From: Planctomycetota bacterium
GTDB lineage: Bacteria; Planctomycetota; Brocadiia; Brocadiales; Brocadiaceae
Length of the DNA stretch: 41,666 nt
Assembly: GCA_016873155.1 (NCBI GenBank)
Contig: VGXX01000008.1
Span: 1-41,666, forward strand
Direction of reading: 5' to 3'
A model generated the notes under the pieces. The model did not search any database. It was given only the letters and a program-made list of their open reading frames with translations, and was not told the origin of the DNA. The position numbers were made by a program, and so were the translations under genes. Shown here in pieces: positions 1-41,666 of the stretch (positions are counted from its first letter, which is position 1; every line of letters starts with the position of its first letter).

Positions 1-1080
1 GAAATATCGGCAGAAAAGGTTAAACGCGCCGGGATAAGCGGTACAAAGGTGCACGTAATAATTTCCCATAAGGACGCACACTCACACGCAACCTATCATC
101 ACCATAATTCACATTTAAATCTTTCCGTGATAAAAACAATTATTGAAAATAGTAAGCTGCATCGGGATATCAAGAATGACAGCATCAGGATTTTCCAAAG
201 GTTGGCAGAGGTAGAGGCAAAAGTCCACAATACTTCACCGGAAAAAGTCCATTTTCATGAAGTGGGCGCAATAGACGCAATCGTTGACATCATTGGCGCT
301 GTAATAGCCATGAAGCGACTTGCAATCGAAAAGATATATTTTTCCCCCATCCCTACCGGATATGGATTTACAACATGTGAGCATGGCACGTTCCCTGTTC
401 CAGCCCCTGCAACGGCAGAACTCCTGAAGAATCATTTATTGAAATCTGTTAATATCGAAAAGGAGTTAACAACGCCCACAGGCGCTGCAATAATAACAAC
501 ACTGGGAGAGGGCCTACGTACCACTCCAGAAATGAGAGTCCTCCAGATTGGCTATGGAGCGGGCAGTAATGACAACCCCAATGTGCCTAATTTGTTACGT
601 GTACTGATTGGAGAAGCAACACCAAATACTGCATCTGATGAAATGTGGGTTGTCGAAACAAACATCGACAACATGACAGGTGAAGTATTAGGCTACGTCA
701 TGGATAAATTGTTTGAGGCGGGCGCTGTGGATGCCTATTTTACACCAATTCAAATGAAAAAGGGACGTCCTGGAGTAATCATCAGCTCTATAGTATCGGA
801 ATCAAGTCTCTCTGCCGTTGAGATGGTCTTCCTCAACCAAACAACCACGTTCGGTATACGGAAATACAAAGTGGTTCGCACAATACTCACACGGGAATTC
901 AAAGAAGTAGACAGCCGACTGGGCAAGATAAAGGTTAAGATTGGAAAATATAACGGCGAGATCAAGAGCTTTTCGCCTGAATATGAAGATTGTAAGAGAA
1001 TTGCGGAGGAAAGAGGTATTCCTTTGAAACAAGTCTATAGTATCATTTCAAAGGAACTGGAAAATATTATTCTTCTATAA
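1..1080 (+). CDS. larC: LarC, nickel pincer cofactor biosynthesis protein (5' partial)
   Basis: LarC inserts nickel into the pyridinium-dithiocarboxylate mononucleotide to make the nickel-pincer cofactor of lactate racemase-type enzymes. The open frame runs through the window edge without a stop. The GTG at 49 is therefore probably internal, and the N-terminal residues lie outside the window; the first visible residues, ending in RAGISGTKV, match the usual LarC N-terminal region. Family features include the His-rich segment near SHKDAHSHATYHHH, the EKVHFHEVGAIDAIVDIIG stretch and the later TGYGFTTCEHGTFPVPAPAT segment. The stop is at 1078-1080 and the next gene's ATG follows immediately at 1081, so the two are probably co-transcribed. 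No LarA, LarB or LarE is visible here. Recognition of the family is confident; its physiological client is unknown. Confidence 0.9.
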   Translation, partial: EISAEKVKRAGISGTKVHVIISHKDAHSHATYHHHNSHLNLSVIKTIIENSKLHRDIKNDSIRIFQRLAEVEAKVHNTSPEKVHFHEVGAIDAIVDIIGAVIAMKRLAIEKIYFSPIPTGYGFTTCEHGTFPVPAPATAELLKNHLLKSVNIEKELTTPTGAAIITTLGEGLRTTPEMRVLQIGYGAGSNDNPNVPNLLRVLIGEATPNTASDEMWVVETNIDNMTGEVLGYVMDKLFEAGAVDAYFTPIQMKKGRPGVIISSIVSESSLSAVEMVFLNQTTTFGIRKYKVVRTILTREFKEVDSRLGKIKVKIGKYNGEIKSFSPEYEDCKRIAEERGIPLKQVYSIISKELENIILL

Positions 1081-2913
1081 ATGACACTCAGAGAATCAAA
1101 AATAACTAAAAATTTACACCTCTCCATTCTCATTTTTGTTATTGTATGCCTGTCACAATTCGTTTATTTGAATTCCCTGTCAAATCAATTTGTTTACGAT
1201 GATGAATTTACAATCGTCACAAACTATTTTGTAAAAACATGGAACAACTTCCCGCTTCTTTTTAACAGTGATTACTTCAAGCTTTCAGGAGAACTAAGCT
1301 ATCGACCGGTAGTAACACTGTCGTACTTTATAGATTATACCCTTTGGAAACTGAACCCTTTCGGTTTCCACCTTACCAACACGCTTTTACACACCCTCAA
1401 TTCTGTTTTGCTTTTTTTCCTGTTAAAAAGGATTTTCAACTGCCAAACTACTTCTTTTATTGCCGCTCTGATATTTTCATGTCACCCTGTCCTCACTGAA
1501 GCGGTTAATTCCGTCAGTTACCGGGAAGACCTGCTTGCAGCAACCTTTTTTATAGCGGCTTTCCTGCTGTACGTGAAAACAAGCAAGGACGAACGGTCGT
1601 TCTCTCCTGCTTATTTTGCCTCAGCGATATGCTATCTTTTAGGCGTTTTCTCTAAGGAAATGGCAATTACTTTACCACTGCTTATTTTTTTATATGACAT
1701 CATTTTCACAAAAGGGCAAAACCTTAGCTATAAACTCACACGATATTACACAGGTTATATTCTGACAGCCGTCTTTTATCTCTCAATGAGATTTGTGGTT
1801 CTGCATAACCCGGTTGAATCACATGTTTCATACCCGGAAGGCAGTGTCTTCATCAATTTTCTGACTATGTCCAAGGTACTTGCCTCTTATATGAAACTCT
1901 TCTTTGTCCCTGTCACTCTTTGTGCAGATTATGTCACACCCTATTCCACATCACTATTTGAGACTTCATTCATAGTGTCTTTCCTTCTTCTTGTCGCTGT
2001 GATCGTCATTGCCTATAGACTCTTTTTCTCCTCTAAAATCCTGTTCTTTTCAGTTGTATGGTTTTTTGTCAGCTTATTACCTGTTTTAAATATCGTACCT
2101 ATTGAGAATATTATGGCAGAGAGATACCTGTGTTTGCCTATTATTGGGTTCTGTATGGTAATCGGCAACCTTCTTGTACACTCTCAAAATAAAATTGGTT
2201 ACTTCAACAAATACTTTACAAGTGTTACTCTATTAGTTCTTATATTGGCAATGTTCTCTTTTAAGACAATGAAACAAAACATGGTATGGAAGGATCAAAC
2301 AGTATTGTGGACAAACACTGCAAGAATATTTCCAAATAGTTTTAGGGCACACAATAATCTCGGAAATATTTACAGGAATGCCGGAAGACTAGACGAGGCG
2401 ATTGTTGAGTTACAATACGCACTATCACTCTACAATGACTATATCGACGCTCATAATAATCTTGGGGTTACTTACCGGAAAAAGGGAATGCTTAAAGAGG
2501 CTCTTATGGAATATCAAAGGGCATTGCAGATAAATCCACATTATCCTTATGCCCACAACAATCTCGGTGTCTTGTACGCCAAATCTAATTATCTGGATCT
2601 GGCTATAACCGAGTTTAATAATGCCGTTGCAAATAAGCCCGATTATGCCGATGCCTATAACAACCTTGGAGCTACCTACATAAGAAAAGGGCTTTACGAA
2701 AAGGCAATACAGGAGTGTTTAAAGGCGGTCAAATACAATAATCGTTATATAGATGCATATTACAATTTAGGCACCGCATACTTTAACAACAAGCAACCGG
2801 ATCAAGCACTCGAAATAATACAATTGGTTTTGTCGATAGATCCGAACCACCGCGATGCGCACGAACTACTCAATTTAATTTATGAGCAGAAGAGGCTAAC
2901 AGAAAAAAGATAA
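1081..2913 (+). CDS. TMTC-like multi-pass membrane glycosyltransferase (GT-C type) with C-terminal TPRs
   Basis: This 610-residue protein has about ten hydrophobic segments in residues 15-400, then five tetratricopeptide repeats from about residue 421 to 590, each with the consensus A-(H/Y)-NNLG-x-x-Y. A DD pair at D40-D41 (FVYDDEFT) follows the first transmembrane segment, as expected for the metal/substrate loop of GT-C transferases and eukaryotic TMTC O-mannosyltransferases. The likely role is transfer of a sugar from a lipid-linked donor to protein on the outer face of the inner membrane. The acceptor is unknown and transferase activity is inferred from architecture only. The start codon directly follows the larC stop, suggesting translational coupling, although no functional link to nickel-pincer synthesis is evident. 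Confidence 0.75.
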   Translation: MTLRESKITKNLHLSILIFVIVCLSQFVYLNSLSNQFVYDDEFTIVTNYFVKTWNNFPLLFNSDYFKLSGELSYRPVVTLSYFIDYTLWKLNPFGFHLTNTLLHTLNSVLLFFLLKRIFNCQTTSFIAALIFSCHPVLTEAVNSVSYREDLLAATFFIAAFLLYVKTSKDERSFSPAYFASAICYLLGVFSKEMAITLPLLIFLYDIIFTKGQNLSYKLTRYYTGYILTAVFYLSMRFVVLHNPVESHVSYPEGSVFINFLTMSKVLASYMKLFFVPVTLCADYVTPYSTSLFETSFIVSFLLLVAVIVIAYRLFFSSKILFFSVVWFFVSLLPVLNIVPIENIMAERYLCLPIIGFCMVIGNLLVHSQNKIGYFNKYFTSVTLLVLILAMFSFKTMKQNMVWKDQTVLWTNTARIFPNSFRAHNNLGNIYRNAGRLDEAIVELQYALSLYNDYIDAHNNLGVTYRKKGMLKEALMEYQRALQINPHYPYAHNNLGVLYAKSNYLDLAITEFNNAVANKPDYADAYNNLGATYIRKGLYEKAIQECLKAVKYNNRYIDAYYNLGTAYFNNKQPDQALEIIQLVLSIDPNHRDAHELLNLIYEQKRLTEKR

Positions 2914-2944
2914 TGGAATTCCACAGGCAAAGGCAGGTGGGATT

Positions 2945-3439
2945 TCATTTATAATTTACAAATTGCATGGCGAAATCGTAATCCTGGTCTTTTACCGCCT
3001 TCATAATTGTCTGGAGGTCGTCTATCTTTTGCCCCGATACCCGCACCTTATCTTCCTGAATCTGTGCCTGTACTTTGAGTTTTAGACCCTTGATAAATTT
3101 GACAATTTCTTTGGCCTTTTCCATCGGGATACCCGATTGAAAAGTAATAACCTGCCGTATGCTGCCGCCCAGCGCACTTTCAGCCTTTCCAAAACTAAGG
3201 GCTTTTAATGGAATATTTCTCTTCGCAAGTTTTTCTTTTAAAATTTCGGTTAAACTCCCCATCTTATAATCATCGTCTGCAATCAGCGTTATAGAATCGT
3301 CCGCATTTAAAGTAATGGACGACTTGCTTCCTTTGAAGTCATATCGGACGGCAAGTTGTTTTTTCGCCTGGTCAACCGCGTTATGAACCTCGTGCATTTC
3401 TACCTTACATACAATATCAAATGAATGCGTTTCTGCCAT
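2945..3439 (-). CDS. yajQ: YajQ family nucleotide-binding protein (UPF0234)
   Basis: This is a 164-residue protein, the normal YajQ length of about 160. It opens with the typical HSFDIVCKVEMHEVHNAVDQ and the YDFKGSKSSI segment, and ends with the conserved DFAMQFVNYK. YajQ proteins have two ferredoxin-like domains and bind nucleotides; some members bind cyclic di-GMP and act as transcription co-regulators, as shown in Xanthomonas. This would fit a window with several c-di-GMP enzymes, but binding here is only inferred. The start is well supported by a GGAG Shine-Dalgarno sequence about eight bases upstream. The gene converges on the TPR gene with only 31 bp between stops. Confidence 0.93.
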   Translation of the reverse strand: MAETHSFDIVCKVEMHEVHNAVDQAKKQLAVRYDFKGSKSSITLNADDSITLIADDDYKMGSLTEILKEKLAKRNIPLKALSFGKAESALGGSIRQVITFQSGIPMEKAKEIVKFIKGLKLKVQAQIQEDKVRVSGQKIDDLQTIMKAVKDQDYDFAMQFVNYK

Positions 3440-3489
3440 ATACGTATCTCCTTTTCCGTTTTTAATCTTTTATCTTTTGTCTTAAATCT

Positions 3490-4221
3490 TTAATACCCCA
3501 TTCCCTTTATTTCTTCCTCTGTAAAACCCACATAATGAGCAACCTCGTGACGCACCACCTTCTTGATTCTGCCCTTAATCTCTTCTTCTGAACGACAGAT
3601 GGCTTCGATATTTTTTTGATATATCGTAATCTTTTCTGGCAGCGTACCGGAATGCCACACGCTCTTTTTATTCAGCGGCACACCCTGGAATAAACCCATT
3701 AACAGGGTATTCGGCACCAGTCTCAATTTTTCTAATACAGAACTGCTTGGTTTGTCTTCCACAACGACAGATACATTTGACAAACGGTCTTTTAAATTTT
3801 GCGGTAATTCATGAATCGCATCAATCACCAATCGGTCAAAATTAGTTACACATTCTCTGGATGGATATTCTTGGACTGCTTCAACTGGTGAATACTCACC
3901 AATTTCCGTGATTTTGTATTTGCCCATAAATATTTTACCCACAAAAAAGATGATTCCACCTACAATCGAAAATGCAACCCAGAAGTTCCAGCCATGTACC
4001 ATCATGACACCGCCCAAAGCCCCCAGAAGAGCAACAATCGCAAAATACCCCAACAATAGGCAAAATCCTTTTGTATCCCTTTCTCTTATTTTCTCCGCTA
4101 TTAATGGAACCACTTCCATACCACAGCCAGAACATGTGATACTCTTTTTCCGGCCGTACTCATCCAGACGATATGTCTGTCCACAGTGAAAACATTTTAG
4201 TAATTCCAAATCTTTTGGCAT
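3490..4221 (-). CDS. Zinc-ribbon, two-TM protein with C-terminal zincin-like metallopeptidase domain
   Basis: Three modules are visible. First comes an N-terminal zinc ribbon with CFHCG and CSGCG pairs. Two hydrophobic helices follow at about residues 55-100. The C-terminal domain carries RHEVAHYVGFTEEEIKGMGY, the HExxH signature of the minimal zincin family once called DUF1025 (TTHA0227-like). The catalytic His-Glu pair is intact. Stand-alone family members are about 110-130 residues, so the ribbon and membrane anchor are additions. I prefer the ATG at 4221 because an AGGTTG-like ribosome-binding site lies upstream; a TTG at 4230 would add only three residues. The substrate is unknown. The catalytic domain appears to sit next to a membrane anchor, but its topology cannot be settled from sequence alone. 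Confidence 0.75.
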   Translation of the reverse strand: MPKDLELLKCFHCGQTYRLDEYGRKKSITCSGCGMEVVPLIAEKIRERDTKGFCLLLGYFAIVALLGALGGVMMVHGWNFWVAFSIVGGIIFFVGKIFMGKYKITEIGEYSPVEAVQEYPSRECVTNFDRLVIDAIHELPQNLKDRLSNVSVVVEDKPSSSVLEKLRLVPNTLLMGLFQGVPLNKKSVWHSGTLPEKITIYQKNIEAICRSEEEIKGRIKKVVRHEVAHYVGFTEEEIKGMGY

Positions 4222-4427
4222 AAAAATCAACCTAATTATATCAGCATTTCTCTCTGTGTCTAAATAAATTCAGGTGCTTCATTGACCATAGCAGAAAGCG
4301 CTGAAGATAAAATAATACGCTAAGAAGTTTGCTTTTTTCTTTAATTTTCCACTATTATGTGTAAACTTATACAAATTACTATTATCATAATGGTAGTTAA
4401 GTTCAAATAAATTTCCTTAAATAAAAT

Positions 4428-7400
4428 ATGTTGAAATCATATTTAAAAGGAATATCAGAGGTTTCCAGTCGTGGAGATGCCAGGGAGGAAAGTTTCTATT
4501 CCATCCTTGAAGACTTTTTGCAGAAATACGCTGAATCGGCTGACAGAAAGAATATCCACATAACCACCCTGCCCAAAAAGACGGATGCAGGCAATCCAGA
4601 TTTCAGAATATGGGACGGCAATCAGCATATCGTTGGTTACATTGAAGCAAAAGCGCCAACAACCGAATATTTGGATCAAACAGAAACCACAGACCAGCTA
4701 AAACGTTATTTAAAGACGTTCCCCAATCTGATACTTACCAACTTCCTTGAATTCAGGCTTTATCGTAACGGGGAATTAATAGATAAAGTCCTTACCGGCA
4801 GACCTTTTGTTTTGCATAAACTCAAAACACCGCCGCCGGTAGAAAAAGAATCTGATTTATTTAACCTGCTTGAAAAATTCTTTTCCTTCTCACTGCCTAA
4901 ATTCTATGACGCCGAATCCCTTGCAAGAGCGCTGGCAGACAAGACACGCTTTTTAAGAGACGAAGTGATTGCCCAGGAATTAATTGAAGAAACAGGTTTG
5001 AAACCTGTCTCTACCCTTGAGGGTTTTTATGAGGCTTTTAAGACATATCTCATAAACGATCTATCAAAAGAAGACTTCGCCGATCTCTATTCACAAACCA
5101 TCACTTACGGACTTTTTGCCTCCAGAACCCGCTCAAAGAACGGGTTTAACAGGAAACTCGCCTATGATAACATCCCGCACACGATTGGAATTTTAAGGGA
5201 CGTATTTCGTTTTATTTCACTTGAAGAATTACCAAAGCAGATGGAATGGATTGTTGACGATATCTCTGAGGCGCTGGCGGTTGCTGATGTAAAAAATATC
5301 CTCCATCAATACTTCCATAAAGGCAAGGGAGAGGACCCTGTTATTCATTTCTATGAAACTTTTCTGGCTGAATATGACCCGAAGACAAGAGAACGCAGGG
5401 GAGTTTATTACACCCCTGAGCCTGTAGTCTCTTATATTGTGCGTTCTCTGCATACTATTCTGAGGGAACGTTTTGACAAAAAAGACGGTTTTGTAAACGA
5501 ATCGGTTACGGTACTCGACCCGGCGGCAGGCACCCTCACCTTTTTAGCCGAAACTTCAAAAATCGCAGTGAAAGAGTTTACTGGAAAATATGGTGAAGGC
5601 GGCAAGGAACGTTTAATCAAGGATCACATCCTCAAGAACTTTTACGCATTTGAACTGATGATGGCGCCGTATGCCATAGGACATTTGAAGATGTCCTTTC
5701 TTCTGGAAGAACTTGGATATAAGCTGCAGGAGGACGACAGGTTTAAACTTTATCTCACGAATACCCTGGAGATGGAAGAACTTGCTCAAACCAAACTTCC
5801 CGGCACGGCATCCCTCTCAGAAGAGTCCCATTTGGCAGGCAAGGTCAAAAAAGAACAGCCTATATTGGTTATCCTTGGAAACCCGCCATATTCCGTAAGT
5901 TCAGCCAATAAATCCGATTTCATTGAAAGAGAGATGGAACTTTACAAGGAAGACGTTCGCGATGAAAAGAACATACAACCTCTTTCTGACGACTACATTA
6001 AGTTTATCCGTTTTGCTCACTGGAAAATCGATGAGGCAGGCAAAGGCGTAATTGGAATGATTACGAACAATTCATATCTTTCTGGATTAATCCATCGCGG
6101 CATGAGAAAGAAATTATTAGAAAGTTTTAATGAAATTTATATCCTGAATCTGCACGGAAACAGCAGGATTGGGGAAATGTGCCCGGATGGTTCCAAAGAT
6201 GAAAACGTATTTGATATCCAACAGGGTGTATCAATAGCGCTCTTTATCAAAGACAAAAACCAAAAAGATTTGGGAAAGATATTCTATCAGGACGTTTATG
6301 GTCTGAGGGAAAAAAAATACGAATACTTGAGCAAAAAAGACATTACATCAACAAAATGGGAAAGATTAAAGCCGTTCGAGCCCTATTACTTCTTTGTAAA
6401 AAAGGACTTTTCGCATCAGACAAGTTATAACAAATTTTGGAGTATCCAGGAAATATTTATCCAATCATCAAGCGGCGTAAAGACCCATCGTGACCATTTC
6501 GTCATAGGGTTTACAAAAGATGAAATCAAGCAAAGAATGATGATATTCACCGGCGAGTTATCGGATGAATTGGTGAGGCAAGGATTGAATTTAAAGGATA
6601 CGCACGATTTTAAACTAAAAGAGGCAAGGAAATTACTTAAAAGAGATGATTGGGGGAAATCTATTATTCCGTACTCGTATCGCCCATTTGACAATAGATT
6701 TGTCTGTTACAGACCGGAGTTAATTGACAGAGATAGATATGAAGTAATGCAACATTTTTTAAAGGATAATTTAGGAATATGTGTAACAAGGCAATTATCT
6801 ACTTTGAATTTTTTACATGCCATTGTAACAGATAAAATTGGTGATATGTGTTTTGTTTCAATTAAAACAAAAGAAACTGGTTATTTTTTCCCACTATACC
6901 TCTACCCCGAAAAAAGTAAGCCTGAAAAGGGATCTTCGGTTCGGAATTTGATGCTTTTTGAGCCAAAGACAGATTATTGGGCAAAAAAACCGAACCTGTC
7001 TTCCGCAATAATCGAACAATTGACAAAGAATTATAAGAAATCACCTTCTCCCGAACAAATCTTTTTCTATATTTACGCCGTCCTCTATTCAAATACCTAT
7101 CGCACAAAATTCTCAGAATTCCTGAAGATTGATTTCCCCAGAATTCCTTTTACTAAAGACTATAAATTGTTCGCCAAAATGGCCGATTATGGAAAAATGC
7201 TCGTTGATTTACATCTGCTGAAATCACCGGAACTTGATCCACCCATCGCCAGGTTTCAGGGCAAGGGTGACAACACCATCGAGAAATTGAGATATGAACC
7301 CACACGATTATTTATCAATGGAAACCAGTATTTCGAAGGCATAGAACCGGAAATTTTTGGTTATCAAATTGGAGGCTACCAGGTATGTGATAAATGGCTG

Positions 7401-7562
7401 AAAGACAGGAAGGACAGAAAGCTATCGCTTGATGAGATAAAACATTACTGCAACATCGTCACGGCCATCAGAAAGACTCTTGAGATTCAAAAAATGGTAG
7501 ATAGTATTTATCCAAAATTGGAAGACGAGATAATAAACAATATTTTAAAAAGTGACGTGTGA
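4428..7562 (+). CDS. Type ISP/IIG single-chain restriction-modification enzyme
   Basis: One 1044-residue chain combines cleavage, methylation and target recognition. The N-terminus has a PD-(D/E)xK nuclease signature with D58, E73 and K75 (NPDFRIW, then GYIEAK). The central N6-adenine methyltransferase has motif I at about residues 362-373 (VLDPAAGTLTFL) and motif IV at N485-PPY. The remaining C-terminal part, including the conserved SYRPFDNRF segment, matches the type ISP specificity region. I see no helicase motifs, which argues for the shorter IIG-like form rather than LlaGI-type ISP translocases. No separate methylase or specificity gene is adjacent. Residues about 189-196 are encoded by a palindromic repeat that recurs in an intergenic region, and the last codons and stop lie in a second repeat. 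The gene is a plausible horizontally acquired defence gene. Confidence 0.88.
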   Translation: MLKSYLKGISEVSSRGDAREESFYSILEDFLQKYAESADRKNIHITTLPKKTDAGNPDFRIWDGNQHIVGYIEAKAPTTEYLDQTETTDQLKRYLKTFPNLILTNFLEFRLYRNGELIDKVLTGRPFVLHKLKTPPPVEKESDLFNLLEKFFSFSLPKFYDAESLARALADKTRFLRDEVIAQELIEETGLKPVSTLEGFYEAFKTYLINDLSKEDFADLYSQTITYGLFASRTRSKNGFNRKLAYDNIPHTIGILRDVFRFISLEELPKQMEWIVDDISEALAVADVKNILHQYFHKGKGEDPVIHFYETFLAEYDPKTRERRGVYYTPEPVVSYIVRSLHTILRERFDKKDGFVNESVTVLDPAAGTLTFLAETSKIAVKEFTGKYGEGGKERLIKDHILKNFYAFELMMAPYAIGHLKMSFLLEELGYKLQEDDRFKLYLTNTLEMEELAQTKLPGTASLSEESHLAGKVKKEQPILVILGNPPYSVSSANKSDFIEREMELYKEDVRDEKNIQPLSDDYIKFIRFAHWKIDEAGKGVIGMITNNSYLSGLIHRGMRKKLLESFNEIYILNLHGNSRIGEMCPDGSKDENVFDIQQGVSIALFIKDKNQKDLGKIFYQDVYGLREKKYEYLSKKDITSTKWERLKPFEPYYFFVKKDFSHQTSYNKFWSIQEIFIQSSSGVKTHRDHFVIGFTKDEIKQRMMIFTGELSDELVRQGLNLKDTHDFKLKEARKLLKRDDWGKSIIPYSYRPFDNRFVCYRPELIDRDRYEVMQHFLKDNLGICVTRQLSTLNFLHAIVTDKIGDMCFVSIKTKETGYFFPLYLYPEKSKPEKGSSVRNLMLFEPKTDYWAKKPNLSSAIIEQLTKNYKKSPSPEQIFFYIYAVLYSNTYRTKFSEFLKIDFPRIPFTKDYKLFAKMADYGKMLVDLHLLKSPELDPPIARFQGKGDNTIEKLRYEPTRLFINGNQYFEGIEPEIFGYQIGGYQVCDKWLKDRKDRKLSLDEIKHYCNIVTAIRKTLEIQKMVDSIYPKLEDEIINNILKSDV
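4992..5014. repeat. Palindromic repeat copy inside the restriction-modification gene
   Basis: The segment contains ACAGGTTT, one central base, then AAACCTGT, followed by CTCTAC. Read on the minus strand it is identical over 23 bases to the first 23 bases of the 29-bp palindrome at 33418-33446. It lies in frame and encodes TGLKPVS without disrupting the protein. Confidence 0.7.
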
Positions 7563-7580
7563 CGAGTGGCGGGTGACGAG
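7551..7580 (+). repeat. AGTGACG-type 3'-end repeat, copy 1
   Basis: The pattern is AGTGACG-NN-TGACGAGTGGCG-N-GTGAC. It overlaps the last codons of the restriction-modification gene and supplies its TGA stop. A second copy at 21191-21220 sits in the same position relative to another gene. Downstream, TGACG (in 7574-7578) can pair with CGTCA at 7586-7590. Confidence 0.65.
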
Positions 7581-7627
7581 AGAAACGTCATCTGCCATAT
7601 CCTGCAACTGTGCTGCAACGGGTATTT

Positions 7628-8206
7628 TTACCAATTCCTTGATTCAAATTCGTGTGAACGATGAGATGTATCCTTTGTCATCCCATGCCCGATCAGCTTC
7701 CAGTAATCCTGCTCCCTTTCATAGGTAATCTTGTAAGAATAATCTATCATCCTCCACCGCCAGAAAAAGAAATGTGACATCCCCGTTACAAATATATCAA
7801 GACGCCTGGCCTTCGGGTTTACATCCTCAAACATAGCCACACAATGTTTTATCGCCTTAGGAGCAAGTTCTCCCTTTGCAATAGCAGCGTACTGATACTT
7901 TTTGCCTTCTTTATGATCCACATCCAATTTTGCCACATGCTCCATGATTTCCGGATAATATGTATCGAGATAATTTTCCCCCGTATCGGTCATTAAAAAC
8001 ACTTCAATGGGAACTAATATTGGCTGGTCTACGGTATTCCCAAGATTGTAAAACCATATAATGTATTGTACTTCTCCACCTGTGCCTTTGTTATGCACGT
8101 AGGTTTTGGGCGCATTCCACGAAAAATCAAGCTGGGAGGCGCTGGAGACGCGAACTATGCTTATTGAAAGTAATAGCAGTCCGAAAATGAAGAATTTAAT
8201 TTTCAC
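7628..8206 (-). CDS. Secreted protein of unknown function
   Basis: This is a 192-residue protein with an N-terminal signal peptide (hydrophobic core FFIFGLLLLSISIV, likely cleavage after SSA). The mature part is rich in aromatic residues and beta-strand-like patterns, with an extended WNAPKTYVHNKGTGGEVQY segment and a FFFWRWRMIDYSYKITYER stretch. I recognise no domain. The GTG start at 8206 is supported by an AAGGAGTG ribosome-binding site. Only four bases separate it from the Reeler-domain gene upstream, and it is the last gene of the FHA-protease operon, so it may share an extracytoplasmic pathway with those products. The location and co-expression are inferences. Confidence 0.7.
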   Translation of the reverse strand: MKIKFFIFGLLLLSISIVRVSSASQLDFSWNAPKTYVHNKGTGGEVQYIIWFYNLGNTVDQPILVPIEVFLMTDTGENYLDTYYPEIMEHVAKLDVDHKEGKKYQYAAIAKGELAPKAIKHCVAMFEDVNPKARRLDIFVTGMSHFFFWRWRMIDYSYKITYEREQDYWKLIGHGMTKDTSHRSHEFESRNW

Positions 8207-8210
8207 CGAA

Positions 8211-8861
8211 TCACTCCTTCTTTTTTATCATCTGAATTTGCCCTTTTTTTGCTTTCTTTGGCTCGACGACAATCAACCTTGTTGCCTTGTAAATATAATC
8301 ACCCATCGGTGTGCCATCATTATCGGCTTCGATTCCCATTGCATAAAACCTTACCGGATTGGCCACAAAAAAGTCTGAAAAAGGTGCCTGCCATTTTACA
8401 TGCCAGAATTTCTGCTGAGTCCCCTTTTTCGTATGTGTCGCAAACCGCCCACCGGCTTCTACCTGAGTATCCTCATCGTCCCCCACATTAATGAAGTTAC
8501 CTACCAGCCTGCTCCCATAATAACTATCCTGTGCAGTAATCTGAAATCCATGAAACTCCGTATCCGTTTGTTTAAATGACACCAGAATATCCACAATCTC
8601 CCCCGGTACACATTTGTCTAACACGAATAACATAAACTTTCCCTTGCCTGAATTAATGGGATACTGGTAGTGGCATCCCAATATGCCACACGTATACCCG
8701 CTGGGGGCGGTATACAACACATTTATTTTATCAACTCCCGCTCCCAGGCAGTTTAAAGGCGCACCGTCTGAGCGAGCATATACGGTTGGAATACACAGCA
8801 TACCCATTATAAAAATACCGGCCAAAGTCACATAACAAATCCGTTTTAATGTATTTCCCAT
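8211..8861 (-). CDS. Secreted Reeler-domain protein
   Basis: A signal peptide (residues 1-29, ending TVYA) precedes a domain spanning about residues 30-200. The opening SDGAPLNC and later VPGEIVDILVSF, FHGFQITAQD, VGNF and WQAP segments match the Reeler fold (reelin N-terminal-like, a beta-sandwich seen in extracellular eukaryotic proteins and some bacteria). Cys38, Cys58, Cys63 and Cys84 could form disulfides. The tail is Lys-rich (PKKAKKGQ). The probable role is extracytoplasmic binding or structure; no ligand can be named. The start ATG is two bases past the stop of the FHA-protease gene, and the next secreted-protein gene starts four bases downstream, giving a compact three-gene unit. Confidence 0.72.
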   Translation of the reverse strand: MGNTLKRICYVTLAGIFIMGMLCIPTVYARSDGAPLNCLGAGVDKINVLYTAPSGYTCGILGCHYQYPINSGKGKFMLFVLDKCVPGEIVDILVSFKQTDTEFHGFQITAQDSYYGSRLVGNFINVGDDEDTQVEAGGRFATHTKKGTQQKFWHVKWQAPFSDFFVANPVRFYAMGIEADNDGTPMGDYIYKATRLIVVEPKKAKKGQIQMIKKKE

Positions 8862-8863
8862 TT

Positions 8864-10225
8864 TTAACCCTTTTTATTCAATGATATTAATTTAATCAAA
8901 TCAATCCCGTAGTTTATCGGTACGCCAAAATTAGACCCTCGAAATCCAGGAAAGACGCCATAATTGATCCCGATTACCTTTCCCTTATTATTAAAAATAG
9001 GGCCGCCGCTGCCCCCGGCGGTAGTTTGCGCATCGTATACAATCCTGTTTTGCAAAATATCGCTTAAATGCCCTTGTGTTGAAAGCGGCCTGATCAGTCC
9101 CCAATTTGAAAGTTCCTGCACCAGGGGAACGAACGGCATGTTAAAAAGTTGTCTTACAATCTCCGGGTCTGTCTTTGCAAAAATAGCGCCCACCCCTGCC
9201 GGATACCCTAACAGTATTATGGGTTCACCAACCACCGCACCGCGCCCTGTATAATCTAATTCGAGAACTGGAATTTTTGCGCCCCGCATATCTATGCGCA
9301 ACAATGCAACGTCTACCTCATCGGAAATTTTCTCTACTTTCAAAGGAAATGGTTCTTTAATACCGGGGAAAAATGCCCTGAATACCTCAAATCTCGGTTT
9401 TATAGCCGATTCCAATTGGATATAAGGAGACATTTCCATTTCCCACCACGGCTCGGCAATATGACGATTGGTCAGGATCAATCCATCCGCACTGACCAAG
9501 AAGCCTGTACCTGTATATTCATTGATACCACGCTGCCCCCTGCCCATCATCATGAGAGGCTCGCCTGTCTCTTCATCAAAAAAATAAAAGGTTCCCTGGA
9601 TCAGACATATCCCGCCGCTATAGGTCTTAATTATATTCTCAGCGACAGACCTTTCTACCTCAAGGGTTCGTACTATTTCTACTGTCTTCGATAGTCTTGC
9701 GTATTGGTTATAAAAATATAATACCAAACTACCGACGATGATAAATAAGGTAGTTATAATCCCAATCTTGAAGGAATGAGAAGATTGAGTAAAAGCCTCC
9801 CACATAAGTTGCTTAAAAAATGCCGTTGCCGTGTTAAGCCGCCCTCTTCGTGAAGAACGCGCTATACCCAACGAGTCTTCCAGCATCTCAGACAAAGGTT
9901 TACATACATCAGCTTCATCCGTTTTAATTCGGAATCGCACCTTAGGACCGCCGTCACCAAACTCAATCAAATCACCGTCTTTCAGCACAGTTTCGTTAAT
10001 TAATCTGTTGTTTACCAGTGTTCCTTTTATACTTCCCTTATCGCGTAATATATAATCGCATTCATTGAGTTGTATTTCGGCATGACGATCGGATGTGCTG
10101 CCGTCGATATCCGGATCAAAACGAAGTTCATTTGAAGCGTCTGTTCCAATAGTTATCTTTTGGGACGCAAAAACTTCCGTATCGCCTCGATGGCTACCTG
10201 TTAAATGGACAAAGACGGCCTTCAA
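8864..10225 (-). CDS. FHA-domain, membrane-anchored trypsin-like serine protease
   Basis: This 453-residue protein starts with a cytoplasmic FHA phosphothreonine-binding domain (about residues 22-98; key segments SDRHAEIQL and VNNRLI). A single transmembrane helix lies at about 153-172. A trypsin/DegP-like protease follows with the triad visible as H255 (LTNRHIAE), D305 (DEVDVALLRI) and S406 (TAGGSGGP). There is no PDZ domain. The arrangement places the phosphopeptide sensor inside and the protease outside the inner membrane. The start is TTG at 10225, preceded by AAGGAAG; it opens the FHA fold correctly. It lies 30 bp downstream of hpt and directly upstream of two secreted-protein genes, which are possible substrates or partners. 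That partnership is inferred. Confidence 0.88.
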   Translation of the reverse strand: MKAVFVHLTGSHRGDTEVFASQKITIGTDASNELRFDPDIDGSTSDRHAEIQLNECDYILRDKGSIKGTLVNNRLINETVLKDGDLIEFGDGGPKVRFRIKTDEADVCKPLSEMLEDSLGIARSSRRGRLNTATAFFKQLMWEAFTQSSHSFKIGIITTLFIIVGSLVLYFYNQYARLSKTVEIVRTLEVERSVAENIIKTYSGGICLIQGTFYFFDEETGEPLMMMGRGQRGINEYTGTGFLVSADGLILTNRHIAEPWWEMEMSPYIQLESAIKPRFEVFRAFFPGIKEPFPLKVEKISDEVDVALLRIDMRGAKIPVLELDYTGRGAVVGEPIILLGYPAGVGAIFAKTDPEIVRQLFNMPFVPLVQELSNWGLIRPLSTQGHLSDILQNRIVYDAQTTAGGSGGPIFNNKGKVIGINYGVFPGFRGSNFGVPINYGIDLIKLISLNKKG

Positions 10226-10255
10226 AGGGTGGCTTCCTTATGTTTAGTCTAAAAT

Positions 10256-10807
10256 TTACAAAATACCTTCTCTACGATAACATGCGTCTTTCAGCACAGC
10301 TATAAATGGCAAATTTCTGTATTTATTATTGTAGTCCAATCCGTATCCGACAACAAAGTCATCCCCGATGTCAAAACAGGAATATTCGGGCTGGATATTA
10401 AAGCGTCTTCTGCTCGATCTGTTTAAAAGAACGCAGCTCTTGAGTGTTCTGGGCTTGTATTTCCTTATATCATCCAATACCCTTTTCAGGGTACTACCCG
10501 TGTCGGCAATGTCATCGATCACCAAGACATGTTTACCTTCTATATCGATCTTAAATTGACGATTAATCTTTGTTTCTGTCGTTGGGAAAGTAGACTCACC
10601 GTACGTTGCGGCATCGATAGTATCCAGCCTGATAGGAAAAGGAATCAAACGAATCAAATCAGCAAGAAAAACAAGACTCCCATTGAGGACCGCAATAATT
10701 GTCCACTCTTTGCCCGTGTAGTCACGAATCAATGTCTTCGATAGTTCAAGGAGTTTATTTCGTATTTGATCTTCGCTGATTACAATCTTCGCAATATCTT
10801 TTTCCAC
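10256..10807 (-). CDS. hpt: Hypoxanthine phosphoribosyltransferase
   Basis: This enzyme converts hypoxanthine or guanine plus PRPP to IMP or GMP in purine salvage in the cytoplasm. The 183-residue length is normal. The PRPP-binding motif VLVIDDIADTGSTL is intact, as are the AVLNGSLVFLADLIR loop and the C-terminal VVGYGLDYNNKYRNLPFI purine-site region. The start is GTG at 10807, supported by a GGGAGG ribosome-binding site upstream. It lies between the glutaredoxin-FTR-DUF3422 gene (34 bp upstream) and the FHA-protease gene, all on the same strand, so co-transcription is likely although the functions differ. Confidence 0.95.
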   Translation of the reverse strand: MEKDIAKIVISEDQIRNKLLELSKTLIRDYTGKEWTIIAVLNGSLVFLADLIRLIPFPIRLDTIDAATYGESTFPTTETKINRQFKIDIEGKHVLVIDDIADTGSTLKRVLDDIRKYKPRTLKSCVLLNRSSRRRFNIQPEYSCFDIGDDFVVGYGLDYNNKYRNLPFIAVLKDACYRREGIL

Positions 10808-10841
10808 TTCCTCTATCCTCCCTTTAGTTCATTCCGTTATA

Positions 10842-12788
10842 TTATTTCGTTTTACGGGTACTCTGGGCTTTAATTAGTTTCTTTGCACGAAAGGTTAGAT
10901 ACCAACTGATCCCTATCGCTATAGGCACAAAAATGGCTTTTGCAGTAGTTAATGAAACATTAATAATGTGACTGGCCTCCAAACTTTCAAAAACAAAGCC
11001 GAACAAATGAATGGTATAGTACGAAAGAACAATCACAGATAAACCTTCTACCGTATGCTGCATCATCATCTGTGTCTTTGTTGTTTCATCCACGCTCCGT
11101 TGAAGTTCCAGGCTCTGCTCCTGCAAAATGAGGTCTATTTTCGTGCGTAACATGGTAATCAAATCCGCCATTTCTCGCCGTATGCCGTCGATACGAATAA
11201 ATAATCGCTGGTATTGGTCGCCAAGGGTATCAGCCTTTTCCATAAAAAATCTGGAGAGCGCCGGATAATTAAACCCGCCGTCGCCTTCCCTCCAATCCTT
11301 AAGAATTCTTCGTATCACATCCCTTTTCAAGAGTGTGTCATTCATACGATGCCGCGATTCCTCAGCAATGCCGGAGATATCACCAAAGTTATTGCTTAAT
11401 CCGTGCAGCCACCCCTTTAACGCTTCCGGAAGAGATTTTGGCAAATTCATGCTAATGATACGCATCTTGGATACAATGGTTGACTCTAAAATATCCAGTT
11501 TGTCCATTGCTAAAATATATCGTTGTCTTTCCACACTCAAGAGTTGATAATTTGTCTCCAAGGTGATAATCTCTTCGACAATCTTATCGAGCATCTGATC
11601 ATCCGGCGATATAACAAATGTATCTTTCCCCGTTCCTTCCACCTCAAAACCTGCTGCAACTTTGTACTTGTCATAGACGTGGCTCATGTATCTTTGCCCG
11701 GGCAAAAGGAGATGCAAGTCTTCTTTGGTGAAGGTCGCACCTGGCACAATCAGGTAACACTCAAAGAGTTTATTTTTATGTACAGGGACGTCTATGCTCT
11801 GAAAAAGTTTTTCTCCATTCGTTAATTTCCCATTAACTGCCGTACAGATAATTCGATACGTGTATACTTCCTGATCCTGTCTCAGTTTTATGGTAACCTT
11901 CGTATCGTTAATAATCTTACTTACACAAGCTGTATCGTCATTCCACTGAAGACCCGACGCCTGTGTATTCAGGCCGCTTGTCATTCTCAGGAATCCTTCT
12001 CTGGCTTTATTTTTATCAGCAATATCCTGCATATAGCCAATTACTTTTATGCGAATCTTAAGCGGGATTGCAGGCGCTCCAGCCGCTGCATCGGGAACTT
12101 CTTCTGCTGCTGAGACTGCTCTCTTTTCTCCAACTTCACTTCGTTCCCTTGAATCAGGAACATACTGGGGCAAAGATGTGTCGCCTGAAACATAACGATC
12201 CGATACAAACAATGAGCAATAACACCTCCCGTTTTTTTCAACATCCAGAAAACAATAGGAACACGGGCAAATAATATCACAATCCAACTGATATTTTCCG
12301 GTAGCCAAACGGCAAGGACACGCCTTATATCCGTAACGCTTCTCGTTAACAGCAAGTCCTGTAAGAATTTCTTCGACTACCTGTTTATCAGGATTAATTG
12401 TGTAGCCGTGGCTCTTTGCCTCTCTCGTCAGCCATTCGCGCATTTTTTCAATGGTTTCGCGATAGACTCCCTCCTTTGAAGATAAACCGGGTTTGATTTC
12501 ACCATCTTCTATTTTAATCCTTTCCTGTTCCTCTCTCAGTGAAGGGAGTTTCAATAAATGCCGCAGCCTCGACTCGTGGAAACCAATTACACAAGTGCCG
12601 TCAATATAGGTTACGGGAAATGAACGTTGTTTACTGAGATGATACGACTCGGCAATGGCATTTTCCTGCTCGGTTCCATCTAACAAATCAATTACTATAG
12701 ATTTGTAATGTATATCGTGTTTCTTTAAAAATGTCTCAACCCTATCACACCAATGACAGGTTGATATTCTGTACACCCTTACGTCCAT
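10842..12788 (-). CDS. Glutaredoxin - ferredoxin:thioredoxin reductase catalytic domain - DUF3422 fusion
   Basis: Three units lie in one 648-residue chain. Residues 1-80 are glutaredoxin-like, with a CHWC active site at C11-C14 and the cis-Pro segment SFPVTYIDG. Residues about 130-200 match the catalytic beta subunit of ferredoxin:thioredoxin reductase, with the ordered CPC, CPC and CYC pairs (C157/C159, C174/C176, C189/C191) that bind the 4Fe-4S cluster and active disulfide. The remaining part, ending in two transmembrane helices (about 585-635), matches DUF3422, a membrane-associated family of unknown function. I chose the ATG at 12788 because it opens the glutaredoxin strand; a TTG at 12806 is possible. 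The fusion suggests electron flow from a ferredoxin through the Fe-S domain to the glutaredoxin at the membrane; this is inferred. Confidence 0.82.
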   Translation of the reverse strand: MDVRVYRISTCHWCDRVETFLKKHDIHYKSIVIDLLDGTEQENAIAESYHLSKQRSFPVTYIDGTCVIGFHESRLRHLLKLPSLREEQERIKIEDGEIKPGLSSKEGVYRETIEKMREWLTREAKSHGYTINPDKQVVEEILTGLAVNEKRYGYKACPCRLATGKYQLDCDIICPCSYCFLDVEKNGRCYCSLFVSDRYVSGDTSLPQYVPDSRERSEVGEKRAVSAAEEVPDAAAGAPAIPLKIRIKVIGYMQDIADKNKAREGFLRMTSGLNTQASGLQWNDDTACVSKIINDTKVTIKLRQDQEVYTYRIICTAVNGKLTNGEKLFQSIDVPVHKNKLFECYLIVPGATFTKEDLHLLLPGQRYMSHVYDKYKVAAGFEVEGTGKDTFVISPDDQMLDKIVEEIITLETNYQLLSVERQRYILAMDKLDILESTIVSKMRIISMNLPKSLPEALKGWLHGLSNNFGDISGIAEESRHRMNDTLLKRDVIRRILKDWREGDGGFNYPALSRFFMEKADTLGDQYQRLFIRIDGIRREMADLITMLRTKIDLILQEQSLELQRSVDETTKTQMMMQHTVEGLSVIVLSYYTIHLFGFVFESLEASHIINVSLTTAKAIFVPIAIGISWYLTFRAKKLIKAQSTRKTK

Positions 12789-12939
12789 ATTTTGTATATC
12801 AAACAATGTTAAAACTTTTGTAATTGTTTCGAATTTTGGATTTCGTGCTTCGGATTTAGCAAGTCCTTAATGAACAAAAATTTACAAGGTAGACCCTCAT
12901 GAGCCTTAATAGCACACAAAAGGGCATGAAAATATATCA

Positions 12940-13066
12940 CCCTCCCTTGATCCCTCCCATCGTTCGACTGAGCGTTCGTCTGAGCTCACGCCGAAGACTC
13001 ACGACGAAGTCAAGGGAGGGAAAGTTCTCTCGCCCCTTGTGGGAGAGGGTCTGGGTGAGGGGTATT
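12940..13066. repeat. Intergenic palindromic element
   Basis: Perfect 11-bp arms CCCTCCCTTGA (12940-12950) and TCAAGGGAGGG (13010-13020) enclose a degenerate internal segment of CGT/GAG-rich units. It is followed by a GCCCCTTGTGGGAGAGGG-type segment ending in GTGAGGGG. It has no convincing coding potential and resembles small dispersed non-autonomous repeats; it fills most of the 290-bp gap. Confidence 0.6.
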
Positions 13067-13078
13067 TTCGTGCCAATA

Positions 13079-13429
13079 CTATAACCTTCTGATATCGTAA
13101 TCGCCGCCTATTTCGATTAATTCAAATATAACCCCGCACATCCGGCATCTGGCCTGGTCTCCGATCCCGGGGTTTTTCCCAAAATTAACTTCCCATCCGC
13201 ATACAGGACAATAAAATTTCACTTCATGTTCCCCGTCTTGAATAAATTGCAGTAATCTCTGAAGACCATTCACGTGTCCCGTTTCTGCTTTAGCAAACTC
13301 CAGAAACATCTCTCTTAACTGTGCGTCGGATACTTTCTCTGCAAATTCATTATATATCCGCACCGCATCCTTCTCGAATTCAAGGTCGGTCTCAATCATC
13401 CTGATAATCGACAAATATCCATGATGCAT
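13079..13429 (-). CDS. Rubrerythrin-like protein: half-ferritin helix pair plus rubredoxin-type ribbon
   Basis: The first 65 residues form two predicted helices with one carboxylate/His set (E in FEKDAVRIYNEF, then AKAETGHVNGL giving an ExxH). A C-terminal domain follows with CPVCGWEVNFG and CRMCG pairs that would bind iron or zinc in a rubredoxin-like knuckle. Ordinary rubrerythrin has a four-helix bundle with two ExxH sets and about 190 residues. This 116-residue form would need to dimerise to build a diiron site. The likely role is peroxide or iron handling. The neighbouring gene 92 bp upstream encodes another single-ExxH helical pair. Family assignment is fairly firm; activity is inferred. 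Confidence 0.78.
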   Translation of the reverse strand: MHHGYLSIIRMIETDLEFEKDAVRIYNEFAEKVSDAQLREMFLEFAKAETGHVNGLQRLLQFIQDGEHEVKFYCPVCGWEVNFGKNPGIGDQARCRMCGVIFELIEIGGDYDIRRL

Positions 13430-13491
13430 GCCTGTATTTCCCCTGTTTCATTTCCTTATCACAAGGAGTTAATTTTATCTCTGATTTTAAA

Positions 13492-13520
13492 ACTTTGCGT
13501 CCTTTGCGCATCTGCGGTAA
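13492..13520 (-). repeat. Short GCAAAGGACGCAAAG-type repeat
   Basis: On the minus strand the segment reads TTACCGCAGATGCGCAAAG followed by GACGCAAAGTT. This phased GCAAAG pattern resembles a degenerate repeat seen in intergenic regions of unrelated bacteria. It sits between the two ferritin-like genes. A second copy was not found in this window. Confidence 0.35.
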
Positions 13521-13521
13521 A

Positions 13522-13761
13522 TCATTTATCTTCTATCCTATCGCTGCCGCTTCCAATCAGCCGTAAAATATGCCCCCGAATGATCTTTTCGTGATCGACT
13601 TCATTTCTGTGAAGACCTTCCAGCAGTGTGTGGATTTCCGGGTCTTTCACGATATCATGCTGTTCCTGATATCGTCTGGTTGCCTCGATTTCTAATGCAA
13701 GCGCTTGTTCGAGTATTTTCAAATCGTTCTCTTTGCTCCTACCCGTTGCATTATCCCTCAT
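13522..13761 (-). CDS. Small two-helix ferritin-like protein (79 residues)
   Basis: Two amphipathic helices are predicted: one with E and Y residues (ALEIEATRRYQEQHDIV) and one with a clear ExxxH/ExxH-type pair (GLHRNEVDHEKII). The PEIHTLLEGL turn between them resembles half-ferritins such as the encapsulated ferritin-like cargo proteins. No encapsulin shell gene or obvious C-terminal cargo tag is visible in this window. The ATG overlaps the stop of the upstream TPR gene (ATGA), so translation is probably coupled. The likely function is iron oxidation or storage after oligomerisation, which is inferred. Confidence 0.7.
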   Translation of the reverse strand: MRDNATGRSKENDLKILEQALALEIEATRRYQEQHDIVKDPEIHTLLEGLHRNEVDHEKIIRGHILRLIGSGSDRIEDK

Positions 13762-14480
13762 CGTTCTCTCCGCTCCATTTCAAGTTGTTTCAATATGCGA
13801 TTTTCCTCAAAAACACCTTCACTATTTCCCACCTTATCGTAAATAGCACGCAGGATACTGTGTGCTTTTTCCGATTTCGGATTCAACTGAATAGCCTTTT
13901 TAAGCTCTGCAGTAGCTTCATCAAACATATTCTTTTTAAAATAGCAAACACCAAAGAAATAATGGCCGTCCTCCAACTCCGGATTAATTTCTACTGCCTT
14001 TTTACACGCATCAAATGCCTCTTCCTGTTTTTCGATTAAACTGTAAGCAACTGCCAGATAAAGATATCCCTCGGCTTCTTTTTTATCTTTTTTCGCAGCG
14101 TACAATTCTATTGCTTTTTTATATTCAACTATAGCCTCAGAAACTTTCTCTTTAGCCACGTAGGCAAAGGCGATATTGTAATACGCCTTCGGTTCATTGG
14201 GGTCTACTTCGATTGCCTTTTTCAGTTCCGCTATCGATTCATCGTGCATGTTCTTCGCATAGTAAGCAATGCCTAAATTAAAATGGGCATCGTAATGCCT
14301 TTGGTTCAGTTCCAATGCCTTTTTAAATTCCGTAATTGCCTCGTCGAACTTTCTTTTGTTATAAAAGTAAAGCCCTTCGTTGTTATGATAATCTGCCTTA
14401 TTCCCACAACCTCCCATTATGCAAAATACCAATAATACTATCCAATTGAAGCCCGGAAAGATTTTATTCTTTATCAACAT
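13758..14480 (-). CDS. TPR lipoprotein
   Basis: This is a 240-residue protein with a hydrophobic N-terminus ending in a lipobox-like MGGC (Cys25), followed by five to six tetratricopeptide repeats covering nearly the whole mature chain. The repeats share the YDAHFNLGIAYYAKNMHDES pattern. It is probably tethered to a membrane on the periplasmic side as a scaffold. Its ATG overlaps the 3' end of the receiver-GGDEF gene by 17 bases, and its stop overlaps the next gene, so it belongs to the signalling operon. A role in presenting or assembling the sensor is possible but untested. Confidence 0.85.
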   Translation of the reverse strand: MLIKNKIFPGFNWIVLLVFCIMGGCGNKADYHNNEGLYFYNKRKFDEAITEFKKALELNQRHYDAHFNLGIAYYAKNMHDESIAELKKAIEVDPNEPKAYYNIAFAYVAKEKVSEAIVEYKKAIELYAAKKDKKEAEGYLYLAVAYSLIEKQEEAFDACKKAVEINPELEDGHYFFGVCYFKKNMFDEATAELKKAIQLNPKSEKAHSILRAIYDKVGNSEGVFEENRILKQLEMERRER

Positions 14481-15456
14481 TTATAGACCCTGTTCCTTCT
14501 TCTTTGTAGTCAGCTATCTTGTTCTTATCAAAATAACATATCTTATTTTTCCCCGTCTTCTTTGCGTGGTACATAGCTTCATCGGCCTTGCCGATTAATT
14601 CCTCCTTCAAAAGCGCCTCCTTCGGATATGATACGACACCAATACTCATGGTAATGGTTTTACATGGAAGCGCATCGGCATACAACCATTTTTTTGTGCG
14701 AATTGCCTGCAGTATATAAAGAGCCACACGCAAGCCGTCTTCAATCACCGTATCAGGAAGAATTACCGCAAATTCTTCACCTCCATACCTCGCCACAAAG
14801 TCCGTTTTTCTCGTCGTCTCTAAAAATATGGGAGCCAATTCCCGAAGCACCTCGTCTCCGGCCAGATGACCATTCACGTCATTGTATTGTTTGAAATTAT
14901 CCACATCTGCAAAGATCAGGGTAAACGTGCTGGAATTCCTTCTTGCCCTTTGTAATTCACGGTCTAAAAATTCATGAAAATAGCGATGATTATAAACCTT
15001 GGTTAGACCATCCGTAATAGAAAGGTGCTTGTAATGCTTTACCATGCGCGACTCTTGCAACAACTTTTGCCGTTCCACGGCTTTTTCTATAATAACCTTC
15101 ATTTCCTCAAGCCCAAAAGGCTTACAAATGTAATCGTATGCGCCGAGTTTCATTGCGTTAACGGCAGATTCGACTGTACTATACGCAGTAATAATTATTA
15201 CGCAAATATCCGGATTTATTTTTTGTACGCGCTGTAACAATTCCAGTCCACTCATACCCGGCATTTTGAGGTCGGTAATAACGATTTCAAAGGGTTCATT
15301 TTCAATCTGTGCAATCGCATCGTTACCGTCTTTTGCCGTTTTCACTGCGTAACCAGTCTGAGATAGCGCATCGAAAAGCATATCACGAATTATTTCCTCG
15401 TCATCAACAACAAGTATTCGCACCCGCTCAACAACTTCCGTTAATGTGTCCATCAT
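14464..15456 (-). CDS. Response regulator with diguanylate cyclase (GGDEF) output
   Basis: The receiver domain (about residues 10-125) has the acidic pair D18/D19, phospho-acceptor D62 in VITDLKMPGMSG and K112 in the CKPF motif. A linker helix leads to a GGDEF domain (about 145-310) with an intact GGEEF active site at 225-229. An upstream RxxD (R216-D219) forms the product-inhibition I-site. It should therefore make cyclic di-GMP under phosphorylation control, with feedback inhibition. It starts 15 bp after the histidine kinase stop, so the kinase is the probable partner. A second ATG at 15453 is an alternative start. Confidence 0.93.
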   Translation of the reverse strand: MMDTLTEVVERVRILVVDDEEIIRDMLFDALSQTGYAVKTAKDGNDAIAQIENEPFEIVITDLKMPGMSGLELLQRVQKINPDICVIIITAYSTVESAVNAMKLGAYDYICKPFGLEEMKVIIEKAVERQKLLQESRMVKHYKHLSITDGLTKVYNHRYFHEFLDRELQRARRNSSTFTLIFADVDNFKQYNDVNGHLAGDEVLRELAPIFLETTRKTDFVARYGGEEFAVILPDTVIEDGLRVALYILQAIRTKKWLYADALPCKTITMSIGVVSYPKEALLKEELIGKADEAMYHAKKTGKNKICYFDKNKIADYKEEGTGSINVDKE

Positions 15457-15471
15457 TTAACTGCCCCTTGA

Positions 15472-17364
15472 TTAAACATTTTTATCGCTCTTTACGGGTA
15501 AAATTATCGTAAACACCGCACCCCTACCTAACCGGCTGTCCACCTCAATGCTCCCTTTATGGTTTTTTATAATATCATAACATATAGATAAACCAAGTCC
15601 AGTTCCTTTCCAGTCCATCTTGGTCGTAAAAAACGGCTCAAATATTCTATCCTTATATTTTTCGGGAATCCCGCAACCCGTATCCTTAAATTCTATAGCC
15701 ACGTTGCCATTTTCATTTCTGGTCGAGATAAATAACTGCCCGCCTTCCGGCATCGCTTGCTGCGCATTGATAATTATATTGGTAAACACCTGTTGTAACT
15801 GTCCATGATTCCCCTCAACCTGTTTTATGTCCGGGACTAAATTTTTAATCACTTCAATCTTATTTTCTAAAAGCTGACGTTCTATGAGAGACAAAGTATT
15901 CGCAACAACATTATTTACGTTAACAGGCACGACTTCTTCGGGTGATTTCCTTGCAAACTGAAGCAGATTCTGTATTATTTCTTTACAACGACGCGACCCG
16001 TTCTCCATGTGTTGTAAATATTTCTTAAACGCATAAACCTCTTCTATCTTTAAGTTTTCTTTTGCTAATGTATCCAGCATAAATTGTGTATAACCCAGGA
16101 TACCTGCGATGGGATTATTCAATTCATGCGCAACCCCTGCCCCCAATTGACCAATGGCTGCTAATTTGCCTGCCTGCACCAACTGATGCTGTTTTTCCTT
16201 CAATTCCTTAGTTCTTTCCTCTACCCTCTTTTCCAGGGTAACGTTTAACAAACTAATCTTATTAAATGCCTCGTGTAACTCTTCTGTTTTGCCTTGCAGT
16301 TCTTGATGCGCTTTATTTAAACGCATTAACATATCATTGAAAGCCGCCCCTAATAAGCCGATTTCGTCCCTGCTTTTTACACTCGCTTTGTAACTCAAAT
16401 CGCCATTGGACACCCTGGACATTCCATGTATTAAAGTCCGTATCGGTTTTACTATACTTCCGGACAAGAAAATGCTTATGAATACTACCAGGAAAAGACC
16501 GATAATTAAAACGTATGTAACATCATATTTTAACTTCGATAAATTAGACAAGGCATCTCTTTTCTCCTGCACAACAATAATCCGCCATTCAGGCAACTCA
16601 TACTCCGTCGTGCTGGAATATTTTTCAGCGCTGTAAAAAAGCGTCTCTGAACCCGAATCAGAAGAATCTATAACCCCGGACTTTTTCTCCGGATCAAATG
16701 GCGCCTGCCTGAACAACATTTTTTTCTCCGGATGAGCAACATAGTATCGCCGGTCATTTATAATCGTAACAAAACCCGTATTCCCAATCGTAATACTATC
16801 CACAATCTCCCACAAACGCTCCATATTAAGTTGTCCGACCAGCGCAGCATATATTTTCCCATTTTCATCTATTAAAGGAACCGAAATGGCAAGAACAACC
16901 TTATAAGGGTCGAGAATGACATGGGCATCTGATACAAATACATTCCCTTTTACTGCTTCAAGAAACCACTTTTTAGATCTCCATTCTCCCCGGTAATTGT
17001 ATGTGGTAGAGGTTATTACTCGACCTTGAGTATTGATCATGGTAATGTCTTCAAAACGTTTGTAATAATCCTGGATTTTTCTCATTGCCAATAACTTTTT
17101 ATCTGCATGTATCCCCGAATTCTTCATGTCTCCACTTTCCGCCAGCACCTTCATATCGGCTACACAACTACTCATAAAACGACCTACTTCTTCCCCGGTA
17201 TTTTTAGCTAACAACCCAAGATTATTACAGGCATCGTCTCGTATAAGGCCTTCAGTATATTTAAACAAAAAGAGTATCCCTATAAATAGGGGTAAAAGTC
17301 CTACCAGTACAAAAGGAAGGGCTATTTTGAATCCTAATTTTCTAAAGAAGCTTATATTCCCCAA
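15472..17364 (-). CDS. Cache-domain sensor histidine kinase
   Basis: This is a 630-residue inner-membrane kinase. A first transmembrane helix (about 11-35) and a second (about 284-303) enclose a double-Cache-like periplasmic sensor (about 38-270; for example GEWRSKKWFLEAVKG and VLAISVPLIDENGKIYAALVG). Then come a HAMP domain (300-352), a coiled coil, a HisKA domain with H413 in GAGVAHELNNPIAG, and a HATPase with N533 (IINAQQA), DTGCGIP and GTGLGLS boxes. It has no receiver of its own. The TTG start at 17364 has AAAGGA upstream. It lies nine bases after a PotD-like binding-protein gene and 15 bases before its likely response regulator. The ligand may be delivered by the binding protein. Confidence 0.92.
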   Translation of the reverse strand: MGNISFFRKLGFKIALPFVLVGLLPLFIGILFLFKYTEGLIRDDACNNLGLLAKNTGEEVGRFMSSCVADMKVLAESGDMKNSGIHADKKLLAMRKIQDYYKRFEDITMINTQGRVITSTTYNYRGEWRSKKWFLEAVKGNVFVSDAHVILDPYKVVLAISVPLIDENGKIYAALVGQLNMERLWEIVDSITIGNTGFVTIINDRRYYVAHPEKKMLFRQAPFDPEKKSGVIDSSDSGSETLFYSAEKYSSTTEYELPEWRIIVVQEKRDALSNLSKLKYDVTYVLIIGLFLVVFISIFLSGSIVKPIRTLIHGMSRVSNGDLSYKASVKSRDEIGLLGAAFNDMLMRLNKAHQELQGKTEELHEAFNKISLLNVTLEKRVEERTKELKEKQHQLVQAGKLAAIGQLGAGVAHELNNPIAGILGYTQFMLDTLAKENLKIEEVYAFKKYLQHMENGSRRCKEIIQNLLQFARKSPEEVVPVNVNNVVANTLSLIERQLLENKIEVIKNLVPDIKQVEGNHGQLQQVFTNIIINAQQAMPEGGQLFISTRNENGNVAIEFKDTGCGIPEKYKDRIFEPFFTTKMDWKGTGLGLSICYDIIKNHKGSIEVDSRLGRGAVFTIILPVKSDKNV

Positions 17365-17373
17365 TTTTATCCT

Positions 17374-18465
17374 TTAGTTTGAAAGTAGTTCCGTCCAACA
17401 TTCGTTGAACTTTTTCTGAACATCGGGTAGTAGAATCTTATAAAATTCCAACTTATTAATTGTTCTTTTGTCTATAAAAACGTAAGAATTTTTTAATATT
17501 TCTTTCTTTACATAGCGCCATGCCTTTCTATTACAACTGGCATAATATGAGTAATTGGTCTGCCGGGCGCTGATTTCCGGACGAAGCATAAAATTGATAA
17601 AACTTTCAGCAAGTTGCTTGTTTCTTGCTCCTGCAGGAATAACCACGACATCAACCCAGAAACTCGTACCTTCTTTAGGTACTATAAATTTTATGTTGTT
17701 ATCTTCATCATTAAGTATGGCTGCATCTCCGTTATAACACTGGGCAATCCATAATGTTTCGTTTTTCAACTTTTCCCTAATCTCATTATAAGCTATGAAG
17801 CATTCATTATGGAGGAGAGGTTTCAGTTCCTTTAGTATCTTTAGCGTTGCGTCCAACTCGCCGGGGTTTTGTGGATTTAATTGATACCCCAACAGTTTCA
17901 ACCCAACGGACATAACTTCATAGGGATCATTCACCAACGCCGTATGTCCTTTATATTTCGCGTCCCAGAAAATACGCCAGCTGTCAACGGTGTCCTTTAC
18001 GTATTTTGCATTATATGCAATACCGGTAACCCCCCAGTCAATGGGGACACAATACCCCTTCCATTTATTTATAATAGTCCTGAACCTTGCATTAAGATTA
18101 CGCAAATTGGGAATATCCGCCCCGTCAAATTTCAGCAGCAATTTAGATTTTATCATTGCATCCATCGACCCCTCACTTGGGAAAACAAGATCGTACCTGC
18201 CCGGTTCAGACTGGACTAAAGAGTACATAGCGTCTTCAAGATCATAGAAATCGACATTCACCTTAACATGAAATTCTTTTTCAAAATCTGAAACAATCTC
18301 AGGGTCAAGATAATCCATCCATGTATACACATTAAGTATGGATGAATTGTCCGTGGTACTTTTTGATGTGTCCGATTGGAGAACCTTTAGTTCTAACCCA
18401 AATATATTTTGAACCATGAATACCAGGGTTACAATAAAGAAAACGTATGCAACTCTTTTTGTCAT
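17374..18465 (-). CDS. PotD-like polyamine-type periplasmic binding protein (kinase-linked)
   Basis: This is a periplasmic substrate-binding protein of the spermidine/putrescine family with an N-terminal signal or anchor segment (VAYVFFIVTLVFMVQ). Compared from memory with E. coli PotD, several polyamine-contact positions are kept: Trp and Tyr in VYTWMDYL, Ser in FPSEGS, Asp and Glu in NDPYEV, and Trp-x-Asp in SFWVDV. The PotD Trp229 region reads CYNGD, and Tyr85 is not kept. No potABC genes are adjacent; instead the gene is followed after nine bases by a Cache histidine kinase. This suggests a sensing role, as for NspS of Vibrio cholerae. A transporter encoded elsewhere is the alternative. 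ATG 18465 is preferred; GTG 18468 would add one residue. Confidence 0.85.
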   Translation of the reverse strand: MTKRVAYVFFIVTLVFMVQNIFGLELKVLQSDTSKSTTDNSSILNVYTWMDYLDPEIVSDFEKEFHVKVNVDFYDLEDAMYSLVQSEPGRYDLVFPSEGSMDAMIKSKLLLKFDGADIPNLRNLNARFRTIINKWKGYCVPIDWGVTGIAYNAKYVKDTVDSWRIFWDAKYKGHTALVNDPYEVMSVGLKLLGYQLNPQNPGELDATLKILKELKPLLHNECFIAYNEIREKLKNETLWIAQCYNGDAAILNDEDNNIKFIVPKEGTSFWVDVVVIPAGARNKQLAESFINFMLRPEISARQTNYSYYASCNRKAWRYVKKEILKNSYVFIDKRTINKLEFYKILLPDVQKKFNECWTELLSN

Positions 18466-18473
18466 CACAATTA

Positions 18474-18938
18474 TTAACGTAAAGATGGTTTTGGTTTTAA
18501 TTCGGCAAGTTGACTAAGAAAAGGCAGGTATTTCCACTGATAATTATATTTTTTACTCAACTCCTTAATCATGCGATGATACTTTTCATACAGATCGTAC
18601 AAAATTTCTTTGTAGTGAGGATTACAATAAAAAATACGGCATCCAAGTGTTCGTAAGTCCCGGATACTGCATTCATTGTCCTTCAGAAAAGGACAAACAT
18701 TGTCAGAAACATTGAAGTCCGGCACTTCCACGTTCTGCGTAATATAGTCAACCTCAATACTGCTGGTATAGAGGACATGACCAAACGTGCTGAAATTACA
18801 ACACGTTCCACACGTGTTACAACCGGGGTTTAACTGTGCTAACTCTTTTTCTAAACACTGATATAATAGTGACAATTCGGAATAGAGATTTTCCTGCACT
18901 ACTTCCCGTGTTGTCATATTAGCCAAAACGTCCTTCAT
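18474..18938 (-). CDS. YkgJ-family cysteine-cluster protein (second of tandem pair)
   Basis: This 154-residue protein contains the CxxCxxCC signature (CNTCGTCC) and downstream Cys residues in VCPFLKDNECSIRD and LGCRIFYCNP. These are hallmarks of the YkgJ/UPF0153 metal-chelating family. Biochemical function is not established; zinc or iron-sulfur binding is expected. A charged helical tail follows (YEKYHRMIKELSKKYNYQW). The start overlaps the preceding YkgJ gene by 20 bases and the stop lies nine bases before the PotD-like ATG, so the gene is probably translated in series with the sensing operon. Confidence 0.85.
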   Translation of the reverse strand: MKDVLANMTTREVVQENLYSELSLLYQCLEKELAQLNPGCNTCGTCCNFSTFGHVLYTSSIEVDYITQNVEVPDFNVSDNVCPFLKDNECSIRDLRTLGCRIFYCNPHYKEILYDLYEKYHRMIKELSKKYNYQWKYLPFLSQLAELKPKPSLR

Positions 18939-19434
18939 ATGTTTTTAAATTGTCCTGTATATCCTTTAAGGTATGCAATTTTCCTTTATCCACACCGGGA
19001 CATGTATTTTTCAATTTTTCCCACTCTGACCTGTTTTCCAGATTCGATCCCCAGAATGGAAATGCCTTACACTGACAAGGTCTGACGTCGTAAATCTTGC
19101 ATCCGTTATCGTACATAATACAATCGCCGTTACCGTACTCAACCAGACTACACCAGCCATTAAAACTCCTCAAATAATATTTGGCAAATGCGTCCTGCGT
19201 AATACCCAGAAACGATGATATTCTTTCTACTTCTTTTTTATTGACCCATATCACACCAGGTTCACCGCGACAGCACCTGCCGCATCGCTGACATTCGAAT
19301 TTGAGCCCTTCTTTGAACCATGGTAGTGTACTACTTTGAACACCCTTGTTTTTGTCAGATTTTACGTTATCCATATTCAAATCTCTTATAGTATTGCTCT
19401 GTAAAAACTTCTTTTCCCCATTCCCTGCTTTCAC
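18919..19434 (-). CDS. YkgJ-family cysteine-cluster protein (first of tandem pair)
   Basis: The protein carries the CxxCxxCC motif in CQRCGRCCRGEPGVIWV, followed by CIMYDNGCKIYDVRPCQCKA and a further Cys in LKNTCPGV. It is closer to the canonical YkgJ pattern than its downstream neighbour. The role is probably metal binding in the cytoplasm; no signal peptide is evident. The start is uncertain: GTG at 19434 or ATG at 19374, because the first 20 residues look unconserved and neither has a strong ribosome-binding site. It overlaps the second YkgJ gene. Confidence 0.83.
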   Translation of the reverse strand: MKAGNGEKKFLQSNTIRDLNMDNVKSDKNKGVQSSTLPWFKEGLKFECQRCGRCCRGEPGVIWVNKKEVERISSFLGITQDAFAKYYLRSFNGWCSLVEYGNGDCIMYDNGCKIYDVRPCQCKAFPFWGSNLENRSEWEKLKNTCPGVDKGKLHTLKDIQDNLKTYEGRFG

Positions 19435-19445
19435 AAGGACGAGTT

Positions 19446-19775
19446 TTATGAGGATTTCAAAACCGGCCAGTACATAAAGTTCATATAGTTAATACGCACT
19501 TCCCTCTTAAAGAATGCCGGTGTAATACGCAAAAGAGGCACTCTTGGCGCTCGGTCTTCATTTTCTTCATGCGCATCCCAGGGGGTAAGCCAACCCTCAA
19601 GAAAGTTTGAGAACCCAAGATTTCTTTGCAGACCATGATGTTCTTCCCGGGTTTGCATTATTTCATTTGCGGCCGTATCTTGTACTATTTTTTCCTCATT
19701 TGCAAAAGCACTGATTGTTTGTATGAATATCCATAAGCTTAGTAAAAACATCGTAACTGGAATACGTTTCTGCAT
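19446..19775 (-). CDS. Small secreted protein of unknown function
   Basis: With the ATG at 19775 this gives 109 residues, with a signal peptide (VTMFLLSLWIFIQTISAFA). A GGGGTAGGA ribosome-binding sequence precedes that ATG, which is why the longer upstream frame is rejected. The mature protein ends in a dense, apparently conserved block: WLTPWDAHEENEDRAPRV, then LLRITPAFFKREVRINY. This resembles the start of an outer-membrane barrel strand, so the gene may be a truncated relative of a larger barrel protein, but I cannot show this. It lies 11 bp upstream of the YkgJ pair. Confidence 0.65.
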   Translation of the reverse strand: MQKRIPVTMFLLSLWIFIQTISAFANEEKIVQDTAANEIMQTREEHHGLQRNLGFSNFLEGWLTPWDAHEENEDRAPRVPLLRITPAFFKREVRINYMNFMYWPVLKSS

Positions 19776-19884
19776 ATTTTTCCTACCCCTTCTGCATAAT
19801 TGGTTGTCGGAACATTTGTGAGATGTGTTTTTTCCAAAAAGTACCAAAAAATACCATATATTCCAAGAAAAGGCAATTGTCATT

Positions 19885-21120
19885 TTAATCAACAGAATTT
19901 CCGGCGAGGTATCCGGTGGAAAATGCCGCCTGGAGATTAAACCCCCCTGTTGGGCCGTCAATATCAAGCGTCTCTCCCGCAAAATATAACCCCTTTAGAA
20001 GTTTAGATTCCATTGTCTTCGCATCGACTTCGTCCAGATTTACTCCGCCTGCTGTTACAATAGCCTCCTCAACAGGACGATGACGAAGCAGTGTAAGACG
20101 CAATCCCTTGAGTTGTTTTAGAATCTTCCTTCTTTCCGGTGTTGTTATTTGAGATGCCTTTTTATGAGGTTCAATATTACAAAGACTCAATAGAACAGGG
20201 GCTAATTTCTCCGGAACGAAAACAGTAAGGCATGATTTAACAACCTTACCACCCTGTCTTTTAATCTGGTTTAAGAGAATACGATCGAGTTCTTCTGTTG
20301 AACAATTGGGTTTAAAGTCTATATGAATTTGTATGAAACCATTTGGCAGGCATTCGACAAGCCGTTTGCTCATATCCAAAATGGCCGGTCCGGAAATGCC
20401 GAAATGAGTAAAAAGCGCCTCCCCAAAATGTTCTGCAATCTTTTTGTTCAGTTGATACGCCGAGATATTTACGTTTTTTATGGGCGTTCCCTGTAAGGAT
20501 TTTACCCACGTCTCTTCTGACTCAAAGGCAATAATTGCAGGGTATGTTGGACAAATTGAGTGACCTACGCTGGCGGCTAGTTTATAGCCGTCTCCCGTAC
20601 TTCCGGTAGCCGGGTAACTCAGCCCACCTGTGGCAATTAAAACATTGTGTCCAAAAATATTACCGTGATTCGTCTCTGCCCCTCGGACATGATTGTTTTC
20701 AGATTTTAGTCGTAAAACATGCGTATTGGTCTGTATTTCTACCTGAAAATCCCGCATATATGTTTCAAGCGCCGCCAAGATAGAATCTGCTTTCTGGCTC
20801 TTTGGGAAGACACGTCCTTTGTTCTCGACAACCGTTTCCACATCGTGAGATAAAAGGAATGAACGCAATTTATCATTATCGAACATTTCCAATGCCATAC
20901 GGAGAAAATTCCCTCCCTTCCCGTATGCCTTGATAAATAAGTGCATTGGAGCGGTGTTGGTTACATTGCAACGACCGGTAGCACACATGAGAAGTTTTTT
21001 ACCTAAACGGTCTTTTTTCTCAAGCAGGATGACCTTTTTCCCCCTTTCAGCGGCCCGACCGGCGGCCATCATTCCCGCAGGACCACCGCCGATAACAATT
21101 AAATCATACATATTCTTCAT
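19885..21120 (-). CDS. HI0933/BaiN-type FAD-dependent oxidoreductase
   Basis: The protein starts with a Rossmann FAD-binding motif (DLIVIGGGPAGMMAAGRAAE) and has the family block LLMCATGRCNVTNT. It also has LIATGGLSYPATGSTGDGY and ends with the GLYFAGETLDIDGPTGGFNL segment that contacts flavin. It is a flavoprotein of the HI0933 family, whose members are annotated as NAD(P)/FAD-dependent oxidoreductases or dehydratases; the substrate is unknown. I choose ATG 21120 (MKNMYDL) because the 33 residues of the longer frame lie in a repeat region and do not match the family. It follows the radical SAM gene on the same strand, with a strong hairpin between them. Confidence 0.88.
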   Translation of the reverse strand: MKNMYDLIVIGGGPAGMMAAGRAAERGKKVILLEKKDRLGKKLLMCATGRCNVTNTAPMHLFIKAYGKGGNFLRMALEMFDNDKLRSFLLSHDVETVVENKGRVFPKSQKADSILAALETYMRDFQVEIQTNTHVLRLKSENNHVRGAETNHGNIFGHNVLIATGGLSYPATGSTGDGYKLAASVGHSICPTYPAIIAFESEETWVKSLQGTPIKNVNISAYQLNKKIAEHFGEALFTHFGISGPAILDMSKRLVECLPNGFIQIHIDFKPNCSTEELDRILLNQIKRQGGKVVKSCLTVFVPEKLAPVLLSLCNIEPHKKASQITTPERRKILKQLKGLRLTLLRHRPVEEAIVTAGGVNLDEVDAKTMESKLLKGLYFAGETLDIDGPTGGFNLQAAFSTGYLAGNSVD

Positions 21121-21158
21121 AGCACACCCGTAGCCTAAACCAAAAATGAAAATATATG

Positions 21159-21211
21159 TGACGAGTGGCGTGTGACGGGTAACGTTTTTCCCTGTCACAC
21201 GCCACTCGTCA
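21159..21211. repeat. 18-bp perfect inverted repeat between co-directional genes
   Basis: The arms are TGACGAGTGGCGTGTGAC at 21159-21176 and its reverse complement at 21194-21211, with a 17-base loop. On the minus strand it could form a stable hairpin in the mRNA between the radical SAM and flavoprotein genes, followed by a moderately T-rich stretch. It could attenuate transcription or protect an mRNA end. Confidence 0.75.
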
Positions 21212-21220
21212 TTCGTCACT
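21191..21220 (-). repeat. AGTGACG-type 3'-end repeat, copy 2
   Basis: On the minus strand this reads AGTGACG-AA-TGACGAGTGGCG-T-GTGAC, matching the copy at 7551-7580 apart from the variable positions. It supplies the TGA stop of the radical SAM gene and forms one arm of the inverted repeat. Confidence 0.65.
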
Positions 21221-22151
21221 CTAAAAAACTTTCTCGGAAACTTGTTTCTGAGTCTAATCTATGAATGCCTTCTTCTCTGGCTATTTGAATGGCATGCTCG
21301 AATTCATCACGGCTGATAGGCCGATTTATCTCAGGATATTTGTTGGCAAGACCACAAGGACGATATTGATCCATGATATTAACGTAGGTATTCAATGAAA
21401 TCTCCTGGGCAAGAAATTGCATGACTTTCCGCGTGCCAGCTAATCCATTTGGCATTATAAGATGGCGAACGATTAATCCCCTCTCTGCAACGCCACGCTC
21501 ATCTACCACAAGGTCGCCTACCTGTCTGTGCATTTCCTTAATAGCTTTCATAGCTATCTGGGGATAATCCCTGGCTTTGCACAGTTTTGCAGCAACTTCA
21601 CTATCGGAGAACTTGAAATCGGGCATATAAATATCAAAGACCCCTTCTAAAAGTTCAAGAGTTTCAACATAATCATAACCTCCGGTATTATAGACTAAAG
21701 GTATTCTCAAACCTTCTCTCACAGCAATAAGAAGCGCTTCAAGTATTTGTGGTACAACGTGGGTTGGTGTCACAAAATTAATGTTGTGGCAGCCCATGTT
21801 TTGAAGTTCGATCATCATCAGAGCAAAACGTTCCGATGAAATTTCAAACCCTTCTCCCAGATGGCTAATCTCATAATTTTGGCAAAAAACACACCCCAAA
21901 TTACAAGAAGTAATAAAGATCGTTCCGGAACCATGCATGCCGACCAAAGGTAATTCTTCACCGAAGTGAGGATTATAACTGGAAACCTTTGCTAATCTAC
22001 CCACCTTACATACACCCACTTTGTTTTCAAGCCTGTTGACCTTGCATCGTCTCGGGCATATCTGGCATTGCTTTAAAAGATTTTGGGTCTTTTCAATCCT
22101 TTCCAGGAGTTTACCGGTCTTATACAAATTTATATAGGCAGGCTGTAACAT
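21216..22151 (-). CDS. Radical SAM protein, PflA/PflX-like (COG1313 type)
   Basis: This 311-residue radical SAM enzyme has the cluster motif CNLGCVFC (CxxxCxxC) preceded by an N-terminal Cys-rich segment (CQICPRRCKVNR and VGVCKVG) typical of the pyruvate formate-lyase activase homologues of COG1313. It should bind 4Fe-4S and S-adenosylmethionine to generate a 5'-deoxyadenosyl radical. The substrate is unknown, and no glycyl-radical enzyme is adjacent. The ATG at 22151 starts about 70 residues before the cluster. Its stop lies in the repeat at 21191-21220. Family assignment is firm; function is open. Confidence 0.88.
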   Translation of the reverse strand: MLQPAYINLYKTGKLLERIEKTQNLLKQCQICPRRCKVNRLENKVGVCKVGRLAKVSSYNPHFGEELPLVGMHGSGTIFITSCNLGCVFCQNYEISHLGEGFEISSERFALMMIELQNMGCHNINFVTPTHVVPQILEALLIAVREGLRIPLVYNTGGYDYVETLELLEGVFDIYMPDFKFSDSEVAAKLCKARDYPQIAMKAIKEMHRQVGDLVVDERGVAERGLIVRHLIMPNGLAGTRKVMQFLAQEISLNTYVNIMDQYRPCGLANKYPEINRPISRDEFEHAIQIAREEGIHRLDSETSFRESFLE

Positions 22152-22396
22152 AAGTTTTTTATCAATAATTTAATAGGCAAATTAATTTTATGGCTTATAA
22201 TCATATGAGTCAATAACAAATCATTTTAGGATAAAATATACTTTAAAATTATAGGTTGCTAAATCGACCTGTAATTTGATATATTTTGTATAAACATGAA
22301 CTGACAACAAGGAGCGGCATTACATTTTCATATCTTTATGTGAGCAATGTCCTCATTGGTACTTACTCCGAAAACAAGATTATAGAGGTTTAGTAA

Positions 22397-24238
22397 ATGA
22401 CGAAAAGATACTTCTATAACATATTCATCCTTTTTTTATTCTTCATGCCAGTTTTGGCAACCCACCATAGTGCGCATGCAGCATTCCCGGTAACGGAAAG
22501 AATCCCTTATAGTGATTTTAAGAAGCTGATTCAAGAGGACAAGCTGGAAGAGGTTATTCTGGATTCATTGACCATTAAAGGGATTTTAAAGGCCGAAGAA
22601 GGAGAAAAAGTTAAAAAAAATGTAACAACGGTGAAGGTCGATGACCCGGATTTGATTAAGGAACTCGTTGCACATAATGTAAAATTTTCCGCAACGTCAC
22701 CCGCAAATGGAGGATGGCGACAAAACCTGTTTTTACTATGGTTTATCCCCATGATAATATTTTTAATTATGATGACGAGGCTGAGGCGAGGAGCAACCGG
22801 AGCGGGACTTATGTCCATTGGAAAGAGCCGGGCCAACCTTTATGTCGATAAAGATACCGGTGTTACTTTTGATGACGTAGCCGGTGTAGATGAGGCTAAG
22901 GAAGAGCTAAAAGAGGTCATAGATTACCTGCAAAACCCGCAAAAATACCAAAGGCTGGGGGGGAAGATTCCCAAAGGAGTGTTGCTTGTGGGACCGACCG
23001 GCACCGGCAAGACGCTGCTTGCCAAGGCAGTTGCAGGAGAAGCAAAAGTGCCGTTTTTCTCAATCAGCGGTTCTGGCTTTGTCGAGATGTTTGTGGGAGT
23101 AGGCGCTGCGCGAGTACGTGACTTATTCGCACAGGGGCAGGAAAAGGCCCCTTGTATTATTTTCATTGACGAAATTGACGCACTTGGAAAGGTTCGGGCT
23201 GCGGCTCCAATCTCTGGCGGCCACGAAGAACGTGAAAACACCTTAAATCAACTCCTTGTCGAAATGGACGGGTTTGACACCCGAAAGGGCGTAATCCTTA
23301 TGGCAGCAACTAATAGACCAGAAATCCTGGACCCAGCGCTGCTCAGACCAGGAAGGTTCGACAGGCATATCCTGGTGGACAGACCCGACATCAAAGGGCG
23401 TGAAGAAATATTAAAAGTTCATTGTAAAAATGTAAAACTCGGCAAGGGCGTTGACATAAAAATCATTGCTGCAAGAACGCCGGGCTTTGTTGGAGCAGAT
23501 TTGGCCAATGTAGTTAATGAAGCAGCCCTTCTTGCCGCGCGGGTGGGTAATGAGGCCGTGTGTATGGATAATTTTGAAGAAGCCATTAATCGTGTAGTTG
23601 CCGGACTAGAAAAGAAAAAGCGCGTCATGAGCAAAAAGGAGCAAGAGATTATAGCTTACCACGAATCAGGACATGCCCTCGTGGCAGAATCTGTGCCTGG
23701 CGCAGACAAGGTGCATAGAATCTCCATCATTCCGCGTGGAATTGCAGCGCTTGGATACACCCTCCAATTACCTACAGAAGATCGATATTTGCTGACGCGA
23801 TCGGAATTATTGGACCGGCTTGCCGTACTTTTGGGTGGTCGTGTGGCTGAAGAAATTCACTTTAATGAAATCTCTACAGGGGCGCAGAATGATCTGGAAC
23901 GGGCAACGGACATAGCGATGAGTATGGTAAGAGAATATGGTATGAGTGAAAAACTGGGACCCATGACGTTCCAAAATGGCAAGAAACCGCAATTTTTGGA
24001 CATCGGCTTTCGTACCGGACGGGAATTGAGCGAGGATGTTTCAAAAGAAATTGATAGCGAAGTTAAGAAGATCATCTTCGACACCCATATAAGAGTAAAA
24101 GATATACTCATGAAGAACAAAGACCGCTTGCAAACTCTCGCAAAACTTCTTATGGAAAAGGAGGTCGTTGAAGGTGACGAACTAAGAAAGATTATTGCAG
24201 ATACTACCCCTACCCAAAAGAAGGAATCCTCTGTCTAG
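22397..24238 (+). CDS. ftsH: ATP-dependent zinc metalloprotease FtsH
   Basis: FtsH is a membrane AAA+ protease that degrades misfolded membrane proteins and short-lived regulators. An N-terminal helix (also signal-like), a periplasmic segment and a second helix at about 110-128 are present. Walker A is at 199-206 and reads GPTGTGKT, with Thr where many FtsH proteins have Pro. Walker B is FIDEIDALG, and the second region of homology is [19 protein letters not shown]. The zinc site is HESGH (H422, E423, H426) with D499 in QNDLERATD as the third ligand. Length 613 is normal. AGAGGT lies upstream of the ATG. It ends in overlapping stop codons with the convergent gene. Confidence 0.97.
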
Positions 24239-24969
24239 GAAGATATCTCGAAAAAGAATCCAAATCCAATCTTCGATCGTATAGTAATCTCCCCCGTGCA
24301 ATAAAAATATCTACCCGGCGGCAAATTTACCTTCCTCATGCCCACGTTATCCGCGATCTTGGTATAGGAATCTTCCTCTTTATTCAAAACGTATTTTTGA
24401 GAAGGATAAAATATAATACTGCCTAACGAACCCTTTGAATCAACGCTGTAAAGCGTTTTACCTACCACCAAAGGATTATCTGTTTGGAAATCGATAATTT
24501 TAATGTCCTGACCTTTAATCACCGTTGGTGAACCTTTTATATAAAAACGCCTTTCCTTACTACTGGCTTCAGAATAATATTCGGTATTGTTAATTCCTAT
24601 ATAATCACCGTCGCCCACAACAAAAAGTCCTCCCTTTGGCGGTATCTTCCACAGAGTAATATCACCGACGGAAAGATCTGTTTTTTCATCAAGCGATAAC
24701 GGCACATACAGCGAAACATAACCTTCCTTCTCAAAGGTAAGTTTGAAGTTGCCGGGATTATAATCAATAGAAAAAACACCGACAGCATCGGAAGTAGTCT
24801 TTGTTTTTGATCCGCTAGATACCACAGCAATATTTGCAAAATTAACGGGTTTGCCAAAACCATCGGTGACCCTGCCGCGAAGGGTGCCACTTTCAAAGGC
24901 GCATACAGCTTTTGAAGCGAGAAGAACAACAATCACAGAAACAAATATTTTCCTAAACATTTTTTGCAT
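24235..24969 (-). CDS. Secreted protein with carboxypeptidase-regulatory-like domain
   Basis: A signal peptide (FVSVIVVLLASKAVCAFE) precedes a carboxypeptidase regulatory-like beta-sandwich (about residues 28-100) with the pattern LRGRVTDGFGKPVNFANIAV, SDAVGVFSIDY and LTFEKEGYV. The remaining 140 residues are beta-rich and unrecognised; they end with a predicted strand pattern and an aromatic-rich tail. The protein is probably periplasmic or outer-membrane associated and may bind carbohydrate or protein. It is divergent from the following SmpA-like gene and convergent with ftsH. A second in-frame ATG three codons in is possible. Confidence 0.7.
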   Translation of the reverse strand: MQKMFRKIFVSVIVVLLASKAVCAFESGTLRGRVTDGFGKPVNFANIAVVSSGSKTKTTSDAVGVFSIDYNPGNFKLTFEKEGYVSLYVPLSLDEKTDLSVGDITLWKIPPKGGLFVVGDGDYIGINNTEYYSEASSKERRFYIKGSPTVIKGQDIKIIDFQTDNPLVVGKTLYSVDSKGSLGSIIFYPSQKYVLNKEEDSYTKIADNVGMRKVNLPPGRYFYCTGEITIRSKIGFGFFFEISS

Positions 24970-25045
24970 ATTCCTTTTGTTAATTTTCTATAATGAGACA
25001 ATAAACGTCGTTTGAGTTTGTATTTCTAACACATCATTGGCACAA

Positions 25046-25069
25046 TTGTCAAATTTATTTAATTGACAA
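25046..25069. promoter_or_regulatory. Possible operator overlapping a -35 box
   Basis: TTGTCAA (25046-25052) and TTGACAA (25063-25069) form seven-base inverted arms separated by ten bases. The right arm contains the -35 box of the promoter below, so a bound dimer would block RNA polymerase. This is a sequence pattern only. Confidence 0.3.
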
Positions 25070-25091
25070 GTACCACGCTAATTTATATACT
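25063..25091 (+). promoter_or_regulatory. Sigma-70-type promoter for the SmpA/OmlA-like gene
   Basis: TTGACA at 25063-25068 is followed after exactly 17 bases by TATACT at 25086-25091. This is a near-consensus promoter on the plus strand about 80 bases before the gene at 25173. Confidence 0.65.
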
Positions 25092-25172
25092 TTTGTAACG
25101 TGTTGTAATAGTTTAGGCATAGTCCTAACAAGTATCATAGATAACGGGTTAAAATGGGAAGGAATAAGAATT

Positions 25173-25901
25173 ATGAGAGGTAAATTTCGTCTTGCTCTGC
25201 TCTTTTCTGGTTTGTTGAGCGTGTCTCTTTTTCAAAGCAATAATTTATACGCAAAAGATACTCTGGAAGATGGTATCATTGGCTTAACCAAGGAAGAAGT
25301 TCGAGAAAAGTTGGGTAAGCCACCCTTTTTATATTGCGAGGAGGAACCTTACAGACGTTATGTAATAGTCAAACCGGAAAATGAAAGTCTCTTGAGGGCA
25401 ACTTTCTTATACGACGTCATAATCCACGATTTGTATACCATCAAAAGAGACGGCAGTAGCCTTGAATACAGGATTTATTACGGTGAAGACGTTGCCGATG
25501 GAAAAAAAGTGCTGCGTGTGAAGGAGTATTCGGTGAAATTATCTGATAATCCTGTCCCTCTGGGAAAAGTTGCTGAGATTATTCCTGAGTTCAAGCCTGC
25601 TTACAAAAGCGCAAAGGTTTACCAGGAACGTTTGCTTGGTCTGAATACTATCCGCATCATATTTGTAACTCCGGAAACCAATGAACTGTCACAACACCTG
25701 GGAAGTCTGTTTGTGGATATGGATAAGGACATACAGGATTGGGCATTATCTTATGATGTCATGCTCTGCGCCGGTGAACCGGAAAATGTGTCGGTCAATA
25801 GTATGGTAAAGGAAGTTGTTGTTGCAGTTGACGGTGAATATCGTATCGGGAAAACATCAAACGTGTTTGGGTCGAAACTGATAAAAAATCCTTTGCAATA
25901 A
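25173..25901 (+). CDS. Secreted protein with SmpA/OmlA-like N-terminal motif
   Basis: This 242-residue protein has a signal peptide (LALLFSGLLSVSLFQSNNLYA). The first mature segment IIGLTKEEVREKLGKPPFLY follows the GxSxxEVxxxLGxP pattern of SmpA/OmlA-type domains involved in outer-membrane assembly or peptidoglycan contact. The remainder is beta-rich and unrecognised. A near-consensus promoter, a GGGAAGGA ribosome-binding site and a downstream terminator make it a likely monocistronic unit. The motif assignment is tentative because BamE-like domains are short and degenerate. Confidence 0.65.
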   Translation: MRGKFRLALLFSGLLSVSLFQSNNLYAKDTLEDGIIGLTKEEVREKLGKPPFLYCEEEPYRRYVIVKPENESLLRATFLYDVIIHDLYTIKRDGSSLEYRIYYGEDVADGKKVLRVKEYSVKLSDNPVPLGKVAEIIPEFKPAYKSAKVYQERLLGLNTIRIIFVTPETNELSQHLGSLFVDMDKDIQDWALSYDVMLCAGEPENVSVNSMVKEVVVAVDGEYRIGKTSNVFGSKLIKNPLQ

Positions 25902-25924
25902 AAATACTTACTTTTGTGAATTTT

Positions 25925-25975
25925 AAAAAGCAGTAATGATTAATGTTCAACTCATTTTTCTTACTGCTTTTTTTA
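25925..25975 (+). terminator. Rho-independent terminator
   Basis: AAAAAGCAGTAA (25925-25936) pairs with TTACTGCTTTTT (25961-25972), followed by more T residues. It lies 24 bases after the stop of the SmpA/OmlA-like gene and upstream of ugd. The loop is long, about 24 bases. Confidence 0.75.
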
Positions 25976-26014
25976 TTTATACTAAAGAGCTGATTTAACA
26001 GAAGGGGTAAATTC

Positions 26015-27319
26015 GTGAAAATTTGCTGCATCGGCTGCGGTTACGTTGGTCTTGTCGCTGCCACATGTTTGGCAGACATGGGGAATGATGTCATCAGTGT
26101 AGACATCGATAAAAACAAGATAAATAATCTTAAAAAGGGAATTATACCCATCTATGAACCGGGGTTAAAAGACATGTTGGATAGGAATGCAAGAGAAAAT
26201 AGAATTATCTTCTCTACAAACATTAAAGACGGCATTCAAAAATCAGAGGTTATTTTTATTGCTGTAGGAACGCCTCCTGACAGGAATAATTGTGCAGATG
26301 TTTCTGCTATTACATCCGTTGCTGAAAATATTGGGCGTTACATGAACGGGTACAAGGTTATCGTAAACAAGAGCACTGCGCCAGTAGGAACTTTAGAGAA
26401 AATTGGAAAGGTGATAGAATCCGCACAGAACAAGCCTATTAAATACGATCTGGTTTCAAATCCGGAATTTATGAGAGAAGGTGAGGCTATTAAGGATTTC
26501 TCAAATCCCGATAGGATCGTAATCGGTGTGCAAAGTGAAAAGGCAAAGCGCATAATGACATCCATCTACAGCGGCATCTCCAGAACAGATAAGCCGATTA
26601 TGTTTACCGACCTTCGCAGCGCCGAGTTAATCAAATATGCCAGTAATGCGATGCTTGCCACAAGGATATCTTTTATGAATGAAATGGCGCAATTATGTGA
26701 ACATGTAGGAGGCGACATTAAAGCCATCGCACAGGGAATGGGGCTGGACTCACGAATCGGACCGCGATTTCTCCAGGCAGGCATCGGGTACGGAGGTTCT
26801 TGTTTCCCCAAAGATGTTAAGGCACTTGCTCAAATTATGAAACTAAACGGGATAGAACCCAGGATATTAACCGCAGTAGATGAAGTAAATGAACGACAAA
26901 AGGGTTCCCTCATTCACAAAATCAAGAAGCTGGTACCTCATTTGAAAGGTAAGAGTATTGCTATCTGGGGATTGGCTTTTAAACCGAAAACAGACGATAT
27001 GAGAGAGGCGCCGTCCATCACGATTATTCGGCAATTACAGGAATTAGGGGTAAAAATTAAGGCTTTTGATCCAGAGGCGCAACAAAACGCAAGGAAGATT
27101 TTTAAAAACATAACATACCGCAATGACCCATATTCGGTACTGAAAGGGTGTGATGCCCTGGTTATTGTAACAGAATGGAATGAGTTTAGAGACCTTGAAC
27201 TTAAAAAAGTCAAACAATTATTAAAACATCCAAATGTAATCGACGGCAGGAACATATACGAACCACGCGAAATGAAAAAACTGGGTTTTAACTATATATG
27301 TGTGGGTCGAAAATATTAA
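26015..27319 (+). CDS. ugd: UDP-glucose 6-dehydrogenase
   Basis: The enzyme oxidises UDP-glucose to UDP-glucuronate with two NAD+, supplying precursors for polysaccharide and glycan synthesis. The N-terminal Rossmann motif CCIGCGYVGLVAATCLADMG and the catalytic Cys263 in GYGGSCFPKDVKAL are intact, as is the C-terminal domain with KTDDMREAPS. Length 434 is normal for the family. The start is GTG with GAAGGGG upstream. GDP-mannose dehydrogenases share the fold, but the RDNEP-like and C-terminal motifs fit UDP-glucose dehydrogenase better. No other sugar-nucleotide gene is adjacent; the gene ends seven bases before a convergent methyltransferase gene. Confidence 0.92.
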   Translation: MKICCIGCGYVGLVAATCLADMGNDVISVDIDKNKINNLKKGIIPIYEPGLKDMLDRNARENRIIFSTNIKDGIQKSEVIFIAVGTPPDRNNCADVSAITSVAENIGRYMNGYKVIVNKSTAPVGTLEKIGKVIESAQNKPIKYDLVSNPEFMREGEAIKDFSNPDRIVIGVQSEKAKRIMTSIYSGISRTDKPIMFTDLRSAELIKYASNAMLATRISFMNEMAQLCEHVGGDIKAIAQGMGLDSRIGPRFLQAGIGYGGSCFPKDVKALAQIMKLNGIEPRILTAVDEVNERQKGSLIHKIKKLVPHLKGKSIAIWGLAFKPKTDDMREAPSITIIRQLQELGVKIKAFDPEAQQNARKIFKNITYRNDPYSVLKGCDALVIVTEWNEFRDLELKKVKQLLKHPNVIDGRNIYEPREMKKLGFNYICVGRKY

Positions 27320-27325
27320 TTCATT

Positions 27326-27949
27326 TTATTTCACAACCAGGGTGTTTTTACATTTTACCAACCGACACATATCCAAGAAATTGACTCGCCGTTCGCATGC
27401 TATTGAAAGATTTGCATTCCTCAGTAATTCGTCCAGGTCAAAGTGTTTTCCCAGACCCATCTTATCTCTGACCGGCGAAATAAATTCCTCGAACCGGGAG
27501 ATAACCCTATTGTTACAGCCTGTATAATTTAATATAAATATTTCTCCATCCTCTTTACACACCCTTTTTATTTCGTTTAAGGTTTTTAGCGGATCGGGCA
27601 CTACCGTGATGACATGCGCCGCAATGACCTTATCAAACGTATTGTCGGCAAAGGTCATGGATGATGCGTCCATATTATATAAATCTAAATTGAATAATCC
27701 GTAGTATTCCTTTTTTGCCTCGGCTTTATCCAGCATTTCCTGACTTATGTCTATGCCCGTTACATGAGCCTCTTTAGGATACAGAGGAAGCGATAATCCA
27801 GTCCCTACGCCGACTTCGAGTATTGTCTCGTTGGGTTTTACATCCATCATGTTAAAAGCAACATATCTTCCATGCTCAAAAATTTTTCCAAAAAAAGCAT
27901 CATAAATCCATGCGTAAAATGAATATACTTTTTTTATATGCTCGCTCAT
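27326..27949 (-). CDS. Class I SAM-dependent methyltransferase
   Basis: This 207-residue protein has a clear SAM-binding motif I (ILEVGVGTGLSLPLYP), an acidic loop (VTGIDISQEML) and motif II/III regions (FDKVIAAHVITVVPDPL). The pattern resembles UbiE/PmtA-type small-molecule or phospholipid methyltransferases; the N-terminus (YSFYAWIYDAFFGKIFEHGR) strongly recalls phosphatidylethanolamine N-methyltransferase PmtA. The substrate is not certain. It starts nine bases after the dacB stop, so both genes are probably in one transcript behind the degenerate receiver. Confidence 0.82.
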   Translation of the reverse strand: MSEHIKKVYSFYAWIYDAFFGKIFEHGRYVAFNMMDVKPNETILEVGVGTGLSLPLYPKEAHVTGIDISQEMLDKAEAKKEYYGLFNLDLYNMDASSMTFADNTFDKVIAAHVITVVPDPLKTLNEIKRVCKEDGEIFILNYTGCNNRVISRFEEFISPVRDKMGLGKHFDLDELLRNANLSIACERRVNFLDMCRLVKCKNTLVVK

Positions 27950-27958
27950 AAAGAAGTT

Positions 27959-29449
27959 TTAATTATAACAATCCACCAAGATTTGACAAATTTTATCCTG
28001 TATTTTTCTGATGACACCAAGGTCTTTAAAATTATTCATTAAAATTGAAAAAGCAAGTGTATCGCCATTTAAGGTATCGATATAACCAGAAAGTGCAGAC
28101 GTTTTTGCTATATAGCCGGTCTTTGCATGTATTTTATTTTTGTACCGAGAAGAAATCATCCGGTGACGTAATCCCCCATCAATTCCTGATACGGGCAAAG
28201 AATCATACAGCACATCTCTATATGGATGCTTGTTCATGTGCGCCAGGAGAGTCGTTATTATTCTAGGCGAAAGTTTATTGCCTTTTGACAAACCCGAACC
28301 ATCTTCAATGTGATATTCACCGGGAGCAAAACCCAATTTCCTCATAAACGCATGCAAGACCTCTATTCCCGCATTTGAGCTCCCTTTGCCTTTAATCTGC
28401 AAACCCAATGTTTTTAATATTTGTTCGGCATAAAAGTTCTGGCTATTTTTATTCATCACGAGGATGGTTTGTTTCATCGTAGAGACGGTCTCTGTTATTT
28501 TTTCCAAATCTGAATTGAATGAATCCGTTTCGTCAATTACTCTGGCACAACCCTCTACTATAGTCCCTTTCTTCTCTAGAATTTCTTTAAAGACCGTTGC
28601 CAGATAAAGGGCTGGATTATGTACATTCACCCAAGTTTTTTCAGGAGCTGCATTGATCCAAAACTTTCCCTTTATAAAGATTTGATTCGTTCCGGGTTTC
28701 CGATATATCGAGTACGCATGTTCTTTCTTTTTGGATGTGCTGACACATTTATTAATGATTGTAAAGTAGGAGGTACTGGGTTCTACCAAGACAGTTACAA
28801 TATTTCCTGGTTTTTTGCCAGAAATGAGCGTTATATCTACACAATTGTCATTAAAGGACAAACCGCAGCTTGGCGCACAATACCATGCAGATAATTGGTT
28901 TTCCGGCCAGTTAGGATTGGTATAGATACGATCAAAGACACTGTCATCTGCAATAATATCTCCTGTAACCTTACGAATACCTCTGCTTCTGATAGCGTTT
29001 GCCCACGACTCTGGAACAGCAGTAATGTTACCATTATAAAATCTGCCAGAAAGGTTAGGGTCGCCGCTTCCTCTGATAATAATATCTCCTTCAAGTTCAC
29101 CTGATGCCGTTATTACGCCATGTGCATCAACGCTTGTTCTATATTCGAAATCCGGACCTAAATATTCTATTGCGGCGGCTGTAGTAAGAAGTTTCATGTT
29201 TGAAGCAATACAGAATAAATCATTGTCCCGGTAACTAAACAAGGGCGTGTTTTTCTTGACGGATACAACACTAATGCCATACGAGACGTTTTTTAGGGAT
29301 GGATTTTCTAATAAAATTTGAATGCGGCTATCGAAATTGGCAGGGGTAGTTGCATTTGCCTCTAGAAGTTTCGTGAAAAATACACTGCAGATGAAAACAA
29401 GTATAAAAGTATTAAAATGTACTTTTAAGGTAAACTTGCAACAGTCCAT
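27959..29449 (-). CDS. dacB: D-alanyl-D-alanine carboxypeptidase/endopeptidase (PBP4 family, S13)
   Basis: The protein trims or cleaves peptidoglycan cross-links in the periplasm. A signal peptide is followed by the catalytic SxxK (S83-N-M-K86 in CIASNMKLLTT), the DGSGLSKGN segment that contains the SxN motif, and KTG at 443-445 (IHAKTGYI). The FNDNCVDI and GDIIADDSVFD segments are typical of PBP4. Length 496 fits. Its presence supports a peptidoglycan-containing wall, as shown for anammox planctomycetes. It lies 26 bases downstream of a degenerate receiver gene. Confidence 0.93.
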   Translation of the reverse strand: MDCCKFTLKVHFNTFILVFICSVFFTKLLEANATTPANFDSRIQILLENPSLKNVSYGISVVSVKKNTPLFSYRDNDLFCIASNMKLLTTAAAIEYLGPDFEYRTSVDAHGVITASGELEGDIIIRGSGDPNLSGRFYNGNITAVPESWANAIRSRGIRKVTGDIIADDSVFDRIYTNPNWPENQLSAWYCAPSCGLSFNDNCVDITLISGKKPGNIVTVLVEPSTSYFTIINKCVSTSKKKEHAYSIYRKPGTNQIFIKGKFWINAAPEKTWVNVHNPALYLATVFKEILEKKGTIVEGCARVIDETDSFNSDLEKITETVSTMKQTILVMNKNSQNFYAEQILKTLGLQIKGKGSSNAGIEVLHAFMRKLGFAPGEYHIEDGSGLSKGNKLSPRIITTLLAHMNKHPYRDVLYDSLPVSGIDGGLRHRMISSRYKNKIHAKTGYIAKTSALSGYIDTLNGDTLAFSILMNNFKDLGVIRKIQDKICQILVDCYN

Positions 29450-29475
29450 AATCTTGCTAAAAACGGGAATGAAAT

Positions 29476-29895
29476 TTATCTCTTACTTTTTGAGTATTTC
29501 TTAGTCTTTTTTGGTACAGCGGCGGCGAATCGTGCTTCTAATAGATTCCCGATTGTGCGCAAGACAAACACATGATCTAAAGGTTTTAAAATGAATATTT
29601 TTGCGCCTGCTTTAATAGAAGAGGATTCAACGCGCTTGGATTTTTGTTCACTGATCATTATTATTGGCATTTTTGCATTTAACTTTCTAATTTCATGTAA
29701 AATATCCCCCCCAGGCGACTCTTGCACCGAAGTGCTAACGATAGCAATGTCCATGCTTCTCTCCTGTAATATGGTTAAAGCCACCTGTTTATTAAGGGCA
29801 ACTTCTGTTTCATAACCATGCTGTTCAAACAAATCCCTTAAGGTATCAACTGTTTGCCGTTCATCCTCTACGATCAATATCCTTGCAGAAGGCAT
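29476..29895 (-). CDS. Stand-alone receiver lacking the phospho-acceptor Asp
   Basis: This 139-residue protein has the receiver fold: acidic pair E10-D11 in LIVEDERQ, the Ser/Thr switch region (IIMISEQ) and K104 in FILKPLD. At the phospho-acceptor position the segment reads DIAIVSTSVQ, so the expected Asp is Ser54. The C-terminus adds a Lys-rich tail (PKKTKKYSKSKR). It is probably not regulated by phosphorylation and may act as a protein- or nucleic-acid-binding module. A strong GGGGGA ribosome-binding site precedes the ATG. It is the first gene before dacB and the methyltransferase. Confidence 0.82.
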   Translation of the reverse strand: MPSARILIVEDERQTVDTLRDLFEQHGYETEVALNKQVALTILQERSMDIAIVSTSVQESPGGDILHEIRKLNAKMPIIMISEQKSKRVESSSIKAGAKIFILKPLDHVFVLRTIGNLLEARFAAAVPKKTKKYSKSKR

Positions 29896-30104
29896 ATTCC
29901 CCCTTTCATTTTCTTTAGCGATTTAGTATGCGCAAGGTATAACAGTATAAAAACGAGACTTTTACTGCCTTTCAGTCATAATAGAGAATGAAAACATATC
30001 CAACCTTCCACTCTTTAAAACGCCAAAAAAGAAATATGTTTCTGTGCAACTGTATCGTATTTTTTGTTTATGCTTTTTGTTTATGCTTTATAATAATTGT
30101 GAAA

Positions 30105-30542
30105 TTATCTCATTGCTCGTTGGATTTCCCTGTCAATGTCACGTTTTTTGATGTCTTCCCGCTTGTCAATTTTCGATTTTCCTCTAACAAGGGCAAGTTC
30201 CACTTTGACAATACCATCCTTAAAATATATTGATAAAGGAATCATCGTATATCCTTTTTGCTTTATCTTGCCGGCTATTTTGGCGATCTCTCTTTTGTGT
30301 AACAGGAGCTTCCTAACCCTCTTGGGCTCGTGGTTTTGCCTGTTTCCTTGTTTATATTGTCCAATGTGCATCTCATAAACAAATATTTCACCATTATTAA
30401 GGTGGGCAAAACTTTCATTAATACTTACATCCCTATTCCGTACTGATTTAACTTCTGTCCCTGTTAGTACAATACCTGCCTCAATCTTTTCGAGAATCTC
30501 ATATTGGAAATACGCTTTCCTATTCTTAGCAATGAATTCCAT
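30105..30542 (-). CDS. smpB: SsrA-binding protein SmpB
   Basis: SmpB binds tmRNA and brings it to stalled ribosomes for trans-translation. The 145-residue protein has the normal N-terminal KNRKAYFQYEILEKIEAGIV, the GTEVKSVR segment and the ribosome-proximal tail GKSKIDKREDIKKRDIDREI. Length and start (ATG at 30542) fit the family. No tmRNA gene was recognised in this window. About 285 bp separate it from the tRNA-Leu gene. Confidence 0.96.
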   Translation of the reverse strand: MEFIAKNRKAYFQYEILEKIEAGIVLTGTEVKSVRNRDVSINESFAHLNNGEIFVYEMHIGQYKQGNRQNHEPKRVRKLLLHKREIAKIAGKIKQKGYTMIPLSIYFKDGIVKVELALVRGKSKIDKREDIKKRDIDREIQRAMR

Positions 30543-30790
30543 TTATAGTAACCGAGTGAATACACAGTACATGAGAACCATCCTCTCCCTAAATATTCTT
30601 CACTTAGCCTCTGAATTGCCCCCCCTGTGGATATAAATTACATGTAAGAAGAAGCATATCTAAGTCTTTGCCATATTTTTATTTACTATGAGCGCCCTTC
30701 CCAAAGAATTATTGCCAAATAACCTAAAAAATATCTGAAAATCGTAACAGATTGTTAGCATTAATGCAAGGTCAATTTATTAAAATTCCA

Positions 30791-30819
30791 TTGACTTGAA
30801 CCTTTATATTCTATAAAAT
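30791..30819 (+). promoter_or_regulatory. Promoter of the tRNA-Leu gene
   Basis: TTGACT at 30791-30796 and TAAAAT at 30814-30819 are separated by 17 bases and lie just before the tRNA 5' end at 30828. Confidence 0.5.
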
Positions 30820-30827
30820 CTTTACAA

Positions 30828-30911
30828 GCCGAAGTGGCGGAATTGGCAGACGCGCTAGATTCAGGGTCTAGTCCCGGCAACGGGGTCAGGGTTCAAGTCC
30901 CTGCTTCGGCA
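30828..30911 (+). tRNA. tRNA-Leu (anticodon CAG)
   Basis: The acceptor stem GCCGAAG pairs with CTTCGGC, followed by discriminator A at 30911. The anticodon stem CTAGA/TCTAG encloses loop TTCAGGG, giving anticodon CAG at 30862-30864. A long variable arm (CCCGGCAACGGGG) shows a class II tRNA, and the T-arm reads CAGGG-TTCAAGT-CCCTG. The 3' CCA is not encoded. It ends three bases before the stop of the convergent cytochrome gene. Confidence 0.97.
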
Positions 30912-30913
30912 TT

Positions 30914-32230
30914 TTATCTTAATCTAATCTCCGTCTTTCTTCTGATTTCTGCTTCTTCCCGCAATTTTCTTGCTTCTTCTTTCATATCACTCAGATCATT
31001 TTGGAGCGCCGCCCATCCATATAAATGCGTATGATTAGGATTTGCATGATACGCCCCTTTCCAGGTAATTTTTGCACTGTATGTTAATTTGGAAAATAGA
31101 CGCTCAATCCTGGATTTGTTGCTATATGCCTGTTGATTCCCAAGTATAACGGCATGACCAAGTGATTGAATATTTATCTTCTTATTAATTGGGGGAATTA
31201 TCAGGTTGTCCCTTTCCAATCCGTTAATGATTTCCTCTGCTTCTCTAACAATCGTTTCCACATTTTTATGAATGGTGTCGGCCGTGGTTAATTTTTCTTT
31301 TGCAAAACGTGGAGAATGACATGCATTACATACCGACAACATAGCATTGCGCCTCTCGGCCAATCGAGATTCATCCGCTGCAATACCGTTTCTGTCAACA
31401 TAAGATAATTCGCCTCCCACTGGCCCATAGGCAAGCCCGAAACTTATATCATGAGTGCCCTGAGGCATATGACATGTAACACAGATTGGCGACCGTAACG
31501 ACCGAATGGACTCAGATTCTTTTAGTATACTGGACTGGCTCGCTGTATAAACAGCGCCATGCTTTGAAGAGATATATATCTCATAATGCGGTTGATCCGA
31601 CCCCATGTGGCATGTCATACAAGCCTCCGGGGTTTTTGCTTCGAGCGTATTAAAAGTATGTCGTGTATGACATGAATCGCACTTAAACTGTATGTTATGA
31701 CACTGTTCACAATTTGCCGTGCGGGTCTCTTTGGAAATCTCTATGTCTCTACCGCAATCCAGCATTCTCTTCCAACCAATGGAATGGCGACTCTTCATAA
31801 ATTCGTTGTATTGTTTCGTATGGCATTTTCCGCAGTTACCGGCAATAACCTGGCGATTGACCCTTTTATCCTCACAATTACTTCCACTGGTGTAGAGATA
31901 ATCTAGTTCCGATGCCTCCTTTACTGCAGGTTCCAACACAGAGGTTATATGACATGCCTCACATCCCACACCTTTTCTTGCATGCTTGCTCCCCTCCCAA
32001 TCGGCAATCCAACCGTGCGTCACACCACGGTCTTCGTGACATGTAATACACCTTAAAGATTCTTCTGTAATACCTCTTTCCTCTTTAACAGATACAGTCT
32101 CTTTTTCATGAGGAGTATTCACTGTTTTCCCTTGAGTAGCACAGCCTGTAAGCCAGATTAATTCAGCAAAAAGAGGTATGATAATAAGGAATTTTATCAA
32201 CTTATCGAAATATCTTGAAGGATATGGCAT
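30914..32230 (-). CDS. Octaheme c-type cytochrome, HAO-like, predicted lipoprotein
   Basis: Eight CxxCH motifs occur at residues 61, 90, 133, 174, 184, 204, 250 and 301. The segment ACMTCHMGSDQPHYEIYISS followed by KHGAVY is a hallmark of hydroxylamine oxidoreductase-like octaheme cytochromes. A lipobox LTGC (Cys30) suggests lipid anchoring. The C-terminal HANPNHTHLYGWA segment corresponds to the region where oxidative HAOs carry the Tyr that cross-links to heme 4; as I recall the alignment that Tyr is replaced here by His, favouring a reductive enzyme such as a nitrite reductase. Length 438 is shorter than the usual about 500-540. A GGGGGAA ribosome-binding site precedes the ATG. It would act outside the cytoplasm in nitrogen respiration. 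Confidence 0.88.
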   Translation of the reverse strand: MPYPSRYFDKLIKFLIIIPLFAELIWLTGCATQGKTVNTPHEKETVSVKEERGITEESLRCITCHEDRGVTHGWIADWEGSKHARKGVGCEACHITSVLEPAVKEASELDYLYTSGSNCEDKRVNRQVIAGNCGKCHTKQYNEFMKSRHSIGWKRMLDCGRDIEISKETRTANCEQCHNIQFKCDSCHTRHTFNTLEAKTPEACMTCHMGSDQPHYEIYISSKHGAVYTASQSSILKESESIRSLRSPICVTCHMPQGTHDISFGLAYGPVGGELSYVDRNGIAADESRLAERRNAMLSVCNACHSPRFAKEKLTTADTIHKNVETIVREAEEIINGLERDNLIIPPINKKINIQSLGHAVILGNQQAYSNKSRIERLFSKLTYSAKITWKGAYHANPNHTHLYGWAALQNDLSDMKEEARKLREEAEIRRKTEIRLR

Positions 32231-32311
32231 TGTTTTTCCCCCTGAATGGATATTGAATGTTTTCCCTTTGTCAGGTATTATACACTCAAAACTTTAAAAT
32301 AAAAGGCAGAT

Positions 32312-33163
32312 ATGAAAAATAAAGGCAGCAAGGCAACTATTATTTTGATCATTTGCAATACCTTTTTGTTTGGAATAAAGATCACAGCAGGTCTCATGTC
32401 CAAGAGTTTGGCCATTATCTCGGACGCTGTAAACTCGCTTACCGACATTGTCTCTTCTGTAATTATTTTCTTTGCTGTGAAAACCTCTTCAAAACAAGCA
32501 GACGAGGGACATCCCTTTGGTCACCATCGGGCAGAACCAATAGCAGGCTTAATTGTGGCTATTTTTGCTGGAATCTTGGGATTCGAAATACTTCACACCT
32601 CTATTTTTAAACTCATGGAAACGCACGAGCACAAGATTGGAATATATGCAATTGCAGTACTTTTGGTATCCATAGGTGTGAAAATTATCATGTCGTCCTA
32701 TTTTAAAAATGTAAGCCGCAAAATAAATAGCCCTGCTTTATTGGCAAGCTCCATCGACAGCAGGAACGACGTATATATATCTACTACCGCCCTTGCCGGA
32801 GTAATCTGTGGACTTTATGGTTATCCACAAATGGATGATATTGCTGCAATCCTCATCAGCTTTTGGATTATTTACTCAGGTTACAAAATCGGCGTTCAAA
32901 ATATTGATTACCTCATGGGCAAACAACCCGATTCCAGTATCATGGAAGAAATTAAAAAAAAGGCATGCGCTGTTTTTGGTGTTATTGGAATTCACGATGT
33001 CCGTGCACACTACGTAGGTAATTATATCCATGTTGAAATTCATATATCTATAGATCAAAATTTAACGATGACCCAGGCACATGATATTGGAAAAAATGTC
33101 CAAAGAGAGGTAGACGCCATTGAAGGCATTCACAAGACATTTGTGCATATTGATCCCATTTAA
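32312..33163 (+). CDS. Cation diffusion facilitator (CDF) transporter
   Basis: This 283-residue protein is typical of CDF metal exporters. Six transmembrane helices are expected, with the first metal site pattern in SDAVNSLTDIV and the conserved GHPFGHHRAEP loop. The second site lies in SSIDSRNDVYIS. The C-terminal cytoplasmic domain has VRAHYVGNYIHVEIHISID, which resembles the regulatory ferredoxin-like fold. It should export Zn2+, Fe2+, Mn2+ or Co2+ in exchange for protons; the metal cannot be fixed from sequence. It starts 81 bp from the divergent cytochrome gene, whose heme iron demand makes a link possible but unproven. Confidence 0.93.
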   Translation: MKNKGSKATIILIICNTFLFGIKITAGLMSKSLAIISDAVNSLTDIVSSVIIFFAVKTSSKQADEGHPFGHHRAEPIAGLIVAIFAGILGFEILHTSIFKLMETHEHKIGIYAIAVLLVSIGVKIIMSSYFKNVSRKINSPALLASSIDSRNDVYISTTALAGVICGLYGYPQMDDIAAILISFWIIYSGYKIGVQNIDYLMGKQPDSSIMEEIKKKACAVFGVIGIHDVRAHYVGNYIHVEIHISIDQNLTMTQAHDIGKNVQREVDAIEGIHKTFVHIDPI

Positions 33164-33490
33164 ATAGAATTATTGCATTAACCCTGTGGTTTGACTCTAT
33201 TTTTGGGAATCAATACAGACAGGCAATATGTGAAAAACAAACCCTGTTCATTACAGGTTATTCTCCAGTATAGCGCTACGTTAAATGCTTGACAGTGACG
33301 CTTTAATACATTAATATATGCAACATTTGTTTGTCTATAATCGGTGATATATTTGAAAGTTCTTTCGCAGTCCAATAACCACCTGCAGTAAAGATCTGTC
33401 TTTTACGCAATTTACAAGTAGAGACAGGTTTCAAACCTGTCTCTACTCAGTTATGAATATTATCACGATTACTTTTTTGCAAGACACTTA
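33164..33490. other. 327-bp intergenic region
   Basis: It contains one clear element, the 29-bp palindrome at 33418-33446. I see no convincing gene: the longest minus-strand frame (33178-33375, 65 residues) has no recognisable domain and no ribosome-binding site. No strong promoter pattern was found for the downstream receiver-HD-GYP gene. Confidence 0.6.
33418..33446. repeat. 29-bp perfect palindromic repeat (intergenic copy)
   Basis: Arms GTAGAGACAGGTTT and AAACCTGTCTCTAC flank a single central C. Part of the same element occurs inside the restriction-modification gene at 4992-5014. It resembles small dispersed palindromes known in other genomes, and in RNA form would be a strong hairpin. 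Confidence 0.85.
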
Positions 33491-34492
33491 ATGTTATCTC
33501 CGCAACTCATAGAAGAAAAAGAGCATAACCCGTTAATCCTTATCGTTGACGACATTGAAGCGCATGCAGAGCTTATGGAAGCTTTCCTGATAAGGGAGGG
33601 TTATAACGTTCAGGCTACCACGAATGCTCAAGAGGCAATTCGATTCACAAAAAACCTTTCTCCGGATTTAGCTATTCTGGATGTTATGATGCCCGGCATG
33701 AATGGCTATGATTTATGTAAAAGCCTGAAGTCGTTGTCAGGCAGGAAGTTTTTCCCCATCATTCTTCTAACCGGTTTAGACCAGCTTGAGAACAAAATAA
33801 CCGGTATCGAAGCCGGGGCTGATGACTTTTTTAGCAAGCCCTTCAACAGTATCGAACTCACAACAAAGATTCGTTCCCTCATCAAACTTAAAAGATTACA
33901 AGACGAGCTTGATCATTCAGAAGACATAATCCTTACACTTGCAGTTGCTATTGAAGCAAAAGATCCTTATACAAAAGGCCATTCAGAAAGGGTTAGCAAC
34001 CTCTCAAAAAAGCTTGCCATATTTATAGGACTTTCTGAAGCAGAATCAATTATTATCAAAAAGGCTGCTACACTGCATGATATCGGCAAGATAGGGTTAA
34101 AGGAAGACATACTTCACAAAAGAGGACCTCTTCAAAAAAGCGAGTTAGAGTTAATCAGGAGACATCCGACAATTGGTGAAGATATATGCAAACCTCTGCA
34201 TTCACTGAAGCAAATTCTTCCTGGTATAAGACATCACCACGAAAGATGGGACGGAAGGGGTTATCCGGACAGACTAAAAGGCGAAGATATACCCATTATC
34301 GCCAGAATCATAAGCGTTATAGATAGTTTTGACGTAATTGTTTCAGAACGGCCATACAGAAGAAGCTACAGTATAAGTGCGGCAATACATCTTATGAACA
34401 ATGAAAAGTTATCAGGCCAGTGGGACCCATGGCTCGTAGAGAAGTTCATCACGATGATGGAAAATGACACTTTGATTCATAAATGGGAATAA
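33491..34492 (+). CDS. Response regulator with HD-GYP cyclic di-GMP phosphodiesterase
   Basis: The receiver domain (about residues 14-130) has D20/D21, phospho-acceptor D64 in LAILDVMMPGMNG and a KPF Lys. The HD-GYP domain spans about 140-325, with HD in ATLHDIGKIG (196-202) and HHERWDGRGYP containing H249/H250 and the GYP signature. It should degrade c-di-GMP under phosphorylation control, opposing the GGDEF enzyme at 14464-15456. It lies 72 bp upstream of a hybrid histidine kinase on the same strand, a probable partner. ATG 33491 is used; no strong ribosome-binding site is obvious. Confidence 0.92.
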   Translation: MLSPQLIEEKEHNPLILIVDDIEAHAELMEAFLIREGYNVQATTNAQEAIRFTKNLSPDLAILDVMMPGMNGYDLCKSLKSLSGRKFFPIILLTGLDQLENKITGIEAGADDFFSKPFNSIELTTKIRSLIKLKRLQDELDHSEDIILTLAVAIEAKDPYTKGHSERVSNLSKKLAIFIGLSEAESIIIKKAATLHDIGKIGLKEDILHKRGPLQKSELELIRRHPTIGEDICKPLHSLKQILPGIRHHHERWDGRGYPDRLKGEDIPIIARIISVIDSFDVIVSERPYRRSYSISAAIHLMNNEKLSGQWDPWLVEKFITMMENDTLIHKWE

Positions 34493-34564
34493 ACATTTCA
34501 ATATTTTCTTTGCACGTCCCGAGTTTAAAGATAATTTCCCCAAAACATCAACAAAGGGTTTAGG

Positions 34565-37411
34565 ATGATAAAAATCGCTGTAATTGGAGCCGGTAACGGC
34601 GGAAGCGCACTTCTTGACATTTTTCACACCAATGGTAACGTAAAGATAATTGGTATAACTGATAAAGATAAAAATGCCCCCGGCCTAAATCTTGCCAAAG
34701 AATGGGGAATCTTTGTTGCTGAGGATATAAAGGAGTTTTACAGTCACAAGCCGGATATTATAATAAACGCTACCGGCAAGCCGGGGGTAAGCGAATTTAT
34801 CAAAGAGTCATTTCCTTATCCTATAGAGGTTGTAGATGGCCTTGGAGCGAAACTCCTCTGGGAACTGGTCAGCAGACATCAAAAGGCAAAAACGGATATG
34901 GAAGAATCTCTGACTTATCTCCAGGGCATGCTAAATGATTCACAGGATATGATCATCACCACCGATCGCGAAGGCAGGCTTGTAAAATACTCAAAGGGTG
35001 GTGAAAGAATTTTGGGTTATCGGGCTGATGAGGTTATAGGCTGTAAGGTATCGGAATTTTATGTTAATAAAATGGAAAGGACAAATATCCTCAAAACCCT
35101 TCATGAAAAAGGAGCCGTATACAACTATGAAACAAAACTCCTCAAAAAAGACGGTTCTCCCGTTGATATAAGCCTTACCATATCCGTACTACGGGATAAA
35201 ACAGGTGGTATTATAGGCACGGTGGGTATAAGCAAAGACATTACAGAAGAAAAACGCCTGAGGGAAGAACTCAAGAAAAAAAATGAAGAGCTTGAAGAAC
35301 TTACTGAGAACCTTGAGGATAAAGTATTTGAAAGGACAAAGGAACTTGAGAAAATAAACAGGGAACTAAGCAAGGCTAATGAAATGAAAGGACGTTTTAT
35401 AGCTAATGCGAGCCACGAACTCAGGACACCCCTTCATTCCATAATAGGATTTTCAGAAATACTCCTCCAAAAAACTTTTGGCGATTTAAATGAAAAACAG
35501 CAAAGGTATACAAACACTATCTATACCTCCGGCAAACACCTCATTCACCTCGTAAACAATATCTTAGACCTCGCTAAGATAGAAGCAGGAAAAATGGAAC
35601 TTTCACACCAAACATTTCCTTTGAAAACAACGATTGATGAAGTATTGATGGTATTAAAACCCCTTGCAGGGAAGAAGGGGATAGAACCAAAAATTGAAAT
35701 GAGCAGTGAAGTTGATTGTTTTACCGCTGACAAAATCAAATTCAAACAAATACTATACAATCTATTAAGCAACGCTATAAAATTTACGCCAGAAGGCGGC
35801 ACAGTTGGAATAAACATAGAAAAAGTAAAAGGCAACAAAGAGATTTTGCCATGGGCTTTAGAATCGCAGAGGTTGCTCAAAGTCTCTGTATGGGATACTG
35901 GTGTTGGTATTCGACCCGAGGATAGGGAAAAAATCTTTGAAGAATTTGAACAGCTCGACCCGTCCAAGTCAACCGAGGGTACCGGACTCGGTCTTTCATT
36001 AACAAGGAAACTGGTAGAATTGCACGGGGGACAGATAGAGGTCGGAGGCACATACGGTCAGGGAGCCATCTTCAATGTATATTTACCCTTTGTCGTCCAT
36101 GAAAAGCAAACGAGTACGCCAAAACCCATATTCCCTCAAATTGCCGAAACACGTTTAAAAGAAGAATGTCCATTGGTACTGGTGGTAGAGGATGACATCC
36201 CGACAGTGGAAATTCTAACCATCCATCTTACACAAGCCGGATACAGGATTGCTCATACCTATGACGGGGAAGAAGCCATACTCAAGGCAAAAGAACTCAA
36301 GCCTTTTGTAATCACCCTAGACATAATGCTTCCTAAAAAGGATGGCTGGGAGGTGCTTCAGTCACTTAAGGCCAATCCTGATACGAGAGACATCCCCGTA
36401 ATCATTCATTCAATAATCGAAAATAAGGAACTTGCTTTTGCCCTGGGGGCCACGGATTACATGGTAAAACCAGTGGACAAATCCGTCCTTCTTGAAAAAC
36501 TAACAGAACTGTCCTTGTTAACTAAAAAGGCCCGTTATCCGATTAATATCCTCGTCGTCACCAATGACAACGCCATACGGGATAATCTCTATAATATCCT
36601 TCAGAATGAAGGGTTTGTAATGCAATCCGCCTCTGACACAGAAGCCGCTTTTAATCTCGCATTGACGACTAAACCGAATTTAATGATTGTTGATTTAAAT
36701 ATACCTAAAGGTGGATTTAAGATAATCAAAGAGTATCGGGAAAACCCCGCTTTGAGAGATATACCTATCTTCGCCATAACATCCACAAACCTTTCACCGG
36801 ATGAAAGGCTTGAAGTCGTAGGTCAAATAGAAATGGTATTGTGTAAAGATGCCATTATTTCGAAAGAGATTGTAAATCATTTGAGGAACATCGAGGTCTT
36901 ATATCCAAAAAAGGCAGGACTCATCGACGAGCTAACAGGAGTCTTCAATTACAGATATTTTCAAATCAGGCTTGCTCAGGAGATAAGGAGGTCAACAAGA
37001 TATAACTTGCCACTCGTCTTGTTGATCCTTGATGTGGATCAATTTGGACACTATATTAATAAAAAAGGTGACCATTACGGCAATCTTATCCTGAAGAAGA
37101 TTGCCGAGATCATCAGAAAAAATATAAGGGGTTCGGACGTGCTCGTAAGGCATGGTATCGATTCCTTTGCAATACTATTGACAAATACGTTTCTTTCCTC
37201 AGGTTTAATCCTGGCGAAGAGATTTGTTTCAATGATCCATGATTATCCTTATCTCTACGAAGATGTTCAGCCAAAGGGCAAGATCACGATAAGCATGGGA
37301 GCTTCCGAATATAAAGAACATTCGCCTGAAGAGTTAATCCATTCCGTGGAATTAGAGCTCTCATCCGCAATTACAAAGGGGAGAAATAGAGTAGAAGTGC
37401 TCCAGGAATAA
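34565..37411 (+). CDS. Rossmann-domain hybrid sensor kinase with two receivers and a degenerate GGDEF
   Basis: Domain order in this 948-residue protein: an N-terminal NAD(P)-binding Rossmann fold (about 1-110; IAVIGAGNGGSALLD, then IIINATGKPGVSEF); a PAS domain (about 120-235); a coiled coil; HisKA with H284 in NASHELRTPLHSIIGFSE; HATPase (about 385-520; DTGVGI and GTGLGLS); receiver 1 (D586 in TLDIMLPKKDGW); receiver 2 (D710 in MIVDLNIPKGG); and a GGDEF-like domain whose active-site motif is changed to HGIDSF. The last domain is probably catalytically dead but may still bind nucleotide. No transmembrane helix is visible, so it is cytoplasmic. The Rossmann domain may sense NAD(P)H/NAD(P)+ redox state, which is inferred. 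It follows the HD-GYP gene. Confidence 0.88.
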   Translation: MIKIAVIGAGNGGSALLDIFHTNGNVKIIGITDKDKNAPGLNLAKEWGIFVAEDIKEFYSHKPDIIINATGKPGVSEFIKESFPYPIEVVDGLGAKLLWELVSRHQKAKTDMEESLTYLQGMLNDSQDMIITTDREGRLVKYSKGGERILGYRADEVIGCKVSEFYVNKMERTNILKTLHEKGAVYNYETKLLKKDGSPVDISLTISVLRDKTGGIIGTVGISKDITEEKRLREELKKKNEELEELTENLEDKVFERTKELEKINRELSKANEMKGRFIANASHELRTPLHSIIGFSEILLQKTFGDLNEKQQRYTNTIYTSGKHLIHLVNNILDLAKIEAGKMELSHQTFPLKTTIDEVLMVLKPLAGKKGIEPKIEMSSEVDCFTADKIKFKQILYNLLSNAIKFTPEGGTVGINIEKVKGNKEILPWALESQRLLKVSVWDTGVGIRPEDREKIFEEFEQLDPSKSTEGTGLGLSLTRKLVELHGGQIEVGGTYGQGAIFNVYLPFVVHEKQTSTPKPIFPQIAETRLKEECPLVLVVEDDIPTVEILTIHLTQAGYRIAHTYDGEEAILKAKELKPFVITLDIMLPKKDGWEVLQSLKANPDTRDIPVIIHSIIENKELAFALGATDYMVKPVDKSVLLEKLTELSLLTKKARYPINILVVTNDNAIRDNLYNILQNEGFVMQSASDTEAAFNLALTTKPNLMIVDLNIPKGGFKIIKEYRENPALRDIPIFAITSTNLSPDERLEVVGQIEMVLCKDAIISKEIVNHLRNIEVLYPKKAGLIDELTGVFNYRYFQIRLAQEIRRSTRYNLPLVLLILDVDQFGHYINKKGDHYGNLILKKIAEIIRKNIRGSDVLVRHGIDSFAILLTNTFLSSGLILAKRFVSMIHDYPYLYEDVQPKGKITISMGASEYKEHSPEELIHSVELELSSAITKGRNRVEVLQE

Positions 37412-37429
37412 ACAAGCATTCACCCATCT

Positions 37430-38422
37430 TTGTATATACCACTCTCAGAAAAACCTTTTATGCATAACGCCGATCCTGAATCCTTTCGCAAAACCATTTC
37501 TAAGGCGTGGTTGTTGCGAAGTAAATACATAAATCACACCGTGACGAACGCATATCGTTTGGTAAATTCTTATGGGGATGGACTACCGGAAGTAACAATC
37601 GACATTTATAACAAAAATCTCCTGGTTCAATATTTTAAATCGTATGAAAAACATTCAAAAGACAGAATTTGTAATGCCCTTAATGACATCCTTGCGCCAG
37701 AAAGCATTACAGAAAAGATACGGCTAAAAGGTGAAGATATTAAAACTCATTTAGTGTCAGGAAAGGAAATTCCAAGAGATTTTGTTGTAACGGAAAATGG
37801 CATAAAATTCAATATATCGTTTCTTGAAGGAGGCGGAACAGGCCTGTTTCTGGATCAAAGGGATAATCGAAAAAAAATACAAGCATTAGCAAATAACGAA
37901 GAAATATTAAATTGTTTCTGCTATACATCTTCCTTCTCGATTTACGCAAAAATAGGAGGCGCTACGAGGACAACCAATATAGACCTGTCCAGGAAGGCAA
38001 TAGAATGGAGCAAAAAGAATTTTTTACTGAACCAACTTGATGTAAACGATCACGAATTTATAGTGGGAGATGTATGGGATTGGCTGCGAAGGTTTCAAAA
38101 AAAGGGACGGACGTTTGGCGTGATTATTATCGACCCGCCCAGTTTTTCTACGAGCAAGACAACGGTATTCACCGTGGAAAAAGACATCCCCAGATTAATC
38201 GGAGCAGGACTCAACATCCTTCGTGAAGATGGACTTCTTGCCTTTTCCACCAATATCGCAAAAATAAACTTCTCGAAATTTTTCCAATTATTGTCACGGG
38301 TAAAAGATTTCACGCAAAAAACACACAAGCTCATCGACGTTTCATCACAAGGTCTGGATTATCCCACCGATGGAGTTCACGCCATGGAACCATACTTGAA
38401 GTTTGTCATGTTATCGTGCTAA
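37430..38422 (+). CDS. RlmK/RlmI-type class I SAM-dependent rRNA methyltransferase
   Basis: The central domain (TNAYRLVNSYGDGLPEVTID) leads into a SAM-binding methyltransferase with FLDQRDNRKK, NCFCYTSSFSIYA (motif I), VGDVWDWL and DPPSFSTSK (motif IV). The later motif reads LLAFSTN. The m5C enzymes such as RlmI have a catalytic Cys there, while RlmK (m7G2069) has an FSNN-type sequence, so an RlmK-like activity seems more likely. No N-terminal PUA domain or RlmL part is present. The start is uncertain: TTG at 37430 or ATG at 37460; neither has a good ribosome-binding site. Confidence 0.82.
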   Translation: MYIPLSEKPFMHNADPESFRKTISKAWLLRSKYINHTVTNAYRLVNSYGDGLPEVTIDIYNKNLLVQYFKSYEKHSKDRICNALNDILAPESITEKIRLKGEDIKTHLVSGKEIPRDFVVTENGIKFNISFLEGGGTGLFLDQRDNRKKIQALANNEEILNCFCYTSSFSIYAKIGGATRTTNIDLSRKAIEWSKKNFLLNQLDVNDHEFIVGDVWDWLRRFQKKGRTFGVIIIDPPSFSTSKTTVFTVEKDIPRLIGAGLNILREDGLLAFSTNIAKINFSKFFQLLSRVKDFTQKTHKLIDVSSQGLDYPTDGVHAMEPYLKFVMLSC

Positions 38423-38510
38423 CAAAATCAAATCAACAATTATTATACACTCCTACATAGTTTTTGACATCCCTTATGAATCATGATCACTACAATAGAA
38501 AAACTAATCT

Positions 38511-38828
38511 CTATGAATTTTTACGCCTTTTTTTCAGCAGATATCCTACAAATACTGTAATTCCAAACACAACTAACACTCCAATAATACCTGCGTATCG
38601 TTTGGTATCAAATTTGTGTTTTATAGCAGGTACCGTATACCCCGGCAGAAGAACATCCACCGAAGATTTGAAGTCATCTTTTTTGATAAATCCCACCGTA
38701 TGTTTTGACACCTTTTCAAGCCCATCAGGCATCTGCGAGGTAAATGGTACAATGAGCAGTATGAGTCCTACAATAAAGGATAACCCAAACACTACAAACA
38801 ACGGTATTTTATTTTTAGTTAGCTTCAT
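38511..38828 (-). CDS. PDGLE-domain membrane protein (CbiN-like)
   Basis: This 105-residue protein has an N-terminal transmembrane helix (FVVFGLSFIVGLILLIVPF), then the defining PDGLEKVSKHTVGF motif, a YTVPAI segment, and a C-terminal transmembrane helix (GIIGVLVVFGITVFVGYLL) with a basic tail. PDGLE domains normally accompany CbiM-type cobalt/nickel ECF transporters. No cbiM, cbiQ or cbiO is visible here; the upstream genes encode a PotD-like protein and an outer-membrane barrel. It starts 28 bases after the PotD gene. The metal role is possible but not supported by neighbours. Confidence 0.8.
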   Translation of the reverse strand: MKLTKNKIPLFVVFGLSFIVGLILLIVPFTSQMPDGLEKVSKHTVGFIKKDDFKSSVDVLLPGYTVPAIKHKFDTKRYAGIIGVLVVFGITVFVGYLLKKRRKNS

Positions 38829-38855
38829 AAAACACGTAATCCCCTTTATATTAAT

Positions 38856-39971
38856 TTAATATTTCACAAGTTCTGCCCAGCATTCGTTAAATTTTTTTTG
38901 AACATCAGGATTCAAGATTTCATACAATTCCAGTCTATCGATTTCTTTATTATCTATATAGACATACGGATTTCTCAATGTCTCTTTCTTAACAAAAAGT
39001 CCTGCTTTTTTATTACAACTGGCATAATAACAATAGTTGGTATGCCGGGCGCTAATTTCAGGACGTAACATGAAATTAATAAAATTTTCTGCAAGTTGTA
39101 TCTGTTTTGCACCAACGGGGACTGCTATATTATCCGTCCAGAAACCAGTTCCCTCTTTTGGTATCACAAATTTTATGGCATCGTTCTCCTCATTAACTAA
39201 TGCCGCATCGCCATTGTAACACTGGGCAATCCACAATTCCCCGGTTTTCAACCTTTCCATAATTTTACTATAAGGCATAAATCCTTCTTCCTGAAGCAAA
39301 GGTTTTAGCGCCTTTAATACCTTCATCGACTCAATTATGTCTGAGGGGTTAGCAGGATTTAAAGAATAACCCATTCTTTTTTGCCCTACCGTCATTACAT
39401 CGTAACTGTTATTCAAAAGCGCCATTTTATCTTTGTATTTTGTCCTCCAAAAAGTATCCCAGCTATCGACAGATTCTGTAACGTATTTTGTGTTATATGC
39501 AATACCGGTAACTCCCCAATCAATTGGGATACTATACCCCATCCACTTTCTTTTAGTAATTACCCTGAATTTATCTCTCAGATAGCGTATATTTGGAATG
39601 CGGCGCATATTGAGTTTCGATAATAACCCCGATTTTAACATGACGTCTGTTAAAGAATCACTTGGGAAAATTACATCATATCGACCCGGCCCAGACTGGA
39701 TTGTTGAAAACATCAACTCTTCGTCATCATAATAATCAATTTGGACTTTAACGTGGAATTCTTTTTCAAAGTCCAAAAAAATCTCAGGATCAATAAAATC
39801 CCCCCAGGTGTATACCTTAAGCACTAACCTATTTTCATTTGTATTATAGGTCTTCGATTGAGAAATAACTACATCAGGTGCGTATACGCTATAAATAAAC
39901 CCCAACCCCACAATAAATATTATCAAATATACCCTGTTTGTAATTAATACTTTACAGTTCCTATGATTCAA
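38856..39971 (-). CDS. PotD-like periplasmic binding protein (paralogue in agmatinase operon)
   Basis: This 371-residue protein is a clear paralogue of the protein at 17374-18465, with long shared blocks such as IPIDWGVTGIAYNTKYV, LWIAQCYNGDAA and FINFMLRPEISARHTNY. The pocket differs: the PotD Asp/Glu pair region reads NNSYDV rather than NDPYEV, and the Tyr in YTWMDY is Phe (YTWGDF). The Trp-x-Asp in GFWTDN is kept. This suggests altered ligand preference. The TTG start at 39971 overlaps the stop of the barrel gene, so translation is probably coupled. No ABC permease genes are visible; the operon includes agmatinase, hinting at agmatine, putrescine or a related ligand. Confidence 0.82.
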   Translation of the reverse strand: MNHRNCKVLITNRVYLIIFIVGLGFIYSVYAPDVVISQSKTYNTNENRLVLKVYTWGDFIDPEIFLDFEKEFHVKVQIDYYDDEELMFSTIQSGPGRYDVIFPSDSLTDVMLKSGLLSKLNMRRIPNIRYLRDKFRVITKRKWMGYSIPIDWGVTGIAYNTKYVTESVDSWDTFWRTKYKDKMALLNNSYDVMTVGQKRMGYSLNPANPSDIIESMKVLKALKPLLQEEGFMPYSKIMERLKTGELWIAQCYNGDAALVNEENDAIKFVIPKEGTGFWTDNIAVPVGAKQIQLAENFINFMLRPEISARHTNYCYYASCNKKAGLFVKKETLRNPYVYIDNKEIDRLELYEILNPDVQKKFNECWAELVKY

Positions 39972-41470
39972 AATGTAATCTCCGTAGCTAACTCAATTTG
40001 ATAAGCGGGGTCCGCATCACCATCATACCGAGGAGATGACGCCAGCCCTAAAACATCACCGTCATCCCTCTTTTCACGATAATACTTACCGGGGAAAAAT
40101 ACACCCATCAGGAGATTGAAGGAAATGTGTTTCGTTAAATCATAGCTGCTATAAAAATCTAATTCATGACCTAAATCAGAGCTTAATGTGATAGCACGAT
40201 CATTAAGTATACCTATGGCATGTTCAAAACTCCTTAGGTACCAATAATCGAATGATACAGACCATTTTTCTGTCACCTGTAAATCAACTCCCATGTTGGG
40301 TAAGATAAGATCATTCAGTTGATAGGTATCACCAAAAACACTGGGCCGTGCAACTCCGTAATTCAGGGCATAGCCTCCGCCGGTTGCTAAATAGGGTCCG
40401 TAAGCAGCAGGATAAATGGTATCAGAGAGGTTTGCATTTGTTGGAGAATAGACAGAAAAACTATTATTACTGTGTGAGGTGAATCTTCCTTTTAACACGT
40501 CGTTACTATCCATCTTGTTGCCGGAACTAATAAGTAATTTCGACCTTGGAGTGATTCTTTCGAAACTATAAGAGACATCAGCATACGCCATGTAACCTTT
40601 ATGAATAATATCGGTACCATCCCCACGAACATTTGCGTTACCAAAATTCTTTGCCACTTCAAATCCAACATTTAACTTATCAAAATTCATATCAGCATCA
40701 ATGCCTATAGTTCCCAAATTATCCTCATTTACCGGGAATGGATACGTATTAACCCTGCGAGTGCTTGGTGTCGTATCGTGCAATAATCCTGCATAAGGTT
40801 GAAATGAATGATCATCCCATTTAATCATAGTATCAAAACTCATAAAATGGGCGTTTGAGTCATATTCCACATCCAATGCCCTTTCTTGCGGCACTTGAGG
40901 CCCCAGAATAATTTTATTCTCTAAATCGGGTTTTACATAACATACCCTCCATTGAAAATTCTCATTGGTGCTATAAATACTGGCGCCATAATTCTCATAG
41001 TATCCTCCAAGGGCATAACCATTCCCGACCTGATTCAGGTACTGACCTATCTTAAATTTTAGCGGTAAGTTAACAACTACTGAATCTATCCAATATTCTT
41101 CAACCCGTGGAATTATCTCAGGCATGCTATAATTATCGACTTCTCCAAAAAGTGTATTGATTTTTCTGTCAGATACAATCGGAGCATCAAAGTCAAAAGG
41201 CCCGTTACTTTCTAATTTTATAAAAGACGTTAAAAATTCTTTGTATGTAATATTAAACTTCGTATCATAAGTATATCCCATATAGGTAACACCATCGCTT
41301 GTATCACTGTTCAGATCAAGATTATTCCCCAATGTATTCCCCGAAAGCCGTACGTGATTTTCTATAGAAAATTTTAAATCCGGAGATACATCATAAGATG
41401 TTTCTGCAACAGCAAAAGAAGGGATTAAAAACAACATAATGAAAATGCAGGCACTTTTATTTTTTATCAT
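39968..41470 (-). CDS. Outer-membrane beta-barrel protein (porin-like)
   Basis: A signal peptide (CIFIMLFLIPSFAVA) precedes 480 residues of alternating aromatic/polar strands (for example FEVAKNFGN and WSVSFDYWYLRSFEHAIG) and a C-terminal Phe (ELATEITF), the classic barrel-insertion signal. It resembles alginate-export/DUF1302-like barrels, but the exact family is uncertain. It should sit in the outer membrane and pass or bind small substrates. It starts nine bases after the agmatinase stop and overlaps the PotD-like gene downstream, so it may provide uptake for the ligand of that binding protein. The substrate is inferred from context only. Confidence 0.8.
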   Translation of the reverse strand: MIKNKSACIFIMLFLIPSFAVAETSYDVSPDLKFSIENHVRLSGNTLGNNLDLNSDTSDGVTYMGYTYDTKFNITYKEFLTSFIKLESNGPFDFDAPIVSDRKINTLFGEVDNYSMPEIIPRVEEYWIDSVVVNLPLKFKIGQYLNQVGNGYALGGYYENYGASIYSTNENFQWRVCYVKPDLENKIILGPQVPQERALDVEYDSNAHFMSFDTMIKWDDHSFQPYAGLLHDTTPSTRRVNTYPFPVNEDNLGTIGIDADMNFDKLNVGFEVAKNFGNANVRGDGTDIIHKGYMAYADVSYSFERITPRSKLLISSGNKMDSNDVLKGRFTSHSNNSFSVYSPTNANLSDTIYPAAYGPYLATGGGYALNYGVARPSVFGDTYQLNDLILPNMGVDLQVTEKWSVSFDYWYLRSFEHAIGILNDRAITLSSDLGHELDFYSSYDLTKHISFNLLMGVFFPGKYYREKRDDGDVLGLASSPRYDGDADPAYQIELATEITF

Positions 41471-41479
41471 AACACTTAG

Positions 41480-41666
41480 TTAAGATAAAAGAGTATATTT
41501 TTTGTAAAATCCAATATTTTTATACACAAGGTTAGCAGACAAAAAATTTGGAGCTTCATTCCCAGGATTTGGCTTCAACTCTACGACATCCAATCCTATT
41601 ACCTTTCTCTCTTTATATACCTTACGCAAAAAATCTATCACCCGATACCATCCTAAACCGCCCGGA
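41480..41666 (-). CDS. speB: Agmatinase/arginase-family ureohydrolase, C-terminal part
   Basis: The frame runs off the right edge; its last 61 residues begin with PGGLGWYRVIDFLRKVY and include VIGLDVVELKPNPG, then NFLSANLVYKNIG. This matches the C-terminus of the ureohydrolase family, in which PGGLxxxE and FDVVELxPxxD segments are usual. Agmatinase (agmatine to putrescine plus urea) is the most likely member; arginase, guanidinobutyrase and similar enzymes cannot be excluded from this fragment. It precedes the barrel gene by nine bases and heads the operon. It is too short for the catalytic manganese ligands to be seen. Confidence 0.75.
   Translation of the reverse strand, partial: PGGLGWYRVIDFLRKVYKERKVIGLDVVELKPNPGNEAPNFLSANLVYKNIGFYKKYTLLS

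Follow-up and report, generated by a model that had tools for sequence, protein, structure and literature searches.

The window analysed here, one whole contig of 41,666 nucleotides from a member of the Brocadiaceae (Planctomycetota), carries on its minus strand, in this order, two YkgJ-type genes, a gene for an orphan periplasmic binding protein (SBP1), a sensor kinase gene, a REC-GGDEF response regulator gene, a TPR gene and a half-ferritin gene (Table 1). SBP1, the dCache kinase and the REC-GGDEF cyclase form a tight operon, with 9 bp between SBP1 and the kinase, whose TTG start is preceded by AGGA, and 15 bp between kinase and cyclase, this gap containing AAGGGG. These genes, their order and spacing, as well as the preceding YkgJ pair and the overlapping genes that follow, agree with the first-pass annotation of this DNA, which overlooked SBP2, the porin and the agmatinase fragment.

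Table 1. Features of the window, sorted by position
Feature	Position	Strand	Basis and remarks
Block of glutaredoxin-like 654-aa protein, two half-ferritins and TPR	10842-13761	-	
Half-ferritin/rubrerythrin-like protein, 79 aa	13522..13761	-	Pfam; overlaps TPR gene by 4 bp
TPR lipoprotein	13758..14480	-	operon neighbour; overlaps cyclase by 17 bp
REC-GGDEF response regulator	14464..15456	-	Pfam Response_reg + GGDEF 5.1e-46
dCache_1-HAMP-HisKA-HATPase_c sensor kinase	15472..17361, TTG start 17362-17364	-	Pfam, dCache_1 9.5e-25
SBP1, orphan PotD/PotF-family periplasmic binding protein, 363 aa	17374..18465	-	SBP_bac_8 1.9e-34 (Pfam)
Two YkgJ-type CxxCxxCC genes	18474..19431	-	Pfam; both match CxxCxxCC
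REC-HD-GYP protein	33491-34492	+	
PAS-kinase-REC-REC-GGDEF protein, 948 aa	34565-37411	+	
PDGLE (CbiN-like) small membrane protein	38511-38828	-	
SBP2, second orphan PotD/PotF-like protein, 58% identical to SBP1	38856..39968	-	
Outer-membrane porin-like gene, 500 aa	39968..41470	-	weak Alginate_exp 1.5e-5; putative ancestral first gene of cassette
Agmatinase C-terminal fragment at contig end	41483..41665	-	97% identical to G040 agmatinase

The response regulator combines a receiver aspartate (D62), a GGEEF motif and an RxxD I-site, as do diguanylate cyclases of the PleD/WspR-like type. GGEEF motif and I-site, already described as intact, are retained in 6/6 aligned orthologues (RKTD in the window, RKSD at locus L039), and the phospho-acceptor D62 is conserved in 6 orthologues. 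Likewise, the alignment of the kinase shows H412 and the N and G boxes to be conserved across orthologues. The window contains neither a hybrid kinase nor an Hpt gene, as would characterize a multi-step phosphorelay; its system is a one-step two-component kinase-receiver pair. In one related genome (G040), the REC-GGDEF gene is split over two frames (L075:5587-6580) by a frameshift or an assembly error.

Linkage, distribution and history of the cassette

Among the genomes compared, which are mostly MAGs, the SBP clade was found in 12/33 genomes of the family and the sensor domain of the kinase in nine. In the order, the kinase sensor occurs in 9/62 genomes, all nine of which are also SBP-positive. 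Fisher tests of this co-occurrence, in which G058, whose SBP belongs to a true transporter system, counted as the 13th SBP-positive genome of the order, gave 3.5e-8 for the order and 5.7e-6 within the family, neither value being corrected for kinship. An SBP gene lies at most two genes away at 10/10 kinase loci, and the linkage is conserved across four genera; the comparison of gene order among relatives proposed in the first-pass annotation consequently revealed the conserved linkage of an SBP gene to a periplasmic-sensor kinase that marks SBP-dependent sensor kinases. The arrangement varies in detail. SBP1 is absent from G042, where a porin-SBP2 pair follows the kinase instead, and G017 and G019 possess a different kinase, a hybrid with two REC domains, plus genes for Hpt and an HDOD-GGDEF protein, with the SBP again adjacent and the GGDEF gene again near. 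The combination of hybrid kinase and Hpt is restricted to these two genomes.

A profile of the kinase sensor, applied to 392 sampled genomes of the phylum, detected the domain in this family only, and related cassettes outside the family were not found in this sample. Two strict peptide patterns, which by their strictness limit the reach of the search, matched, among genome contigs, those of planctomycete/anammox relatives and potABCD loci of haloarchaea, besides a single distant hit in an actinomycete, and nothing else. Other planctomycetes do feature orphan PotD-like genes, but without kinases. In planctomycete family f39 (L110-L118), for instance, the genes of the orphan PotD-like SBPs, some of them arranged in tandem, adjoin no potBC and no kinase gene. 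Overall, the module has a patchy distribution and has frequently been lost.

In G027 and G029, the order of genes is agmatinase, porin, SBP, kinase, REC-GGDEF and TPR, followed by hprt and a protease gene, whereas at the agmatinase locus of G015, G020, G034 and G017 the TPR gene comes after agmatinase with no cassette genes between them. A third member of the genus of G027 and G029 (G028) bears a scar at this site, i.e., the start of the porin gene, 69 bases of the kinase gene and the 3' end of the cyclase gene, at 91-97% identity and followed by an intact TPR gene. Porin remnants further persist in G035 and G012. Judged by these gene orders and remnants, the ancestral cassette consisted of porin, SBP, kinase and cyclase and was apparently inserted between agmatinase and the TPR gene. 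In the genus of the window the cassette is split, with SBP2 located behind the porin and the truncated agmatinase at the contig end, and SBP1, kinase and cyclase standing with YkgJ and TPR genes about 20 kb away. G039 and G041 have tandem copies of the SBP, of which one groups with SBP1 (99/98) and the other with SBP2 (100/100), which suggests that the duplication preceded the split; five SBP2 sequences form a clade with 100/100 support in the tree. Besides, a 162-aa SBP whose middle part is deleted lies between the intact SBP and the kinase in G013 (L032:7673-8161) as the remnant of a tandem duplicate. The PDGLE-type protein behind SBP2 is conserved in the genus.

The TPR, half-ferritin and YkgJ genes had been listed together with the sensor genes in the first-pass annotation. 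Their membership in the module was ruled out by synteny in SBP-free genomes: the TPR gene directly follows agmatinase in genomes without SBP or kinase, half-ferritin is retained without either in G035, and YkgJ genes upstream of the cassette were seen, among the loci examined, only at L028, L031 and L042 (one gene, at a contig edge), all of this genus. Since relatives devoid of the cassette have agmatinase beside TPR, and given the deletion scar of G028, these genes are to be regarded as neighbours and not as parts. The larger block around the half-ferritins is also kept without the sensor genes in G035.

A candidate sensor for a cationic amine

With moderate confidence, SBP, kinase and diguanylate cyclase are proposed to constitute a three-component sensor for a cationic amine. 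The SBP, no longer in the service of a transporter, would bind the amine, a putrescine-like diamine or a polyamine, in the periplasm. With its ligand, the SBP would dock on the dCache domain of the kinase encoded next to it, this kinase would phosphorylate the receiver of the REC-GGDEF protein, and the cyclase would shift the level of c-di-GMP, while the ligand may enter through the porin that belonged to the same ancestral cassette. For such a sensor we infer the ligand, the contact between SBP and kinase, the direction of control, the phosphotransfer and the phenotype.

SBP1 shows homology to SBP_bac_8 over the whole protein, which places it in the PotD/PotF fold family, and its nearest solved structures are lmo0810 (4gl0, 1.4e-52) and PotD (1pot, 7e-43). 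Its AlphaFold model was poor (pLDDT 48) and left out; the pocket was read from a sequence alignment with PotD and PotF of E. coli. In PotF, putrescine is held by the carboxylates D39, E185, D247 and D278 (PMC8666671). All four positions are acidic in 15/15 SBPs (P 0.003 versus other acidic PotF positions), and the aromatic box of W49, Y244 and W270 is invariant in 15/15 as well. SBP1 thus shares fold family, aromatic box and the four carboxylates with the E. coli proteins, but it has no PotABC/PotGHI at its side, and the SBPs form a separate clade on a long branch (100/100). Moreover, S38 of PotF is replaced by a hydrophobic residue or Gly, and the position of PotD D168 is N in 10/15 SBPs, for which reasons the specificity may differ from putrescine/spermidine. 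The pocket as predicted, with the carboxylates and aromatic box of polyamine-holding proteins, suits a dication and does not fix its identity. A sensor of the proposed design might accordingly respond to an omega-amino acid, an agmatine-like guanidine or another cation instead of a polyamine. This is rather unlikely, although the altered S38 and D168 positions as well as the binding of GABA by PA0602 and PA4985, which belong to the same Pfam family, speak for it, because the carboxylates at either amine-holding end of the PotF pocket are retained in every SBP.

The metabolic context adds little to the question of the ligand. Putrescine synthesis is likely, as the genome encodes a pyruvoyl arginine decarboxylase and the agmatinase of a sister genome (G040) passes the TIGR01230 cut-off. 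The linkage to agmatinase was rejected as strong evidence for the ligand; agmatinase is a core anammox gene, present in 47/62 genomes, which neighbours the cassette and keeps its place and its other neighbours with or without it, and is therefore weak evidence.

The ectodomain of the kinase is a dCache domain according to Pfam (model pLDDT 79), with KinD and PctA as best solved neighbours. dCache domains usually bind small ligands, and direct binders such as PctA are among these neighbours; the kinase could therefore sense a ligand of its own, the SBP being a mere neighbour. The high conservation of the dCache block Y121-F133 is in line with this, and a precedent within the same SBP family exists in Pseudomonas aeruginosa, where the SBP_bac_8 genes of PA0602, AgtB and PA4985 lie beside the kinase genes of AgtS/AruS. 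The proteins concerned, predicted polyamine binders, bound GABA/5-aminovalerate and were found not to interact with the kinase sensors (PMC11113362); the AgtS region differs from the cassette in having an ABC transporter. Nevertheless, the amino-acid and amine motifs of dCache domains share an Asp, D173 in PctA and D235 in PctD (PMC10104139), and the equivalent position in the kinase is Q177, with Q or K in 9/9 sequences (K in one). PctA R126 corresponds to K130, and Y144 to H or Y. The direct-sensor motifs dCache_1AA and dCache_1AM are consequently broken, and with the shared Asp lost and R126 being K, direct sensing by the known amino-acid/amine modes is unlikely; other ligands are possible. 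Further arguments against an independently sensing kinase are its perfect nesting in SBP genomes, with all ten loci linked, the loss of the genes as a block and an SBP that has no transporter to serve, so that this explanation is regarded as unlikely.

The proposed sensor requires an SBP without transporter. The genome encodes only two SBP_bac_8 proteins, both in the window, and the absence of potABC, previously noted for the window, holds for the whole genome (96% complete, in 362 contigs): PotB or PotC was not detected in it, and the only two BPD_transp_1 permease genes, i.e., its two inner-membrane ABC permeases, encode a glutamine-type (amino-acid-type) SBP-permease fusion and ModB. A real PotB, used as query against the order's 62 genomes, scored high only in its donor genome, G058; the matches in the others were partial (23-32%), with an E value of 7e-19 at best. 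The near-closed genomes G029, G017 and G027 (1, 3 and 4 contigs) feature the SBP and lack PotB. In contrast, many PotD relatives elsewhere in Planctomycetota and in haloarchaea adjoin PotBC. These permease searches of genome and order ruled out a PotABCD-type polyamine transporter. Given that a permease is lacking genome-wide, that the cassette has defined boundaries and that it is lost as one block, the SBP most likely detects an extracellular amine and does not import it. Two refuting conditions named in the first-pass annotation, a genomic potABC and a missing linkage to the kinase, were looked for and not observed. The amine-sensing phosphorelay postulated there is supported in part, by an SBP outside any transporter, a conserved linkage, retained amine carboxylates and an intact cyclase, whereas 'phosphorelay' is too strong a term for a single-step pair.

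It is very improbable that the orphan SBP has as its partner a transporter of another class or one encoded elsewhere, with the kinase regulating uptake, for although such a gene could be missing from an assembly of this completeness and the cassette includes a porin, neither of the two permeases is pot-like, PotB is missing from the three near-closed relatives as well, and PotD relatives in other Planctomycetota often stand beside PotBC. The same low probability is assigned to a decaying relic without present function, as the patchy occurrence in 12/33 family genomes, the scars in G028, G035 and G012, the broken SBPs in G043 and G013 and the split cyclase in G040 are set against frames and catalytic motifs of SBP, kinase and cyclase that are intact in the window, G027, G029 and G039 at 60-80% identity between genera and species.

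Relation to known signalling systems

NspS-MbaA of Vibrio cholerae, with homologues in Sinorhizobium meliloti, resembles the cassette in a PotD-like SBP that signals and does not import, in a c-di-GMP output, in adjacent genes and in a polyamine ligand, an amine being presumed here (PMC8967002, PMC9993111). It differs in that the direct target of NspS is a membrane-bound GGDEF-EAL enzyme, whereas the cassette interposes a histidine kinase and, as a protein of its own, a soluble REC-GGDEF cyclase and contains neither an EAL domain nor potABC. MbaA is in direct contact with its SBP and is a membrane protein of the GGDEF-EAL type; as the SBP is linked here to a dCache histidine kinase, with the GGDEF domain on a separate REC protein, the cassette is not a member of the NspS-MbaA type. 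In about ten characterised systems, e.g., TorT-TorS, BctC-BctE and XylFII-LytS, a periplasmic binding protein works through a membrane kinase, as would be the case here; these systems use other SBP families. LuxP-LuxQ is a further SBP-activated sensor kinase system. The cassette belongs with these SBP-kinase systems, its SBP being PotD-like and its output a cyclase. We know of no SBP-kinase system in which the SBP is of the PotD family and the receiver served by the kinase is joined to a GGDEF domain, and a literature search, with subscription papers mostly outside its range, found no description of a PotD-like SBP, kinase and REC-GGDEF arrangement.

If the proposal is correct, polyamine-to-c-di-GMP signalling would be extended from direct contact between SBP and cyclase to a kinase-mediated route, in anammox bacteria. 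Aggregation of these organisms matters for wastewater treatment, and their signalling has been little studied. Orphan binding proteins usually receive an annotation as transporters, and the cassette is small enough for work with purified proteins. A broader scenario, in which anammox cells make putrescine from arginine by pyruvoyl arginine decarboxylase and agmatinase, read its extracellular level through SBP, kinase and cyclase and set c-di-GMP and hence aggregation, would amount to a polyamine density signal transmitted by phosphotransfer; it is considered decidedly doubtful.

A second c-di-GMP-related pair lies near SBP2, where the REC-HD-GYP protein adjoins the 948-aa PAS-kinase-REC-REC-GGDEF protein; in the latter, the GGDEF motif has the sequence HGIDSF and is likely inactive.
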